64,000 nucleotides of DNA. Source: Embleya scabrispora. GTDB taxonomy: Bacteria; Actinomycetota; Actinomycetes; Streptomycetales; Streptomycetaceae. The translations under genes and the position numbers were made by a program. The stretch lies in contig NZ_MWQN01000001.1 of assembly GCF_002024165.1 (NCBI RefSeq), forward strand, positions 1,674,001-1,738,000, read 5' to 3'. Below the pieces are notes generated by a model. The model was not told the DNA's origin and made no database searches. It worked only from the letters and a program-made list of their open reading frames with translations. Positions 1 through 64,000 of this stretch are shown here, piece by piece; the first letter of the stretch is position 1; each line of letters starts with the position of its first letter.

Positions 1-1
1 C

Positions 2-415
2 GTGGGCATCCTGCGCCCCGCCGTGCGGGGTCTCGACGGCGAACGCCGGGCGGTCGAGGTGTTCGTGCTCCCCGTGCCGCCGGGGTCGGGGTTGGCGGAC
101 ATCGCCGCCCACGAGCGGGATCGCGAGCACGAGGCGCATCTGGCGTTCGAGGTCGAGCGGCCCGATCCGCTGGTGCTGCGCGGCCTGTGTGCGACGTTCG
201 CCCGGCACGGCGCGTTCGCCGACGGCGGCGGGTACAACCCGCACGAGGACGGCACGGTCTTCTACTTCACCGCTCCCGCCGACTCGAAGGCCGGGTACGG
301 CCGCCTGGAGCTGTACGCGGGCGGCGACCACCGGCAGGTCCTTGCCGCCCACCTGGCGGAGTTCCGGGCCCGGCAGCCCGCCGAGACGCCGCTGCGGCTG
401 TCGACCGGCGCCTAG
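2..415 (+). CDS. C-terminal part of an unrecognised protein (truncated by window edge)
   Basis: The frame is open from the first bases to a TAG stop. A GTG at position 2 could be a start, but there is no upstream sequence to judge a ribosome site, so this is probably the 3' part of a longer gene. The 137 visible residues are acidic, with no membrane segment or signal peptide. The end reads like a folded alpha/beta domain (FYFTAPADSKAGYGRLELY). I do not recognise the family. It converges with the RNase H/phosphatase gene on the other strand, and a hairpin lies between them. Confidence 0.6.
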   Translation: MGILRPAVRGLDGERRAVEVFVLPVPPGSGLADIAAHERDREHEAHLAFEVERPDPLVLRGLCATFARHGAFADGGGYNPHEDGTVFYFTAPADSKAGYGRLELYAGGDHRQVLAAHLAEFRARQPAETPLRLSTGA

Positions 416-631
416 CCGACCCGGGCCCTGGCGACGGGTACGCGGCTGGTCGGCCGACGGCTCCCCGGGGCCGGTCGTCGCCTGGGACCTGCACAACACA
501 TGATGTGCGATGTCGGGGGGCCGGGCTGCGGCTCGTCGACGCCTCGCCGCTGCCGTCGAGCGCGAGTGTGCTGCACGTCCGCAGGGCCGACGCGTCACAC
601 CCCTGAGACCGGGGACGGGCCCGGGTACGGC

Positions 632-664
632 GAAAGCCCCGGCCGGGATCGGCTCGGGGCTTTC
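632..664. terminator. Terminator-like hairpin between convergent genes
   Basis: GAAAGCCCCG pairs with CGGGGCTTTC, and a further GCC/GGC pair continues the stem past a one-base bulge. It lies between a gene ending at 415 and one ending, on the other strand, at 824, so it could stop transcription from both sides. There is no long U tract, which is usual in actinomycetes. The rest of the 416-823 gap holds nothing I can identify. Confidence 0.5.
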
Positions 665-823
665 GGAAGCTTGGTCCTCCGCGTGGTCCGCCCGGATTCC
701 ACTGGCGGGCACGCTGAAGGCACTCGCTACTATGCCACACCCTCGACGCCGGGGTCAAACCTTTGTTCGATCCGGGGTCGGGCGGCCTGCTCCCGGGGCG
801 GGTGCCGGCGGGGCCGCCCCCCG

Positions 824-1990
824 TCAGCGCAGGTGTGCCGTCTCGTTGAAGACGCGCAGCGACGCGTTGCCGTCGGACCACCACTGGACCGCGCTGATCG
901 CCGCCGCCGACAGCTCCATCCGGAACATCGACTCCGCCGGTGCGCCGAGGGCGATCCGGACCAGGGTCTTGATCGGCGTCACATGGGTGACCACGAGCAC
1001 GGTGCGGCCGGCGTACCGGGCGATCGTCTTGTCCCGGGCCACCTCGACCCGGCGCGCCACCTCGGTGAAGCTCTCGCCGCCGGGCGGGGCCGCGTCGGCC
1101 GAGGTCAGCCACGCGTCCAGGGCGTCCGGGGTGCGCTCGCGCGCCTCGGCGAAGGTCAGCCCCTCCCACGCGCCGAAATCGGTCTCCCGAAAGCCCGGCT
1201 CCTCGCGCACCTTGAGCCCGAGCCGCTGCGCCACCGCCTCGGCGGTCTGCCGGCAGCGGCCGAGCGGCGAGGACACGATCGCCTCGACGGTGCCGCGTTC
1301 GGCCAGCGCCTCGGCGGCGCGCGCCGCCTGCCACCGGCCGCGCTCGGACAACTCCGGGTCGGCGCCGGTGCCGGAGAAGCGCTTTTGCGGAGTGAGCGCG
1401 GTCTCGCCGTGGCGCAGCAGGACCAGGGTGGTCGGGCGGCCCAGGTCCGGACCCCAGCCGGGAGCGGTCGGGCGCACCTTGGCGGACGCGGTCGGCACGG
1501 TCGGCCCCGGTTCGGTGGCCGGCGCGGCCTCGGCCGGCCCGGCCGCCGCGAACGCGGTGGAGTTCTGCGGGGTCCAGGCCCGGCCCTTGGCGGCCGCGTC
1601 CATCGCCTCGTTGGCCAGGCGGTCGGCGTGCTTGTTCCGCTCGCGCGGGATCCACGTGTAGGTGACCTGCCCCGGCGGGTGGATGCCCCGGGCCTTGGTC
1701 GCCAGGTCGCGCATGTCGGCGTGCTTGATCTTCCAGCGGCCCGACATCTGCTCGACCACGAGCTTGGAGTCGGCCCGCACCTCCACGGTCGCCGTCGGGT
1801 CGATCGTGTGCGCGGCGGTCAGCCCCGCGATCAGGCCCCGGTACTCGGCCACGTTGTTCGTGGCCACTCCGATCGCCTCGGCGATCTCGTGCAGCACCTC
1901 GCCGGTGTCCGCGTCGCGCACCAGCGCGCCGTAGGCCGCCGGGCCCGGGTTGCCCCGGGAGCCGCCGTCGGCCTCGACAACGAGCCTCAC
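824..1990 (-). CDS. Bifunctional RNase H / histidine (acid) phosphatase
   Basis: This is a 388-residue two-domain protein of the actinobacterial RNase HI-CobC fusion type (like Rv2228c). The N-terminal RNase H domain shows the metal-binding acidic residues: Asp8 in EADGGSRGNPG, Glu49 in NNVAEYRG, Asp74 in RADSKL, and a later Asp in KHADRLANEA. A Pro/Ala linker leads to a histidine phosphatase domain with the RHGET motif and the second catalytic His in VVTHVTPIK. It should cut RNA in RNA-DNA hybrids and remove phosphate from small substrates, possibly alpha-ribazole phosphate. The GTG start is set by a 4-base GTGA overlap with the upstream zinc-ribbon gene, so the two are translationally coupled. 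Confidence 0.93.
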   Translation of the reverse strand: MRLVVEADGGSRGNPGPAAYGALVRDADTGEVLHEIAEAIGVATNNVAEYRGLIAGLTAAHTIDPTATVEVRADSKLVVEQMSGRWKIKHADMRDLATKARGIHPPGQVTYTWIPRERNKHADRLANEAMDAAAKGRAWTPQNSTAFAAAGPAEAAPATEPGPTVPTASAKVRPTAPGWGPDLGRPTTLVLLRHGETALTPQKRFSGTGADPELSERGRWQAARAAEALAERGTVEAIVSSPLGRCRQTAEAVAQRLGLKVREEPGFRETDFGAWEGLTFAEARERTPDALDAWLTSADAAPPGGESFTEVARRVEVARDKTIARYAGRTVLVVTHVTPIKTLVRIALGAPAESMFRMELSAAAISAVQWWSDGNASLRVFNETAHLR

Positions 1991-2730
1991 AGGCCCGACT
2001 CGGCGGTGCGGACGAGGATGCGCCGACAGTTCTCGCAGCGCACGATCGCGTCCGGTGCCGCGGCCCGGATCGCGCCCAGGTCGGTGATCCCCAGCTCCAG
2101 CCGGCAGCCCTCGCAGCGGCGCTGGAACAGCGGGGCCACCGCCACGCCGTGCGACTGCTCGCGGATGCGCTCGTACAGCTTGATCAGGTCGGCCGGGATC
2201 GCGCTCGCGACCACCGTGCGCTGCTTGCCGGCGGCGTCCGCCTCGGTGTCGATCTCCGCCTCGGCGGCACCCCGGCGGGCCTCGGCGGCGTCCCGGGCGG
2301 CCTGCGCCTCGTCCCGCTCGGCGACCAGCCGGCCCAGCCGGCCCTGGATCTCCTCGCGGCGCTCCATGACCTCCAGGACGACCTCCTCTAGGTCGCCCTG
2401 GCGCTTGGCGAGCGAGGTCACCTCGCGCTGCAGGTTCTCCAGGTCCTTGGGTGAGGTGACGTGGCCGGAGTCGAGCCGCTTCTGGTCGCGCTCGGCGCGG
2501 GTGCGGACCTGGTCGACGTCCTGCTCGGCCTTGGCCTGGTCGCGGGCCGCGTCGCTCTCCTCGGTCTCGGCGGCGACCACGAGGTCGCGCAACCGGGCGA
2601 GCTGCGAGCCGAGGCGGTCGATCTCCTCGTTCTCCGGCAGCGTGCGCTTCTTGTGGGCGAGCAGGTCGATTCGCGAGTCCAGGGCCTGGAGGTCGAGCAG
2701 GCGGAGCTGGTCGGCGGGCGCGGCGTTCAG
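1987..2730 (-). CDS. C4 zinc-ribbon, coiled-coil protein (probable CTG start)
   Basis: This 247-residue protein is mostly a long helical coiled coil (about residues 25-190). It ends in a zinc ribbon with two Cys pairs, CEGC and CENC. Such proteins are conserved in actinobacteria just upstream of the RNase H/phosphatase gene, as here, and are thought to bind nucleic acid. The family usually begins (M)NAAPADQ. Here the matching codon is CTG, six bases after AAGGAG, and no ATG or GTG lies nearby in frame. I therefore set a CTG start at 2730. It lies in one operon with its two neighbours, following the Nif3-like gene. Confidence 0.88.
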   Translation of the reverse strand: MNAAPADQLRLLDLQALDSRIDLLAHKKRTLPENEEIDRLGSQLARLRDLVVAAETEESDAARDQAKAEQDVDQVRTRAERDQKRLDSGHVTSPKDLENLQREVTSLAKRQGDLEEVVLEVMERREEIQGRLGRLVAERDEAQAARDAAEARRGAAEAEIDTEADAAGKQRTVVASAIPADLIKLYERIREQSHGVAVAPLFQRRCEGCRLELGITDLGAIRAAAPDAIVRCENCRRILVRTAESGL

Positions 2731-2742
2731 CGGGGGCTCCTT

Positions 2743-2772
2743 GGATACGGCTCGGGTGGATACGGCTCGGGT
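2743..2772. repeat. Perfect 15-bp direct repeat, two copies
   Basis: GGATACGGCTCGGGT occurs twice back to back just upstream of the start of the zinc-ribbon gene, in the gap after the Nif3-like gene. It may be a site for a regulator or simple slippage; nothing else supports a role. Confidence 0.7.
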
Positions 2773-2936
2773 GGGCGGGAGGTCGTGTTCCCACCCGGCC
2801 ACCCGGTGCGTGCGGTGGGTGGGTTCGGGTGCTGCGGGTGCGGGTGCGGGTGCCGCGGAGGACGGACGGGTCCGGGTGGGCCCGATCATGCGCGTCGCGG
2901 TGCCCGGTCGCGGTGTGGCGGTGTGTACGGCGGTGT

Positions 2937-3764
2937 TCAGGGATGCGGTGTGTGGAACGTCCATGGGTCGGTGACTAGTTCCGAGACGTGGGTTTCCACC
3001 GTAGTACCGCCGGCGGTCAGTGCACGGGTGAGTTCGTCGGCCGCGTAGCGCAACCACGGCCACTCGGTGGCCCAGTGTGGGGCATCGAGCAGCGCGGGGC
3101 CGCCGGCCTCCAGCGCCTCGGACGCCGGGTGGTGGCGCAGGTCGGCGGTGACGTAGACGTCGGCGCGGCTGCGCCGGACAGCGGCGAAGAGGCTGTCGCC
3201 CGCGCCGCCGCAGACCGCGACGGTACGCACGAGGCGATCCGGGTCGCCGGCCACCCGCAGGCCCGTCGCGGTGGCGGGCAGCGCTCGGGCGGCCCGGGCG
3301 GCGAACGCGGCCAGCGTCTCGGGGGCGGCCAACTCGCCGATCCGGCCGATGCCCCGGCACTCGCTCGGATCCGCCGGGGCCGGGTCGAGCGGCGCGGTGA
3401 CGGTCAGCCCGAGGGCCGCGGCGAGTGCGTCTGAGACCCCGGGGGCGGCCGAGTCGGCGTTGGTGTGCGCCACGTGCAGCGCGCAGCCGCCGGTGATCAG
3501 CCGGTGTACGACGCGCCCCTTGAACCCGGTCGCGGCCACCGAGTGCACGCCGCGCAGGAAGAGCGGGTGGTGGGTGACCAGGAGGTCGGCGCCGCGCGCG
3601 AGCGCTTCCTCGGCGACCGCCAGGGTCGGGTCGACGGCGAACAGCACCGAGCGCACCTCGGCGTCCGGGTCGCCGCAGACCAACCCGACCGCGTCCCAGG
3701 CTTCGGCCCAGTCGGGGTGGTAGATCCGTTCGAGGGTGGCGACGACGTCGGAGAGCTTGGGCAC
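2937..3764 (-). CDS. Nif3-like dinuclear metal centre protein
   Basis: This 275-residue protein belongs to the NIF3/DUF34 family (annotated as GTP cyclohydrolase 1 type 2 homologue). Expected metal ligands are visible: THHPLF, the HVAHTNAD segment, and a late His in DAPHWATEWP. The family forms hexameric toroids with a di-metal site, and its physiological substrate is unsettled. The GTG start follows a GGAGG-like stretch. It is the first gene of the leftward zinc-ribbon/RNase H operon and diverges from the PASTA gene, so 3765-3930 should hold both promoters. Confidence 0.9.
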   Translation of the reverse strand: MPKLSDVVATLERIYHPDWAEAWDAVGLVCGDPDAEVRSVLFAVDPTLAVAEEALARGADLLVTHHPLFLRGVHSVAATGFKGRVVHRLITGGCALHVAHTNADSAAPGVSDALAAALGLTVTAPLDPAPADPSECRGIGRIGELAAPETLAAFAARAARALPATATGLRVAGDPDRLVRTVAVCGGAGDSLFAAVRRSRADVYVTADLRHHPASEALEAGGPALLDAPHWATEWPWLRYAADELTRALTAGGTTVETHVSELVTDPWTFHTPHP

Positions 3765-3930
3765 GAAGGGAGGTTACCTCTCCGCGTCCACCGCCCCGAT
3801 TCGGGCATCCCGGACGAACGGCAACGGAGCACACCGGAATGCCTGTCGGTTGGGTGAAGTCGGCCCCATCCGAAGCGTTTGTGCGGTATGCAGGCTCGCA
3901 CTGTCGTACGACGCGAGGGGGACGACGACG

Positions 3931-5235
3931 ATGCTGCACTGTCTGCTGTGCGGTACGCCCTATCTTGAGACGGACGCGTACTGCCCGGGCGAACAATGCG
4001 GCACCGACCTGCACGGTCAGCGGATGGGCGATCCGGCCTGCGCGGTACAGGCGTGGTGCGAGCCCCGTCGGATCACCGCGGCTCCCGGCGAGACGGTGAT
4101 GGTGACGCTGACCCTGCGCAACACGGGCAGCGTGTCGGACGTCTACGACCCGGAACTGCCCCGCGACGCCGCCCGGCGGATCGGCCTCGATCGCCCCGGG
4201 CCGCCCGAGTTGCAGCCGGGCGAGGTCCGGACCTGGACGATCGTGTACACGGTGCCCCCGGACGTGGCGGACCAGCTCGCGCCGAACGGGATGTTCGGCC
4301 TCGGCGAGGTCGGCGCGGACGGCGGCGGCAGCGCGTTCGAGGAGGACTCCCGGGTCGTCGAGGAGAACGACGTGCCGGTGCGGGTGGTCTCCGCCCGGGA
4401 CATGCGGGTGGCGGCGTGCGCTCCGTTCTCGGTACGGGTGGTCGCCGCCTGCGCCGGCGCGGGGGCGTGGGGCGCGGCGGGGGCGGCCGCGGGCGCGTCG
4501 GTCGACCGCGAGCACCGGAACGGGAATCGGCGGACGAAGGTCGTCGCGGCCGTGTTCGCCACGGTGGCCGCGATCGTGGTGGCCGTGGTGGTGGGCATGG
4601 CGATGGCGGATTCGGACGACGCCTCGCCGGCGGCCAAGACGAGCCCGACCACGTCCGTGCCGGAGTCGACGGGCCCGACGCCGACCGCCGGGCCGACCAC
4701 CGAGGCGCCGGTGACCGGCACGCCGGACGCGAGCGAGTCGGCCGCGCCGAGCACGAGCGCGCCCACCAGGCTGACCGTGCCGAACGTGGTGGGGATGAGC
4801 GAGGCGCAGGGCGTCGCGCTGCTGCGCGAGAAGGGCTTCCGGGGCAGCGTCCGGGGCAGCGGCGGCACGATCGTGTCCACCGATCCGGCCGCCGGGACGA
4901 AGGTGGACCGAGAGCGGGCGGAGATCGTGGTGGTGATGTCGGGGGCCAGGACGACCCCGCCGCCGACCGGCTCCGCGCCGATCTCCTCCCCCACGGCAAC
5001 CGCGCCGGCGACGGCCACGGTGCCGCCGCTGATCGGCGCGTCGTCGTCCGAGGCCGAGTCCCGGCTGCGCGGGGCCGGCCTGGTGGCGGACATCGTGCGG
5101 GTGCCGACCGCCGATACGCCGGAGGACACGGTCGTCGACTGCGCTCCGGGCGAGGGTTCGAGGGTTCGGCGCGGCTCGACGGTGACGGTGAAGGTGGCGA
5201 CGGCACCGAGCACGGGGTCGCCGGCGCCGCGCTGA
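3931..5235 (+). CDS. Membrane protein with N-terminal zinc-ribbon-like segment and two PASTA domains
   Basis: The protein has 434 residues. Residues 1-27 carry two Cys pairs (CLLC, then CPGEQC). A beta-sandwich-like domain follows (about 40-150, with VTLTLRNTGS). A single hydrophobic segment at about 203-228 precedes a Thr/Ser/Pro linker and two PASTA repeats (about 281-338 beginning VPNVVGMS, and 362-428 beginning VPPLIGAS). PASTA domains bind peptidoglycan fragments or beta-lactams in Ser/Thr kinases and penicillin-binding proteins. No kinase or transpeptidase domain is present here. The topology suggests a cytoplasmic N-terminus and a wall-facing PASTA pair. I chose the ATG at 3931 after a GAGGGGG site because sequence upstream of it is not protein-like. 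Confidence 0.8.
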   Translation: MLHCLLCGTPYLETDAYCPGEQCGTDLHGQRMGDPACAVQAWCEPRRITAAPGETVMVTLTLRNTGSVSDVYDPELPRDAARRIGLDRPGPPELQPGEVRTWTIVYTVPPDVADQLAPNGMFGLGEVGADGGGSAFEEDSRVVEENDVPVRVVSARDMRVAACAPFSVRVVAACAGAGAWGAAGAAAGASVDREHRNGNRRTKVVAAVFATVAAIVVAVVVGMAMADSDDASPAAKTSPTTSVPESTGPTPTAGPTTEAPVTGTPDASESAAPSTSAPTRLTVPNVVGMSEAQGVALLREKGFRGSVRGSGGTIVSTDPAAGTKVDRERAEIVVVMSGARTTPPPTGSAPISSPTATAPATATVPPLIGASSSEAESRLRGAGLVADIVRVPTADTPEDTVVDCAPGEGSRVRRGSTVTVKVATAPSTGSPAPR

Positions 5236-5315
5236 CGGCGGGGCGATCCGGGAAGGGTGGACTCGGCCCGGTGGACACGGCGGGCCCCTGGCCGCGTCCC
5301 TGCGCCATGCAATAG

Positions 5316-5341
5316 CTTGCTTCAGTCAAGAACAGGTGAAA
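5316..5341 (+). promoter_or_regulatory. CTTG-N7-CAAG inverted repeat with weak KstR-like site
   Basis: CTTG (5316-5319) and CAAG (5327-5330) form an inverted repeat seven bases apart. The following bases AAGAACAGGTGAAA (5328-5341) match 6 of 8 fixed positions of the KstR consensus. The same CTTG-N7-CAAG arrangement continuing into AAGAAC lies upstream of the alcohol dehydrogenase at 25239, so a common regulator is plausible. Confidence 0.45.
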
Positions 5342-5352
5342 GGAGCTTGCTC

Positions 5353-6117
5353 ATGCTGGATCTCACCGGCGCGTCCGCGATCGTCACCGGCGGGGCCTCC
5401 GGACTCGGCGAGGCCACCGCCCGCCGGCTCGCGGCCGGCGGCACCTCCGTGGTGATCGCGGACAGGAACGAGGAACGCGGCAGGGCGGTCGCCGCGGAGA
5501 TCGGCGGGATCTTCGTCGCCGCCGACGTCACGCAGGAGGAGCAGGTACAGGCCGCGGTGGACGCGGCGGTCGCCGTCGCGCCGCTGCGCGCCCTGGTGTC
5601 CTGCGCGGGCACCGGCATGGGCGCGCGCACCGTGGCCCGGGACGGCACCCCGCACGCCCTGGCCGCGTTCGAGTTCATCGTCCGGCTGAACCTGATCGGC
5701 ACGTTCAACGCCGTCCGCCTGGCCGCGGCCGCGATGGCCTCGGTCGAACCGCAGGCCGACGGCGAGCGGGGCGCGATCGTGTGTACCGCCTCGGTGGCCG
5801 CGTTCGACGGGCAGATCGGCCAGGCCGCGTACGGCGCCTCCAAGGCCGGCGTGGTCGGTCTGACCCTGCCGGTGGCGCGCGATCTGTCCGCGATCGGCGT
5901 ACGGGTCAACACCATCGCGCCGGGCACGATGGACACCGCGCTGTTCGCCGCCGCGCCGCAGGCGGTCAAGGACACCCTGGGCGCGCAGGTGCTCTTCCCC
6001 AAGCGCATGGGCGTGCCCGACGAGTTCGCCTCGCTCGCGTACGAACTGCTTACGAACAGCTACCTCAACGCCGAGGTGATCCGGCTCGACGGCGGGATTC
6101 GCTTTCAGCCGAAATAG
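5353..6117 (+). CDS. SDR family dehydrogenase, 3-hydroxyacyl-CoA dehydrogenase type 2-like
   Basis: This 254-residue classical short-chain dehydrogenase has the NAD-binding TGGASGLG motif at the N-terminus and Asp after the second strand (IADRNEE), which favours NAD(H). Catalytic Ser and the YGASK motif follow (TASVAAFDGQIGQAAYGASK). The usual NNAG is SCAG. The sequence resembles type-2 3-hydroxyacyl-CoA dehydrogenases (HSD10-like), which oxidise hydroxyacyl-CoA or hydroxysteroids. The start follows AAAGGAG. It stands alone. The inverted repeat upstream, shared with the alcohol dehydrogenase operon, suggests co-regulation with the steroid/acyl-CoA genes in this window. Confidence 0.88.
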   Translation: MLDLTGASAIVTGGASGLGEATARRLAAGGTSVVIADRNEERGRAVAAEIGGIFVAADVTQEEQVQAAVDAAVAVAPLRALVSCAGTGMGARTVARDGTPHALAAFEFIVRLNLIGTFNAVRLAAAAMASVEPQADGERGAIVCTASVAAFDGQIGQAAYGASKAGVVGLTLPVARDLSAIGVRVNTIAPGTMDTALFAAAPQAVKDTLGAQVLFPKRMGVPDEFASLAYELLTNSYLNAEVIRLDGGIRFQPK

Positions 6118-6203
6118 CGGTAATCACTGCGAACCGGGAGGATTCGCACGCCGATCGGCATCAATGGTCGGCACGTCCGTCCCCATGGTGTTGGGATGGG
6201 GTC

Positions 6204-7469
6204 GTGAGCGATCAGACCTCCGCGTGGCAGCGCCCCCTGCCCCTGCACCTGCCCGGCCTGGCGCCGCCGATCCGCCGCGACTGTGCGCTCGGCGGCGTGG
6301 TGCTCGCGGGCGCGTTCGTCCTGCTCTTCACCCGTTCGTATGTAGTCTGGAGCGTGTGGGACCCGAGTCCGTGGCTGCGGCTGGCGCCGCTGCTGCTGCT
6401 CGCCGTCGCCCAGTGCCACCGCAGTTCGTCGCCGCGCTTCGCGCTCGCCCTCGGGCTTGTCGGCGAGGGGGCGGACACCGTGCTCGGGCCCTCGATCGGC
6501 GGCCTGATCATGTGGTCCGACGTGCTGTACGCGGTCAGCGTGTACGGCAGTTCGCGGCTGGCCTGGCGGTTGTTGTACGGCAACCTGGCGTTCCTGGTGG
6601 TGAGCACGATCACGATCTGGGCGACGACCCGCAGCTTCCGGGTCTTCGTCCTCGCCGTCTTCTACATCGGCCTGGTCGCCATCTCCCCCGCGCTCACCGG
6701 GTTCTCGGTGCGCGAGCACCGGGAGAAGGCCGAGGTGGAGCGGCTGCGCTCCGCCCAGACGGCGCGGCTGGCCGAACTCGACCACCAGGCCGCCGTGATC
6801 GCCGAACGTGCCCGGATGGCCCGCGAACTGCACGACGTGATCGCCAATCACCTGAGCGCGGTCGCGGTCCAGTCCACCGCCGCGCTGTCCGTGAAGAGCC
6901 TGGACGAGGCGCGGCTGCGCGAGACCCTGGAGGTGATCCGGGAGAGCAGCGTGCAGGGGCTCACCGAGATGCGCCGGATGATCGGTCTGTTGCGCTCGGA
7001 GAACACCCCCGAGGAGCCGGTGTCGGTGCCTCGCCTGGCCGAGACCGATCGACTGGTCGAACACGTGCGCCGGGCCGGACTGGTGGTGGACATCGAGATC
7101 GTCGGCGTGGTGCGCGAGTTGCCCACCCCGGTCGACCTCGCGGCCTATCGGGTGGTCCAGGAGACGCTGACCAACGCCCTCAAGCACGCCACGCCGCAGC
7201 GGTTGCGCCTGGTCTTCGCCTATCGCGCCGATGATGTGGTGATCACCGGCGAGAACGGGATCGACCCCGAACACGTCACCGGGCTGCCCGGCGCGCGGGC
7301 CGGTCTGGTCGGCATGTCGGAGCGGGTGTCGTTGCTCGGCGGCCTGTTCGAGGCGGGCCCGCGCGACGGCCGGTGGCATCTGCGGGCCGAACTGCCGTGC
7401 GGTGACGACGTGGTGCTCGATGCCGGAATCGACAACGCCCCGACGGGGCCGAAGGGTGGGACCGGGTGA
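6204..7469 (+). CDS. Sensor histidine kinase, HisKA_3 type
   Basis: The 421-residue protein starts with about five hydrophobic segments (residues ~28-165), then a short coiled coil, the dimerisation and phosphoacceptor motif ARELHDVIANHL with His210, and a C-terminal ATPase domain (N box QETLTNALKHA, G box AGLVGMSERV). This layout is typical of the DesK/NarL-type kinases of actinomycetes. No extracytoplasmic loop is large enough to be an obvious ligand domain, so it probably senses a membrane signal. The GTG start follows GGGATGGGG. It overlaps the response regulator by four bases (GTGA), so the pair is co-translated. Confidence 0.92.
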   Translation: MSDQTSAWQRPLPLHLPGLAPPIRRDCALGGVVLAGAFVLLFTRSYVVWSVWDPSPWLRLAPLLLLAVAQCHRSSSPRFALALGLVGEGADTVLGPSIGGLIMWSDVLYAVSVYGSSRLAWRLLYGNLAFLVVSTITIWATTRSFRVFVLAVFYIGLVAISPALTGFSVREHREKAEVERLRSAQTARLAELDHQAAVIAERARMARELHDVIANHLSAVAVQSTAALSVKSLDEARLRETLEVIRESSVQGLTEMRRMIGLLRSENTPEEPVSVPRLAETDRLVEHVRRAGLVVDIEIVGVVRELPTPVDLAAYRVVQETLTNALKHATPQRLRLVFAYRADDVVITGENGIDPEHVTGLPGARAGLVGMSERVSLLGGLFEAGPRDGRWHLRAELPCGDDVVLDAGIDNAPTGPKGGTG

Positions 7470-8137
7470 GCGACGCCGAGACGCTGCGGGTGCTGGTCGC
7501 GGAGGATCAGGCGGCGGTCCGGGCGGGGCTGGTCCTGATCCTGGACGCGGCGCCGGGCATCGAGGTGGTCGGCGAGGCCGCCGACGGCGAGGACGCGGTG
7601 GCGCTGGCCCGGACGTTGCGCCCGGACGTGGTGCTGATGGACGTACGGATGCCGCGCCTCGACGGGATCAGCGCCACCCGGGAGTTGACCGCGGCGGGCT
7701 TGGACGTGCTCGTGCTGACCACGTTCGACCTGGACGAGTACGTATTCGGCGCACTGCGCGCGGGCGCCGCCGGGTTCCTGCTCAAAACGGCCGACGCCGC
7801 CCGCCTGGTCGAGGCGGTCCGCCTGGTCGCGCGCGGCGACGGCTTCGTCGCGCCGGAGGTCACCCGTCGGCTGATCCACGCGTTCGCGAGCCCGCCCTCG
7901 ACCCGGCCGACGGACGGCCCGGAAGTCCCCGCCGAGGCCCTGGCCTCCCTCACCCCGCGCGAAAGCGACGTCCTGGCCTGCCTGGGCCGAGGCATGTCGA
8001 ACCAACGCATCGCCGCACACCTGGACATGGCCGAGGCCACCGCGAAGACCCACGTGAGCCGCATCCTCACCAAACTCGGCCTCAACAGCCGAGTCCAAGC
8101 CGCCATCCTGGCCCAACAGCGCGGAATCGCCGAGTAG
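7466..8137 (+). CDS. NarL/LuxR-type response regulator
   Basis: This 223-residue protein has a receiver domain with the acidic pair in VAEDQ, phosphoacceptor Asp59 in VVLMDVRMP, Thr in VLTTFDLDEY and Lys in FLLKTAD. A C-terminal LuxR helix-turn-helix follows (LTPRESDVLACL through KTHVSRIL). It is the partner of the overlapping histidine kinase. It is the last gene before the ~207-bp repeat array and the nearest regulator upstream of the lanthipeptide cluster. A role in that cluster is possible but unsupported. Confidence 0.94.
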   Translation: MSDAETLRVLVAEDQAAVRAGLVLILDAAPGIEVVGEAADGEDAVALARTLRPDVVLMDVRMPRLDGISATRELTAAGLDVLVLTTFDLDEYVFGALRAGAAGFLLKTADAARLVEAVRLVARGDGFVAPEVTRRLIHAFASPPSTRPTDGPEVPAEALASLTPRESDVLACLGRGMSNQRIAAHLDMAEATAKTHVSRILTKLGLNSRVQAAILAQQRGIAE

Positions 8138-8159
8138 GCCCCACTCGACACCGAGTTCT

Positions 8160-9335
8160 GCCTTTCATGGCTGCGGGACGCCGGTACGGGGCCGCCTGGG
8201 CACCGGGGGCGGGCCGCCGGCGGCGTGCGGGGCTTCGGGCTTGGGGTTCCCGGCGAGACGGGCGCGTTGGTCGGCGAAAGCCGGCCGGCCGGCAGCGGGG
8301 GCGGGGAGGGGACTCGGGACGAGTCCTCCGGGCAGCCTTCGCAAATGGGCCGGGCGTTCCCGGCGGGCGCCGCGCTTTGGGTTGCGGGTGGCCGGTGCGG
8401 GGTGTGTCCGAGTCGGTGATGGGCCGCCGCCAGCGTTCGGGGCTCCAAGACTTGGGCCTTCGGCGAGACAGGCGCGTTGGTCGCCGAAAACCGGCTGGCA
8501 ACGGGGGCAGGGAGGGGACTCGGGTCGAGTCCTCCGAGAAGGCTTCCCGAATGGGCCGGGAGTTCCCGGCGGGCGCCGCGCTTTCGGTTGCGGGTGGCCG
8601 GTGCGGGGTTTGTCCGAGTCGATGATGGGCCGCCGCCGGCGTTCGGGGCTCCAAGACTTGGGCCTTCGGCGAGACGGGCATGATGCTCACCGAAAACCGG
8701 CTGGCAACGGGGGCAGGGAGGGCGCTCGGGTCGAGTCCTCCGGGCAGCCTTTCCGAGTGGGTCGGGCGATTCCGGCGGGCGGTGGCATGTGGGTGGCGAA
8801 GGTTCACGAACCCGGATTGCGCGGGGTGCCGGAGCCTCAACGTGAGAGAAAACCGCAGGTCAGTGCCAGCGGTGGCTGTTTCGGGCGCCTCGGGATCCGG
8901 TTTCGGCGCTCGTTGGCCTCTGTGTGGTCGCAGTACCCGAAGCCGAGCCCGACCGGGCAGTTTCGGCCTCCTCACCGGCACTGAGGGGGCCAGCGCACGC
9001 GAAACCGGCACTCGACGCCCGCTTTTCCATCCCGACACCACAAAACCGCAGGTCACCGAAGCTCGAAGCCCCGCAACCACCCATCGCGATCCGGTTTCGA
9101 GCCCCAACCCCTCCCCACACCCCCTCGAAGGGCCCCGACCCACCCGAAGGCTCCCCGGAGGACTCGACCCGAGCGCCCTCCCGCTCCCCCGTTGCCAGCC
9201 GGTTTTCGCCGACCAACGCGCCCGTCTCGTCGGGGGCTTCGGGTCTCGGAGCCCCGAACGCCGGCGGCGGCCCACCACCGACTCGGACAGACCCCGCACC
9301 GGCCACCCGCAGGCAAAAGCGCAAGCCTCGGTAGT
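8160..9335. repeat. Array of ~207-bp repeat: three direct copies, a core, one inverted copy
   Basis: Direct units are marked by GGGGCTY at 8229, 8439 and 8645 (spacing 210 and 206 bp). Each also carries CGGCGAGAC, CGAAAACCGGC and GGTGGCCGGTGCGG blocks. A core (about 8800-9065) includes GGTTCACGAACC at 8801 and GAAAACCGCAGGTC. One unit then appears in reverse, with GAGCCCC at 9249. The same units and core recur at 37.4-39.6 kb. Long frames are open on both strands, but spacing is not a constant multiple of three and no ribosome sites fit, so I treat it as non-coding. The whole 8138-9740 gap contains no gene I can support. Confidence 0.85.
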
Positions 9336-9518
9336 ACCGGCTCGCGATCGGACCGGTTTCCGCTCGCCTGTGCGCACCTGCGGCCCGAACTTGCTGCTCG
9401 CTCGATTGGGCCAACCTCTGGCGTGTGGGGGTGGGTCGGTGGGTGGGCTGAGCTGTGGGGATGGTGCCCGGACGGGAATATGCAGATGAACTGACCAACC
9501 GGTCCTCAATGTGGGTCA

Positions 9519-9538
9519 CTTCACTCAATTGGGTGAAG
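9519..9538. promoter_or_regulatory. 20-bp palindrome upstream of the lanthipeptide operon
   Basis: CTTCACTCAATTGGGTGAAG matches its own reverse complement at 18 of 20 positions. It lies about 200 bp upstream of the synthetase start and outside the repeat array, so it is the best candidate operator for this cluster. The protein that binds it is unknown. Confidence 0.5.
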
Positions 9539-9740
9539 GGAGTCGCAACCCGTTGAGGTGGCCCGAATGCCCTGCGTACGGTCATGCCGTCCCGTCGGGG
9601 GGAGTGATCCGAGGCGGGGCGGCCGCGTCGGCGACCGGGGCACCCGGTCGCTCGACAACCGTTTCCGGGCATCGGTCGACGGGCGCGTGACGCGTCGTCG
9701 GCCGGGGCGCGAGGGCACTGTCGAGGGGGGAAGTCCAGGG

Positions 9741-12700
9741 ATGGCGACGACGACTCGTGGGAACCGGGCGGAGCGCACCGGCGGTCACGACGCGCCGGGT
9801 ACGAACCTGGTCGACCGCGTCCGTGCGGCGCTCGATCGCGATGCGGTCGGTGCCCGGGAACAGGGAACCGGCCGGGCCGCGGCCGATGCGTGGGACGTGC
9901 GCTCCGACGACTTCTGGTGCACCGTACGGCCGCCGGGCCACGCGGCTCGCGCACAGGGCTGGAAGATCCATGTCAGCGCGCGGACCGGGGACGCCTCGCA
10001 CGTGCTCGGCCGGGTGTGCGACGTGTTGTTGCCGCGCCGGGTGGCGTTCAGGTTCGCCGGTGACCTGGAGCGGCTGCGGATGCTCAACTCCCTTGAGGCG
10101 GACCGGGCTTCGGCGGGCAAGTTCATCACCGTCTATCCCGACGACGACGAGCAGTTCATGGAACTGGTGGACGCGCTCGACGAGGTCACCCGCGAGCTGA
10201 CCGGCCCGGGCATCCTCTCCGACCGGCCGTGCCGACCCGGCAGCGTGGTGCACTACCGCTACGGCGGGTTCGGCCGTCGGGCGGTGCTCGGCAACGACGG
10301 CGGCTATCGCGCGGTGCCGACCGATCCCGGCGGGTCGGCCGTGGACGACGCCCGGGAGGCGTGGTTCACTCCGCCGTCGTGGGCGCCCGATCCGCTGGTA
10401 CAGCGCGCCCGTTCGGCGCCGGTCGTCGCGTCCGCGCCGGTGCCCCGGCGGGCCGAGGTGCTGATCGGCGGTCGATTCGCGGTCACCTCGGCGCTGCGGC
10501 ACTCCGCCAAGGGCGGCGTGTTCCTGGGCAAGGACACCACCGACGACGCCGACGTCGTGGTCAAGCAGGCCCGCGCGCACATCGAGGTGGACCGCTCCGG
10601 GCGGGACGCGTGCGCGGCGTTGCGGCACGAGGCGGTGCTGATGCGGCGGCTCGAGCACACCGGCGTGACCCCTCGGCCCATCGCGCTGCTCGAAGAGGCC
10701 GAGACGATCTTCCTGGCCCAGGAGCGGGTGCCGGGCGAACCGTTACGTGCCTGGGTGGTTCGGCATGCCGCGGATCCGGACGTACCGTGGGCGCTCGCTC
10801 GGCCCCTCGTCGAGGACCTGGTCGGGCTGGTCCGGACCGTGCATGGCGAGGGTCTGGTGATTCGTGACCTGTCGCCGACGAATGTGCTGGTCGGGCCGGA
10901 CGGCGCACTGCGGCTGGTGGATCTGGAGTCGGCCGCCGAGATCGGCGCACCGGCCGGCGCTGCGGGTACGCCCGGCTATCGGGCGCCGGAGCAGCGGCCG
11001 GGCGTCGACGGCAGTCATCGCGCGCATCCCTCGGCCGACCTGTACAGCCTCGGCGGCCTGTTCTTCCTGCTCGCCACCGGCGCCGACCCGGCCCTGCCCG
11101 AGGACGTGGGCACCACCCGCGACACGGTGGAACGCCTGGGCGCGTGGCTGGAGTTGGCTGCCCGACACGGCGCAACCGCACGGCGCCTGGCCCCGGCGAT
11201 CCGCGGCCTGTGGCACGGGGACCCGGCGCAACGCTGGTCGGCGGAGCGGGTGTCGTCCTTCGTGGCGGGACTCGGGGGCGGGGTTGGGGCGGACGCGGTC
11301 CACAATGTGCGCTCGGGCTCGGGCGACGGGCCGAGCGGCGGCGCGAGGAGCGGGCCGACCGACGGCACGAGTGGCGAGCCGCACGACGGGGCGAGCCCCC
11401 AACCGAGCGACGGGACGCCGCCCGGCGCGGGTGGCGTCCCTCGTTGTGGGGGCGGCCTCGCCGGCGGCGGCGCCGAGGGGCGTACCGGATGTGCCGCTCG
11501 GCAGGATGTGCCGGATGGGCCTCGGCCGCATCCGGATACCGAGGGTGACAAGGTGCCGCCGCATCCGCAGCCGCCCGAGGACGATGTGCTGCTTCGGGAC
11601 GGGCTCGCGCACCTGGTGGCCACGATGACGCCCGGGCGGGAAAATCGGCTGTGGCCGATGACGGCCGGCGCGGCGGCGATGGATCCGTGCAGCGTGCAGT
11701 ACGGCGCGGCCGGCGTGCTCGGCGTACTGGCCCGGGCCGCGCACACCACCACGCTCGAACCTCGCCTGCGCTACACCCTGCACCGCGCGGTCGAGGACGG
11801 CGCCCGCTGGCTGCGCGATCGGGCGGCGGCCGAGCCGGTGGTATTACCCGGGCTGCACTTCGGGCGTTCCGGCACCGCCTGGGCGCTCCACGACGCGGCG
11901 GCGCTGCTCGGCGACGCCGAACTGGCCGCCGGTGCCGCCGACCTCGCCCTGCGCGTACCGATCGCCTGGCCCAACCCGGACGTGTGCCACGGCGCCGCCG
12001 GGGCCGGTCTGCTCCAGGTCCGGATGTGGCGGGCCACCGGCGACGAACGTTTCCGGCAGCGCCTCGTCGCGTGTGCCGACACGCTGCTCGGCGCCGCCCG
12101 GCAGGCCGGCGGCCTGACGCTGTGGCCCGTGCCGAAGGACTTCGACTCGCGCCTCGCCGGCGCCGCGCACCTGGGTTTCGCGCACGGCGTCGCCGGGGTG
12201 GGTACGTTCCTCCTCGAAGCGGCCCTGGCCACCGGCCGCGAGGGCTACCTCGACGGCGCCCGGGCGGCGGCGCACAGCCTCGCCCGCAGCGTGCGCGTCG
12301 ACGGCGACGGCGCGTGGTGGCCGCAGGGGCCGGGCGATCCGGCCGGGGTGCGGCCGGCGTACTGGTGCAGCGGCTCGGCCGGCGTCGGTACGTTCCTGAT
12401 CCGGCTGTGGCGGGCCGACCACGATCCGCTGCACCGCGACCTGGCCGAGCGGGCCGGCGCTGCCGTACATCGCGCCCGGTGGCATTCGGGCACCACCGCG
12501 TGCCACGGCCTCGCGGGCAACGGGGAGTTCCTGCTCGACCTGGCCGAGGCGTCGGGCGAGCCGATCCATCGGGCGCGGGCCGCCGAGCTCGCCGATCAGC
12601 TGCGCGTCCGGACCGCGATCGTCGACGGCCTGCGGGTGCCGGCCGACGAGACCGCCACGGGTGTGTCCGCCTCGTACGGCACCGGCACCGCCGGTGTCCT

Positions 12701-12764
12701 CGGCTTCCTGCTCCGGCTCGGCCACGGCGGAGCGCGGTTGTGGTTGGACGGTGAGGAAGCGTGA
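9741..12764 (+). CDS. lanL: Lanthipeptide synthetase, LanL/LanKC type with zinc-binding cyclase motifs
   Basis: This is a 1,007-residue three-domain enzyme. Residues ~1-225 form the phospho-Ser/Thr lyase region (GWKIHVSA, AGKFITVYP). Residues ~245-510 form a kinase domain with VVVKQA lysine, IRDLSPTN catalytic loop and VDLES in place of DFG. A Gly/Ser/Pro linker follows. Residues ~620-1007 form a LanC-like cyclase. Class III cyclases lack zinc ligands, but here AHGVAG, YWCSGSAG and ACHGLAGNG supply the His, Cys and Cys-His expected of class I, II and IV enzymes, so class IV (LanL) is favoured. It should phosphorylate and dehydrate Ser/Thr of the precursor at 14662 and join them to Cys. It starts after GAGGGGGG and overlaps the next gene by GTGA. 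Confidence 0.9.
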   Translation: MATTTRGNRAERTGGHDAPGTNLVDRVRAALDRDAVGAREQGTGRAAADAWDVRSDDFWCTVRPPGHAARAQGWKIHVSARTGDASHVLGRVCDVLLPRRVAFRFAGDLERLRMLNSLEADRASAGKFITVYPDDDEQFMELVDALDEVTRELTGPGILSDRPCRPGSVVHYRYGGFGRRAVLGNDGGYRAVPTDPGGSAVDDAREAWFTPPSWAPDPLVQRARSAPVVASAPVPRRAEVLIGGRFAVTSALRHSAKGGVFLGKDTTDDADVVVKQARAHIEVDRSGRDACAALRHEAVLMRRLEHTGVTPRPIALLEEAETIFLAQERVPGEPLRAWVVRHAADPDVPWALARPLVEDLVGLVRTVHGEGLVIRDLSPTNVLVGPDGALRLVDLESAAEIGAPAGAAGTPGYRAPEQRPGVDGSHRAHPSADLYSLGGLFFLLATGADPALPEDVGTTRDTVERLGAWLELAARHGATARRLAPAIRGLWHGDPAQRWSAERVSSFVAGLGGGVGADAVHNVRSGSGDGPSGGARSGPTDGTSGEPHDGASPQPSDGTPPGAGGVPRCGGGLAGGGAEGRTGCAARQDVPDGPRPHPDTEGDKVPPHPQPPEDDVLLRDGLAHLVATMTPGRENRLWPMTAGAAAMDPCSVQYGAAGVLGVLARAAHTTTLEPRLRYTLHRAVEDGARWLRDRAAAEPVVLPGLHFGRSGTAWALHDAAALLGDAELAAGAADLALRVPIAWPNPDVCHGAAGAGLLQVRMWRATGDERFRQRLVACADTLLGAARQAGGLTLWPVPKDFDSRLAGAAHLGFAHGVAGVGTFLLEAALATGREGYLDGARAAAHSLARSVRVDGDGAWWPQGPGDPAGVRPAYWCSGSAGVGTFLIRLWRADHDPLHRDLAERAGAAVHRARWHSGTTACHGLAGNGEFLLDLAEASGEPIHRARAAELADQLRVRTAIVDGLRVPADETATGVSASYGTGTAGVLGFLLRLGHGGARLWLDGEEA

Positions 12765-14587
12765 GCACCATGGTGACGACTCGACCACTGCGCCGGATCG
12801 GTTGGTCGTTCGCGGCCGACGGCGGGCACGCCGCGTGCCTGGCCACGCCGGGCGACGGCACGTGGCGGGTCGAGTCGTGGTCGTTGCGGCCGGGGCGGGC
12901 CAGTGGCGCGATCCCGGTCGGCACCGGCACACCCGAGCGGCTGCACACCCAGTTGCTCGCCCTTCCCGACGGTCGGGTGCTGGCCTGCCGACACGAGCCC
13001 GGGCGGCACGAGTTGGCCCTGCTCGAAGCCGACGACGCGGGCAGCGAACGGCACGTGACCACGGTGCGGCTGCCGGGCCTGCGGCTGCTCCCCTATCCCG
13101 GTACGGACGCGCTCGCCCTCGCCCTCGGAGCGGACACGACCCCGTCGACGACGGTGTGGCTGGTGCGCGAGGACGGGCGGTTGGACCCCGTCGCCGAGCT
13201 GTCGGGGCTGTACAGCGGCGGAGTCTGGCTCGACCCGAACGGCGGCCGGCTCGCCCTGGACGAGGTGCGCGGTGGCCGGATCAAAACCGTCGCGCTCGAC
13301 CTGGCAACGGCGACCGTGCGCCCGTTCCTGGAGCTGACCGACGAGAGCAACGACCGGCTCCTGCTCGCCGATCCGGTCGGCGGCCTGCTGGTGATCGCGA
13401 GCGACGCGCCGGGCTCGGACCGGCTCGGCTGGATCCGGCTGCCCGCCGATCGCACGCAGGCACCGGGCCGGGTGCGTTTTCCCGAGGTCGTACACGTGCC
13501 CGACGCGCAGGTACGCCCGATCGCGATCGCGCCGGACGGCCGCCGGGTGGCGGTCCAGCTGGACCGGGGGGCGATCTCGCGGCTGGCCGTGTGGACCCCG
13601 GAGGAGGGCGAGCTGGTCGAGGCGCCCACGCCGGACGGGTGTCTGGGCGCGGTCGGCCGGTGGACCGAACAGGGGTTGCGGATCCCGTTCTCCGCCCCGG
13701 ATCGGCCCAGTTGCCTGGCCCGGCTCGACCCGTCCCGGCCGGGGTCGTGGCGCCAGGACGGCGAACCTGGCCCGTTCGTCGGGTTCGACGACGCGGACCG
13801 GCCCCAGTGGCGCCCGGCCCATCTGGAGCTGCTGGTCGGCGGGACCGGTCCGGTCGAGTCGATCGTCTACGGCGGCTCCGACTGGCGGTGCGCCGAGCAC
13901 GTCCTGCTCGCCCTGCACGGCGGCCCGGCGGCGGCGTGGCGGTTCGAATTCGATCCGCTGCTGCAACGGCTCGCGGCGGCGGGCATCGCGGTGGTGGCGC
14001 CGAACCAGCGCGGCAGTACCGGATACGGTGCCCGCTTCGCCCGCGAGCCGCACGGCGCGTGGGGCGGCCCGGACTTGGCCGACATCACCGCGATCGGCCG
14101 CACCCTGGCCGCCGAGCGGGCCGCCTTCGGCCGCGCGCCGGCCGCCCTGTTCGGGGTCGGCTACGGGGGCTACCTCGCGCTGCTCGCCGCGTCGCTCGCG
14201 CCGGGTGCGTGGTCGCGCTGCCTCGCGGTCGCGCCGTTCCTGTCCGGGCCGAGGCTGATCGCCGAGGCGTCGCTGCCGATCCGCGCGCTGATGACCCGGC
14301 TCGGCGGCGACACCGAATACGTCGACGACCAGGGGCCGCGCGACGTGCTCGCGGTGTGCGCACGCATCGCCGTACCGCTGCTGTTCGTGCACGGCGACCG
14401 GGACGACACGATCCCGGTCGGCCAGTCCAGGGCGCTGCGCCACACGCTGCTCGCGCACGGCCGGGTCGAGGGCGCCGACTTTCGCTATCTGGAGCTTCCC
14501 GGTCTCGGCCACGAGGCCCTGGCCGGGGACGGGGCACCCGATCTCCACGCCCACCTCGCCGATTTCGTACAAACCGGCCGGTTGTGA
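12761..14587 (+). CDS. S9 (prolyl oligopeptidase)-like protein with the nucleophile serine missing
   Basis: The protein has 608 residues: a beta-propeller-like N-terminal part (~1-350) and an alpha/beta hydrolase domain (LALHGGP, then NQRGSTGYG). The acidic and His members of the triad are present (HGDRDDTIP, GLGHEAL). The nucleophile elbow, normally GGSYGG, reads GVGYGG, so Gly467 stands where Ser is expected. Related peptidases cleave leader peptides in some class III lanthipeptide clusters. Its overlap with the synthetase gene implies a role in this pathway, but as a binding or chaperone protein unless another residue acts. A sequencing error at 14159-14161 is the alternative. Confidence 0.85.
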   Translation: MSTMVTTRPLRRIGWSFAADGGHAACLATPGDGTWRVESWSLRPGRASGAIPVGTGTPERLHTQLLALPDGRVLACRHEPGRHELALLEADDAGSERHVTTVRLPGLRLLPYPGTDALALALGADTTPSTTVWLVREDGRLDPVAELSGLYSGGVWLDPNGGRLALDEVRGGRIKTVALDLATATVRPFLELTDESNDRLLLADPVGGLLVIASDAPGSDRLGWIRLPADRTQAPGRVRFPEVVHVPDAQVRPIAIAPDGRRVAVQLDRGAISRLAVWTPEEGELVEAPTPDGCLGAVGRWTEQGLRIPFSAPDRPSCLARLDPSRPGSWRQDGEPGPFVGFDDADRPQWRPAHLELLVGGTGPVESIVYGGSDWRCAEHVLLALHGGPAAAWRFEFDPLLQRLAAAGIAVVAPNQRGSTGYGARFAREPHGAWGGPDLADITAIGRTLAAERAAFGRAPAALFGVGYGGYLALLAASLAPGAWSRCLAVAPFLSGPRLIAEASLPIRALMTRLGGDTEYVDDQGPRDVLAVCARIAVPLLFVHGDRDDTIPVGQSRALRHTLLAHGRVEGADFRYLELPGLGHEALAGDGAPDLHAHLADFVQTGRL

Positions 14588-14661
14588 CGACAGGGGGAAT
14601 CGCCCCGCACCACCCGTCGCGAGCAACCGCTCGCGGCGGCACGTCCCGAAGGAGATTCACC

Positions 14662-14778
14662 ATGGAGCACGTCGAGACCGACCTCGCCGCGCTGCAGCAG
14701 CTTCCCGAGACCGAGTCGGTCGAACTGGGCGGGCACGGCGGCAACGGGTGTCAGGTCACCTGCCTGCTGATCACCTGA
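14662..14778 (+). CDS. lanA: Lanthipeptide precursor peptide
   Basis: This 38-residue ORF follows GAAGGAG. Its leader begins MEHVETDLAALQQLPETE, which fits the amphipathic L-x-x-L-x-x-LPE leader seen in class III/IV precursors. The Gly-rich core ends NGCQVTCLLIT. Cys30 and Cys34 are the only ring-forming thiols. Likely dehydration sites are limited to Ser19, Thr33 and Thr38 (plus Thr17 if the leader is short). Pro15 would suit a prolyl-specific leader cut. It sits directly after the synthetase and S9-like genes and before two ABC transporters, which is strong context. It is absent from standard long-ORF listings because of its size. Confidence 0.85.
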   Translation: MEHVETDLAALQQLPETESVELGGHGGNGCQVTCLLIT

Positions 14779-14870
14779 CTGCGTCCCGCCCGCGGATTCG
14801 ATCGGGTCGGCGGGTTGTTCGACGAGTTCGGCCGGCTCGATCGGATCGGCAACTACAAACCCGGGGCCGG

Positions 14871-14895
14871 GAGTTCCTGTCGAGATCAGGAACTC
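14871..14895 (+). terminator. Stem-loop after precursor gene (attenuator-like)
   Basis: GAGTTCCTG and CAGGAACTC form a perfect 9-bp stem with a 7-base loop, about 95 bp after the precursor stop and 165 bp before the transporter start. Such hairpins often give more precursor than transporter transcript, and that is the likely role here. There is no U tract. The remaining sequence up to 15060 shows no further gene that I can support. Confidence 0.5.
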
Positions 14896-15060
14896 GCGGT
14901 AGCCGCGCTCCGATCAGCACCGCAATCCGGGCGACCGACGCCCGGCGGGCACGCCGCTCGCCCGCGGTTTTCCTCCGCGACGGCGACGGCGGAGGCGGGG
15001 GCGCGGCTGCCGCGCCGGTCCGCTGCGCTCGACGGTTCCGCGCAACCGAGGAGGCACGCC

Positions 15061-16835
15061 GTGGTCGACGTCCCGATAGCCGCGCAGGCGCTCCCGGCGG
15101 GCGCGCCGCGGCCGACGCCGACGGATCACACCGGCACCGGGATACGCGGGGCGCTGCGGGCGGCGCCCGGGGCGACGGTGACCCTCGCGCTCGCCGTACC
15201 CGCCGGATCGATCGCCGCGCTGTTGTTGCCGGCGGCGGTGGCCGGCTCGGTGGACGCGGTGGTGCGCGGCGACTCCGCCTCGGGGCCGACCGTACGGCTG
15301 ATCGCCGTCCTGGTTCTCGGGCTGCTGGCCGCGTTGCTCGCGGAGATCGCCGGTTCGGGGCTGACCGCCGAACTCACCGCGCGCCTGCGCCGCCGGCTCG
15401 CCGTGCACGTCATCGACCTGGGCACCGGGTCGCGGAATCCTTTGCCCGCCGGTGACGTCACCTCGCGGCTGGTCGGCGCCGCATCCGACGCGGCCGGGCT
15501 CGTCCCGTCGCTGCTCGGCTCGCTCGGCGCACTGGTCACCTCGCTCGGCGGCATCGTCGCGCTGGCCCTGATCGATCCGTGGCTCGCGGTCGGCTTCCTC
15601 GGCGGGGTGCTGCCGGGGCTGCTCGTGGTGCGGGTCTTGATGGCACGTGCGACCGATCCGTTCACCCGCTATCAGGCGCTACAGGGCGCGTTGGCCGGTC
15701 GGTTGACCGATGCGCTCGCGGGGGCGCGGACGATCCGCGCGTGCGGCACGCGCGATCGGGAGATCGCCCGGATCCTGGCCCCGCTGCCGGACCTCTCGAC
15801 CGCCGGACGCGGCATGTGGCAAGCCCAACGCAGCGCCGCCGTCCGAGTGTTGCTGCTCGCGCCGCTGGTCGAACTGGCGGTGCTCGCGACGGCGGGTTGG
15901 TTGCTCGCCGAGGGGCGGATCCTCCCGGGGCAGTTGGTCGCGGCGGTCGGATACGCGGCGCTCGGTCTGGGATTCCTGGAGCAGATGGAGGCGCTGGTCG
16001 GGGTGGCGCATGCCCGCGCGGGGCGGGTACGGGCGGCCGAGTTGCTGGCGATCGAGCCCGCCGGGTACGGCACCGCACGCACTCTGCCGCCGGGGGCGGC
16101 GAACTGGTCTTCCGGGGCGTGCGGGTGCGGGTGCCGGAGGGGGAAGCCGGCTCGGGTGAGGGTCGGGCGGTGCTCGACGGGATCGACCTGACGGTGCCGG
16201 CGGGGGCGTGTGTGGCCCTGGTGGGGGCGTCCGGGTCGGGCAAGTCGACACTGGCGGCGTTGGCGGGGCGGCTGCGCGAACCGGACGAGGGCGAGGTGCT
16301 GCTCGACGGCCTGCCGGTGACCCGGTTGGCGCGCGGCGAGTTGCGGCGGGGCGTCGCGTACGCGTTTCCGCGCCCGGTCCTGATGGGGGCCGATCTGGCG
16401 GAGGCGCTGTCGTACGGACGGCCCGGGGCGGATCCGGAGGCGGTGACCGGGGCGGCCCGGACGGCCCACGCGGACGACTTCGTCCGCCGACTGCCGGCCG
16501 GCTACGCGACCCGGACCGACGGCCTGAAGCTGTCCGACGGCGAGGTGCAACGACTCGGCCTGGCACGTGCGTTGATCCAGGACGCACGGGTCCTGGTGCT
16601 GGACGACGCGACCGGCGGCCTGGACACGGTCACCGAACACCACATCCACGAGGCCTTCCGCACGGGTCTGGCCGACCGCACCCGAATCGTCGTCGCCCAC
16701 CACGCCACGGCAGCGGCCGACGCCGACTTCGTGGCCTGGCTCGAAAGCGGCCGCATCAAGGCCCTCGGCCCCCACACGGAGCTGTGGAGCGACCCGGCAT
16801 ACCGCGCGGTATTCGCCAGGGAGGAGCGGACGTGA
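15061..16835 (+). CDS. ABC half-transporter (membrane + ATPase), frameshifted near 16092
   Basis: From the GTG at 15061 (after GAGGAGG), one frame encodes a six-helix exporter domain to about 16091. The ATPase domain continues in the -1 frame: Walker A GASGSGKST, signature LSDGEVQR, Walker B VLVLDDAT, His in VVAHH. The break falls in a G5 run at 16092-16096. One extra G would give a continuous LPPGGGELVFRG junction and a single protein of about 591 residues. The catalytic Glu is Asp and LSGGQ is LSDGE, so this is probably the degenerate half of a heterodimer with the next gene. The frameshift may be an assembly error, a real mutation, or slippage. Confidence 0.82.
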
Positions 16836-19800
16836 CGGGGGCGACGGAGGACGGGACCGAGGCCCGGGCCGAGGCGGAGCGCGAGACACGCACGGGGGCA
16901 GGACCGGGGTCTTGGGACGGGACCGAGGTCGAGGTAGAGGCCGGATCCGGGACGGGCGACCGGGGTGGAGTCGACATCACGACCGGGCCCGAGGTCGACG
17001 CCCCCGTGGCGACCGCCGGCGGGGCCCGAGCACGGGACGCGTTCGGGCTCCGGGGTGAGGGCCCGGCCGGGGGGCGAAGTGGTGAGCGGGCCTGGTGTTC
17101 GGCGGTGTCGGTGCATGCGACGCGGATGGTCGAACCACGCGCGAACGCCGCGCGCCCGGCGCCGAATGCCACCGACGACAGGACGGAATCCGGCGAACCG
17201 GCCGGGACCGAAGGGGGAAGCCGGATGACGGACGACGACCGACGAGCCGACGACCGCGACGGGCAAGCCGGCCGCCGCCGACGAGTGGTCATCCCGGTCT
17301 GGGACCTGGGCGGCCTTCCCGCCGAACCGACCGAGCGCATCACCGTTTCCGACGAAGGCGGCCGCGAACCGACCCGGGCCACGGAGACCCGGTCCGCCCG
17401 CCGCCTGGTGCTGTGGTCGGGCACCACATCGCATGTCACCCAGACTCCGGTCCGGGTCGACCCGGACGAATCGCCCGACCGTCCGGGACGCCGACGAGCG
17501 CCTCGCCCCGGCCGCACACACCGCGCGGCGGCGCCGCATCGGGACGCCGTCGAGGGGCCCGCGCCGGACGCGACCGAGGCGGCACCGAAGGGCGGAGGCG
17601 GGTGGCGAATCCTGCGCGCCGGCCGACGACGGGAGACGGCGGTACGGGAGCCGGCCACCGACGACGCACCGACCGCCCCTGCCCATGCCGAAGTACAGGA
17701 CCCGCCGAACGGGGAAGGTCGGCGGCGACTCCCGGACAACAGCCGACGGCCGGAAGGCCCGGCCTCGGCACGGGCGTCGGCCATGGACGACTCGGCGCTC
17801 GACTCGACATCGGCGGCGGACTCCGCCCGTACCGACCCGGAAGACCCGCCCGGCCCCCGGCGGACCGACGACCAACGGGCGCCGGCGGCACCGGAGTCCG
17901 GCCACAGCGACGGCTCCGCTTCCGAAGCAGAGCCCACGCCGGCCGAGCCGGCACAACGCCCTGTCGCCGCACGCCGCCGACGAATCCTGCGCACAGGCCG
18001 ACGCCAGATGCCGGCGGCAATGGAGGAAGCCCCGCTATCCGCCTCGAACTTGAATGCGAGCCTCACGCAAGGCAACACGGCAGGAACACCCGACACGGGC
18101 CGACACCGAGAACCGGCGGCCGAGGAAGACCCGGCTTCCGCCTCGAACCCGGGCATGGATTCCCCCCGACGCGACGTGGCACGCCCACCCGACGCAGACC
18201 ACCACCGGCACAGGCCACACACGAACCCGCACCGAGAACCGGCGGCCGAGGAAGACCCGGCTTCCGCCTCGAACCCGGGCATGGATTCCCCCCGACGCGA
18301 CGTGGCACGCCCACCCGATGCCGAGCATCACGGGTACAGGCCGCGTACGAGCCCGCGCCGGGACACGGCGGCCGAGGAAGCCCCGGCTTCCACCTTCAAC
18401 CCTGGCGCGCACTCGCCCCGAGGCGACACGGCACGCACACCCGACGCAGACCACCACCGGCACAGGCCACACACGAACCCGCGCCGAGAACCGGCGGCCG
18501 AGGAAGACCCGGCTTCCGCCTCGAACCCGGGCGCGGACTCCCCCCGACGCGACGTGGCACGCCCACCCGATGCCGAGCATCACGGGTACAGGCCGCGCAC
18601 GAGCCCGCGCCGGGACACGGCGGCGACAGGGGAAGGCTCCGCCTCGAACCCGGGCGCGGGCTCCTCCCGAGACGACTCGGCACGCACACCCGACGCAGAC
18701 CGCCGCCGGCACGCGCCGCGCACAGACCGGTACCGGGAAGCGGCGGCGGGCGAGGAAGGCCCGGCATTCGCCTCCAACCCGGGCGTGGGCTCCGCCCGAG
18801 ACGACACGGCAGGAACGCCGACTCCCGGCCGTCGTCGGCGCGTCCTGCGGATGGGGCCGCGCCGGGAGTCGGTGGGCCAGGGGGTTTCGGCGGATGCTTC
18901 GTCCTCGGGCGAAGAGCCCGCGCACGGTGACGCGGCACGGGAGGCCGACGGAGACCGGCGGCGTCCGTGGAGTGTGAAGCGGCAACCGGAGTCGGTCGCA
19001 CCGGGGTTGGGCCCGGACGACGAGCCGGTGTCGGCAGTACCTCCGCAGGTCGGCCCGGGCGACTCGGCCGATGCGGGACGGCGGCGGATCCTGGGCGGAG
19101 CGGGCGGGCAGCGGCAGCGGGTGGAAGCCGGGCTTCCGGACCACGCGATCGGTTCGGGGGAGGTTCGTCCGGGACGGCGCCGGCGGGTTCGGGGTTCGAA
19201 GCCGGCGGGCGAGATACCGGCCGGGGGGCCGCCGGCCTCGGGCTCGGCCGAGGCCGGCCCCAGCGGCGGCGAGGGTCCGGGCCCGCGTCGTCCGCACCCG
19301 ATCGACCCTCAACCCCGAGCCGCCGCCCCGGGCGACGAAGCCGCGATCGGGGAGGCGCCGCCGGCGCCCCCGCCCGACGCCCCCGCGCGCAAACCCCGCC
19401 GACATCGGCGCGTGGGCCGTGCCCCTGCCCCCGATCCGGCCCGGGCCGAGGATGCCGACCGCCCAACGCCCGCCCGGCGAAGCGGCGGTGGCCGACGCCG
19501 CAAGCCGCGCAAACAATCGGTGCGCGGCATCCGAAACCCGCTTGCGCGCAACGCACTTCCCGAGGATCGACTCGACGCACCACCCGATGACGGCGTGGCA
19601 CGCTCCTCCCCGCCACCGGACGCCCCCTTCTCAACGCCCCGGTCCGCAACGACCGGCGCTCTCGATCCGTCGACCGGCGTTCATGACGGGGGAGTTGGCC
19701 GGCCGCTCGCCCTCCCCGCACCGAACCGGCCGAACGAGCCCGGCGGCGGCCGGTCCGGCCGGGGACCGGCAGCACATGATCCGCGCGGAGCGATCGCCGA

Positions 19801-21823
19801 CACGGCGGCGCGCGACGCCGCAACGCCCGACGCCGCAACGCCCGGGGCCGCCGTACCGCTCGGGGCATGCCCCGACGCCGAGGAGGCGGCGCCGACACCG
19901 CCCCGACGCGCAACCGCCCCCGAGCGGCGAAGGCGGCACAGTGCCGGGCCCTACGGCGGCGGACTGCGTGCCGGCGGGGGGTTGTTGGTTCGGGCGTTGC
20001 GGGAGCGGCGGGCGGCCTTGCGGCGGGTGCTGGGGTGGTCGGTGGCCGAGGGAGTGCCGACGTTGTTGTCGGGGGCGTTGCTGGCCGCCGCGCTCGATCG
20101 TGGGTTCCTGGTCGGCCGGCCCGGTGTGGGGTTCGTGCTCCTGGGCGTACTCGCGTTGGCGATGCTGATTCGGGCCGCCGCCACCTATGCGATGTTTCCG
20201 CATCTGGCGGATGTGGTGGAGCCGTTTCGGGACACCCTGGTCCGGCGGGTGGTGACCTCGGCGGTGCTCGACGCGACGTCGGGACGACCGGACGCGGGAC
20301 GCGACGCCGACGCGGCGGTGGCCCGGCTCACCGAGCAGGTGGAGAGTTGCCGCAACCTGGCCGCCTCACTGCTGCGCACGCTGCGCCGGCTCGGCGTGAC
20401 CATCGTCGCCGCCCTGCTCGGACTCGCTCTCCTCACACCCGTGTTGCTTCCCCTCGTACTGATCCCGCTCGCCCTCGCGGCCTGGTTGTTCGTCCGCCTG
20501 CTGCCGCCGCCGGCCAGGCGACGGCGCGCACTCGTACTCGCCGACGAGCGCGTCGCGGTCCGCACCGTCCACGCCGTGGCCGGGCTCCGGGACGTGGTGG
20601 CCTGCGGCGCGCAGGAGCGGGTGGCCGCCGAGATCGGCGCCGCCGCCGACGCCCAGGCGCACGCGACGAGACTGCTCGCGCGCGCCTCCTCCGCACGCCT
20701 GCTCGTGGTCGCCCTCGGCGGCCGACTCCCGCTGGTGGCCGTGCTGATCGCGGCCCCGTGGCTGGTCCGCGACGGCATGCTGAGTACCGGCGAGGTGGCG
20801 GGCGCCGCGCTCTATCTGGCCCGGCATCTGGAGCCCGCCGTACGCGCCGCGACCGCGACCGTGGACGGCGCGTTGCCGGCACTCCTCGTGGTCGCGGGCC
20901 GGTTGGCCCAGGCGGGCGCGGCGGCCCCCGACCCGGCAACTCCCGGCGGGGCAACGCCGGACACGGCGGTCCACGCCCGACTTCCGACCCCGACAACCCG
21001 TTCCGCCGCCGACCCCGGCCCCCTCGTTCTCGACCGCGTCACCTTCGCCTACGGCCCGTTCGCCGAACCGGTGGTGCGCGACCTGTCGATGACCGTCGAC
21101 GTCGGTTCGCACCTGGCCGTCGTCGGCCCCGGCGGGATCGGAAAATCCACCCTCGCGGCGCTGCTCGCCGGCTTGCTGACGCCCGATCAGGGCACCGTGT
21201 CGCTGGCCGGCCGCCCGCTCGCCGCGCACCCGGAGGCCACGTTGCGGAACACGATCGCGGTGGTCCCGCAGGAGGCGTACGTCTTCGCCGGCTCCGTCCA
21301 CGAGAACCTGAGCTACCTCGACCCCGACGTGGCCCGGGCCGACCTGGACCGTGCGGTGCGCCTGGTCGGTGCCGCCGAACTGGTCGCCCGGCTCGGCGGC
21401 TACGAGGCCCACCTCGCCGACCCGGGCACATTGTCCGCAGGGGAGCGCCAACTGATCGCGCTGGCCCGGACGTACCTCTCCCCCGCCCGCTTCGTCATCC
21501 TCGACGAGGCCACCTGCCATCTGGATCCGCCCGCCGAGGCGCTGGCCGAAGCCGCGTTCGCGACCCGGGCGGGCGCCCTGGTGGTGATCGCGCACCGGAT
21601 CGACTCGGCCCGCCGTGCGGACCGCATCCTGCTCATGGACGGCAACCGGCCGATCCCGGGCACCCACCACGAACTGCTCGCCCGCGCACCGCTGTACCGC
21701 GACCTGGTCGGCGCGTGGGAGCACCGACCCGCCGACGCCGGCGGCTGGTTCGAGAAGCCGACCAGGATCACGGAGGGAGCACGGCCCGGGGTCAGCCCGC
21801 GTACCCGTCCAGGATCTCCGTGA
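16832..21823 (+). CDS. ABC half-transporter with a ~1,045-residue disordered, repeat-containing N-terminal extension
   Basis: The GTG at 16832 overlaps the previous stop (GTGA) and opens a 1,663-codon frame. Residues ~1-1045 are rich in R, E, D, P, A, G and S, with no hydrophobic segment. They include recurring basic motifs (RRRILRTGRRQ, RRRRVLRMGPRRE) and six 42-residue repeats. Residues ~1050 onward are a standard exporter: membrane helices (VPTLLSGALLAAALDR), Walker A GPGGIGKST, Q-loop VVPQEAYVF, signature LSAGERQ, Walker B FVILDEAT, H-loop VIAHR. The ATPase is intact, unlike its partner. An internal ATG at 17225 after GGGGGA is an alternative start and would still leave over 900 extra residues. 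The 3' end overlaps the convergent gene by 32 bp. Confidence 0.8.
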   Translation: MTGATEDGTEARAEAERETRTGAGPGSWDGTEVEVEAGSGTGDRGGVDITTGPEVDAPVATAGGARARDAFGLRGEGPAGGRSGERAWCSAVSVHATRMVEPRANAARPAPNATDDRTESGEPAGTEGGSRMTDDDRRADDRDGQAGRRRRVVIPVWDLGGLPAEPTERITVSDEGGREPTRATETRSARRLVLWSGTTSHVTQTPVRVDPDESPDRPGRRRAPRPGRTHRAAAPHRDAVEGPAPDATEAAPKGGGGWRILRAGRRRETAVREPATDDAPTAPAHAEVQDPPNGEGRRRLPDNSRRPEGPASARASAMDDSALDSTSAADSARTDPEDPPGPRRTDDQRAPAAPESGHSDGSASEAEPTPAEPAQRPVAARRRRILRTGRRQMPAAMEEAPLSASNLNASLTQGNTAGTPDTGRHREPAAEEDPASASNPGMDSPRRDVARPPDADHHRHRPHTNPHREPAAEEDPASASNPGMDSPRRDVARPPDAEHHGYRPRTSPRRDTAAEEAPASTFNPGAHSPRGDTARTPDADHHRHRPHTNPRREPAAEEDPASASNPGADSPRRDVARPPDAEHHGYRPRTSPRRDTAATGEGSASNPGAGSSRDDSARTPDADRRRHAPRTDRYREAAAGEEGPAFASNPGVGSARDDTAGTPTPGRRRRVLRMGPRRESVGQGVSADASSSGEEPAHGDAAREADGDRRRPWSVKRQPESVAPGLGPDDEPVSAVPPQVGPGDSADAGRRRILGGAGGQRQRVEAGLPDHAIGSGEVRPGRRRRVRGSKPAGEIPAGGPPASGSAEAGPSGGEGPGPRRPHPIDPQPRAAAPGDEAAIGEAPPAPPPDAPARKPRRHRRVGRAPAPDPARAEDADRPTPARRSGGGRRRKPRKQSVRGIRNPLARNALPEDRLDAPPDDGVARSSPPPDAPFSTPRSATTGALDPSTGVHDGGVGRPLALPAPNRPNEPGGGRSGRGPAAHDPRGAIADTAARDAATPDAATPGAAVPLGACPDAEEAAPTPPRRATAPERRRRHSAGPYGGGLRAGGGLLVRALRERRAALRRVLGWSVAEGVPTLLSGALLAAALDRGFLVGRPGVGFVLLGVLALAMLIRAAATYAMFPHLADVVEPFRDTLVRRVVTSAVLDATSGRPDAGRDADAAVARLTEQVESCRNLAASLLRTLRRLGVTIVAALLGLALLTPVLLPLVLIPLALAAWLFVRLLPPPARRRRALVLADERVAVRTVHAVAGLRDVVACGAQERVAAEIGAAADAQAHATRLLARASSARLLVVALGGRLPLVAVLIAAPWLVRDGMLSTGEVAGAALYLARHLEPAVRAATATVDGALPALLVVAGRLAQAGAAAPDPATPGGATPDTAVHARLPTPTTRSAADPGPLVLDRVTFAYGPFAEPVVRDLSMTVDVGSHLAVVGPGGIGKSTLAALLAGLLTPDQGTVSLAGRPLAAHPEATLRNTIAVVPQEAYVFAGSVHENLSYLDPDVARADLDRAVRLVGAAELVARLGGYEAHLADPGTLSAGERQLIALARTYLSPARFVILDEATCHLDPPAEALAEAAFATRAGALVVIAHRIDSARRADRILLMDGNRPIPGTHHELLARAPLYRDLVGAWEHRPADAGGWFEKPTRITEGARPGVSPRTRPGSP
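18104..18835 (+). repeat. Six tandem 126-bp (42-codon) repeats inside the transporter gene
   Basis: Units begin at 18104, 18230, 18356, 18482, 18608 and about 18731. Each encodes a variant of REPAAEEDPASASNPG followed by an Arg/Asp stretch and a His/Arg/Pro-rich end. All but one spacing is exactly 126 bp and the exception is one codon shorter, so the reading frame is kept. Units 1/2/4 are closest to one another, which suggests recent duplication. Confidence 0.9.
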
Positions 21824-22946
21824 AGCCGTACGGCACATGCGGCCCGAAGAACAACTGCTCCACCACGCCGACCCCGACCCGACCGGCGCCGGTCAGTTCG
21901 GTCACCCGGATCACCTGCTGCTGGTGCTGGCGGTCGAACCGGAGCGGATCCACCTTGTCCAACTCCCAGCTCTCGTAGCCGACCTTCAGTTCGCCCTGCC
22001 AGACCCCGTGCCCCCACTCCGGGTGCAGATAGCCGAGCCCGGCGAGCAGCCCGCGGGCGCCGATCGGCTCGATCCGGTACGCGAACGGCTCCCCGTTCTC
22101 GTCGGTCATGTGGAACTCGCCGCCCCGGATCCGCCGCGTGCCCGGCACCCACGTGAGCGCGTGCCGATGCGGCGTCAGCCTGGCGAACGCGGGCTCGTCC
22201 TCGGGCAGCGGTACGGCGGCCGGGTCCGGTGCCGCGCCCAGCGGCGTGGCCGCCACCCGCTTTCCGTCCACGTGGTACATCCGCCCGTCCGCGCGCTCGA
22301 ACGAGGCCCACAGGCTGACCTCGTCGGCCCAGTGGATCGGCGTCCACAACCACAACATCGGATTGAACGGTTTGGGCGCGCCCTCCTCGCGCTCCCCGAC
22401 CGGGCGTACCCCCCACGAGCGGTCGCGGGTGCCGAGCGTGGTCGCCGGGTCGATCTCGAGGACCCGCCCGCCGGGCAGCGTGACGGTGCCCGACCAGACG
22501 CCGAGCTGGGTCAGCCGGGTCGAGTCCATGATCACGTGGTGCCCGTTGCGGGTGGTGGTGCGCTCCTCCTCGATCGCCGCGGCGCGGGCCGTGAAGGTCA
22601 GGTCGCAGCCGAGGCCGTGCTCGTTCGGCTCGACGTACAGGCGCAGCACCTTCAGCGGCGTGCGGACCTCGATGCCGATCGGGCCGACGGTGAGGTCGAA
22701 TCGGTCCAGCGGTGCCCGCCGGGACGCGTGCAGGCTGTGCTGGACGCCGTCGATCCCGATCGTGAAGTGCGCGTCGGCGACGAACCGGTTCGGGTACAGG
22801 CCGTGCGAGGCGGCGAAGTAGAACCCGCCGTCGCGGTCGTAGCCGTTGAACCAGTAGCGGTCGTAGGCGTTGCGGTCCGAGGTGGCGGGTGTGGCCACCG
22901 GTTCGGCGGTCTGGTGGATCGGGAAGTCGTCGGCGGAGGTCAGCAC
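21792..22946 (-). CDS. Uncharacterised beta-rich protein of the steroid operon (DUF7064/7065-like)
   Basis: This 384-residue soluble protein has no signal or membrane segment. Its sequence is rich in Trp, Tyr and beta-strand patterns (AYDRYWFNGYDRDGGFYF, WSGTVTLPGGRVLEID, GVGVVEQLFFGPH). It resembles uncharacterised proteins found with acyl-CoA and steroid genes (tocopherol-cyclase/DUF7064-like fold; low confidence). The GTG start follows GAAGGGG. It is the last gene of a leftward run after the alcohol dehydrogenase and Hsd4A-like genes, which have a KstR-like site. A role in steroid or lipid handling is inferred from this position. Its end overlaps the convergent transporter gene by 32 bp. 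Confidence 0.75.
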   Translation of the reverse strand: MLTSADDFPIHQTAEPVATPATSDRNAYDRYWFNGYDRDGGFYFAASHGLYPNRFVADAHFTIGIDGVQHSLHASRRAPLDRFDLTVGPIGIEVRTPLKVLRLYVEPNEHGLGCDLTFTARAAAIEEERTTTRNGHHVIMDSTRLTQLGVWSGTVTLPGGRVLEIDPATTLGTRDRSWGVRPVGEREEGAPKPFNPMLWLWTPIHWADEVSLWASFERADGRMYHVDGKRVAATPLGAAPDPAAVPLPEDEPAFARLTPHRHALTWVPGTRRIRGGEFHMTDENGEPFAYRIEPIGARGLLAGLGYLHPEWGHGVWQGELKVGYESWELDKVDPLRFDRQHQQQVIRVTELTGAGRVGVGVVEQLFFGPHVPYGFTEILDGYAG

Positions 22947-23066
22947 GGGGAACCCCTTCTCGGTGCGGCCCGAGAGGCGACCCCTCGCGGCACGACACGT
23001 GTCAACGGTGCGGGCGAAAGGCGGGGCCGGGGGTGCTTCCGCCACCCCCGGCCCCGCGCTTCGGAG

Positions 23067-23996
23067 TCAGCGCGGGTCGCGCTTGAGGAACAGCAGGTCG
23101 TCCGCGGTGTACCCGGCGCCGAGCTTGCGGTCGGCGTAGTGCGCGGAGAGGACCTGGTCCAGCTCCTCCGGCGTGAAGGTGGCCTGCTTGGAGTCGAACT
23201 TGGCCTGGAGAGTGGGGCGTTCGATCACCGCGACGAAGCCGCCGTGCACCACGAACGCCTGCCCGGTGACCTGTTCGGCGGCCGGGCTGGCCAGGTACGC
23301 GACCAGCGGCGCGACGTGCTCGGGCGCCAGCGGGTCCAACTCGCCCTCGGCCAGCGCGCCCGCGCTCTCCCCGAACACGTGCGTGGTCATGCTCGTACGC
23401 GCCCGCGGGCAGATCACGTTGGCCCGGACGCCGTACTTGACCAGCGCATTGGCCGTGGACATGGTCAGGCCGACGATCGCCGACTTGGCGGCGGCGTAGT
23501 TCGGCTGGCCGGCCGAACCGGCCAGCCACGCCTCGGACGCGGTGTTGATCACCCGTGCGTACACCGCGCCGCCGGTCGCCTTGGACTTCTCCCGCCAGTA
23601 CTTCGAGGCGTGGTGGGTGGTGTTGAAGTGGCCCTTGGCGTGCACGGCCAGGACCGAGTCCCACTCCTGCTCCGTCATCGAGAAGATCATCCGGTCGCGC
23701 AGGATGCCCGCGTTGTTGACCACGATGTCGATCGAGCCGAAGGTGTCGATCGCGAGTTGTATCAGCTTGCCGGCCGCGTCGAAGTCGGAGACGTCGCCGC
23801 GGTGCGCGGCCGCCTTGCCGCCGGCCGCGACGATCTCGGCGACGACGTCGTCGGCGGGGTTGGGGCTGCCTTCGGGGGCGAAGTCGTTGATCACGACGGC
23901 CGCGCCCTGCTTCGCGAGTTCGAGGGCTTCGGCGCGGCCGAGGCCACGACCGGCGCCGGTGACTACGGCGACCTTGCCATCCAGCGACGTGGTCAT
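23067..23996 (-). CDS. hsd4A: Hsd4A-like SDR, 3-hydroxyacyl-CoA / 17-beta-hydroxysteroid dehydrogenase
   Basis: This 309-residue short-chain dehydrogenase has TGAGRGLGRAEA at the nucleotide site, NNAGILRDRM, and catalytic INTASEAWLAGSAGQPNYAAAK. It continues with VICPRARTSM, a hallmark shared with mycobacterial Rv3502c (Hsd4A), and has the same C-terminal extension. Hsd4A oxidises the 3-hydroxyacyl-CoA formed in cholesterol side-chain beta-oxidation and has hydroxysteroid activity. The ATG start is that of the family; upstream in-frame codons are not conserved. It lies between the alcohol dehydrogenase and the DUF7064-like gene in one leftward run. Confidence 0.9.
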   Translation of the reverse strand: MTTSLDGKVAVVTGAGRGLGRAEALELAKQGAAVVINDFAPEGSPNPADDVVAEIVAAGGKAAAHRGDVSDFDAAGKLIQLAIDTFGSIDIVVNNAGILRDRMIFSMTEQEWDSVLAVHAKGHFNTTHHASKYWREKSKATGGAVYARVINTASEAWLAGSAGQPNYAAAKSAIVGLTMSTANALVKYGVRANVICPRARTSMTTHVFGESAGALAEGELDPLAPEHVAPLVAYLASPAAEQVTGQAFVVHGGFVAVIERPTLQAKFDSKQATFTPEELDQVLSAHYADRKLGAGYTADDLLFLKRDPR

Positions 23997-24162
23997 GCGG
24001 ATTCTCCCGTGGGGTCGGTGGCTTTGCTGCGGTCGCGTGTGGGTTGGCTTGGGCAGTGGTCTGCCCACCCGCCCACCCGATGCGCCGGGTGGGCGGGCTG
24101 CGGATTACGGCGCCGCTTGGTGTGGGCTTAGGGGTGCTGCCGGGTGCCGGCGGTGCGGTTCG

Positions 24163-25239
24163 TCAGAGGGTGACGATGGTGCGGATCGACTCGCCGCTCT
24201 TCATCAGGTCGAACGCGTCGTTGATGTCGGCGAGGGTGAGGCGGTGGGTGATCATCGCCTCCAGGTCGAGCCGGCCGGCGCGCCACAGCTTGGTGATCCT
24301 GGCGTACTCGGAGACGATGTCGCCGCCGCCGTAGATGCTGCCGATGATGCGCTTCTGGTCGAAGAACAGCTCGAACATGTTGAACGAGACGTTGTCGTCC
24401 ATCGCGCCCGCGCCGACGATGATCACGTCGCCGCCGCGGCGGGTGAGCTCGTACGCGCTGCGGGCGGTGAACGACTTGCCGACCACCTCGAAGACGTAGT
24501 CGAAGCCCTGGCCGGCGGTGAGGTCGCGCTTGGCGTCCGCGGCCTGGTCCGGAGTGATCGCGTGCGTGGCGCCGAACTTCTTCGCCCACACGTGCTTGGA
24601 CTCGGCCGGGTCGATCGCCACGATCTCGGCGGCGCCGGCCGCGCGCAGCCCCTGGATCACCGCGATGCCCACGCCGCCGGCGCCGATCACCGCGCAGGAC
24701 GCGCCCGGCTCGATCCGCGCGCTGTTGAAGACCGCGCCGACACCGGTGGTGACGCCGCAGCCGATCAGCGCCGCGATCTCGTAGGGCACGTCGTCGGCGA
24801 CCTTGACCGCGCACGGCGCGGCGACGACGACCTCCTCGGCGAAGGTGCCGGTGCCGGTGAAGCCGTACGACGGGGTGCCGCCGAAGGTGAAGTTCTGGTT
24901 GCCGGCGTTCATGAACCCGGCCAGGCACAGGTTGGACTGGCCGCCGCGGCAGTAGTCGCAGGCGCCACACGGCGGCGCCCAGCAGATGATGACCCGGTCG
25001 CCGACCGCGACGCTGCTCACGCCGTCGCCGACCTCGACCACCTCGCCGGCGCCCTCGTGGCCGGGTACGAACGGCGCGGGCTGGGGCAGGACCCCGGTCA
25101 TCGCGGACAGGTCCGAGTGGCACACGCCGGTCGCGTGCAGCTTGACCCGCACGCGCCCCGGGCCCATGCCCACCGCCTCGACGTCGTCACGAACGTCGAG
25201 CTTGTCCTGGCCGGTCTCGTGCAGAACCGCTGCGCGCAT
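24163..25239 (-). CDS. Zinc-dependent alcohol dehydrogenase (MDR family)
   Basis: The protein has 358 residues. Catalytic zinc ligands are visible in GVCHSDL and PGHEGAGEV. Structural zinc Cys residues are in CGACDYCRGGQSNLC. The nucleotide fold follows (GAGGVGIAVIQGL). It resembles class III-like and mycobacterial AdhD (Rv3086) enzymes that oxidise long-chain or sterol-derived alcohols. ATG follows GAGGAG. A site matching 7 of 8 fixed KstR positions lies 48 bp upstream, so it is the likely first gene of the adh-hsd4A-21792 operon and would act on a steroid side-chain alcohol or aldehyde. Substrate is inference. Confidence 0.9.
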   Translation of the reverse strand: MRAAVLHETGQDKLDVRDDVEAVGMGPGRVRVKLHATGVCHSDLSAMTGVLPQPAPFVPGHEGAGEVVEVGDGVSSVAVGDRVIICWAPPCGACDYCRGGQSNLCLAGFMNAGNQNFTFGGTPSYGFTGTGTFAEEVVVAAPCAVKVADDVPYEIAALIGCGVTTGVGAVFNSARIEPGASCAVIGAGGVGIAVIQGLRAAGAAEIVAIDPAESKHVWAKKFGATHAITPDQAADAKRDLTAGQGFDYVFEVVGKSFTARSAYELTRRGGDVIIVGAGAMDDNVSFNMFELFFDQKRIIGSIYGGGDIVSEYARITKLWRAGRLDLEAMITHRLTLADINDAFDLMKSGESIRTIVTL

Positions 25240-25268
25240 GGGGGCTCCTCGTTTTTCCTGCACCAATA

Positions 25269-25300
25269 CTTGGCTCGGTCAAGAACTATAACGTGTTCTC
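25269..25300 (-). promoter_or_regulatory. KstR-like box plus CTTG-N7-CAAG element ahead of adh operon
   Basis: TATAACGTGTTCTC (25287-25300) matches T-NN-AAC-NN-GTT-NN-A except for the last base. Nearer the gene, CTTG (25269-25272) and CAAG (25280-25283) form the same spaced inverted repeat seen at 5316-5330. In the gene direction the inverted repeat also contains a TTGACC that could be a -35 element. Confidence 0.65.
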
Positions 25301-25440
25301 GTTTTGACTCAAGACCAATGACACGGTCAAGGTATCCGCCCCCGCTGTGGGACGAAAGGCATTGCAGGTCCCCCAACGAATCCCCACCCCTGTACGTCAC
25401 ATCACATGGCAGCCGAGGGGCGGACGGAATGGGAGCACGG

Positions 25441-25983
25441 ATGACGGGCACATCGGAAGGCGGCGAGGCCGACGGCACGGCGTTGGCCCGGCTGTTGGCC
25501 GCACGCGGCTCGGCGCTCAAGGGCTACGCGTACCTGCTGTGCGGCGACGCGGCGCTCGCGGAGGACCTGGTCCAGGAGGCGCTGGTGCGGGCACTGGGCA
25601 GCCGACGGGCCCGGTCGGTGGAGCATCTGGAGTCCTACGTCCGCAAGGTGATCCTGAACCTGGTGATGGACGGCACACGCCGGCGCACCCGCTGGTTGCG
25701 CATACGCCCGCTGTTCGTGATGCCGACGGAACCCACCGAGGACGAGGGTTCGACCTCCGCGGTCCGGCTCACCGTTCGCGACGCGCTTCTCGGCCTGTCC
25801 CCGCGGCAACGCGCGTGCGTGGTCCTTCGCTACTACGAGGATCGCTCGGTCGCCGGGATCGCCGAGGAGTTGGGGTGCGGCGAAGGCACCGTCAAGCGCC
25901 ACCTGCACGACGCCAGGCGGACACTCGCGGACATGCTCCGCGAACTCGACACGACAGCGGAGAAGGTGGGTCATGGAGTCTGA
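25441..25983 (+). CDS. ECF sigma factor, SigE family
   Basis: This 180-residue sigma factor has region 2 (GDAALAEDLVQEALVRAL, then SYVRKVILNLVMD) and region 4 (LSPRQRACVVLRYYEDRS through GTVKRHLHDARRTL). It lacks region 3, as expected for ECF factors. ATG at 25441 follows GGAGCACGG; an ATG 12 bp earlier is a possible alternative. It overlaps the next gene by 11 bp, which suggests that gene modulates it. It lies between the two steroid-type segments, but nothing shows it controls them. Confidence 0.9.
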   Translation: MTGTSEGGEADGTALARLLAARGSALKGYAYLLCGDAALAEDLVQEALVRALGSRRARSVEHLESYVRKVILNLVMDGTRRRTRWLRIRPLFVMPTEPTEDEGSTSAVRLTVRDALLGLSPRQRACVVLRYYEDRSVAGIAEELGCGEGTVKRHLHDARRTLADMLRELDTTAEKVGHGV

Positions 25984-26713
25984 GGAAGAACGCATCACCG
26001 GCGTGCTGCACGAGTTCGCGGCCGGCGCCGGCGCGCTGACCCTGCGCGCCGACGACATCGTGCACACCCGTCGGCACCGGACCCGCCGGCGTGCATCGCT
26101 CACCGCGGCGGCCACGCTCGCGGTCTGCGCGGTGGTGGGGACGACGGTGGCGGTCGGCGCGGGCCGCACGGACGGGGGAGAGCATCCCGCGGCGAGGCCG
26201 TCGAAGACCGCGGAGCCGGACATCGTGCACGGCCCGCTCACCTTCGAGTGCGGAAAGCCGCTGCCGGTGCGGCCGGTGACGGCGCTGCCGGGGATGTCGC
26301 TGCGGATCGTATCGGTGGAGAATGATCCGCCCGTGTGGACGACTCCGGAGATCACCTACGAGATCCAAACCGCGTTGCCCCCGAATCTCGGGCCCACCCA
26401 CGTCCGCGGGCGCGCGCTGATCCTGCGGGACTCAATCATTGTGGGTGGACCCTTCGTCCCGACGCCACCCGGAGCACCGGCGCCCATGGGCAAGTGGACG
26501 TCTTTCGGCCCGATCACGGATAAACCAGGGCAGGCATTGAATATCGTCGAGCAACTGCCGGACACGTTGTGCGGCACGACGACCTGGTCCGCGATCCGCG
26601 CCGACCCGGCGCGATACCGGATCGCCGTCGTGACCACCGCCTACGGCGAGACGGGAAAACCGGCACCGGACAGTCCGCTGCTGATCGCCGAGACCGGGAT
26701 CGGGGGGCACTGA
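25973..26713 (+). CDS. Single-pass membrane protein, putative partner of the SigE-family factor
   Basis: This 246-residue protein has an acidic N-terminus (MESEEERITGVLHEFAAGA), a basic stretch, one membrane segment at about residues 42-62 (SLTAAATLAVCAVVGTTVAV), and an exported domain of about 180 residues with two Cys. The layout and 11-bp overlap with the sigma gene match the membrane proteins encoded next to SigE-family factors in actinomycetes. I see no zinc anti-sigma motif (HxxxCxxC), so an anti-sigma role is inferred from position only. Confidence 0.75.
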   Translation: MESEEERITGVLHEFAAGAGALTLRADDIVHTRRHRTRRRASLTAAATLAVCAVVGTTVAVGAGRTDGGEHPAARPSKTAEPDIVHGPLTFECGKPLPVRPVTALPGMSLRIVSVENDPPVWTTPEITYEIQTALPPNLGPTHVRGRALILRDSIIVGGPFVPTPPGAPAPMGKWTSFGPITDKPGQALNIVEQLPDTLCGTTTWSAIRADPARYRIAVVTTAYGETGKPAPDSPLLIAETGIGGH

Positions 26714-26786
26714 CCCCGACCGGACGACAGCGAGCCGGGCACGGGCGCGAGGCGGAAGCGATCCGCCCCGCGCCCGGAACGCATCG

Positions 26787-27647
26787 TCAGGCGCCGTACT
26801 CCACCACCGTGTCGGACAGCACGATCGCCTCGTCGCGTTCGACGGCGCAGGTGTTGATCAGCAGCCTGCCGTCCTCCTCCCAGACCTTCACGCGCATCGT
26901 CTCGCCGGGGAAGAAGATCCCGGCGAACTTGGTGCGATAGCGCTTGACCCGCGAGACGTCGCCGCCCAGGACGTTGTCCACGACGGCCTTCAGGGTCAGC
27001 CCGTACGAGCACAGGCCGTGCAGGATCGGGGTGTCGAAGCCGGCCGCCTTGGCGAAGTCCGGGTCGGCGTGCAGCGGGTTCCAGTCGCCGGACAGGCGGT
27101 ACAGGAGCGCTTGGTCGGCGCCGGTGGGCACGTCGATCGTGTGGTCGGCCGGGCGCTCCGGCACCTCGATCTTCGTCGCCGGCCCGCGCTCGCCGCCGAA
27201 GCCGCCCTCGCCCCGGACGAAGATCTCGGCGCGGGAGTCGTACAGCTTGGTGCCGTCCTCGAGTTCGGCCGACGATTCGAGCACGATCACCGCGGCCTTG
27301 CCCTTGTCGAAGACGTCGGCCACCCGGCTGGTCGCCTTGACGCCCTTGGCCTTGGCCGGCAGCGGGTTGTGCACCACGATCTCCTGGCCGCCGTGCAGCA
27401 CCGCGCGCAGGTTGATGTCGATGCCGGGCAGCGAGGAGAGGCTGCCGCCGACCTTGGTGCCGGCCACGGTCGCGAACGTGGGCAGCACGTGCAGGTTCTT
27501 CTCGTACGTGTAGCGCAACTCGTCCGCGCCGGTGGCGGGCGTGCCCGCGCCCAGGCCCAGGTGGTAGAGGATCACGTCCTTGTTCGACCAGGCGATCTCA
27601 CCCGTGCGGGGCTCTGCTCCGGTGGCCTTCGCGGCGTCGATCGGCAT
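26787..27647 (-). CDS. MaoC-like double-hotdog enoyl-CoA hydratase (Rv3538-like)
   Basis: This 286-residue protein comprises two hotdog folds. The second carries the hydratase motif (YRLSGDWNPLHADP, then ILHGLCSYG), with catalytic Asp and His. The first keeps LPTFATVAG and VLHGGQEI. It is similar along its length to mycobacterial Rv3538 (ChsH3/Hsd4B region), which hydrates enoyl-CoA in cholesterol side-chain degradation. The ATG precedes MPIDAAKATG, the family's usual start. It diverges from a thioesterase, with a KstR-like site between them. It would supply the 3-hydroxyacyl-CoA used by the Hsd4A-like enzyme. Confidence 0.9.
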   Translation of the reverse strand: MPIDAAKATGAEPRTGEIAWSNKDVILYHLGLGAGTPATGADELRYTYEKNLHVLPTFATVAGTKVGGSLSSLPGIDINLRAVLHGGQEIVVHNPLPAKAKGVKATSRVADVFDKGKAAVIVLESSAELEDGTKLYDSRAEIFVRGEGGFGGERGPATKIEVPERPADHTIDVPTGADQALLYRLSGDWNPLHADPDFAKAAGFDTPILHGLCSYGLTLKAVVDNVLGGDVSRVKRYRTKFAGIFFPGETMRVKVWEEDGRLLINTCAVERDEAIVLSDTVVEYGA

Positions 27648-27736
27648 GGTGTCTCCTCTGGTGTGGCTGTGATGATGACCGGTGACTCGGGACTGCGATG
27701 GCACCACCCGCCCGGGCCGCGCCATCCGCCCAAAAC

Positions 27737-27750
27737 TAGAACTCGTTCTT
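27737..27750. promoter_or_regulatory. KstR-like box between divergent hydratase and thioesterase genes
   Basis: TAGAACTCGTTCTT matches 7 of 8 fixed positions of the KstR consensus. It lies 90 bp upstream of the hydratase start and 65 bp upstream of the thioesterase start, so one site could control both. Confidence 0.65.
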
Positions 27751-27814
27751 TTTACATGCAATGATCGGCCATTCGCCCGGCTGCGGCCGGGATCACGTCA
27801 CCCCGGGAGCCGTC

Positions 27815-28501
27815 ATGACCGCCGCCGCCCCCGAAGCCGCGGACGCCGCCGCCGAGCCGCCGCCCGTACCGGCCGACGTACTGCGCGAATTGCGCCTGAC
27901 CTGGACGCCGCGCCCGGACCCCGACAGCGCGGGCCGCGCGGCCCGACACCGCCTTGCCGAGGCGACCCGCCGCCTGATCGAGGCGGTGAAGACGGTCGAC
28001 CCGCACGACGCCGAGGCCATGCTCGAAAGCGTAGCTGACGATGTATCAGATTTGGCGGATCGCATTGCCTCATTGACCCGTGTGGGCGAGCGCACACCGA
28101 CCTCGCGCGACCTGGCCCTGCACGAGCGCAGCCCGTTCATCGGCGCGGCGAACCCGATCGCACCGCCGATGTCGATCACCGGCGACGGTCCGCTGGTGCG
28201 CGCGCATGCGACCTTCGGCGCCGCGTTCGAGGGCCCGTACGGGCGGGTGCACGGCGGCATCGTGGCGGCGGCGTTCGACGAGGTGATGGGCTGCGCCCAG
28301 TCCGGTGCCGGGGCGCTCGGGATGACCGTGTCGCTGACCGTGCGGATGCGGCGGGCGACGCCGCTGTACACGCGGATCGACTACGAGGCGGGCGTCACCC
28401 GGGTCGAGGGCCGCAAGGCGTGGGTCACCGCGCGCTCGTACGCCGACGGCGAACTGGTGGCGGACGCGGAGGCGTTGTTCATCCGGGCGGCGCGAGCCTG
28501 A
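27815..28501 (+). CDS. PaaI-type hotdog thioesterase
   Basis: This 228-residue protein has a helical N-terminal region (~1-95) and a hotdog domain with the active-site motif GRVHGGIVAAAFDEVMG, the PaaI/THEM pattern. It should hydrolyse acyl-CoA, perhaps freeing CoA from stalled steroid intermediates. ATG at 27815 follows GGGAG. An ATG at 27761 would put the KstR-like site only 11 bp from the start, so the downstream start is preferred. Confidence 0.82.
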   Translation: MTAAAPEAADAAAEPPPVPADVLRELRLTWTPRPDPDSAGRAARHRLAEATRRLIEAVKTVDPHDAEAMLESVADDVSDLADRIASLTRVGERTPTSRDLALHERSPFIGAANPIAPPMSITGDGPLVRAHATFGAAFEGPYGRVHGGIVAAAFDEVMGCAQSGAGALGMTVSLTVRMRRATPLYTRIDYEAGVTRVEGRKAWVTARSYADGELVADAEALFIRAARA

Positions 28502-28668
28502 TGCGGCGTGGGCCGGTGCCGCCGGGGCGGGGCCCGACGCACGGGGCGAGGCGGGATCGCGTCGGGGTCGGCGCAGCGGCCGCGCACGGACCCATGGCCC
28601 TCCCGGGCCCGAGTCGGGACCGATCCGCCGGGCGGGACCGGCCCGCCGGGCGGTCGCTCACGCGCGAC

Positions 28669-28705
28669 GGCGTCGGGGGCGTACAGCTCGTACGCCCCCG
28701 ACGCC
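28669..28705. terminator. Perfect 16-bp hairpin between convergent genes
   Basis: GGCGTCGGGGGCGTAC (28669-28684) pairs perfectly with 28690-28705 around the loop AGCTC. It sits between a rightward gene ending at 28501 and a leftward gene ending at 28772, the position of a two-way terminator. The rest of 28502-28771 is GC-rich and shows nothing else. Confidence 0.75.
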
Positions 28706-28771
28706 CCGCTCAACCGGCCCTCATCCCGCCGTCGACCCGGCCGTCCACGTGCCCGGTCCCCGTGGGCGGGG

Positions 28772-30346
28772 CTACTTGAGCGCGATCCGGTCGAACAGGA
28801 TCAGGCCGTCCTCGAACAGCGACAGGCCGTCGATCTTGGCACTCTTGCCCTGGACCGCGGCGGCGAAGGACTTCTCGTAGGCGAAGAACGGGACGTCCTT
28901 GACGATCTCGGCCTGCACCGTCTGGTACGCGGTCTTGCGCACCGCCGGGTCGTCACTGTTGCGGGCGTCGTCGAGCGCCTTGTCCACCACGGGGTTGTTC
29001 CACTTGGTGCGGTTCTCCGACCCCTTCGAGTGGGTGAAGTTGTAGAGCACCGGCTCCGGCTCGTCGAAGGTGATCACGAACTCCGAGGCCTGGAAGTCGT
29101 TGTTGATCATCACCTTCTGGATGTAGGCCGCTCCCTCGAGGAATTCGGTCTTCATCGTGATGTTCTTCATGTTGCCGATCTGGGTGAGCCAGTATTCGGC
29201 GGTCAGTCGCGCGCTGGCGCTGCTGTTGGTCGTGTATGTGAAGTTCAACGACTTGCCCTCGGCGGCCAGTTCGTCGAGCAGCTTCTGCGCCTCGACCCGG
29301 TTGTTGGTCGCGTACACGGCCTCCGGGTTCGCGAACGGCGACGCGGGCTGGAACAGGCCCTTGAGGGTCTGGCCCGGCGAGCCCTGGATCGTCTGGTTGC
29401 GGTCGTCCGGGTTCATGATCAACGCGAACGCGCGGCGTGCGCGCGGGTCGTTGAACGGCGGCTTGGACGTGTCGAACATGGTCATGAAGCCGCCGCTCTT
29501 GGGGTCGAGCGTGACCGTCATGCCGTCCTTGCGGGCCTGTTCGGTGGACGGGAAGTGCGCGGTGGTCATCAGCTGGGCCTGGCCCGAGGACAGCGCGGCC
29601 AACCGCTGCTTCTGGTCCATCACCGGCTTGAAGATCAATTCCTTGAGCGCGGGCTTGCCCTGGCTCCAGTAGGAGTTGTTGCGCTCCAGCGTGAGCTGCG
29701 AGTCGCGCATCCACGACTTGAGCTTGAACGGGCCCGCGCCGACCGGCTTTTGCGCGAACAGTTTCGGGTCGGACCGGATCGCCGTGGGCGATCCGATGAA
29801 CGCGAGGTTGTGCGCCACGACGAGGTCGAAGTGGGCGTTCGGCGCGGGCAGCGTGACCCTGACGGTCAGCCCGTCGACCGCCTCGAATTTCATTCCCTTG
29901 ACGGCGGTGAACTGTACCGACCGGTTCGCGGGATCGGCGTGCCGCTCCCAGTTGAACTTCACCGCCTCGGCGTCCAGAGCGGTGCCGTCGGAGAACTTCA
30001 CGTTCGGCTTGAGCTTGATCGTCCACACCGAGTTGCCCTCGGCGGCGGTCGCGCTCTCCGCGATCTGCGGTTCGGCTTTGCCGGTCTTGGGGTTGATCCA
30101 GAAGAGCATGTCGAACACGGCCGCGGCCTGGTTGCCACCGGTGAGGGAGGACACCGTGGTCATGACCGGGTCGATGCCCTTGGCCTCCTGGGTGATGAGC
30201 ACCGTCATCGAGCCGGAGGCTCCGCTGCCGGCGTCGTCGTCGCCACCGCAGGCGGTGGCGCCGAGCGTCAGGCCGACGAGTCCCGCGACCACGCCGGATC
30301 GGCGCAGCAGGCGGGTGGAGAGGGGTGTGGAGTTCACGGTTCGCAC
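28772..30346 (-). CDS. Family 5 extracellular solute-binding lipoprotein (ABC importer), orphan
   Basis: This 524-residue lipoprotein precursor has a basic N-terminus, hydrophobic stretch and lipobox LGATACGG, then a long SBP_bac_5 domain (ITQEAKGIDPVMTTVSSLTG; VGAGPFKLKSW; RNNSYWSQGKP). Such proteins capture peptides, opines or other organic solutes for ABC importers. No permease or ATPase gene is adjacent, so the importer must be elsewhere. GTG at 30346 follows AGGAG by six bases and is preferred over the GTG three codons later. Two TGACG-N3-CGTCA palindromes lie upstream, so a TetR-type regulator may control it. Confidence 0.9.
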   Translation of the reverse strand: MRTVNSTPLSTRLLRRSGVVAGLVGLTLGATACGGDDDAGSGASGSMTVLITQEAKGIDPVMTTVSSLTGGNQAAAVFDMLFWINPKTGKAEPQIAESATAAEGNSVWTIKLKPNVKFSDGTALDAEAVKFNWERHADPANRSVQFTAVKGMKFEAVDGLTVRVTLPAPNAHFDLVVAHNLAFIGSPTAIRSDPKLFAQKPVGAGPFKLKSWMRDSQLTLERNNSYWSQGKPALKELIFKPVMDQKQRLAALSSGQAQLMTTAHFPSTEQARKDGMTVTLDPKSGGFMTMFDTSKPPFNDPRARRAFALIMNPDDRNQTIQGSPGQTLKGLFQPASPFANPEAVYATNNRVEAQKLLDELAAEGKSLNFTYTTNSSASARLTAEYWLTQIGNMKNITMKTEFLEGAAYIQKVMINNDFQASEFVITFDEPEPVLYNFTHSKGSENRTKWNNPVVDKALDDARNSDDPAVRKTAYQTVQAEIVKDVPFFAYEKSFAAAVQGKSAKIDGLSLFEDGLILFDRIALK

Positions 30347-30451
30347 GGGACGCTCCTGCGTTCGGGAAGCACAAGGCACGCCGTCCCGGGAGCGGGGTGG
30401 CGTCGTTTCCTTGATCCAGACGTGGATGTACGGCCACGGTAAGGAGAAATC

Positions 30452-30542
30452 TGACGGGCCGTCAAATAACAATTCGGCACCGTCCGTGACGGTACCGCAC
30501 CCCCAATCCCCAATTTCCACCGCCTGATGTGACGCTCCGTCA
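30452..30542 (-). promoter_or_regulatory. Two TGACG-N3-CGTCA palindromes upstream of the solute-binding protein
   Basis: TGACGGGCCGTCA (30452-30464) and TGACGCTCCGTCA (30530-30542) share a perfect 5-bp-arm palindrome, 78 bp apart. They lie 106 and 184 bp from the start codon. Repeated identical arms suggest a dimeric repressor; which one is unknown. Confidence 0.6.
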
Positions 30543-31567
30543 GCACACCTGGACCCTGTGCCGGGAGCACAACCCATCCTGGCCACCGACCGGACAGGAC
30601 CTCCGATCGAGCGCCTTCCAGGACGATGAGCCGACGCCCGACGAATACCCCACCCGGGTCCCGAAGGCGGCCCAACCCCCGAAGCCGGCCATCCACTTCC
30701 TGGCGCTCGATCACCGGAGCCCACGCAATCATCACCCACGACCGGCAACCCAGGACATCCACACACATCACCCCAGCCCCAAGCCCGCAACGACAAGCGA
30801 ATCACCACACGGGGCGGACGCGCTCGCCGCACGGGCAGCGCGGCCCGGACACCAAACCGGGCGGCGTGCACAACGCGGGTCTGGACGCAGCCGGCGGCAA
30901 CGAAATCCACATCGGCACCCCCGCGACGCCTACCGCGCCGACGCCGTGAACTCGGGCAGCCAAGATCCGCACTGCGGACGGATGGACGTCAAGTAAAGCG
31001 CGGCGTCGGCACGGCGACGCAAGGAAAGCACCGCACGCGGGTCGCAAAAACCGGCAGTCACCACCCAAGCGAGTCACCAAAAGGGGACGTCGCGCCGGTC
31101 GTCCGACCCAGCCGCGTCCCCGTCCCCGTCCGCATGGTGTCCTGTTCTGTTGCGACGTGCCGCGAATACCGATTCGGCAGCCGGGGCCGAACCTGGGTCG
31201 GAGTGGCGCGATGTGGCCCGTGCCGGCTGTGGCCCTGCTCGGGGCCGGATGCGACTCGGGCAACTCCGATGGCTCGTCCACCGCCCGGAGTGCTGCGGTG
31301 TCGTCGCCCGCCGGCTCATCGAGCGGGTGGGGCCCGGACCCGACCTCGTCGGGCACGACGCCATCCGGTCCGCCGACACTGCCGGGTGACGGCGCCCTCG
31401 TCACCGATGCGCCGCAGTCGCCGCAGAGCCGCCCACCACGCGGGCGCCGGGTGCGCCCTACGCCACGACCACCACCGGGGTGACGGAACGTCGAGGGCAA
31501 GCACTACCGGACGCTTTCGCACTCGGCGCCATGCATGCGCCCACGAGCGGAAACCGGTGCGCGGCGG
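30543..31567. other. Gene-poor 1-kb stretch with only weak coding candidates
   Basis: Several frames are open for 100-230 codons, but none has a recognisable domain, clear ribosome site and actinomycete codon pattern together. Base composition is less biased than in neighbouring genes. One weak lipoprotein-like frame (31157-31483) is listed separately. The stretch adjoins the XRE/DUF397 pair, often found in laterally acquired segments, so remnants of decayed genes are likely. Confidence 0.4.
31157..31483 (+). CDS. Possible small lipoprotein (doubtful, perhaps decayed)
   Basis: The frame encodes a hydrophobic stretch ending in a lipobox-like LLGAGC, followed by a Ser/Gly/Pro/Thr-rich tail, as in short exported lipoproteins. 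The signal would begin at the internal Met of GAMWPVPAVALLGAGC. The C-terminal part is low-complexity, and a shift into another frame near 31430 would also be open to a TAG at 31578, so the gene may be frameshifted. No convincing ribosome site. Confidence 0.25.
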   Translation: MPRIPIRQPGPNLGRSGAMWPVPAVALLGAGCDSGNSDGSSTARSAAVSSPAGSSSGWGPDPTSSGTTPSGPPTLPGDGALVTDAPQSPQSRPPRGRRVRPTPRPPPG

Positions 31568-31762
31568 TCAGCGGATAGCCGTCACGGCGCGCGCGCCGGC
31601 GCACCCCACAAGGCCCGCCCATGCCGCCGGGTGCAGGGCGAGCACCGGGGAGTCGACCACCTTGCTGTCCCTCAATCCGACCACGGCCCCCCGAACCGCA
31701 ACCTCGACGCAGTTCTCTCCCCCGCTGTAGCTGCTGGTCGTCCATCCCCCGCGAGCTTCCAT
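31568..31762 (-). CDS. DUF397 protein
   Basis: This 64-residue protein shows the DUF397 pattern: W-TSSYSGGENCVEVA, then VGLRDSKVVDSPVL and a late Trp. In streptomycetes such proteins are encoded next to XRE/DUF5753 regulators and are believed to act as their small partners, in some cases in development or antibiotic control. The start lies 91 bp inside the upstream regulator gene, in another frame, so the two are translationally coupled. Confidence 0.88.
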   Translation of the reverse strand: MEARGGWTTSSYSGGENCVEVAVRGAVVGLRDSKVVDSPVLALHPAAWAGLVGCAGARAVTAIR

Positions 31763-32700
31763 GCCGTCCCCAGTTCCGCGAGCCTACGTGCAACGAGTTG
31801 CATCGAGTCGTCCGCACCGAGCGCTGCTGCCTGAAGTCGATCGTAAGCGAACGAATACGCAGCGATACAGGCCGGCCGTGAAGTCCACAAAGCCCCTGAC
31901 AGGGCTTCCGTATAAACGACTCGTCTGTCTCCGAAGTCGAACAGTGTGAACGGGCCCGCCATACCGGGGTGTCCGCCGGAACTGAGAGGCAGCACTTGAA
32001 GTTGCACGTGAGGCAGGGGCAACACCGTGACAAGCAAGTCGGCAAGTTGGGCCCGCAGCACCGCGTCGCCTCCAAGGGGCCGGTGCAAGACGGGTTCGTC
32101 GATCAGGAACAACAGCACGCGCGACCCGTCGGGAAACGCTTGGAGGTCGGCAAGTCGCCCGGTGCGCTTTCGCGCCCGCCGAATCACCTCGTCCTCGGGA
32201 AGCGCGGGCAAATAGGCGCGGATCGCTGCGACCGCGTATTCGTAGACTTGGAGAGGCCCAGGGATCAGGCTGGATTCGTAGGCGCGCGTGACGACTGCAC
32301 GCTGCTCCGCTTGAACGAGTCGATTGATGCGGGCGTCGGAACCTTCACTCGGATCGGTGCGCCACCATCCGGACTGCTCGCCTTCGTGCAAACCCTCGAT
32401 GACGTCGATGATCCGAGCGCTTGCGACTTCATCCTGAAACCGCCGCGAGCCGACTGGCGGCGCGAAACCGAGCATGGTGAGGGGCAACCCGAACAGCGCC
32501 TCCAGGACTGTCTGGTAGTCACTCGACGACCAAGGGGGCTCCGCACTCTCCCAGCGCCGAACCTGACGCATGCCGACCCCGATTCGGAGCCCGCATTGCG
32601 CCGCCATGTGCTCGAACGCGTCGGCCAACCGCTGCTGCGAATGCCATCCGCGATCGGCACACAGGCTAACGACCTCGGCCGAGGTGTTCGGCCGATTCAT
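31672..32700 (-). CDS. XRE-type regulator with DUF5753 domain
   Basis: This 342-residue protein has an N-terminal helix-turn-helix region (about 1-80, SQQRLADAFEHMAAQCG) and a C-terminal DUF5753 domain (about 110-290: RAYESSLIPGPLQVYEYA, LLFLIDEPVLHRPLGG, VLPLSSGGHPGMAGPF). This is the larger partner of the XRE/DUF397 pairs common in Streptomyces. The N-terminal part diverges from the usual XRE start, so DNA binding is less certain. Its last 30 codons overlap the DUF397 gene. Nothing identifies its target. Confidence 0.85.
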   Translation of the reverse strand: MNRPNTSAEVVSLCADRGWHSQQRLADAFEHMAAQCGLRIGVGMRQVRRWESAEPPWSSSDYQTVLEALFGLPLTMLGFAPPVGSRRFQDEVASARIIDVIEGLHEGEQSGWWRTDPSEGSDARINRLVQAEQRAVVTRAYESSLIPGPLQVYEYAVAAIRAYLPALPEDEVIRRARKRTGRLADLQAFPDGSRVLLFLIDEPVLHRPLGGDAVLRAQLADLLVTVLPLPHVQLQVLPLSSGGHPGMAGPFTLFDFGDRRVVYTEALSGALWTSRPACIAAYSFAYDRLQAAALGADDSMQLVARRLAELGTAWKLAGDGRPAATAGERTASRLRFGGPWSD

Positions 32701-32787
32701 GAGTGTTCACCGATGGCGAATGGTGGCGATCGGACGGCGATGGCAACCAGACGGCGCGAGTGAAAGTCGACCGACCGCCTCTTCCGG

Positions 32788-33432
32788 TCAGGGCCGGAGG
32801 CCCTTGAGGGTCAAGTCGACCAGGCTGTCGGCGTATTCGGGGGTCAGGGGGCCGCTGCGGAGCAGCCAGCGTTGGTATAGGGGGGCGTAAAGCAGTTCCA
32901 AGGCGAGGTCCAAGTCCAGGTCGGGGGCCAGTTGGCCGGCGCGTTGGGCGCTGCGTAGGCGCTCCTTCTTGGCCTCGTCCACGGGGGCGGCCATTTTTTC
33001 GTGATAGAGCCTGGCCAGCTTGGGGTCGTTGATGATCTCGGCGTTGAGTGCGCGAATCGGACCTTCGAAGGCGGGATCGGCGAACTCCGCGACGGTCTCG
33101 CGCATCAGGTATTTGAGGTCCGTCTCGAGATCACCCGAGTCGGGCAGCACGATGCCCTCCCCCGGGTCGCTCAGGGCGAGGAATGCCTCAAAGACGACCT
33201 CACCCTTCGAGCCCCACCAGCGGTAGATGGTCTGCTTGCCGACACCCGCCCGCGCGGCGATCGCCTCGATGGAGAGCTTGGCGAAGCCCAGTTCGGAGAC
33301 GAGTTCGCGGGCGGCGGTCAGGATTGCCCGACGGGATTGTTCGCTGCGCCGGGACGGATTCGGCCTGCCGCCGGACCCACCCTCGGCACGCGCGCCCTCC
33401 GCGCTGCGGTCACTGCTGTCGTCGATGGTCAT
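32788..33432 (-). CDS. TetR/AcrR-family repressor of the neighbouring SDR
   Basis: This 214-residue protein has an N-terminal helix-turn-helix (RRAILTAARELVSELGFAKL; ARAGVGKQTIYRWWGSKGEV) and a C-terminal TetR_C domain. ATG at 33432 begins MTIDDSSDR. The gene diverges from the SDR at 33891. Two identical-arm palindromes lie between them, one of which overlaps its own probable promoter region. It most likely represses itself and the SDR, relieved by a small ligand. Confidence 0.92.
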   Translation of the reverse strand: MTIDDSSDRSAEGARAEGGSGGRPNPSRRSEQSRRAILTAARELVSELGFAKLSIEAIAARAGVGKQTIYRWWGSKGEVVFEAFLALSDPGEGIVLPDSGDLETDLKYLMRETVAEFADPAFEGPIRALNAEIINDPKLARLYHEKMAAPVDEAKKERLRSAQRAGQLAPDLDLDLALELLYAPLYQRWLLRSGPLTPEYADSLVDLTLKGLRP

Positions 33433-33453
33433 GGCCTCAATATAGCGCAAACG

Positions 33454-33532
33454 CGAGACGATACGTCTCGTCTTGACATCCCACCATCGAAGATGCATGC
33501 TTCAGTACAACGCAGCGAGACGCAACGTCTCG
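33454..33532. promoter_or_regulatory. Two TetR operators flanking a promoter
   Basis: CGAGACGATACGTCTCG (33454-33470) and CGAGACGCAACGTCTCG (33516-33532) are perfect 7-bp-arm palindromes with 3-bp centres, 62 bp apart. Between them TTGACA (33473-33478) and, 17 bp on, CATGCT form a plausible rightward promoter. The arrangement fits autoregulation and repression by the adjacent TetR protein. Confidence 0.85.
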
Positions 33533-33558
33533 TCTCACGACGTAAGGAGTTGTCACCC

Positions 33559-33810
33559 ATGTTCCGCGCCCAGCCCTCCGTCGCACCCTTCGCCCACCGG
33601 TTCACCGACGAGTTCTCGGTCCTCGACACGCGGACCACAGGTGGCTCGGCTCCGCGGATCACCGCCGAGGTCGTGGCGAGTACCACCAAGGCTGCTCCGC
33701 CGATCGCGTCGCCTCGGCCGCAGCTTCGACGCGCTCGGCGCGTCGGCGTCCCCCAACCACCTCGGACCGGTCGTCGCACGGCGGCCTCGTCCGGCTACCG
33801 ACCCAGGTGA
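33559..33810 (+). CDS. Small ORF with strong ribosome site, perhaps a gene remnant
   Basis: ATG at 33559 follows AAGGAG by a good distance, directly after the operator pair. The 83-residue product begins MFRAQPSVAPFAHRFTDEFS and turns Arg/Pro-rich. A neighbouring frame looks more protein-like near its end (FDALGASASPNHLGPVVA), which suggests a frameshifted remnant. If translated it would be the first gene of the SDR transcript. No family recognised. Confidence 0.4.
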   Translation: MFRAQPSVAPFAHRFTDEFSVLDTRTTGGSAPRITAEVVASTTKAAPPIASPRPQLRRARRVGVPQPPRTGRRTAASSGYRPR

Positions 33811-33890
33811 ACCCGATGACGAGAGCCACAGAATCCACACCGGCCGCCCACGACCTCACCGACCCCAGCCACTTGGAAGAGAGCACGCGC

Positions 33891-34781
33891 ATGACCACCA
33901 CCGCACTCCCCACCACACCCGCTGCCACAGCGACCCAAGCAACCACCACCGCCGCCGCCATCTCCCGCGACCCCCGCGTCTGGTTCATCACCGGTGCCTC
34001 TCGTGGCCTGGGCCGTGCGTTCGCCGAGGCCGCGTTGGCCGCCGGTGACCGGGTCGTGGGCGCCGCGCGGGATGTCACCCCGCTGGCCGACCTGGTCGCC
34101 GCGTACGAGGACCGCTTGCGGCTCCTGACCCTCGACGTCACCGACCGCAACGCGGTGTTCCGCGGCGTGGCGCGCGCCGTGGCGGCCTTCGGTCGGCTCG
34201 ACGTCGTGGTCAACAACGCGGGCGCGAGCCTGATCGGCATGGTCGAGGAGGTCACCGAGGCCCAAGTCCGCGCCCACTTCGACGTCAACTTCTTCGGCGC
34301 CCTGTGGGTGAGCCAGGCCGTACTCCCCTATCTCCGCGAACAGGGTTCGGGCCACATCGTTCAAATCAGCTCGATGGGCTCGGCCGTGGGCTTCGCCGCC
34401 ACCGGTCTCTACAGCGCGAGCAAGGGCGCCCTCGACAACATGTCCGGCGCGCTGGCCATGGAGGCGGCGAGCTTCGGGGTGAAGGTGACCCTGGTCCAGC
34501 CCGGCGGCTACGAGACCACGCTGTTCACCCAGGGCCTGACCATGACGACCGAGAACGAGGTGTACGCGCCGCTGCGCGCCGAACTGGCGGAAATGTGGGG
34601 GGAGTCGAAGGACGCCGACCCGGCGAAGGCAGCCGCCCTGTTGCTGCGCATCGTCGACATGGCCGAGCCGCCGCGTCGGATCATCCTGGGCGGCGCGGCC
34701 TACGACATGATCGCCGATCTCGACCGCGCCCGTCGGGAGGAGGTGGCCCGGTGGGAGGAGCTGAGCCGCGAGGGCGACTGA
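33891..34781 (+). CDS. SDR family oxidoreductase
   Basis: This 296-residue classical short-chain dehydrogenase has TGASRGLGRAF at the cofactor site, Arg in GAARDVTPL (which favours NADP(H)), NNAGASLIG, and the catalytic QISSMGSAVGFAATGLYSASK. The C-terminal region resembles oxidoreductases of the YdfG/DltE-like group. It is the probable main target of the divergent TetR repressor. ATG at 33891 follows GAAGAGAG; an ATG at 33816 is possible but adds only low-complexity sequence. Substrate unknown. Confidence 0.88.
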   Translation: MTTTALPTTPAATATQATTTAAAISRDPRVWFITGASRGLGRAFAEAALAAGDRVVGAARDVTPLADLVAAYEDRLRLLTLDVTDRNAVFRGVARAVAAFGRLDVVVNNAGASLIGMVEEVTEAQVRAHFDVNFFGALWVSQAVLPYLREQGSGHIVQISSMGSAVGFAATGLYSASKGALDNMSGALAMEAASFGVKVTLVQPGGYETTLFTQGLTMTTENEVYAPLRAELAEMWGESKDADPAKAAALLLRIVDMAEPPRRIILGGAAYDMIADLDRARREEVARWEELSREGD

Positions 34782-34874
34782 TGCCTCGGATCGGCCACCG
34801 GCGCGGCGGCCACTGGTCCACCTCTTCGGAATTGGCTCCTGACGGCAGACCACTCGGCCAGTACGGTCGGCATC

Positions 34875-35855
34875 ATGGGTGCAGAACGTCGCGGTTTGCT
34901 GTTGGGCATGGCGGCCTACGTCATGTGGGGCCTGTTTCCCCTCTTCTGGCCACATCTGAAGCCTGCGGGCCCGGTCGAGATCCTGGCCCACCGGATGGCC
35001 TGGTCGCTGCTGTGCATGCTGGTCCTGCTCGCGGTGCTCCGGCAGTGGTCGTGGATCCGCGAATTGGCGCGCACCCCCGGCAAGTTGATCACCGTGACGG
35101 TGGCCGCCGTGATGATCTCGATCAACTGGGGCACCTACATCTACGGCGTCAATCACGACCAGGTCGTGGAGACCTCGCTGGGCTACTTCATCACGCCGCT
35201 GGTACTGATCGGCATCGGTGTCGTGGTCCTCGGCGAGCGCCTGCGCAGGATTCAGTGGGCCGCGGTGGCGCTGGGGGTCGCGGCGGTGGTGGTCCTGATC
35301 GTGGCCTACGGCCGGGTCCCGTGGATCGCGCTCACGTTGGCCGCGTCGTTCGCCACCTACGGCTACGTCAAGAAGCGGATGAACCTCCCCGCGATCCACT
35401 CGCTGGCGGTCGAGACGGCGGTGATGTTCCTGCCCGCGCTCGGCTACCTGACCTGGTTGGCCTGGACCGGCGAGGGCACGTACGGGCACGAGGGGGCGCC
35501 GCAGGCCCTGATGCTGATGGGCGCGGGCGTGATCACCGTGATCCCGCTGCTGTGCTTCGCGGTGGCGGCCAACTCGGTGCCGCTCAGCTCGATCGGCATG
35601 CTGCAATACCTGGCCCCGATCATCCAGTTCGGGATCGGCGTGGCGGTCAACCACGAGCCGATGCCGGCCGCCCGGTGGGCGGGCTTCGGTCTGGTGTGGG
35701 TCGCCCTCGTGGTGCTCACCTTCGACGCGATCCGCCAGTCCAGGCGCGAGCGGGTCGACGTTCCGCCCACCGCGATGGCGGCCGAGGCCCCGGCCGTCAT
35801 CGAGCCCCGGGATCTGCCGGTGTCGGCCGCACCGGAGCGGGAGGCAACCTCGTGA
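34875..35855 (+). CDS. rarD: RarD-like EamA-family transporter
   Basis: This 326-residue protein has about ten membrane helices in two EamA-like halves (GLLLGMAAYVMWGLFPLFWP at the start; SINWGTYIYGVNHDQVVETSLGY, a RarD hallmark). RarD proteins are putative drug or metabolite exporters related to chloramphenicol sensitivity; the substrate is not known. The last ~35 residues form a hydrophilic tail. The stop overlaps the MerB-like gene by GTGA. Confidence 0.92.
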   Translation: MGAERRGLLLGMAAYVMWGLFPLFWPHLKPAGPVEILAHRMAWSLLCMLVLLAVLRQWSWIRELARTPGKLITVTVAAVMISINWGTYIYGVNHDQVVETSLGYFITPLVLIGIGVVVLGERLRRIQWAAVALGVAAVVVLIVAYGRVPWIALTLAASFATYGYVKKRMNLPAIHSLAVETAVMFLPALGYLTWLAWTGEGTYGHEGAPQALMLMGAGVITVIPLLCFAVAANSVPLSSIGMLQYLAPIIQFGIGVAVNHEPMPAARWAGFGLVWVALVVLTFDAIRQSRRERVDVPPTAMAAEAPAVIEPRDLPVSAAPEREATS

Positions 35856-36503
35856 GCGTCGAACAGTTGCGGCTGGCCGTCTACCGGGGCTTCGCCGACA
35901 CGGGGCGGGCGCCCTCGGACGCGGAACTGGCGGCGACGCTGGGCGTGTCGGAGTCGACCGTGCGTGCGGGGCTGCGGGCCCTGCACGAGCAGCGGCACAT
36001 CGTGCTGCGCGACGACGCGATCGTGATGGCGCATCCGTTCAGTGCGGTGCCGCTGGGCTTCTCGGTGATGGGTCGGCACACGCTGTGGTGGGGCGGTTGT
36101 GCGTGGGATTCCTTCGCCGTGCCGCACCTGGTGGGCGAGGAGGTGCTGGTCGCGACCCGATGTCCGGGGTGCGAGGGGGGCGCTGGCCTGGAACGTGGGC
36201 GTCGACGAGCCGCCGAAGGGCGACGAGGTGGCGCACTTTCTGGTCCCGATCACGATGTTGTGGGACGACGTGGTGCACGCGTGTGGCAACCAACGGTTGT
36301 TCTGCGACGAGGGCTGTGTGGACCACTGGCTGGCCCGCACCGGCCAGACCCGCGGCTACGTCCTCGACCTCACCAAGCTGTGGCGCCTGGCCGAACACTG
36401 GTACGAGGGCCGCATGCACCGAGGCTATGAACGCCGAGACCCGGCATCGGCAGCCACATACTTCACCTCGGTGGGCCTCCAGGGCCGGTTCTGGGGCCTG
36501 TGA
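35852..36503 (+). CDS. MerB-like (alkylmercury lyase family) protein, frameshifted at a G6 run
   Basis: The GTG at 35852 opens a winged-helix N-terminal part (SDAELAATLGVSESTVRAGL) and the site GGCAWDSFAVPHLV, where Cys and Asp stand in the CxxD spacing of MerB. At 36175-36180 the frame breaks. One G fewer joins it to ALAWNVGVDEPPKGDEVAHF and the C-terminal LFCDEGCVDHWLA, which supplies further Cys. The repaired protein would have about 216 residues, normal for the family. Many actinomycete members are not proven organomercurial lyases. It may be a pseudogene, or the extra G an assembly error. Confidence 0.78.
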
Positions 36504-36550
36504 CACCTGCACACACCGGACCATCCCCGCGGCCGGGGACCGGCCGACGG

Positions 36551-37201
36551 TCAGTTGTCGGCCACCGCGAGCGTGACGCCGAAGCCGGCGATGACCGTCC
36601 CGGTCGACACATCGAGCGCGCGCCGAAAGCGCGGCCGTCGCAGCCTCGCACGCAGGCTGTTCGCGCCGAGGATGATCGCCGCGAACCACACCATCCCCTC
36701 GATGTCGTGGACGAGGGCGAGCAGTATCCCGAAGGCCAAGTGCGGGGCACCGGAGGGAATGAACTGCGGAATCATCGCCATGTAGAAGACACCGACCTTC
36801 GGATTGGTCAACGACGTGAGCACGCCGCGCCCCCACGCCGACCACAACCCGGGCGCGGCCTTGGCACCGCCTGCCGAGGCGGCCTCGACGTCGACGTCGG
36901 TGTAGCGATTCACCCACGCGGCACGCAGCAATCCGTAAGCAAGCCAAAGCAGGTAGCAGGCACCGACGATGCGCAGACTCGTATAGGCAACCCGAGAGGT
37001 GGTCAACACCGCGGAGACCCCAGCCGCCGCAGCCGCCCCCCAAACCAGCGTCCCGGCCCCTATGCCAAGCGCCGTCGCGAACCCGTGCCGCTTGCCCCGA
37101 ACCAGCGCCGCCCGCAACACGATCGCGGTATCCGGCCCAGGAACGACCGTCAACAGCCCCGCAACCAGGGCGAACGAGGCAAGGTAAGAGAGGGCATCCA
37201 T
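36551..37201 (-). CDS. LysE/RhtB-family exporter
   Basis: This 216-residue protein has about six membrane helices and the family motifs VPGPDTAIVLR (residues ~20-30) and LTNPKVGVFYMAMIPQF. Such proteins export amino acids or related metabolites; the substrate here is unknown. It is convergent with the MerB-like gene and borders the large repeat array. Confidence 0.92.
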   Translation of the reverse strand: MDALSYLASFALVAGLLTVVPGPDTAIVLRAALVRGKRHGFATALGIGAGTLVWGAAAAAGVSAVLTTSRVAYTSLRIVGACYLLWLAYGLLRAAWVNRYTDVDVEAASAGGAKAAPGLWSAWGRGVLTSLTNPKVGVFYMAMIPQFIPSGAPHLAFGILLALVHDIEGMVWFAAIILGANSLRARLRRPRFRRALDVSTGTVIAGFGVTLAVADN

Positions 37202-37374
37202 GAGGACATGCTGCCGGCCGACTCAACCCCCCGGCCGAGCGGTACCGGAAGCTGCCGCATAGTCACGACGCGGCACACTCACCAAACAAGAACGGCGGCT
37301 GCGCAAGACCGCCCGACCCGGTCCACGGGCCCACAACGCAGGCCCGAGCCCGCCAACCATCCACCTCGGCCAAG

Positions 37375-38280
37375 GCGAGGCTTCCCGAGTGAACCGGGCT
37401 GTCCCTGGCGGGCGTTGTGCTCTCAGTCGCGGGGTGCCGGTACGGGGCCGGTCCGAGCCGGTCATGAACCGCCGACGGCGGTCGGGGCTCGGAGAGTTGG
37501 GTCCCGACGAGAGGCTGCATTGGCCGACGGAACCCGGCTGGCAACGGGAGAGCGGGACGGCGCTCGGGCCAGGCTCTCCGACAGCCCTTCCCGAGTCGGC
37601 CGGGCGCTTCCGGCCCACATTGCGCTTCGGTTGCGAGGTGGCCGGTCCGGGGCTTGTCCGAGTCGGAGATGGGCCGCCGCCGGCATTCGGGGCTCCGAGA
37701 CGGGGAGCCACGGCGGGGCGGATCCGTTGGTCGCCGAAAACCGACCGGCAGCGGGGAGCGGGAGGGCGCTCAGGTCAGGCTCTCCGACGGCCCTTCCCGA
37801 GCGGGCCGGGCGCTTCCGACGCGCGCTGCGCCTTGGGCTGCGGCGTGGCCGGTCCGGGGCTTGTCCGAGTGGGTGATGGGCCGCCGCCAGCGTTCGGGGC
37901 TCCGAGCCCCGAAGCTCCCGACGAGACGGGCGTATTGCTCGGCGAAAACCGGCCGGCAGCGGCGGAGTGGGTGGGCCGGCAGGTCGAGTCCGCCGGGGAG
38001 CCTTCCCGAGTGGGCCGGGCGCTTACGACGCGCGCTGCGCCTTTGGCTGCGGGGTGGCCGGTCCGGGGCCGTCCGAGTCGGAGGTGGGCGCCGCCGGCAT
38101 TCGGGGCTCCAAGGCTCGAAGCTCCCGACGAGACGGGCGTGTTGGTCGACGAAGACCGGCCCGCAGCGGCGGGGACGGAGGGCGGTCGGGTTGAGTATTC
38201 CGGGGGCTTTCCGATCGGGTCGGGTGGTTTGGGGGTGCGGTGGGTCTGGGGTGCGGAGGGTTCACGAACCCGGATCGCGT
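37375..38280 (+). repeat. ~207-bp repeat: four direct copies plus a partial one
   Basis: GGGGCTC marks the units at 37484, 37689, 37896 and 38103 (spacing 205, 207 and 207 bp). A half unit precedes them from about 37375. Shared blocks include GGTGGCCGGTCCGGGGC, CCGAGTSGGNGATGGGCCGC and CGAAAACCGGCCGGCAGCG. The units match those at 8.2-8.8 kb. The array ends in GGTTCACGAACC (38259) and GAGAGAAAACCGCAGGTC (38302-38319), as the first array does. No gene is supported in 37202-39583. Confidence 0.88.
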
Positions 38281-38438
38281 GGGGTGCTGTTGCCTTGGTG
38301 TGAGAGAAAACCGCAGGTCGGTGCGGCGGGCGCCTATTTGGGGTGTGCTTCGGGATCCAGTTTCGGACTTTGCTGGGCGCTTCGGGTCTTCGCGACGGCC
38401 CCTGTGGGGTGCCGGTGTCCGAGCCGGTTCCGATGGGG

Positions 38439-38489
38439 CGGTTTCGTGCGCTCCGCCCCTGCGTTGAAGGGGCGGAGCGCACGAAACCG
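38439..38489. repeat. Perfect 22-bp-stem hairpin at the centre of the mirrored repeat array
   Basis: Positions 38439-38460 and 38468-38489 are exact reverse complements around the loop GCGTTGA. The arms begin CGGTTTCGTGCG and end GCGCACGAAACCG. A degraded form is visible at the matching place in the first array (about 8959-9006). It lies between the direct and inverted halves of the array. Confidence 0.9.
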
Positions 38490-38639
38490 GCACTCGGCGC
38501 CTGACTTTCCATACCGGCCACGCAAAACCGCAGGTCGCCGAAGCTCGAAGCCATCAACCACCCCGCCGGGATCCGGTTTCGAGCCTCAATGCCTCCCCGA
38601 TGCCGGCGAAACGCCCTGACTCACTCACTCGGGAAGGCT

Positions 38640-39560
38640 CCACGGCGGACTCGACCCGACCACCCACCCTCCCCGTCGCTGCCGGCCGGTTTTCGCGGAG
38701 CAACGCGCCCGTCTCGTCGGGAGCTTCGGGTCTCGGAGCCCCGAACGCCGGCGGCGGCCCACCACCGAGTCGGACAAGCCCCGGACCGGCCACCCCGCAG
38801 CCCAAGGCGCAGCGCGCGCCGGAAGCGCCCGGCCCACTCGGCAAGGGCCGTCGGAGAGCCTGACCTGAGCGCCCTCCCGCTCCCCCGCTGCCGGCCGGTT
38901 TTCGCCGACCAACACGCCCGTCTCGTCGGGAGCTTCGGGTCTCGGAGGCCCGAACGCCGGCGGCGGCGGCCCATCACCGACTCGGACGAGCCCCGGACCG
39001 GCCACGCCGCAACCCAAGGCGCAGCGCGCGTCGTAAGCGCCCGGCCCACTCGGGAAGGGCCGTCGGAGAGCCTGACCCGAGCGCACTCCCGCTCCCCGCT
39101 GCCGGTCGGTTCGGCGACCAACGGATCCGCTTCGCCGTGGCTCTCCGTCTCGGAGGCCCGAACGCCGGCGGCGGCCCACTACCGACTCGGACAAGCCCCG
39201 GACCGGCCACCCCGCAACCCAAAGCGCAGCGCGCGCCGGAAGCGCCCGGCCCACTCGGCAAGGACACCCGGAGAGCCTGACGCGAGCGTCCACCCGCTCC
39301 CCCGCTGCCCGCCGGTTTTCGGCGACCAACGGATCCGCCTCGCCGTGGCTCTCCGTCTCGGAGCCCCGAATGCCCGCGGCGGCCTGCCGCCGGCTCGGGC
39401 AGGCTCTGCGCCAGGTAGCTGCGGCCGCGAGCGCGACGTCCGCCGAAAGCGCGCCGTCCGCTCGGGAGGGCCCGGAGGGGCCGTCACGGGCGGTCGTCTG
39501 CCCCGCCGTTCCGGCCGGCTTCGCTTCGGCGGGCGACGTGCCCGTCTCGTCGGGTGCTTC
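38640..39560 (-). repeat. ~207-bp repeat: four inverted copies
   Basis: The reverse complement of the unit is marked by GAGCCCC or GAGGCCC at 38736, 38945, 39153 and 39361 (spacing 209, 208 and 208 bp). The outer copy degenerates just before the stop of the acyl-CoA synthetase gene. With the direct units at 37375-38280 the region forms a ~2.2-kb mirror arrangement around the hairpin at 38439-38489. The shared flank CAAAACCGCAGGTC at 38524 corresponds to 9041 in the first array. Confidence 0.88.
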
Positions 39561-39583
39561 GGCCCTCGGCGCTTGGGTCGTTG

Positions 39584-41275
39584 TCAGCCCTCTCGGGATA
39601 TCAGGGACAGGATGTGGGTGCGGCCTCGGTCGGCGAAGGCTGTTTCCAAAGTTTTGCGGTCGGATTCGGTGAAGGGGCGGTATGGGGTGGTTGCGCCGTT
39701 TCGGGGGTCGCGCCACCAGATGGGGTCGGGGGCCGTGTGCCAGGCCTGGCGGGTCAGGACTCTGGTGAGGATCTTGTTCGTGCTGGTTTGCGGGAGGGCT
39801 TCGGCGATCCGGATGTAGCGCGGGTGCCAGGCGCGGGACAGGTCCGGCTGGGCCTCCAGCCAGTCCGCGAAGGCCGCCGGGTCGAAGGTGGCGCCCTCGC
39901 GCAGGACCAGGGCCGCCATCGCCTGGTCGCCCGCCGCCTCGTCGGGCACGCCGTAGACCGTCGCCACCGCCACGTCCGGGTGCCGGGACAGGATCCGGGC
40001 GACCGGCGTCGCGCCGAAGTTCTCCCCGCCGACGCGCAGCCACTCCCCCGTGCGGCCGGCGAAGAAGACCAGGCCGTCCTCGGTGCGGTAGGCGAGGTCG
40101 CCGCTCCAGTACCAGCCGTCGCGCATGCGCTGCGCGGTCGCCGCCGCGTTGTTGTAGTAGCCCTCGAAGGTGCCCGCGCCGCCGACGTTGACCAGTTCGC
40201 CGACCGCCGCCTCGGGGTTGGTCATCCGGCCCGCCTCGTCGAAGGCGGCGGGCGGGCATTGCTCGCGCGTGTCCGGGTTCAGGATCCGGATGTCGCCGTT
40301 CGGCCGGCCCAGCGCGCCCGGCGGCATGTCCGGGACCGGGCTGAACGACAACCCGCCCTCGGTCGAGCCGAACCCGTCCCGCACCGTGCAGCCGAAGCGC
40401 CGGGCGAAGCGCTCGACGTCCTGCGGCCCGCCCTCGTTGCCGAACACGCGCGTCAGCGGATTGTCCGCGTCGTCGGGGCGCTCCGGCGTGGCCAGGATGT
40501 ACGACAGCGGCTTGCCCACGTAGTTGGCGTAGGTGACCCCGAACCGCCGCACGTCCGGCAGGAATCCCGACGCGGAGAACCGCCGCCGCAGCACCAGTTC
40601 GGCCCCGGCCGCCAGCGCCGGCGCCCAGCACGTGACCACCGCGTTGGAGTGGAACAGCGGCATCGCGCAGTAGGCCACGTCGGTCCCGCCCAGCCGCTCC
40701 ATGGCCACCACGCTCGCCCCCTGCCCGGCGATCTTGCCCTGCGAGCAGACCACCGCCTTGGGGTGCCCGGTCGTCCCGGACGTGAGGATCAGCATGAACG
40801 TGTCCTCGACCCCCGGCCGCTCGACCGGCGGCTCGGCCCCCGCGTAGGGCTCCAGCGCCCGCGCCCAGGCCGGATCGTCCACGCACAGCAGCCGGTCCGC
40901 CGGGAAGTCCGGCGCGGCGTTGCGCAGCTGCTCCAGGTGCGCCGCGTCGGTGAGGACGAGCGAGCAGTCGGTGTGGTCGATGTCGCGCGCCAACTCCGTC
41001 CCGACCCGGGTCGGGTTCAGCCCCACGATCACCGCGCCGGACAGCGCCGCGGCGCCGAGCAGCAGCGGAAACTCGGGCACGTTCTCCAGCATCACCCCGA
41101 CGTGCCACGGTCGACCCTCGACCCGCAGCGCCCGCAGCAGGGCGGCTCTGCGCGCGGATTCCGCGACCACCTCGGCCCAGGTCCACACCCGGTCCTCGTC
41201 GCGCAGACCGGCGCTGTGGTCCCCGGCCCGCTCGCGCAGCAGTGCGTCCAGTGTGATGCTCCAACGTCCAGACAC
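39584..41275 (-). CDS. fadD17: FadD17-like acyl-CoA synthetase
   Basis: This 563-residue adenylate-forming enzyme has the AMP-binding motif LILTSGTTGHPKA, then MPLFHSNAV, DGFGSTEGG, and the ATP/hinge region YWSGDLAYRTEDG. Its middle is close to mycobacterial FadD17 (FSASGFLPDVRRFGVTYANY; VGKPLSYILATPE), a KstR-regulated synthetase for steroid side-chain acids. It should activate a C3-C5 side-chain carboxylate to the CoA thioester. GTG at 41275 follows CAGGAG by seven bases. No KstR-like site is obvious upstream; a short GACA-rich repeat tract lies there. Confidence 0.9.
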   Translation of the reverse strand: MSGRWSITLDALLRERAGDHSAGLRDEDRVWTWAEVVAESARRAALLRALRVEGRPWHVGVMLENVPEFPLLLGAAALSGAVIVGLNPTRVGTELARDIDHTDCSLVLTDAAHLEQLRNAAPDFPADRLLCVDDPAWARALEPYAGAEPPVERPGVEDTFMLILTSGTTGHPKAVVCSQGKIAGQGASVVAMERLGGTDVAYCAMPLFHSNAVVTCWAPALAAGAELVLRRRFSASGFLPDVRRFGVTYANYVGKPLSYILATPERPDDADNPLTRVFGNEGGPQDVERFARRFGCTVRDGFGSTEGGLSFSPVPDMPPGALGRPNGDIRILNPDTREQCPPAAFDEAGRMTNPEAAVGELVNVGGAGTFEGYYNNAAATAQRMRDGWYWSGDLAYRTEDGLVFFAGRTGEWLRVGGENFGATPVARILSRHPDVAVATVYGVPDEAAGDQAMAALVLREGATFDPAAFADWLEAQPDLSRAWHPRYIRIAEALPQTSTNKILTRVLTRQAWHTAPDPIWWRDPRNGATTPYRPFTESDRKTLETAFADRGRTHILSLISREG

Positions 41276-41501
41276 GACAGGGCTCCTGACGGGCAGACAG
41301 ACAGACGGACGGGTGGACAAACCAACCGACACACCTACATGGCACGATCAAGCTTCTGCTTCGCGCAACCTAACCCGCGTGCGCGCGGATCGGAAGACGG
41401 CCAAGATCGATACCGGACCGGAACCACACCGAATGTGGCCTCGCTTGCCCGCACGTGACGCGTCGGACAGATTGAAGCCGTACGCATCGGGGGAGGCAGG
41501 C

Positions 41502-42881
41502 ATGGACATGAGTATGGATTCGGGCATACCAGGCAGAATTCGCAGCGCGCTTTTCCTTGACTTTGACAATATTTACAGCGGACTGCGGGAGACGGACCGC
41601 GCGTCCGCGGAGATTTTCGCTCGCAAACCGTCCCAGTGGTTGGAGTGGTTGGAGAACGAGGCAACCGAGCGCGGCCTGCGCCGATCGTTGCTCGTCCGCA
41701 ACTGCTACCTCAACCCGGTGATGCACGACCGTTACCGGGCGTTCTTCACGCGGTCGGCCTTTCGCGTGATCGACTGCCCGCCGCTGACGGGCCGGGGCAA
41801 GAACAGTGCCGACATCCACATGGTGATGGACGTACTCGACACGCTCCAGCACTCGACCAGGTTCGACGAAGTGATCATCATGAGCGCCGACGCGGACTTC
41901 ACTCCGGTCCTGCTCCGGCTGCGCAGCCACGACCGACGCACGATGGTGATCGCCAGCGGTCCGGCCGCCCAGGCGTATGTCGCCGCGGGCGACGTGGTGA
42001 TCAGCGATCAGGAGTTCATCGAGCGGGCGCTGCGCGACGAGATCGACGTGGCGCCGGCCGACGAGGGGGTGCGCGAGCAGGTGATGGCGCACGTACGCGA
42101 GCAACTCGACGGCTCCGAGGAGCCGATCGTGCTCGCCACCCTCGCCCACTCGGTGCTGCAACAGGTCGGTCGCGAACAGGTCACCCGCACCCGCTGGGGC
42201 GGGGCGGCCACCTTCTCTTCGCTGCTCGAACTGATGCTGGAGCAGGGCACCGACGAGAAGTTGTCGATCAGTCGGGTCCCACCCGGGTACATCTACGACC
42301 GCACCCGGCATCAGCCGCCCTCGGCTCGCCCCAACGGCCAGGGTCGGATGGACCACCTGCGCGAGCCGGTCCGCGACCTGATCGACCGGGTGGCCACGGT
42401 CACCGGCGCACCGCGGCTGTCCCCGGAGGAATACCACGTGCTCTTCGCGGAGTTGCACGCCGAGGTCAGCGAGAACGGCTTCCAGGGCAACCAGACTTCG
42501 GGCGCGGTGCGCGACCGGTGTGCCGAGCGTATGCAGACCATCGCCCGCAAGGCGATCGCGTTCGTCACCACGGGCCTGGTCTACTCCGGCTACTGGTCCT
42601 CCACCGCACACCCGGTCGCCTCCGCCGACGACCTCGCCGTCGCCTTCCTGCGCAACGTCGAGACGTTGTGCGCCAACGCCCGCCTCTACCTCAACGACAC
42701 CGAGCGCGCACTCCTGGCCGAATGGCTGCTCGGCACCGCGAACACGAGCCACGCGAACACGAGCCACACGACCACGAACCACGCGGGAGCCGCGAACCAA
42801 GCGCCCGCCGCCCCCGCCCCCGCCCCCGCCGGCCCCGCCGCCGCCGGCCTCTCCACCGTCCCCGGTACCAACGGCGCATAG
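41502..42881 (+). CDS. NYN-domain (PIN-like) putative RNase with C-terminal helical domain
   Basis: This 459-residue protein has an N-terminal NYN/LabA nuclease fold with the acidic site residues in LFLDFDNIY, NSADIHMVMDVL and MSADADFTPV. A winged-helix/OST-HTH-like segment (~195-260) and a helical region (~285-425) follow, then a Thr/Asn/Ala/Pro tail of simple repeats. Related proteins cleave structured RNA or act in RNA quality control. ATG at 41502 follows GGGGGAGG. It diverges from the FadD17-like gene and appears unrelated to it. Confidence 0.88.
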   Translation: MDMSMDSGIPGRIRSALFLDFDNIYSGLRETDRASAEIFARKPSQWLEWLENEATERGLRRSLLVRNCYLNPVMHDRYRAFFTRSAFRVIDCPPLTGRGKNSADIHMVMDVLDTLQHSTRFDEVIIMSADADFTPVLLRLRSHDRRTMVIASGPAAQAYVAAGDVVISDQEFIERALRDEIDVAPADEGVREQVMAHVREQLDGSEEPIVLATLAHSVLQQVGREQVTRTRWGGAATFSSLLELMLEQGTDEKLSISRVPPGYIYDRTRHQPPSARPNGQGRMDHLREPVRDLIDRVATVTGAPRLSPEEYHVLFAELHAEVSENGFQGNQTSGAVRDRCAERMQTIARKAIAFVTTGLVYSGYWSSTAHPVASADDLAVAFLRNVETLCANARLYLNDTERALLAEWLLGTANTSHANTSHTTTNHAGAANQAPAAPAPAPAGPAAAGLSTVPGTNGA

Positions 42882-42883
42882 CC

Positions 42884-42923
42884 GGTCCGGCGGGTGCGAC
42901 CCCGAGGGCGCACCCGCCGGACC
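42884..42923. terminator. Perfect 15-bp hairpin between convergent genes
   Basis: GGTCCGGCGGGTGCG (42884-42898) pairs perfectly with 42909-42923, followed by GAAAA. It lies between the NYN gene (ends 42881) and the thiolase gene (ends 42955 on the other strand) and probably ends both transcripts. Confidence 0.8.
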
Positions 42924-42954
42924 GAAAAGGCGGCCCGCACCGGGGCCACCCGCG

Positions 42955-44157
42955 CTAGAACTGCCCGCGCCGGTACAACCCCACCACCGCGGCGCCGCCG
43001 AGCCCGATGTTGTGGGTGAGCCCGACCTTGGCGTCGGCAACCTGGCGGGCGTCCGCCAGACCGCGCAGCTGCCAGCTGATCTCGGCGGCCTGGGCCAGCC
43101 CGGTGGCGCCCAGCGGGTGGCCCTTGGAGATCAGCCCGCCCGAGGGGTTGACCACCCAGCGCCCCCCGTACGTGGTGGCGCCCTCGGCGACCAGCTTCCC
43201 GCCCTCGCCCTCGCCGCACATGCCCAGCGCCTCGTAGGTCAGGATCTCGTTGATCGAGAAGCAGTCGTGCAGCTCGATCACGTCGACGTCCTCGATCCCG
43301 AGGCCGGACTGCTCGAAGACCTGCCGGCCGGCCGCCGCCGACATCGGCTTGCCCACCACATCGATGCAGCTGTTCGAGGCGAAGCTCTCCTCGGTGTCGG
43401 TGGTCATCGACTGGGCCAGGATCTCGATCGCCTGCTCCTCCAGGCCGTGTTCGCGCACGAAGCGCTCGCTGACCACGACCGCCGCGGCGGCGCCGTCGGA
43501 GGTGGGCGAACACTGCAGCCGGGTGAGCGGCGAGTGGATCTCCTTGGCGGCCAGCACCTCGTCGAGCGAGTACTCGACCTGGAATTGCGCGTACGGGTTG
43601 TTCACCGAGTGCCGGTGGTTCTTGACCCCCACGTGCGCGATCTGCTCGGCGGTGGTGCCGTAGCGGGCCATGTGCTCACGCGCCGCGTTGCCGAAGATCT
43701 GCGCGGTCGGCGGCGCGGTCATCGAGAACCCGTGCGCGTCGCCCATGATCTTGTAGTGCCGTGCCACCGGCGACGTGGAGAAGTCGCCCTCGCCGCCCCC
43801 GCCGAGCGAGCCGCGCTTCATCTTCTCGAAACCGATCGCGAGCACACAGTCGTTCAGCCCGCCGGCGACGAACTGACGGGCCATCATCAGCGCGCTGGAG
43901 CCGGTGGCGCAGTTGTTGTTCACGTTGTAGACCGGGATGCCGCTCAGGCCCAGCTCGTACACCGCACGCTGACCGGCGGTGGACGCCTGGAAGCAGTAGC
44001 CGACCGGGGCCTGCTCCACCTTGTCGTAGCCGACGCCCGCGTCCGCGAGCGCCTTGCCGCCGGCCTCCTTGACCATGTCCCAGTACTGCCAGTCACGGCT
44101 CTCCGGCTTCTCGAATTTGGTCATGCCGACGCCGACGATGAACGCCTTTTGTGCCAT
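42955..44157 (-). CDS. SCP-x-type thiolase / lipid-transfer protein
   Basis: This 400-residue thiolase-fold protein is strikingly like the thiolase domain of sterol carrier protein [28 protein letters not shown] (active-site Cys), [24 protein letters not shown]-type segment and [12 protein letters not shown] (catalytic His). It lacks the SCP2 domain. In mycobacteria similar proteins are named Ltp and cleave CoA thioesters in steroid side-chain breakdown. It follows the fused acyl-CoA dehydrogenase by 86 bp on the same strand with its own TAGGAG site, so it is probably in the KstR-like regulon. Confidence 0.92.
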
Positions 44158-44243
44158 GTCGCCAACTCCTACGGAAACGGATCGGAACGGAGAAGAGAAA
44201 CGAAAACGGAAACCCGAAAGAATCAGCCAACCAACGGCAGGAC

Positions 44244-46448
44244 CTACTTCTCGCTCGGCTGCGGGTCCCTGGGCAGCCCGAGGATGCGTTCGCCCACCAC
44301 GTTGAGCTGGACCTGCGTGGTACCGCCCGCGATGGTCAGGCAGCGGCTCATCAGGAAGCCGAACGCCGCCTTCTGCCCCTCGCCCTCGTCCACCGCGCCC
44401 AGCGGACCGAGCAGTTCGAGGCTCAGCTCGGACTCGCGCTGCTGGTGCGGGGTGCCGACCAGCTTGCGTACCGACGCCCCCGCGCCCGGCTCCAGGCCGG
44501 ACAGCCGGGCCAGCGTGGTGCGCAGCTCGATCAGCGCCAGCGAGGACGCCTCGGCCACCAGCGCGCCCAGGCGCTCCCGGAAGCCGCCGTCCACGAACTC
44601 GCCCGCCGGGCCGTTCACCGCCGCGACCAGATTCGCGATGCCGGCGCCGAACGAGCTCCCGGCGCCCATGTGCACCCGCTCGTTGCCGAGCGTGTTGCGG
44701 GCCACCTGCCAGCCGCCGTCGACCTCGCCGACGACCATCTCGTCCGGGACGAAGAGGTCCTCGAGGAAGATCTCGTTGAACATCGCCAGACCGCTGATCT
44801 CCTTGAGCGGACGGATGTCCAGGCCCGCCGAGGCCATGTCCACGATGAAGTACGTCAGCCCCTCGTGCTTGGGCTTGTCCGGCGAGGTGCGCGCGAGCAG
44901 GATGCCCCACTGCGACTCACGGGCCCGCGAGGTCCACACCTTCTGGCCGTTGATCAGCCAGCCGCCCTCGGTCCTGGTCGCGCGCGTGGAGATCGCGGCC
45001 AGGTCGGAGCCCGCACCCGGCTCGGAGAACAGCTGGCACCACTGGATCTCGCCGCGCAGCGTCGGCGGCGCGAACCGCTCCTGCTGGGCCGGCGTCCCGT
45101 ACGCGATCAGCGACGGGATCACCCAGTTGCCCATGGTGATGTCCGGCAGCCGCACACCGAGCGCCTTCATCTCCTGTTGGATCACCAACTGCTCGACCGG
45201 ACCGGCCCCGATGCCGTACGGCTTGGGCAGGTACGGCGCCGCGTAGCCCAACGGGGCGAGCCGCGCGCGCTGTTCGGCCCCGGACTCGCCGGCCACCTCG
45301 GCCAGGATCGCCCGCGCGGTGTCGCGCAGCCGCTCCGCCTCCTCGGGCAGGTCCAGGACCAGGTCCCGGCGCGCGCCGGCGCTCGCCAGCTCGGTCACCC
45401 GCAGCCGCCAGTACGCGGCGGGCCCCGCGTACTGACGCAGGGTCAGCCCCCGGCGCAGGTAGATGTGCGCGTCGTGCTCCCAGGTGAAGCCGATGCCGCC
45501 GAGGATCTGTACGCAGTCCTTGGTCGTGGTGAAGGCCGCCTCGATCGCATACGTGGCGGCGATCGCGGCGGTCAGCGACCGGGTCGGCGCGTCCGAGCCC
45601 GCGTCGAACGCGCGCGCCGCGTCCCAGGTGACCGCGCGCGACTGCTCGACCCGCACCAGCATGTCCGCGCACAGGTGCTTGATCGCCTGGAACTGCCCGA
45701 TGGGGCGGCCGAACTGCTCGCGCACCTTGGCGTACTCGGTCGCCGTGTCGAGCGCCCACGCGGCCACGCCACAGGCCTCGGCCGACATCAGTACGGCCGC
45801 CAGGTCGCGGGCCAGGGTCTCATCCACACCGGCGAGCACCCGCGTGGCCGGGACCACGGTGTCCACCGTCACCTCGGCGCCGCGCCGGGTCGGGTCCACG
45901 CTCTTGAGCGCCCGGACGTCGACGTCCGGCGCGTCCACCGCGACGTACACCACGTCACCGTCGGCTCGGCGGGCCGCCAGCACCAGCACGTCGGCGAGCG
46001 CCCCGCCCAGGATCGGCGTGGCCACGCCGCTCACCCGCAGCCCGCCCGCCTCCTCGGCGGCGGTCACGGTGCCGGGTCCGGCCGCGACGGCGCCGATCAG
46101 CGTGCCGTCGACCAGACCGGGCAGCAGCTCCTTCGCCGCGTCGCCGCCGTCGGCCTGCAGCAGCGCCGAGGCCAGGACGGTGGGCAGGAACGGGCCGGGG
46201 AGCATGCCGAGGCCGGCCTGTTCGAGGGCCACCGCGGTCTCGACCAGGCCGTAGCCGGCGCCGCCGAACTCCTCGGCCACATGCATCCCGAGCAGGCCCT
46301 GCTCGGCCAGGGCCGGCCAGTGGCCGGGGCGCTCCTCGCCGTCCGCCTCGAGGACCCGGCGCACCTCCTGGATGGGTGCAACACGTTGCACCCATCCACG
46401 TACCGATTCCGCCAGGGAGCGGTGCTCCTCCGTGATGCCGATGGCCAT
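44244..46448 (-). CDS. fadE34: Fused double acyl-CoA dehydrogenase, FadE34-like
   Basis: This 734-residue protein is two acyl-CoA dehydrogenase domains in one chain. The N-terminal one (~1-370) includes [36 protein letters not shown] and [20 protein letters not shown]. The C-terminal one (~385-734) includes [13 protein letters not shown] and [11 protein letters not shown], the flavin-side motifs. Mycobacterial FadE34 (ChsE3), next to kstR, has this fusion and oxidises steroid side-chain CoA esters. ATG at 46448 begins [11 protein letters not shown] perfect KstR-type site lies 48 bp upstream. It leads the operon with the SCP-x-type thiolase. Confidence 0.93.
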
Positions 46449-46495
46449 ATCGCGCCTTCCATGACTTCCGTGACTGGGTCCAGTACTTGCGATAG

Positions 46496-46509
46496 TAGAA
46501 CCCGTTTCA
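46496..46509 (-). promoter_or_regulatory. KstR-type box, perfect consensus match
   Basis: TAGAACCCGTTTCA fits T-NN-AAC-NN-GTT-NN-A at all eight fixed positions. It is 48 bp from the fused dehydrogenase start, the same distance as at the alcohol dehydrogenase (48) and close to that at the glycosyltransferase (50). Confidence 0.8.
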
Positions 46510-46643
46510 ATTGTTGGGGACCCCGATGTGGCCCCCGACACGGTGGCGCGGGGGCGGCTGCGGCAGCATGGGGTCCGGCCGGCCGACGGCGGCCCGGCGG
46601 TGTACCGACCCGGCCCGCGTGGTCCGACCCAGGAGATCCCGAC

Positions 46644-47282
46644 ATGAGCACCATCGACCCCGCCGTGCGGGCCGCGTTCGAGGCCGCCACCGGATTCATG
46701 CCGGTCGACGAGGGCGACGCGCTGTACGCCGCGGCGGTCCAGGCGGCCCGGGTCGGCCCACTGGTCGAACTGGGCACGTACTGCGGCCGCTCGACGATCC
46801 TGCTCGCCGCGGCCGCGCGCGACGCCGGCACCGTGGTGGTCACCCTCGACCACCACCGCGGCTCCGAGGAGCAGCAGCCCGGCTGGGAGTACCACGACCC
46901 GAATCTGGTCGACGCCGAGTTGGGCGTGATGGACACCCTGCCGACGTTCCGCCGCACGCTGTATCGCAGCGGACTCGAACCGTATGTGGTGGCCCTGGTA
47001 GGCCACAGCCGGACCATCGCCCCGCTGTGGAACACCCCGGTGGGCATGGTCTTCATCGACGGCGGCCACACCGACGAGCACGCACAGGGCGACTACGAGG
47101 GCTGGGCCCCACACGTCGCACTCGGCGGACTGCTACTCATCCACGACGTGTTCCCCAACCCGGCCGACGGCGGCCAGGCCCCACACCGCATCCACCAACG
47201 CGCACTCGCCTCCGGCGCGTTCAAGGAACTCCCGGCCCAAGGCTCCCTACGAATCCTCCGCCGCGCAGCAAACGGAATCTAA
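46644..47282 (+). CDS. Class I SAM-dependent methyltransferase
   Basis: This 212-residue Methyltransf_24-type protein has GPLVELGTYCGRSTILLAAAA (SAM motif I), VVTLDHHRGSEEQQPGW, and VGMVFIDGGHTDEHAQ, the pattern of small O-methyltransferase-like proteins. The acceptor is unknown. ATG follows AGGAGATCCCGAC. It diverges from the fused dehydrogenase and might also respond to the box at 46496, but that is 135 bp away. Confidence 0.88.
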   Translation: MSTIDPAVRAAFEAATGFMPVDEGDALYAAAVQAARVGPLVELGTYCGRSTILLAAAARDAGTVVVTLDHHRGSEEQQPGWEYHDPNLVDAELGVMDTLPTFRRTLYRSGLEPYVVALVGHSRTIAPLWNTPVGMVFIDGGHTDEHAQGDYEGWAPHVALGGLLLIHDVFPNPADGGQAPHRIHQRALASGAFKELPAQGSLRILRRAANGI

Positions 47283-47340
47283 CCAACCACCCCAAACAGC
47301 CCACCCCACCCAAAAAGCATCACCCCCGCCCACCCCCGAG

Positions 47341-47576
47341 GCGCGTCAGCGCCCACGACCCAGGCCACCCACGCGATCGACGCGCGAAGCGCGGAGAGCG
47401 GCGGAGCCGCCGCTTGTTTTTTCAGGCTGGGCGACCCGGAGCGAAGCGGAGGGGCGCACAGCCGCGAGCGGGGTGCCGCTTTTCTGCGGAGGAGCGAAGC
47501 GGGGGAGCAGAAAAGCGGTGCCTCGCGAGCCGGCGCGAAGCGCCCAACAAAAAGCCGCCGCCGCCACCACGACATC
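47341..47576 (+). repeat. Hairpin-rich ~235-bp intergenic element, copy 1
   Basis: The element runs from GCGCGTCAGCGCCCACGACC to AACAAAAAGCCGCCGCC. It holds four copies of GCGAAGC (47384, 47441, 47494, 47535), a heptamer known to form an unusually stable DNA mini-hairpin. A perfect 12-bp stem pairs CCGCTTTTCTGC (47476-47487) with 47507-47518. Near-identical copies lie at 57755-57990 (reversed) and 58107-58335. Open frames cross it on both strands, but conservation follows the stems, so I treat it as non-coding. Confidence 0.9.
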
Positions 47577-47584
47577 GCCCGCCC

Positions 47585-47870
47585 ACCTCGTCCGGCCCGC
47601 GACATCGCCCGCCCTGCCGGGTTCGGGTCGCGGCTTGGGCTGCCTGTCCGGTTCAGGTCGCGATGTCGCTACCCCTGCCCGGTTCGGCTCGCGACATCAT
47701 CACCCCTGCCGGGTTCGGGTCGCGGCTTGGGCTGCCTGTCCGGTTCGGCCCGCGATGCCGTCTACCCACCCGGTTCGGCCCGCGACGTCGCCCGCCCGTC
47801 CCGTTCGGGTCGTGGCTCGGGTTGCCTGCCCCGCTCGGATCGCGACTTCGCTCGCCCCCATTCACCCCAC
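47585..47870. repeat. Degenerate tandem repeat, including a 92-bp duplication
   Basis: The motif CCGGTTCGGSYCGCGAYNTC recurs every 30-45 bp. A longer block beginning CCTGCCGGGTTCGGGTCGCG is repeated after 92 bp (47617 and 47709). With the hairpin element it fills the gap 47283-48154. No gene is supported; the long frames here are repeat artefacts. Confidence 0.75.
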
Positions 47871-48154
47871 CCCATCCACCCACCCCGCGCCACGATCAGC
47901 CCGCCCCCCGCACTCGGCCCGGCCCCCCGAACCCCTCCCGGCGCCACCCCACACCCACCCCGGCACGATCCCCCGTCGCCTCCGCCTCGACCCGACGTCC
48001 CATCGGTGCGCGATCCGCGTGCCCACCACCCCGCTGCCCCATTGCCCGGCGTCAAGATCGATTCGAGCCTGATTCGATTCCCGAAAGCAATCCGATCCGG
48101 TCCCGCGCGGGTCCCGTTTACTGGGACAATGCCCATCCGGAAGGACGCGGGGGG

Positions 48155-49453
48155 ATGGTCATGTCCGATCAGCATCAGCACGACGACGGGCCCGGCGAAC
48201 CCGCGGCGGACGCCGAGCGGTTCGAGACGGTCTGGGACCGGACGGCCAATGGCGGCGTGGGCGGCTGGGTGCGCCGCCGGGTCACCGCAGGGCCGACCGC
48301 CGTGAACCCGGGCGCGCCACCGCGTCCGCATCACGAGCCCACCGCCCACCTGCCGGCCGCCACGCCGCCGGCGCGGCCCGGCACGCCGCCGCACACACCA
48401 TCCGCGTCGCCCGACGAGCAGGACACCGTCGACAACCCGGCGGCGGCCCGCGGCATGCCCGCAGGCCCGCCACCACCGGGGTGGCCGGTTTCCGCCCCGC
48501 CCCCGGTGTCCACCCCGCCCCGGGTGTCCCCCCAGCCGCCCGCCGTCACCCCGCCCTCGGTGCCCGCGCCGCCTTCGCGCCCGCCCGTGTCCCCGGATTC
48601 GTCGGCGCCGACCGCGGACTGGTACCGGCAGGACCCCGGGCACACTCCCGTCCACGGCGTGCCGCCGGCCCGCGACGTCCCGGTCGCCCCGGACTGGTAC
48701 CGCGGCGCCACCCCGCCGGCTCCCGGCCCGCTCTCGCCCACCCCGCCCGGCCCCTCGTTCGAGCGCACCCTGCTGTTCATCGTGGCCGCGGTCGTCCTGG
48801 TCGCCGCCGTCGGCACCCTGTTCGCCCTCAAGCCGTGGGCGGAGGACGACAAGAAGCCGGCCGCCCACGGCTCACCGAGCGTGGAATCCACCGCCGGCTC
48901 GCCCTCCTCCTCCGGCGACGCGGCGGGCGCCCCGCCGGGCGCCCCGTCCACCCCGCCGCCGGCCGGGCAGACCACGATCACCACCACCCCGCCACCCGCG
49001 AGCCCCACGCCGGACGGCCGCGGCCAGGCCGCCGCGTTGGACACCCTGCTCTCCCGCAGCGGTTCGTCCCGGCAGTCGGTGATCGACGCGGTGAACAACG
49101 TCGGCTCCTGCTCGTCGCCGGCCGCGTCCCGCTCCGCGCTGCTCGATGCCGCCGCGCAACGCGACCAGTTGGTCACCCAGTTGGACGCGATGCGCTTCGA
49201 CGGCGTCCCCGAACTCCAGGCCGCCGTACCGACGTTGCGCACCGCGTGGACCGCCTCCGCGCGCGCCGACCGATCGTTCGCCGCGTGGGCGCAGTCCGCG
49301 GCCGACTCGGGCTGTCCGGGCACCCGGGCGCTCTACGACGAGGGTGCCGCGATCAGTTCCGAGGCGTCCACCGCGAAGAAGTCGTTCGTGACGACCTGGA
49401 ACGCCGTCGCCTCGCGCTACGGCCTCACGTCCAGGAGTGAACTTGACCTCTGA
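48155..49453 (+). CDS. Proline-rich single-pass membrane protein, unrecognised
   Basis: The 432-residue protein has an acidic start (QHQHDDGPGEPAADAERFET), a long Pro/Ala/Thr-rich cytoplasmic part, one membrane helix at about 204-226 (LLFIVAAVVLVAAVGTLFAL), a Ser/Pro linker, and an exported helical domain of about 140 residues with two Cys (VNNVGSCSSPA, SGCPGTR). WYRQDP and WYRGA recur ahead of the helix. I do not recognise a family. GTCCC/GGGAC arms at 48111-48127 form a possible operator. It overlaps the amidase gene, so a cell-wall role is plausible. Confidence 0.78.
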   Translation: MVMSDQHQHDDGPGEPAADAERFETVWDRTANGGVGGWVRRRVTAGPTAVNPGAPPRPHHEPTAHLPAATPPARPGTPPHTPSASPDEQDTVDNPAAARGMPAGPPPPGWPVSAPPPVSTPPRVSPQPPAVTPPSVPAPPSRPPVSPDSSAPTADWYRQDPGHTPVHGVPPARDVPVAPDWYRGATPPAPGPLSPTPPGPSFERTLLFIVAAVVLVAAVGTLFALKPWAEDDKKPAAHGSPSVESTAGSPSSSGDAAGAPPGAPSTPPPAGQTTITTTPPPASPTPDGRGQAAALDTLLSRSGSSRQSVIDAVNNVGSCSSPAASRSALLDAAAQRDQLVTQLDAMRFDGVPELQAAVPTLRTAWTASARADRSFAAWAQSAADSGCPGTRALYDEGAAISSEASTAKKSFVTTWNAVASRYGLTSRSELDL

Positions 49454-50552
49454 CCGCCGCGACGATCACGGCCGTCCCGACGACCCCGGCCCCCGCTACC
49501 GCCCGTACCCGGCCGCCGCCGACCCGTTCGGCCACGCGCAAGCGCAGGAGGCCCGGATCGAGACGGCGTACGACCGCCTGCGTCGCCGTCGGCGGATCAC
49601 CCTGACCGTGGCCGCCCTCGCGCTGGCCGCCGCCGGCGCCGGCACCCTCGCGGTGGCCTGGCCGAGCGGGCACGACGCGGCGCGTACCGAGGCCGCCCAC
49701 ACGCAGTCGGCGACCGCGGCCGGCGACCCGCCGAGTACGCCCCGCGCCGCACCGGCCGGCGGCGCGCCCGCCCCGAACGCGACCGGCTCGACCGGCGAAC
49801 CACCGCCCGCCGCCCCGGCGGAGCCCCCCGCGACCGCGGCCGTCCCGCCACCGCCCCGCGCCGGCGGCGGCGGACTCCCGCTGTCGGGGCGGGTGGTGGT
49901 GCTCGACCCGGGCCACAATCCGGGCAACGGCGGCCATTCCCGCGAGATCGACAAGCAGGTGTACGCGGGCGGGCTGACCAAGGAGTGCGACACCACCGGC
50001 ACCGAGACCAACCAGGGTTACACCGAGGCCGAGTTCACCCTGGACGTGGCACACCGTGCGAAGCGGTTGCTCGAGGCCCAGGGCGCCACGGTGGTGTACA
50101 CGTGGGAGACCGAGGCGTGGGGGCCGTGCGTCGACGAGCGGGCGGCGCGGGGCAATACGGCGAAGGCGGACGCGGTGGTGTCCATCCACGCCGACGGCGG
50201 TCCGGCCGGCGGACGCGGCTTCCACGTGATCCTGCCCGCCGCGGTCAAGGACAAGACCGTGGACACCACGCCGATCCTGGCGCCCTCGCGCGCCCTCGGC
50301 GGCCTGCTCGCGAAGGCCTTCCGGGCGGCCACCGGCACCTCCCCGGCCACCTACCTGGGCACCGAGGACGGGCTGGTCACCCGTACCGATCTCGGCGGGC
50401 TGAACCTGTCCACCCGACCCAAGGTGTTCATCGAATGCGGCAATATGCGCAACGCGTCGGACGCCGCGCAGTTCACCGACCCGAACTGGCGCGAGCGCGC
50501 CGCGTCCGGGATCGCGACCGGGATCACGGCCTATCTGTTGAAGGGGACGTGA
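49437..50552 (+). CDS. N-acetylmuramoyl-L-alanine amidase (Amidase_3)
   Basis: This 371-residue protein has one N-terminal membrane anchor (about residues 53-75), an Ala/Pro/Thr linker, and an Amidase_3 domain. Zinc ligands are visible in VLDPGHNPG (His), YTEAEFTLDVA (Glu) and SIHADGG (His). The catalytic Glu fits VFIECGNMRN. It should cleave the lactyl-amide bond between glycan and stem peptide in the wall. The GTG start at 49437 lies inside the upstream gene. A TTG at 49443, five bases after AGGAG, is an equally good start. Confidence 0.92.
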   Translation: MNLTSDRRDDHGRPDDPGPRYRPYPAAADPFGHAQAQEARIETAYDRLRRRRRITLTVAALALAAAGAGTLAVAWPSGHDAARTEAAHTQSATAAGDPPSTPRAAPAGGAPAPNATGSTGEPPPAAPAEPPATAAVPPPPRAGGGGLPLSGRVVVLDPGHNPGNGGHSREIDKQVYAGGLTKECDTTGTETNQGYTEAEFTLDVAHRAKRLLEAQGATVVYTWETEAWGPCVDERAARGNTAKADAVVSIHADGGPAGGRGFHVILPAAVKDKTVDTTPILAPSRALGGLLAKAFRAATGTSPATYLGTEDGLVTRTDLGGLNLSTRPKVFIECGNMRNASDAAQFTDPNWRERAASGIATGITAYLLKGT

Positions 50553-50794
50553 GCCACGAGTCCCCCGTCCCCTAGGGTCGTTGCGATCGTCCCGACGCGC
50601 GTGCGCGGCGGTGACGCTCCCCGGTTCGCGACGTCCACACGTGCCGGGCACCGCCGGACGGTTCCCGGCCGGGCCATGGACCATCGCGAGCCGCACGATC
50701 GGGCCCGGCGCGAGCCGTCCACGCACCGCACGTCGCTCGGCGCACCCCGCGCCGTCGGCGTCACGTCCCCCTCCGTATCGCCAAAGGAGCAACG

Positions 50795-51871
50795 TTGAAC
50801 CGGAAAGGGATCACGAGGGGCGATGCGATCGTCATTCTCGCGATCGTCCTGATCTTCATCTTCTCGTTCTTCAAATACTACGAAGTCAGCGCCACCTCCC
50901 ACGGCAGCAGCAGCATCGGCAGCGACGACGGGGACCTGCTCGGCGGCGGCCGCAGCGAGTCCAAGAGTTGGAACGCCTGGACGGTCGACTTCTACCCGCT
51001 GATGCCGGCCGTCGTCCTGGTGCCGCTGCTGGCCGTGCTGCTCCTGGTCATCGGCCGGTTCACCGCGCAGCCGGACAAGCCGGCCCTGGGCCTGGCCCCG
51101 CGCCAGTGGGCGATCGCGTTCGGCGTCTCCGGCGCGATCAGCGGTTTTTTCGCCCCGTTCGGGGCGGGCGGCATGATCGGCGACATCGTCGAGGACTCGG
51201 CCCCGTCCCGCTTCGCGGTCGATTCCGGACCCACCGTCTTCGCCTGGCTGATGATGGTGGCCGGACTGGTCGCGGCGCTGTTCCTGATCATCGGCGACCG
51301 CATCCCCAGCCTGGCGTCACCGCTGTTCAGCCCGGTCCCGCAACAACCGTGGGGCTATCCGCCGAACGCCACCGGCGGCTACCCGGCCCCGCTCGACCCG
51401 AACACCGGCCTGCCGATGGCGATCGACCCGAACACGGGCTACCCGCTGCCGAACGCCACCGGCGGCTATCCCGCGCCGCCCGGCTACCCGGCGACGGGGA
51501 TGGGCACCGCCGCCGCGCCGATGGCCGGCGTCCCCGCGCACATGCCGCCGCCGGACCCGTCCGGGTCGACCGCCGCGGTCCCCGAGGCCGCGCCCGGCAC
51601 CGGCGCGCCGGGCGCCGTCGAGTCCGGCACCGGCCCCCAGTCGGCAGCCGAGACCGGCGCACAGCCGCCGGAGTTCGCCCAGTTCTGGTTCGCCGTGCCC
51701 GAGGCCCGACCGCTGGCCCCCACCGAGGGCCTGTCCAAGGAGCCGGTGGCCACCTTGCGAACCGGCCAGTGGTACCTCGCCGTCGCCCCCCACCCGGGCG
51801 GCGTCCTGGTCGATGCCGACGGCGTCCGCGGGGTCCTGAGCGACGTCTCCGGAATCCAACGCGGAGAATGA
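50795..51871 (+). CDS. Paralogous membrane protein 1 of 3 (C-terminal GIQRGE domain)
   Basis: This 358-residue protein begins at TTG after AAAGGAG. It has about four membrane helices in residues 8-175 (GDAIVILAIVLIFIFSFFKY first), then a Pro/Gly/Ala-rich region with two copies of NATGGYPAP. A ~75-residue C-terminal domain follows: FWFAVPEARPL, WYLAVAPHPGGVLVDADGVR, then GVLSDVSGIQRGE. The same layout occurs in the next two genes. I know no function. The Gly/Pro-rich middle resembles streptomycete envelope proteins, and the position next to an amidase suggests the envelope. Confidence 0.82.
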   Translation: MNRKGITRGDAIVILAIVLIFIFSFFKYYEVSATSHGSSSIGSDDGDLLGGGRSESKSWNAWTVDFYPLMPAVVLVPLLAVLLLVIGRFTAQPDKPALGLAPRQWAIAFGVSGAISGFFAPFGAGGMIGDIVEDSAPSRFAVDSGPTVFAWLMMVAGLVAALFLIIGDRIPSLASPLFSPVPQQPWGYPPNATGGYPAPLDPNTGLPMAIDPNTGYPLPNATGGYPAPPGYPATGMGTAAAPMAGVPAHMPPPDPSGSTAAVPEAAPGTGAPGAVESGTGPQSAAETGAQPPEFAQFWFAVPEARPLAPTEGLSKEPVATLRTGQWYLAVAPHPGGVLVDADGVRGVLSDVSGIQRGE

Positions 51872-51997
51872 CGGTATGTCAGGCCCCGGTGCCGGTGCGG
51901 GCGACCGTACCGGCACCGGGCCGCGGCGCGACGGCTGCCGTCCGTCGCGACACGCGTATGTCCACGCAGTACGAAAGCCCCGTCAGGGAGGAGCACG

Positions 51998-53050
51998 ATG
52001 CCACGCAAAGGCGTCACCCGAGGTGATCTGATCGTCGCGGTGGCGGCGATCGGAGTTCTGGTCTTCTCGTTTCTCCCCTGGTACACGGTGACCGCCAAGG
52101 GCAGAGATCTCACCGAGGGCACCACCCACTACTCGGCGTGGATCGGCGACTTCACACCGCTCGCGCCCGCCGTCGTGCTGCTGTCCTCGATCTCCCTGGT
52201 GTTGCTGCTGATCGGCCGGTACACCTTCCGTCCCGGCTCGCCGCCGACCGAGATCCAGTTCGCCGGGGTCGCGCTGCGGCAGTGGGGCGTCGTGCTCGGC
52301 GTGGCGTCGGCGTGGAGCGCGGCGTGGGCCGTGCTGGGCGCGGACGGCGGCTACGACAAGCTGGCCCGCACCGCGCAGCGGATCGCCCGCGCGGGCGGCG
52401 ACTCGCAGGCGACCGTGGACGCCACGCACGGCTACGGCGCGTGGGGGCTGGCCGGGTTCGCCGTGTTGCAGGCTCTGTTGCTGCTCACCGTGGACCGGAT
52501 CGGCGGGCTGAACGTGCCGCTGGTGCGCCCGCGCGAGGCCGGCTGGCCCGGCTACCCCGGCGGCGGCTTCCCCGGCGCGCCCGGCGGCTATCCACCCGGC
52601 CCGCCCGGAACCGGCGGCTTCCCGGTGCCGCCTCCGGTCGCGCCGCCCGTGTACGGCCCGTCGGGCAACACTCCTCCGCCGCAGACTCCGCCCATGCAGC
52701 CCCCGGCGATGCAGCCGCCCGCGGTGCAACCTCCGGTGCTGCTGCTCAAGTCGGACGATTCCGCAGCCGATCGGGCGATCGGCGCCGACCGGGTGCCGGC
52801 CGCCATGGGCGGGGACGCCCGGGACTCGGCGGCGGACTCCGGCGATCCGGGCACGTTCGAGCAGTACTGGCTGGCCGTGCCCGAGCCCCGCACGCTGCAA
52901 CCGCTGGACGTCTCCGGCGACGCCCCGGCCACGCTGCACCCCGGGGTCTGGTACCTCGCGGTGGGCGTGCGCGACGGCGGCATCGTCATCGATATCGACG
53001 GTCGTCAGGGTGTGTTGACCGACCTGACGGGTATTCAGCGCGGCGAATAG
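51998..53050 (+). CDS. Paralogous membrane protein 2 of 3
   Basis: The protein has 350 residues. It starts MPRKGVTRGDLIVAVAAIGV, clearly akin to its neighbour's MNRKGITRGDAIVILAI. It has four hydrophobic segments, a longer loop (KLARTAQRIARAGGDSQA), a Gly/Pro-rich region with MQPPAMQPPAVQPP, and the C-terminal domain (YWLAVPEPRTL, WYLAVGVRDGGIVIDIDG, LTDLTGIQRGE). ATG follows GGGAGGAGC. Same direction and layout as the genes on either side. Confidence 0.82.
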   Translation: MPRKGVTRGDLIVAVAAIGVLVFSFLPWYTVTAKGRDLTEGTTHYSAWIGDFTPLAPAVVLLSSISLVLLLIGRYTFRPGSPPTEIQFAGVALRQWGVVLGVASAWSAAWAVLGADGGYDKLARTAQRIARAGGDSQATVDATHGYGAWGLAGFAVLQALLLLTVDRIGGLNVPLVRPREAGWPGYPGGGFPGAPGGYPPGPPGTGGFPVPPPVAPPVYGPSGNTPPPQTPPMQPPAMQPPAVQPPVLLLKSDDSAADRAIGADRVPAAMGGDARDSAADSGDPGTFEQYWLAVPEPRTLQPLDVSGDAPATLHPGVWYLAVGVRDGGIVIDIDGRQGVLTDLTGIQRGE

Positions 53051-53067
53051 ACATCAGTGGAAAAAGC

Positions 53068-53091
53068 CCCCATACGGTGTGTCGTATGGGG
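53068..53091 (+). terminator. Hairpin between paralogues 2 and 3
   Basis: CCCCATACG (53068-53076) pairs with CGTATGGGG (53083-53091) around a 6-base loop, 18 bp after the stop of paralogue 2. It may end or attenuate transcription before paralogue 3, which then would need its own promoter in 53092-53229. Confidence 0.6.
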
Positions 53092-53229
53092 TCGGGGTAC
53101 AGATCGTTCCCCCGTCTGGCACAGTGTCCCCGGACCAATGCACCGAGGACGCGCGGGGGCGATGTCGGTGGCACGACTTGGGTCGCCCCCGTACGCTGTC
53201 GGCGCCCATCCCCCTCGGGAGGAGTATCA

Positions 53230-54120
53230 GTGGACGTCAGAAAGCTCTCGCGTGGCGACGCGGTCATCGGGGTCGCCGCCGTGCTCATCTTCATCTTTTC
53301 CTTCTTGGACTACATCGGGTCCAAGGATGTCACCGTCGGTGGCCGGACGTACTCGGCCAGCGTGAACGCCTGGTCCGGTGACATCGCTCCGACGATCTTC
53401 GCGGTCGTGCTGACCCCGATCATCGCGGCCGTGCTCTACATCCTGGGCGGGCTGCTGCCGCAACTGGGCGAGCGCCAGATCCTCGGACTGACGGTACGTC
53501 AGTGGGCGCTGCCGCTCGCGGTGGTCTCGCCGATCAACGCTCTCTGGTCGATCAACCGGGCCGGTGACGGCGCCGAGATGAAGTTCGGCGGCATCATCAT
53601 CATCCTGCTGGTGCTCGTGCTGGCTGCGACGATGGTCGCCGTCACCCTCGTACCCGCCCTCCAAGCGCCGCTGCTCGGCGCGGGTGGTCGGGGTCCGGGT
53701 GCGGGTCAGCCCGGCCCCTACGGCGCCCCGCAGGGTCAGCAGCAGTTCGGCGGCGCGCCCTACGGCGGCCCGCAGGGCCCCCAGGGTCAGCAGCCGTACG
53801 GCGGTGCCCCGCAGCAGGGCGGCTTCGGCGGCCCGGCTCCGCAGGGTCCCCAGGGGCCGCAGGGCGGCTTCGGCGCCCCGGGCCCGCAGGGCCCCGGCGG
53901 TGGGCAGCAGCCCGCCCCGGGCGGTGCGCCGTTCCAGCCCTTCTGGTTCTCGGTGCCGGACTCGCGCCCGATGCTGGACGAGCACACCAACCAGGAGAAG
54001 GGCGTGCTGAACACGGGCGTCTGGTACCTGGCGGTGGCCGAGCACCCGAACGGCCTGCTCGTCGAGGTCGACAACGTGCGCGGCGTGCTCCAGAACACGA
54101 TGGGCATCCAGCGCTCGTGA
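53230..54120 (+). CDS. Paralogous membrane protein 3 of 3
   Basis: This 296-residue protein starts with GTG after GGAGGAG (VDVRKLSRGDAVIGVAAVLI). It has four membrane segments, a Gln/Gly/Pro-rich stretch built from GGPQGPQGQQ-like units, and the conserved C-terminal domain (FWFSVPDSRPM, WYLAVAEHPNGLLVEVDNVR, LQNTMGIQRS). It is the shortest and most regular of the three. The cytoplasmic or exported side of the C-terminal domain cannot be fixed from sequence. Confidence 0.82.
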   Translation: MDVRKLSRGDAVIGVAAVLIFIFSFLDYIGSKDVTVGGRTYSASVNAWSGDIAPTIFAVVLTPIIAAVLYILGGLLPQLGERQILGLTVRQWALPLAVVSPINALWSINRAGDGAEMKFGGIIIILLVLVLAATMVAVTLVPALQAPLLGAGGRGPGAGQPGPYGAPQGQQQFGGAPYGGPQGPQGQQPYGGAPQQGGFGGPAPQGPQGPQGGFGAPGPQGPGGGQQPAPGGAPFQPFWFSVPDSRPMLDEHTNQEKGVLNTGVWYLAVAEHPNGLLVEVDNVRGVLQNTMGIQRS

Positions 54121-54176
54121 CACCGGTGCTCCCGAGGAACCGGTGATGCCGAGACCCCGCGAATAGACGCAGGCAG

Positions 54177-54206
54177 GGGCGTCGTCCACTTCGGACGGCG
54201 CCCTTT
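54177..54206 (+). terminator. Intrinsic-type terminator after paralogue 3
   Basis: GGGCGTCGTCC and GGACGGCGCCC form an 11-bp stem with one mismatch around ACTTC, followed directly by TTT. It lies 57 bp after the stop of paralogue 3 and before the KstR-type site of the next gene. Confidence 0.75.
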
Positions 54207-54262
54207 CGCCTGCCCGCGGGCGGGTGGGCCGGGTCGCCGGGGGAGGCGGCCTCCCCGAAAAG

Positions 54263-54276
54263 TAAAACGTGTTCTA
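54263..54276 (+). promoter_or_regulatory. KstR-type box, perfect consensus match
   Basis: TAAAACGTGTTCTA fits all eight fixed positions of the KstR consensus. It is 93 bp upstream of the F420-type oxidoreductase, just after the terminator of the preceding gene. Confidence 0.8.
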
Positions 54277-54368
54277 GTCTGCGGAGGCGATTTCCCGCGC
54301 CGCGTCACGCCGCGTCGCGCGGTTCCGTACGACTTCGGGCAACCGTGGGCAAACATGGAGGTACCGCC

Positions 54369-55382
54369 ATGAGGCTGGGTCTGACGTTCGGGTACTGGGG
54401 CCGAGGCCCGTCCGCCGACTTCGTCGAGACGGCGCGCGAGGCCGAACGCCTCGGCTTCGACTCGGTCTGGACCGCCGAGTCGTGGGGCTCGGACGTGTTC
54501 ACCCCGCTGACCTGGATCGCGGCCAACACCTCGCGGATCGCACTGGGTACCGCCGTCACCCAGATGACCGCCCGCACCCCCACCGCGACCGCGATGCACG
54601 CGCTGACCCTGGACCACCTGTCCGGCGGGCGGATGATCCTCGGCCTCGGGCTCTCCGGGCCGCAGGTGGTCGAGGGCTGGTACGGGCGGCCGTTCCCGAA
54701 GAGTCCGCTGACCTTCACCCGCGAGTACGTGGACGTGATCCGGCAGGTGCTGCGCCGCGAGGGGCCGGTGGTGGCCGAGGGCCGCTACGCGCAGCACCCG
54801 TACGCGGGCGACGACGGCAGCGGGCTCGGCAAGCCGCTCAAGTCGATCACCCACCCGCTGCGCGCGGATTTGCCGATCTTCCTCGGCGCCGAGGGGCCGA
54901 AGAACGTGCACCTGACCACGCGGATCGCGGACGGCTGGCTGCCGTTGCACTGGGCGCCGACCCGTCCCGAGGTGTACGCGGACGCGCTGCGGGACAAGCC
55001 GGCGGGCTTCCGGATCGCGCCGATGGTGCAGGTGGCCCTCGGTGACGACGTCGAGCAGGCGATGTTCCCGATCAAGGCGGCGATGGGCTTCTACGTCGGC
55101 GGGATGGGCGCGAAGAACAAGAACTTCCACGCGGACCTGATGCGCCGGTTCGGCTATGCCGAGGAGGCGGACCGGATCCAGGAGTTGTTCGCGGCCGGCA
55201 AGCGCGACGAGGCGATCGCGGCGGTACCGAGCGCCTTCGTCGACGAGATCGCGCTCGTCGGCCCGGCGGCCCGGATCCGCGAACGGTTCGCCGCGTGGGC
55301 CGCCGACCCGCATGTCACCGACATGATCGTCACCACCCGCGACCCGGGGGCCCTGCGGCTGATGGCCGAGTTGGTGTCCTGA
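54369..55382 (+). CDS. LLM-class F420-dependent oxidoreductase (Rv3520c-like)
   Basis: This 337-residue luciferase-like monooxygenase-fold protein has GLTFGYWGRGPSADFVETA, FDSVWTAESWGSD, TAVTQMTARTPTATAM, and GLGLSGPQVVEGWYG, the pattern of F420-dependent enzymes. It is similar to mycobacterial Rv3520c, which belongs to the KstR regulon and is thought to act on steroid metabolites with F420. ATG follows GGAGG. A perfect KstR-type site upstream supports the same role here. The exact reaction is unknown. Confidence 0.9.
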   Translation: MRLGLTFGYWGRGPSADFVETAREAERLGFDSVWTAESWGSDVFTPLTWIAANTSRIALGTAVTQMTARTPTATAMHALTLDHLSGGRMILGLGLSGPQVVEGWYGRPFPKSPLTFTREYVDVIRQVLRREGPVVAEGRYAQHPYAGDDGSGLGKPLKSITHPLRADLPIFLGAEGPKNVHLTTRIADGWLPLHWAPTRPEVYADALRDKPAGFRIAPMVQVALGDDVEQAMFPIKAAMGFYVGGMGAKNKNFHADLMRRFGYAEEADRIQELFAAGKRDEAIAAVPSAFVDEIALVGPAARIRERFAAWAADPHVTDMIVTTRDPGALRLMAELVS

Positions 55383-55426
55383 CGCGGGGTTGTGATGGCC
55401 GGTGTGGGGGTCCGGGTTGGGTTTTT

Positions 55427-55540
55427 GGGTTGGGTTCCCGGGTGGGGTTCTCGGGCGGGCCCCGGGTTGGTTCTCGGGTGGGGTTCTCGGGCCGGGCCCC
55501 GGGTTGGTTCTCGGGTGGGGTTCTCGGGTCGGGTTCCTGG
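55427..55540. repeat. 37-bp tandem repeat, about three copies
   Basis: GGGTTGG starts units at 55427 (divergent), 55464 and 55501. Each reads on through TTCTCGGGTGGGGTTCTCGG to the next CCCC. It occupies the short space between the oxidoreductase stop and the convergent kinase-like gene. Confidence 0.8.
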
Positions 55541-55541
55541 T

Positions 55542-57377
55542 CTACGTGACCGTTGACATGCACAGTTCCTGTCCTCGGGAGGGCAGCGGATAGTAGACCG
55601 GGGACCGGCCGGGGCAGGTGGTGCCGGTGGGTGAGGGCATCGGATGGATCTCGTCGACGCGCAACCGGCTCTGGCCGTTCCGTGAGAAGGCGCCCTGGCA
55701 CGGTACGAGCGCGGCCAGGAAGGCCCACTGCCGCCCGTCGCGCACCTCCGCCGGCACACACTCGCCGGGGCGGAAGATCCGCTCCAGGCACAGCGCGGGC
55801 TGCCCGGGGGCGATCGGCCACCGGCTGCGCCCGTCGGTGCTCATGCAGTCCGCCGTGCCGCCGCCGGCCGAGGTACGGGCCAGCACCCGCTGTCGCGCCG
55901 CCGGATCCTCACAGGGCAGCGTGCGTGGTCCGACGGGCTGCCAGGTCGGCGATCCGTCGCCGGCGAAGTCCACACAGGCCCCGACCTGTACCGAGGCCAC
56001 GAAGGCCGCGATCGGATCGCCGGAGCTGCCTGCGGTCGGCACCCCGGCGGGCCCCACCGCCCCGCGCTCCCGATCCTCGCGCCCCCGCTCGTAGGCGACC
56101 CCGGCCAGCAGCCCGCCCACCAGCGCGATCACCACGAGAGCGGCCACCAGTACCCAACTGGCCCCACCACCTTCGTGCACCTCGGCCGGCTCGGGCACGT
56201 CGTAGGGGTCCTGCCGATCGTCGCTGTCGTCGATCCGCGGCACCATGGCCTGGACGATCTTGGCGAGTTGCATCGTTTCGGCGGTTTCGGCGGTCTCGCG
56301 GGCGCCGGTGGTGTCGGGTTCGGGCGGTTTCGACTGGGTCGACGCGGCGGGTTTCGGGTCCGATTCGGAGTCGCCCGAGCGTCGCGGTTCCGCCGGATCC
56401 GGGGTCACGTCGGCATCGGCCGCGGCCGAGTCGACGGGCTCGTCCCGGTTGTCCGGCTCTTCTTGCTCGGGCGGCTCGGGCGGCTTGACCGGCTCGGCCG
56501 ACCCGCGGCGGTCCGCGAGGGGTACGGTCGGCGGGTCGCCGACCAGGCGGCCGCGGCGGTGGTACGCGTCGATCAACTCCAGGGCGGCGCCCGGGAGCCA
56601 CGAGGCGGCCCCGTAGGCACCCTCCCGAGCCGTCAACGCCCCGGCGGCCCCGTCCAGCAACTCCCGTGCGGTGGGCCGATCTTCCGGATCCCGCATCAGG
56701 CAGGACCGGATCAGGTCGGCGATTTCGGCCGGTACATCGGCCAGTTCGGGCTCACCGGTCGCCACGCTCCGCCGAATCGCCGCCTCCCCCACACCGGAGT
56801 GCGGGGCATGGCCGGTCGCCGCGAAACACAGCAGCGCACCGAGCGCGTAGACATCGGAGGCCGGTACCGGCTCCTCCCCACGCGCCTGTTCGGGCGCGAG
56901 GTAGCCGGGCGCGGCGAGCGGGGCATCCGGGCCCGCGCCCGTGATCCCGAATCCGGTCACCCTCGGCCCGTCGGAGGCCACCACGATCTGCGCGGGCCGC
57001 AGGTCACCGTGGACCAGCGACGCCTGATGGATCGTTCCCAGCCCCTCGGCGATCCCGGCCGCGAGCCAGCGCACCGCGTCGGGCGTCAGCGGTCCACACG
57101 AGATCACCAGGTCGGCGAGCGACGGCGCCGGCACGTACACCGAGGCCACCCACGGGTTGCGGGCCGCTCCGCCGCTGCCGATCACCTCGACCACGCCGGG
57201 CCCGCGCACCTTCTGCGCGCGCTTGATCCCCTGCTGCTCGCCGTACAACATCCGCACGGCCATCGGCCGCCCGGCACCGGTCCGCGCCAGATACACCCAG
57301 CCGGGGCTACCGACCCCCAGCAGCCCCACCACCGTGTAGGGCCCTATTCGATCCCCAGGCTCCAACCCAGCCGCCAT
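55542..57377 (-). CDS. Membrane-bound kinase-like protein, probable pseudokinase, with duplicated Cys-rich ectodomain
   Basis: The protein has 611 residues. Residues ~10-265 follow the Ser/Thr kinase fold (GPYTVVGLLGVGSPGWVYLA; PGYLAPEQA). Key residues are altered: the ATP-binding Lys is Arg in MAVRML, HRD-K-N is HGDLRPAQ, and DFG is GFG. An acidic Pro-rich linker, one membrane helix (~405-430, VLVAALVVIALVGGLLAGVA) and an exterior domain follow. That domain is two LppU-like repeats of four Cys each (GACV...C...C...C; GECV...C...C...C). It probably senses or binds something at the surface rather than phosphorylating. ATG follows GAGGTGGG. Confidence 0.85.
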   Translation of the reverse strand: MAAGLEPGDRIGPYTVVGLLGVGSPGWVYLARTGAGRPMAVRMLYGEQQGIKRAQKVRGPGVVEVIGSGGAARNPWVASVYVPAPSLADLVISCGPLTPDAVRWLAAGIAEGLGTIHQASLVHGDLRPAQIVVASDGPRVTGFGITGAGPDAPLAAPGYLAPEQARGEEPVPASDVYALGALLCFAATGHAPHSGVGEAAIRRSVATGEPELADVPAEIADLIRSCLMRDPEDRPTARELLDGAAGALTAREGAYGAASWLPGAALELIDAYHRRGRLVGDPPTVPLADRRGSAEPVKPPEPPEQEEPDNRDEPVDSAAADADVTPDPAEPRRSGDSESDPKPAASTQSKPPEPDTTGARETAETAETMQLAKIVQAMVPRIDDSDDRQDPYDVPEPAEVHEGGGASWVLVAALVVIALVGGLLAGVAYERGREDRERGAVGPAGVPTAGSSGDPIAAFVASVQVGACVDFAGDGSPTWQPVGPRTLPCEDPAARQRVLARTSAGGGTADCMSTDGRSRWPIAPGQPALCLERIFRPGECVPAEVRDGRQWAFLAALVPCQGAFSRNGQSRLRVDEIHPMPSPTGTTCPGRSPVYYPLPSRGQELCMSTVT

Positions 57378-57499
57378 ACCCACCTCGTCACCCGAACAAC
57401 CCAGCCCCCTGGTCAAACCCTATTGCCGCTCTCGAATGTCCTGAGACCACGGTCACCCGACCCGACGGGGACACGTCGGTGTGGCGGAACCGGGAGCGG

Positions 57500-57600
57500 C
57501 GCGATCGGGCGTTGGGGTGGGGTTGTGGAGGGTGGGACGAGGCGGGGTGGGACGAGGCGGGGCGGGGTGGGACGAGGCGGGGCGGGGTGGGGTGGGTGGA
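57500..57600 (+). repeat. G-rich tandem repeat (GGGACGAGGCGGGG units)
   Basis: Three or more copies of GGTGGGACGAGGCGGGG run together, with many GGG/GGGG tracts close enough to form G-quadruplexes. It continues as a looser G-rich tract to about 57750. A matching C-rich tract lies at about 58340-58640 on the other side of the paired hairpin elements. Confidence 0.7.
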
Positions 57601-57754
57601 AGCGATGGGAGGCGCGCGGGGTGGAGGCGGCAGGGCGGGGGTGTGGTGGGTGAGGGGTGGGGGAGTGAGGGTGAGATGTGGGTGGGTGGGGTGGTGAGGT
57701 CGGGTTGCGGGTGGGGTGGGTGGCCCGGGTCGTGGTTCGGGCGGGGTGGGTGAG

Positions 57755-57990
57755 CGATGTCGTGGTCGCGGCGGCGGCTTTTTGTTGGGCGCTTCGCGCC
57801 GGCTCGCGGGGCACCGCTTTTCTGCTCCCCCGCTTCGCTCCTCCGCAGAAAAGCGGCACCCCGCTCGCGGCTGTGCGCCCCTCCGCTTCGCTCCGGGTCG
57901 CCCAGCCCAAAAAACAAGCGGCGGCTCCGCCGCTCTCCGCGCTTCGCGCGTCGATCACCACCTCGACCAGGGTCGTGGGCGCTGACGCGC
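57755..57990 (-). repeat. Hairpin-rich ~235-bp intergenic element, copy 2 (reversed)
   Basis: This is the near-exact reverse complement of the element at 47341-47576, including the 12-bp stem CCGCTTTTCTGC/GCAGAAAAGCGG and the GCGAAGC heptamers, read as GCTTCGC on this strand. It faces copy 3 at 58107 across 116 bp of unrelated sequence. Confidence 0.9.
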
Positions 57991-58106
57991 CGACGGGATG
58001 CACCAACGACTCGGCTCACCGGGCAAGGCCCGTGTCGCGACAGTGGCCGCCTCGGGAGTGGCCCGCGTCGTGTCGCGAGCCTGGCCTCCCGCCCCTCACC
58101 CCCGTG

Positions 58107-58335
58107 GCGCGTCAGCGCCCACGACCCTGGCCGCCCACGCGATCGACGCGCGAAGCGCGGAGAGCGGCGGAGCCGCTGAGTTTGGGTCGGATGGCCCGGA
58201 GCGAAGCGGAGGGACAGCCGGCCCCGAGCGAGGGGCCGCTTTTTCTCGGAGGAGCGAAGCGGGGGAGAGAAAAAGTGGTCCCTCGCGAGCCGGCGCGAAG
58301 CGCCCAACAAAAAGCCGCCGCCACCACCACGACCC
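58107..58335 (+). repeat. Hairpin-rich ~235-bp intergenic element, copy 3
   Basis: It has the same ends and order as copy 1 (GCGCGTCAGCGCCCACGACC to GCCCAACAAAAAGCCGCCGCC). The central stem differs on both arms, CCGCTTTTTCTC with GAGAAAAAGTGG, and still pairs, with one G-T wobble. With copy 2 it makes an inverted pair spanning 57755-58335. No gene is supported in 57378-58669. Confidence 0.9.
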
Positions 58336-58669
58336 CGGCCCACCCGACCCGCTCACCTCACGACCCCGGCCTCACACCGCGCCCCCACCCCGCAACCCAA
58401 GCCGCGTCACAGCCCACACGACCCCGCCCCCCGACCCGCTCGCCCCTCGACCCGCGACCTCGGCCCCCCGCCCCGCAACCCGAGCCGCACCACAACCCAC
58501 ACGCCCCCGCCCTGCTCCCCCGCGACCCAGCACCCCACCGCGCCCCACCCACCCCGCAACCCCAGCCGCGCCACACCCAACACAGCCGCGCCACCTCAGC
58601 CCTCCCCCACTGACCCAAGTTCGCCGGCCCACCCCCTAGGCCCGCCAACCCCCACGACCCACCCGCCGC

Positions 58670-59794
58670 TCAGCCCCTGACGCAGATGTCCGACCCGCAC
58701 CGCACCTGCGCCGGGTCCAGCCCCACCGGCAGCCCATCGCCCTCGAAAGCCGTAGGCGCTCCCCCGAACACCGCCGTCGTCGCCGGTTCGCCACCAAGGG
58801 CCGCGGTGGCCAGGATCATCGCGCCCGCTGTCCAAGCCGTGCGCTCCACCGGCCAGATGGCGTCGTCCTCGAAGACGTAGCCGGTCCAGTACAGGCCGTC
58901 CTCGTGGCGCAGGCGCTGGATCCACGAGACGATCTCCACCGCCCGGTCGCTCTCGCCCAACGCCCACAGCGCGATGGCCAGTTCGCAACTCTCCGCACCG
59001 GTCACCCACGGGCGGTCGGAGACGCACCGCACGCCCAGGTCCGGCACCACGAAGGTGTCCCACGCGTCCTTGATCCGCCCGTTAGCGGCCGGTCCGCGCA
59101 GCGCGGTGCCCAGGATCGGGTAGTACCAGTCCATCGAGTAGCGGCTCTTGTCCAGGAAGCGCTCCGGGTGCGAGAGCACCGCGTGGCCCAGTCGACCGGC
59201 CGCCAACTCCCAGTCCGGCTGCGGCTCGCCGAGGTGTTCCGCGATGGCCAGCGCGCAGCGCAGCGCCTGGTACATGCTCGCCGACCCGGTGAGCAGCGCG
59301 TCCGGTACCGGCACGCCGTGTTCGTCCCGCTTCCAGCGGATCTCGCCGCCGGGAGCCTGGAGTTCGAGGATGAAGCCCATCGCCGCGCGCAGCTTCGGCC
59401 ACATCCGGACCAGGAACTCCTCGTCCCCGGTGAGCAGATGGTGGTGCCACAGGCCGACCGCGAGGTAGGCGGTGAAGTTGGCCTCCTTGTTGCGGTCGGT
59501 CACCTCGCCGTCGACGTACGCCGCGTACCACGAGCCGTCCGGCTCCTGGCGGCTCGCCAGCCAGCGATAGGCCCGCTCGGCCTCGTCGTGCCGGCCGGCC
59601 ACGTCGAGCGCCATCGCGGCCTCGGTGTGGTCCCACGGGTCGAGGTGTCCGCCGACGAACCACGGGATCGACCCGTCGGGCCGCTGTACCGCGGCGATGC
59701 CGTCGATCGTCGCGGCGACCTGATCGACGGTCAGCACGCCTTCCAGGGCCAGCAGTTCGAGCGCCGGCTCGGATCCCGGCCGGGCGAGGCTCAT
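58670..59794 (-). CDS. Six-hairpin (alpha/alpha) barrel protein, prenyltransferase/glycoside hydrolase-like
   Basis: This 374-residue soluble protein is built of helical repeats with aromatic, acidic motifs (GSIPWFVGGHLDPWDHTEAA, DGSWYAAYVDGEV, RYSMDWYYPILGTAL, GLYWTGYVFEDDAIWP). This pattern is shared by terpene-cyclase-like and glycoside-hydrolase-like alpha/alpha barrels. Its catalytic type cannot be settled from sequence alone. ATG overlaps the methyltransferase stop (ATGA), so it is the third gene of a GT4-methyltransferase operon likely making or modifying a glycolipid or isoprenoid. Confidence 0.85.
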   Translation of the reverse strand: MSLARPGSEPALELLALEGVLTVDQVAATIDGIAAVQRPDGSIPWFVGGHLDPWDHTEAAMALDVAGRHDEAERAYRWLASRQEPDGSWYAAYVDGEVTDRNKEANFTAYLAVGLWHHHLLTGDEEFLVRMWPKLRAAMGFILELQAPGGEIRWKRDEHGVPVPDALLTGSASMYQALRCALAIAEHLGEPQPDWELAAGRLGHAVLSHPERFLDKSRYSMDWYYPILGTALRGPAANGRIKDAWDTFVVPDLGVRCVSDRPWVTGAESCELAIALWALGESDRAVEIVSWIQRLRHEDGLYWTGYVFEDDAIWPVERTAWTAGAMILATAALGGEPATTAVFGGAPTAFEGDGLPVGLDPAQVRCGSDICVRG

Positions 59795-60573
59795 GCGCCC
59801 GCCCCATCGAGCATCCCGTCGGGAGCGGCGGCCCCGGCTTCGGTGTCCGTCTCCCCCGTCGGCCGCGGCTTGGTGGCGTAGACCACCAGGCTCTTCCCGA
59901 TCAGCGGGTCCAGCGCCTTCTCCGCGAGCCGCGTGGCCAGCGGGCGCTTCATGATGTCCCAGACCAGGAGCTTGTGCCAGGCCCGGACGGGGAGCGCCTT
60001 GTCGTTGTCCACGCCGACCGCGCACTTGATCCACCAGTACGGCGAGTGCAGCGCGTGCGTGTGGTGCGTGCCGTACGGCCGCAGTCCCGACTCGCGGATC
60101 CGGGCGGCGAACTCGTCGCCCTTGTAGATCCGGATGTGCCCGCCCTCGACCTCGTGATACGCGTCGGACAGCGCCCAGCAGATCTTCTCCGGCCCGTAGC
60201 GCGGCACCGTCATCGCGGCCAGCCCGCCCGGCTTGAGCACCCGGAACAGTTCGCCCAGCACACCCTTGTCGTCCGGGATGTGCTCCAGGACCTCGGAGAT
60301 GATCACCCGGTCGAAGCTCGCGTCCGGGAAGGGCAGCGCCAGCGCGTCACCGACCATCGCCTCGGCGCGGGCCCCGGCCGGGACCTCGCCGGCTGCCCGC
60401 ATCGAGGCGAACATCGCGTCGACCTCGGCGATGTCCTTCGCGTTCCGGTCCAGCGCGACCACGTCGGCGCCGCGCCGGTATGCCTCGAAGGCGTGCCGGC
60501 CACCGCCACAACCCATGTCCAGGACCCGATCCCCGGGGGCCAGGGGAAAGCGGGAGAAATCCACGGTGAGCAA
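59791..60573 (-). CDS. Class I SAM-dependent methyltransferase
   Basis: The 260-residue enzyme has motif I DRVLDMGCGGGRHAFEAYRR, VVALDRNAKDI, GDALALPFPDASFDRVIISE and VLEHIP, the Methyltransf_11 pattern. A C-terminal half follows with HTHALHSPYWWIKCA and WDIMKRPLA, typical of a conserved actinomycete subgroup. TTG at 60573, eight bases after CGGAG, gives the family's usual start (LLTVDFSRFPLAPGD). It lies between the glycosyltransferase and the six-hairpin protein. Confidence 0.9.
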   Translation of the reverse strand: MLTVDFSRFPLAPGDRVLDMGCGGGRHAFEAYRRGADVVALDRNAKDIAEVDAMFASMRAAGEVPAGARAEAMVGDALALPFPDASFDRVIISEVLEHIPDDKGVLGELFRVLKPGGLAAMTVPRYGPEKICWALSDAYHEVEGGHIRIYKGDEFAARIRESGLRPYGTHHTHALHSPYWWIKCAVGVDNDKALPVRAWHKLLVWDIMKRPLATRLAEKALDPLIGKSLVVYATKPRPTGETDTEAGAAAPDGMLDGAGA

Positions 60574-60638
60574 GTCGGCGACTCCGTCTCGTAGTGCGCG
60601 AACCGGTTGCGGGGGCGCCCGGCGAGGATGGGCTGTGG

Positions 60639-62123
60639 TCAGCTGTTTCCGGATCCGACGGCGGGCGGCGCGGACGACGCCGGCGGACGATGCGGCGCGG
60701 CACCGCCCGTCACCGGGCCACCCGCCGACACCCGCCCGAACGGCGACCGGCCGAGCAGCACGTCGCTCGCCCGCTCGGTCAACCCGCGTCGCCCCGCACC
60801 GGCCGTACTCGGCGCGATGGGACCGGCCGCGAGCGCCGCCCGATACCGCTCCACGGTACGCACCGCCGTATTGCGCCACGTGAACCGTTCGAGCACCCGG
60901 GCGCGGCCCGCCTCGGCCAGCCGGGCCCGCAGTTCGGGGTCGTCGAGCAGTCGGCCCAGTGCCGCGCGCAGCGCCTCCGGGTCGCCCGGCGGCACCGCCA
61001 GGCAGGTCACCCCGTCCGGCCCGGCGACCTCCGGGATCGCCCCGCCCGTACTCGCCACCAGCGCCGTCCCGCACGCCATCGCCTCGGCGGCGGGCAGCGA
61101 GAAGCCCTCGTAGAGCGACGGCACGCAGGCGATCTCGGCGCTGCGGATCAGGTCGACCAGTTCGTCGTCGGTGAGTTCGGACACGAAGCGGATGGTCGAG
61201 CCCAGCCCGAGCCGCTCGATCGCGCGCAACACCGGGCCGTCGCCCTTGGGCCGGCCGACCACCACGAGTTCGAGCCGGTCGTGTTCGGCGCGCAGCTTGG
61301 CCAGCGCCTCGACCAGGTGGATCAGGCCCTTGAGCGGTACGTCCGCGCTCGCCGTGGTCACGATCCGACCGGGCACCTTGGCCACCGAGGGGTCCGGCGC
61401 GAAGCGGTCGGTGTCGGCGCCCACCGGCACCACGGTGACCCGACTGGGCGAGACGCCCAGGTGGTCGACGATCTCTGCCTTGGACGAGCCGGAGACGGTG
61501 ACCACCTCGGTCAGCCGGGCGGACACCCGCTTTTGCATGGTGGTGAACCCGTACCAGCGGTGCAGCGTGGCCTTGCGCCGCAGCGTGGTGGCCTCGCCGA
61601 TCTCCAGCGCGCGGTCCACCGTGATCGGGTGGTGGATCGTGGTGACCAGCGGGAACCCGAGCCGGGGCAGCGCGAGTTGCCCGTAGCCCAGGGTCTGGTT
61701 GTCGTGCACCACGTCGAACTCGCCGCGGCGGGCCGCCAGGTGCCGCCACGCGCGCAGCGAGAAGGTCAACGGCTCCGGAAAGCCCGCGGTCAGCATGCCG
61801 CCGACCTCGAGCACGTCGATCCAGTCGCGATACTCGCGCAGCCTGGGCAGCCGGAACGGATCCGGTTCGCGGTACAGGTCCAGGCTGGGCAGTGTGGTCA
61901 GCTTCACGCCCTCGTCCACGACCGCGTACGGCGGGCCGGAGATCACCTCGACCTCGTGTCCGAGCCTGGTGAGTTCGCGGGAGAGGTGGCGGACGTAAAC
62001 TCCCTGTCCGCCGCAGTACGGGTCGCCCCGATACGCCAGCAGGGCGATTCGCAGGGGTCGCTCCGGGGAGGTCCGCGCCGGGCCCACCTGGGCGTTCACA
62101 GCGGATGCGGTCTCCCGTGTCAC
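60639..62123 (-). CDS. GT4-family glycosyltransferase
   Basis: The protein has 494 residues. The acceptor-side GT-B domain (LAYRGDPYCGGQGVYVRHLS) is followed by the nucleotide-sugar domain (VVPVGADTDRF, KGLIHLVEAL, CVPSLYEGFSLPAAEAMACG), where the E-x7-E pattern of GT4 retaining enzymes is visible. It should transfer a sugar from a nucleotide donor to a lipid or isoprenoid acceptor. GTG start. A KstR-type site lies 50 bp upstream, shared with the divergent kstR gene, so the trio may belong to the regulon. Confidence 0.92.
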   Translation of the reverse strand: MTRETASAVNAQVGPARTSPERPLRIALLAYRGDPYCGGQGVYVRHLSRELTRLGHEVEVISGPPYAVVDEGVKLTTLPSLDLYREPDPFRLPRLREYRDWIDVLEVGGMLTAGFPEPLTFSLRAWRHLAARRGEFDVVHDNQTLGYGQLALPRLGFPLVTTIHHPITVDRALEIGEATTLRRKATLHRWYGFTTMQKRVSARLTEVVTVSGSSKAEIVDHLGVSPSRVTVVPVGADTDRFAPDPSVAKVPGRIVTTASADVPLKGLIHLVEALAKLRAEHDRLELVVVGRPKGDGPVLRAIERLGLGSTIRFVSELTDDELVDLIRSAEIACVPSLYEGFSLPAAEAMACGTALVASTGGAIPEVAGPDGVTCLAVPPGDPEALRAALGRLLDDPELRARLAEAGRARVLERFTWRNTAVRTVERYRAALAAGPIAPSTAGAGRRGLTERASDVLLGRSPFGRVSAGGPVTGGAAPHRPPASSAPPAVGSGNS

Positions 62124-62172
62124 GAATGGCCCCCTATCGCTGCCCTCGTCGGAGCATAGTAGTCGCGTAATC

Positions 62173-62186
62173 TAGAACAGGTTTCA
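62173..62186. promoter_or_regulatory. KstR-type box between kstR and the glycosyltransferase operon
   Basis: TAGAACAGGTTTCA matches all eight fixed positions of the KstR consensus. It is 50 bp from the glycosyltransferase start and 111 bp from the kstR start. This fits autoregulation of kstR, known in mycobacteria, and control of the trio. Confidence 0.82.
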
Positions 62187-62296
62187 GTATGTGCTCGTCG
62201 GAGACCAGCCAAGATACCGCCGGGTACCTCCTGCGACGCACACCGCGTGACCCGTAACACACCGCCCGGCGGACCGCCGCGCATCGAGAGGCTGAC

Positions 62297-62902
62297 ATGA
62301 CGACGTATACGAAGGCCGACCGGGCGCCGCTGACCGAGCGCCAGGAGGCACGCCGCCGCCGCATCCTGCGCGCGACCACCCAACTGGCCGCCCGAGGCGG
62401 TTACGAATCGGTGCAGATGCGCGAGGTCGCGGAGCTGTCCGAGGTGGCGCTCGGCACGCTGTACCGCTACTTCCCGTCCAAGGTGCACCTGCTGGTGGCC
62501 ACCATGTACGACCAGCTGGATCAGCTGCACGGCCAGTTGCGCCGCCGCCCGCCGAAGAGCGCCGGCGCGCGTGAGCGGGTGGTGGACACCCTGCTCCGGG
62601 CGTTCAAGGGGATGCAGCGCGAGCCGCACCTGACCGAGGCGATGATGCGGGCGCTCCAGTTCGCGGACCGCTCGGTCGGTGCCGAGGTGGACACGGTCAG
62701 CCGGGAGACCACGTCGATGATCCTGGAGGCGATCAGCGGCGACGAGCCGCCGAACGAGCCGACCACGGAGGAATTGGCGGTGATCCGGGTGATCACCCAC
62801 ACGTGGCACTCGTCCCTGATCGCCTGGCTGAACGGCCGCGCCTCGATCGCCCAGGTCCGCACCGACATCGAAACCGTCTGCCGGCTGATCCCCGAGGACT
62901 GA
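62297..62902 (+). CDS. kstR: KstR-like TetR repressor of steroid catabolism
   Basis: This 201-residue TetR-family protein has a DNA-binding domain (RRRRILRATTQLAARGGYES; QMREVAELSEVALGTLYRYF, then PSKVHLLVA) that closely follows mycobacterial KstR (GGYEAVQMRAVAD...VGTLYRYFPSKVHLL). The C-terminal part shares TEAMMRALQFADRSVGAEV and the ending WLNGRASIAQV. KstR represses cholesterol genes and is released by a 3-oxo-cholestenoyl-CoA intermediate. The five matching operator-like sites in this window, one at its own promoter, support the assignment. A paralogous fatty-acid regulator is the main alternative. Confidence 0.85.
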   Translation: MTTYTKADRAPLTERQEARRRRILRATTQLAARGGYESVQMREVAELSEVALGTLYRYFPSKVHLLVATMYDQLDQLHGQLRRRPPKSAGARERVVDTLLRAFKGMQREPHLTEAMMRALQFADRSVGAEVDTVSRETTSMILEAISGDEPPNEPTTEELAVIRVITHTWHSSLIAWLNGRASIAQVRTDIETVCRLIPED

Positions 62903-62962
62903 GGCCCGGCCGCCGCGAGGGCGCCCGGCCGGGACCGCTTCGGCCCGGCCGGAGCACTCGCG

Positions 62963-63196
62963 CTAGTCCTCCGGCGGGAACACGGTCGCGCCGGAGGTCG
63001 CGTCCACGATCGAGATGGCCTCGACCGGGCAGCTCTCGGCCGCCTCCAGGATCGCGTCCGAGGCGTCCGTCTCTCCCGCCGTCGGGTGCGACTGCCGACC
63101 CGCGTCCAGCTTGAAGTCGTTCGGCGCGCTGCCGATGCACATGCCCGACCCGATGCATACGCTCCGGTCGACCTCGACCCGCCAGCGATCACCCAT
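62963..63196 (-). CDS. [3Fe-4S]-type ferredoxin (FdxD-like)
   Basis: This 77-residue ferredoxin has CIGSGMCIGSAP and a later ESCPVEA, the three-Cys pattern of actinobacterial 3Fe-4S (or 7Fe-type remnant) ferredoxins that feed electrons to P450 or oxygenases. Mycobacterial FdxD (Rv3503c) lies in the KstR regulon. ATG follows an AGGAGT site. It is 58 bp after the aldehyde dehydrogenase gene starts the run, on the same strand, so the two are probably co-transcribed. Confidence 0.9.
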   Translation of the reverse strand: MGDRWRVEVDRSVCIGSGMCIGSAPNDFKLDAGRQSHPTAGETDASDAILEAAESCPVEAISIVDATSGATVFPPED

Positions 63197-63254
63197 CGAT
63201 ACTCCTCTTTCGCTCGGCTCTTGCGTCCGCCCGCGCGGCCCGCGGCCGCGACGG

Positions 63255-64000
63255 TCAGATCTGCGCGTCGTAACCCGCGGGCAGCGCGATGGACTTGGCC
63301 TCGGTGTACGCGTCGAGCCCCTCGATGCCGAACTCGCGTCCGATGCCCGAGTTCTTGTAGCCGCCGAACGGGCCGAAGAAGTCGAGGCCGAACGTGTTCA
63401 CCGAGTACGTACCGGTCCGGATCCGCCGGGCCACGTCGATCCCCTTCTCGATGTCCGTCGTCCAGACGCTGCCCGAGAGGCCGAAGTCGGAATCGTTGGC
63501 CAGGGCGATCGCCTGCTCCTCGTCGTCGTAGGCGATCAGCGCCACGACCGGGCCGAAGATCTCCTCCTGGGCGATCCGCATCGAGTTGTCCACGTCGCCG
63601 AACAGGGTGGGCTCGACGTACCAGCCCTTCTCCTGCGCCTCGGGACGACCGCCGCCGGCGAGGATCTTGGCGCCCTCCTCCTGGCCGATGCGGATGTAGT
63701 CGAGCGAGCGCTGCTGCTGGCGCTTGGCCACCAGCGGGCCGACCTGGGTGTCGGCCGCCATCGGGTCGCCGACCTTGAGTTCGCCCACCCACGCGGCGAA
63801 GCGCTCGGCGATCTCGTCGTAGCGGGCGCGCGGGGCCAGGATCCGGGTCTGCGCCACGCACGCCTGGCCGTTGTTCATGTACGAGTTCGGCAGCAGCGTG
63901 GTCGCGGTGTGCTCCAGGTCGGCGTCGGGCAGGATGATCGCCGCCGACTTGCCACCCAGTTCCAGCGTGACCCGGGTGAGGTTGCGCGCGGCGACCTCCA
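63255..64000 (-). CDS. NAD-dependent aldehyde dehydrogenase, 5' part beyond the window
   Basis: The 248 visible codons are the C-terminal half of an aldehyde dehydrogenase. Glu in VTLELGGKSA and catalytic Cys in NNGQACVAQTRIL lie near the window edge, followed by EEIFGPVVALIAY, NDSDFGLSGSVW and FGPFGGYKNSGIGRE. The frame stays open past 63878 to the edge, so the true start is outside. It should oxidise an aldehyde to its acid, perhaps after the alcohol dehydrogenase at 24163, before CoA activation by a FadD17-type enzyme. It precedes the ferredoxin gene. Confidence 0.93.
   Translation of the reverse strand, partial: EVAARNLTRVTLELGGKSAAIILPDADLEHTATTLLPNSYMNNGQACVAQTRILAPRARYDEIAERFAAWVGELKVGDPMAADTQVGPLVAKRQQQRSLDYIRIGQEEGAKILAGGGRPEAQEKGWYVEPTLFGDVDNSMRIAQEEIFGPVVALIAYDDEEQAIALANDSDFGLSGSVWTTDIEKGIDVARRIRTGTYSVNTFGLDFFGPFGGYKNSGIGREFGIEGLDAYTEAKSIALPAGYDAQI

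Follow-up and report, generated by a model that had tools for sequence, protein, structure and literature searches.

A six-hairpin intergenic repeat of the genus Embleya

Introduction

ERIC, BOX and bcr1 are structured, intergenic bacterial repeats of 100-250 bp with a narrow host range. RAYT transposases are often invoked for dispersed structured repeats in bacteria, and mobilise the REPIN/BIME repeats of Pseudomonas SBW25 and E. coli. Dispersed, extragenic and hairpin-forming, REPIN/BIME repeats occur as inverted doublets with a short spacer, as singlets and as tandem clusters (PMC3116915). Hairpins are also packed closely at streptomycete telomeres, where loops of the GAA, GGA and GTA type lie on one strand; among the six telomere classes described, these loops are the most frequent (PMC8743542). 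Sheared G:A loops of this sort are resistant to single-strand nucleases (PMC4513846).

The repeat described here was recognised in a 64,000-nucleotide stretch of Embleya DNA (the window). It resembles REPIN/BIME repeats in being extragenic and palindromic, and in having many dispersed copies arranged as doublets, singlets and clusters. It differs in its unit, which is ~210 nt long with six hairpins rather than a short REP, and in its sites, which are largely fixed and have their residents overwritten. Where a REP carries a conserved tetranucleotide at the foot of the hairpin, this element has a C-rich bias before its first hairpin, HP1, and no Y1/RAYT gene is found in the four Embleya genomes searched. 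Our best reading is of an element that works like a giant REPIN/BIME yet comes without a RAYT. By description it is like ERIC, BOX and bcr1 in size, intergenic place, structure and limited hosts, and unlike them in having six separate hairpins, of which five carry GNA loops, and in its bias towards one chromosome. With the MITEs of IS elements it shares a non-autonomous, non-coding and dispersed character, but neither long terminal inverted repeats nor target duplications are recognised. Packed hairpins and loop type recall streptomycete telomeres, although the element is internal, has dozens of copies and differs in sequence, and any link with terminal proteins would be hypothetical. Here a large structured repeat is uniform within species at old sites without a RAYT.

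Extent and architecture of the element

An earlier note, made from the letters of the window, had outlined a mobile or structured element of ~235 bp with sharp shared ends. Alignments of copies bear out the ends: conservation is full from GGCGCGTCAGCGCC on the left, with only a C-rich bias upstream, and the right edge is sharp at GCGCCCAACAA, beyond which lies a tail common to many, though not all, copies. The extent is better delimited as a 205-nt core (47340-47544, running from GGCGCGTCAGCGCC to GGCGCGAAGCGCC), then CAACAA (to 47550), then a variable tail to about 47573 (Table 1). Core length varies from 199 to 205 nt among copies, with indels that do not come in threes. Overlapping frames match no Pfam family, and the element encodes no recognisable protein; a conserved protein was the finding that the note had named as contrary to its reading. 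The four GCGAAGC heptamers that it reported are present, starting at 47384, 47441, 47494 and 47535, whereas the main stem, given there as 12 bp, measures 20 bp (an inverted repeat with arms at 47468-47487 and 47507-47526). Across the window GCGAAGC occurs 29 times, where shuffled sequence gives 17.1 (sd 4.1); the three element copies, which are found as claimed, account for 12 of the 29 occurrences, and the other 17 correspond to chance level, so that the excess is due to the three copies.

Table 1. Features of the element and its copies in the window
Feature	Positions	Strand	Remarks
Element core (six hairpins) and terminal CAACAA	47340-47550	+	Sharp edges on both sides in copy alignments
HP1, GGCGC-GTCA-GCGCC, left terminal hairpin	47340-47353	+	Near-invariant, 65 copies
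HP2, CGCGC-GAA-GCGCG	47381-47393	+	Loop GCA in 21 of 65 copies
Terminator-like HP3 and T run	47396-47421	+	Subfamily A only
HP3, GCGGC-GGA-GCCGC	47398-47410	+	In subfamily A, but in no other, a T run follows
HP4, covarying stem, invariant apex CCC-GGA-GC-GAA-GC-GGA-GGG	47425-47463	+	Double changes at 6 pairs
HP5, 20-bp covarying stem, purine-rich apex around GC-GAA-GC	47468-47526	+	Double changes at 8 pairs
HP6, GGCGC-GAA-GCGCC, right terminal hairpin	47532-47544	+	GAA kept, stem rewritten in other species
Variable tail	47551-47573	+	Many but not all copies, from alignment of copies
Degenerate ~30-bp minisatellite adjoining tail	47570-47828		Missing at the E. scabrispora empty site
Copy 2 (subfamily A), left half of the inverted pair	57788-57991	-	
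114-bp spacer of inverted pair	57992-58105		Conserved in inverted pairs and two half-pairs of NF3
Copy 3 (subfamily B), right half of the inverted pair	58106-58304	+	

In many copies a minisatellite with CACGACTCCGGCCC-like units begins directly 3' of the tail; the minisatellite is also seen to the right of most copies. Fragments of the 3' or 5' end of the element stand in tandem with flanking bases at three places (right flank of L105, left flank of L130, and G001:C30:24629-24930), an arrangement that suggests slippage at hairpins. One E. scabrispora copy (L050:5901-6063) has its HP5 apex inverted (GCTCCTCCGCTTCGCTCCTCCGC); this is a hairpin-loop inversion, of the kind made by template switching.

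Folding of the + strand

Selection acts on the + strand of the element to keep it foldable into six closely packed hairpins. In a set of 26 diverse copies (A2), 97.5% of the cells in the named structure pair, and sliding the partner by 1-3 columns reduces this to about 50% or less. Compensatory double changes occur at 15 base pairs in the same set, and compensatory cells number 94 against a shuffled mean of 32, with none of 500 shuffles reaching the observed value. The HP4 stems are fully different between subfamilies (for example, GGCTG/CAGCC, GGACGGTGTG/CACACCGTCC and GGACTTCGTG/CACGAAGTCC), and HP6 carries the stem variants GGCGC/GCGCC, GGCGCC/GGCGCC, GGCGAC/GTCGCC and GGCGGC/GCCGCC around a constant GAA. 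When HP4 and HP5 are parsed row by row, their mismatches comprise 123 G·T and 2 A·C, and therefore the + strand is the one that must pair.

The loops are constrained as well. Five of the six hairpins, HP2 to HP6, have the triloops GAA, GCA or GGA, that is, GNA, which makes up about 4.7% per strand among background triloop hairpins with 5-bp stems; because the hairpins may share ancestry, their GNA loops may not be fully independent. The apices of HP4 (GGA-GC-GAA-GC-GGA) and HP5 (GGAGGA-GC-GAA-GC-GGGGGA) are nearly invariant while their stems vary. Covariation, wobble asymmetry and GNA loops together strongly support the structured character proposed at the outset. Folding energy alone is only mildly remarkable, with z values of -3.0 for the + strand as DNA, -2.4 for the - strand and -2.6 for the + strand as RNA. 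The G·T pairs suit RNA and the GNA loops belong to the streptomycete telomere class, so the two kinds of molecule are not distinguished; because of the loops, we lean slightly towards single-stranded DNA as the folded form.

Host range and distribution between replicons

Four Embleya genomes were searched: the genome that holds the window (probably E. scabrispora NF3, and called NF3 here), E. scabrispora DSM 41855 (E. scabrispora below), E. hyalina and G003. A covariance model finds the element in all four, and it is also present in Embleya NBC_00888; outside Embleya the same model, scoring only seven candidates in each genome, gives no hit in 391 genomes that represent 16 further genera of the family. 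Named records with the search pattern are Embleya scabrispora and E. hyalina, apart from three hits of the 20-mer pattern, in a Kiritimatiellae MAG, an Acidobacteria MAG and Variovorax, which have neither HP1 nor HP6 and have the appearance of chance matches. BLAST also gives weak matches in three further genera of the family, which the covariance model does not recover. A search of phages gives no match to the element, and the sole match in a plasmid collection is one copy on the 5.7-Mb replicon of Embleya NBC_00888.

Copy counts rest on pattern and BLAST searches. A 27-base pattern allowing up to 3 mismatches finds 56 copies in NF3, and the reversed control pattern finds none; a simple local duplication, the other contrary finding named by the note, does not account for this genome-wide count. 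The copies occupy 34 intergenic places spread over 7 Mb, 30 on contig C1 and 4 on C2/C3. Among the matches listed, two copies face each other in inverted orientation ~115-150 bp apart at 13 places on C1; these 13 doublets have a conserved spacer and stand alongside many single copies, and at 4445-4447 kb of C1 copies are arrayed in tandem with a double period of 635 bp. No inverted pairs were seen in the E. hyalina loci that were read, nor was the 114-bp spacer found in element loci of other species.

The NF3 assembly has 8 contigs, of which C1 measures 7.005 Mb, C2 1,247,984 bases and C3 1,125,638 bases. The published description likewise gives 8 contigs, one of >7 Mb as the likely chromosome, and finds that the 1,248-kb and 1,126-kb contigs resemble the secondary chromosome EEC1 (PMC13152386); on the strength of that description C1 is taken as the primary chromosome. 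It carries 52 of the 56 copies against ~36 expected, a bias with p = 6e-7 by copies and 0.0015 by places when all non-C1 contigs are treated as secondary. In NBC_00888 the secondary replicon, of 5.73 Mb, shows one copy. The secondary chromosome of Embleya has been put forward as the largest of any bacterium (PMC13152386). Single copies show no switch in orientation along C1 that would mark leading/lagging polarity, in a comparison made without a placed oriC. Concentration of the repeat on one chromosome makes exchange between the two replicons of Embleya testable.

Old sites and young copies

Most sites are ancestral to Embleya, and some are polymorphic between species. E. hyalina was read at 11 distinct sites; at nine of them NF3 also carries the element (in one case on the evidence of a single flank), and identity between the flanks is mostly 90-97%. 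Orthologous copies at these shared sites are 76-92% identical, against 94-99% between NF3 copies and their NF3 paralogues (the pair L111/L052, not truly orthologous, was left out of the comparison). In a phylogenetic tree, the 23 NF3 copies that make up subfamily A form a clade that contains no other species (support 98). This clade includes the window site at 47340 and the 4133-kb, 6738-kb and 3870-kb sites, whose E. hyalina or E. scabrispora occupants fall elsewhere in the tree. At 6440 kb an inverted pair in NF3 corresponds to a single copy in E. hyalina, and most inverted pairs have one arm of subfamily A and the other of subfamily B. The lower identity of orthologues than of paralogues at old sites therefore shows that new subfamilies replace the copies already in place and sometimes add one in inverted orientation, although the same pattern could instead reflect repeated independent insertion into hot spots. 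Four-gamete configurations at 702 of 990 site pairs, a count inflated by paired sites and recurrent change, fit recombination between copies.

Three empty sites were compared with their occupied counterparts: the window locus in E. scabrispora, where the minisatellite is missing too, the 5475-kb locus in both E. scabrispora and G003, and the 3603-kb locus in E. hyalina. No target-site duplication, for which the earlier note had advised a search, is recognisable in these comparisons because the flanking spacers differ throughout. The empty sites indicate past insertion, with intergenic sequences too diverged to prove that it was clean. The mobility that the note had suggested is thus supported for past events alone, given the 7-Mb dispersal and the empty sites in sister species; most sites are ancestral. 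Near the empty sites at the orthologous 5475-kb locus (L149, L150), GCCCGTCCGGCGTTTGAGGAC-like hairpins, a different repeat, occupy the same gap between convergent genes.

Mechanism and alternative explanations

The note had proposed a RAYT-type transposase. Y1_Tnp (PF01797), which is detected in 5 of 14 control genomes, has no match in any of the four from Embleya. RVT_1 (PF00078) has matches only in E. scabrispora and E. hyalina, with none in NF3 or G003, and the loci fetched around those matches do not contain the element; NF3 nevertheless has its own recent subfamily. To the account that we prefer we assign about an even chance: the element would be a genus-specific, non-coding, non-autonomous and structure-dependent repeat whose copies are replaced at old sites and whose fold is needed for copying. 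The folded + strand itself would be required, since paired changes in the stems separate the subfamilies at species level. Replacement would proceed by homologous recombination (gene conversion) from a donor to a resident copy. A new subfamily can add a second, inverted copy with a fixed spacer, and such overwriting keeps the copies of each species alike. First-time insertion would have needed an enzyme, presumably neither Y1/RAYT nor, in NF3, a PF00078 reverse transcriptase. A freely mobile element would hardly be expected to place 52 of its 56 copies on the primary chromosome, and this counts against the preferred account, as do the failure to find a mobilising enzyme and the lack of a recognised target-site duplication.

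The copies could be MITEs of an ordinary DNA transposon, its autonomous form having been lost or having escaped recognition. That origin would fit dispersed, non-coding copies with sharp ends and polymorphic sites, yet it is unlikely: the ends are two different hairpins whose inverted-repeat match is limited to the GGCGC/GCGCC stems, and no target duplication is recognisable. A SINE-like retro-element, in which a reverse transcriptase acting in trans copies a folded RNA, would explain the precise left end, the A-rich right end (CAACAAAAA) and the variable 3' tails. It is already weakened, and very improbable, as NF3 has a recent subfamily of its own and no RVT_1 match. A more credible alternative, though well below an even chance, is a multi-copy structured RNA: transcription starting in neighbouring genes or at a promoter of the element would turn the + strand into a small RNA, a terminator or part of a UTR, and gene conversion would homogenise copies needed by the host. 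The frequent G·T pairs (G·U in RNA), which are the majority state at one HP5 position, and the mostly old sites common to the species agree with this, as do one copy directly between the stop codons of convergent genes and another ending just 5' of AGGAG-ATG. HP3 and its T run form a good intrinsic terminator in subfamily A, but other subfamilies lack the T run, and termination was rejected as a general function. Rfam returns only a chance-level mir-4773 match far below the gathering score, no promoter-like match occurs in 47200-48200 (with a consensus that fits actinobacteria poorly), the orientation of flanking genes is mixed as judged by a rough home-made gene caller, and sites are polymorphic between species without obvious consequence.

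The loop rule brings telomeres into consideration. The 5.73-Mb linear replicon of NBC_00888 (NZ_CP108785.1) ends in identical repeats (L154:1-300 and the last 300 bases of L155), and on the 3' strand these ends form three perfect hairpins with GTA, GGA and GTA loops. The element might descend from, or bind the same proteins as, such hairpin-packed 3' ends of Embleya linear replicons, since both combine tight packing with the GNA rule. We regard this as improbable: by inspection the replicon ends have no sequence similarity to the element, their hairpins lack GCGAAGC, every copy that was mapped lies internally, the element is missing from those contig and replicon ends that were read, and the loop rule may simply mark stable DNA hairpins in general. 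A further reading, that the element is a telomere-like family folding as single-stranded DNA, marks the primary chromosome of a two-chromosome actinobacterium and is actively homogenised by copy replacement without a classical transposase, would give it a chromosome-specific role in replication, recombination or organisation. This reading is speculative and doubtful, and any chromosome role is something that we infer.

Consequences for genome assembly

The repeats coincide with many contig ends in Embleya draft assemblies. Draft contigs of E. scabrispora DSM 41855 (L038-L072) often end inside the element, which therefore breaks short-read assemblies.
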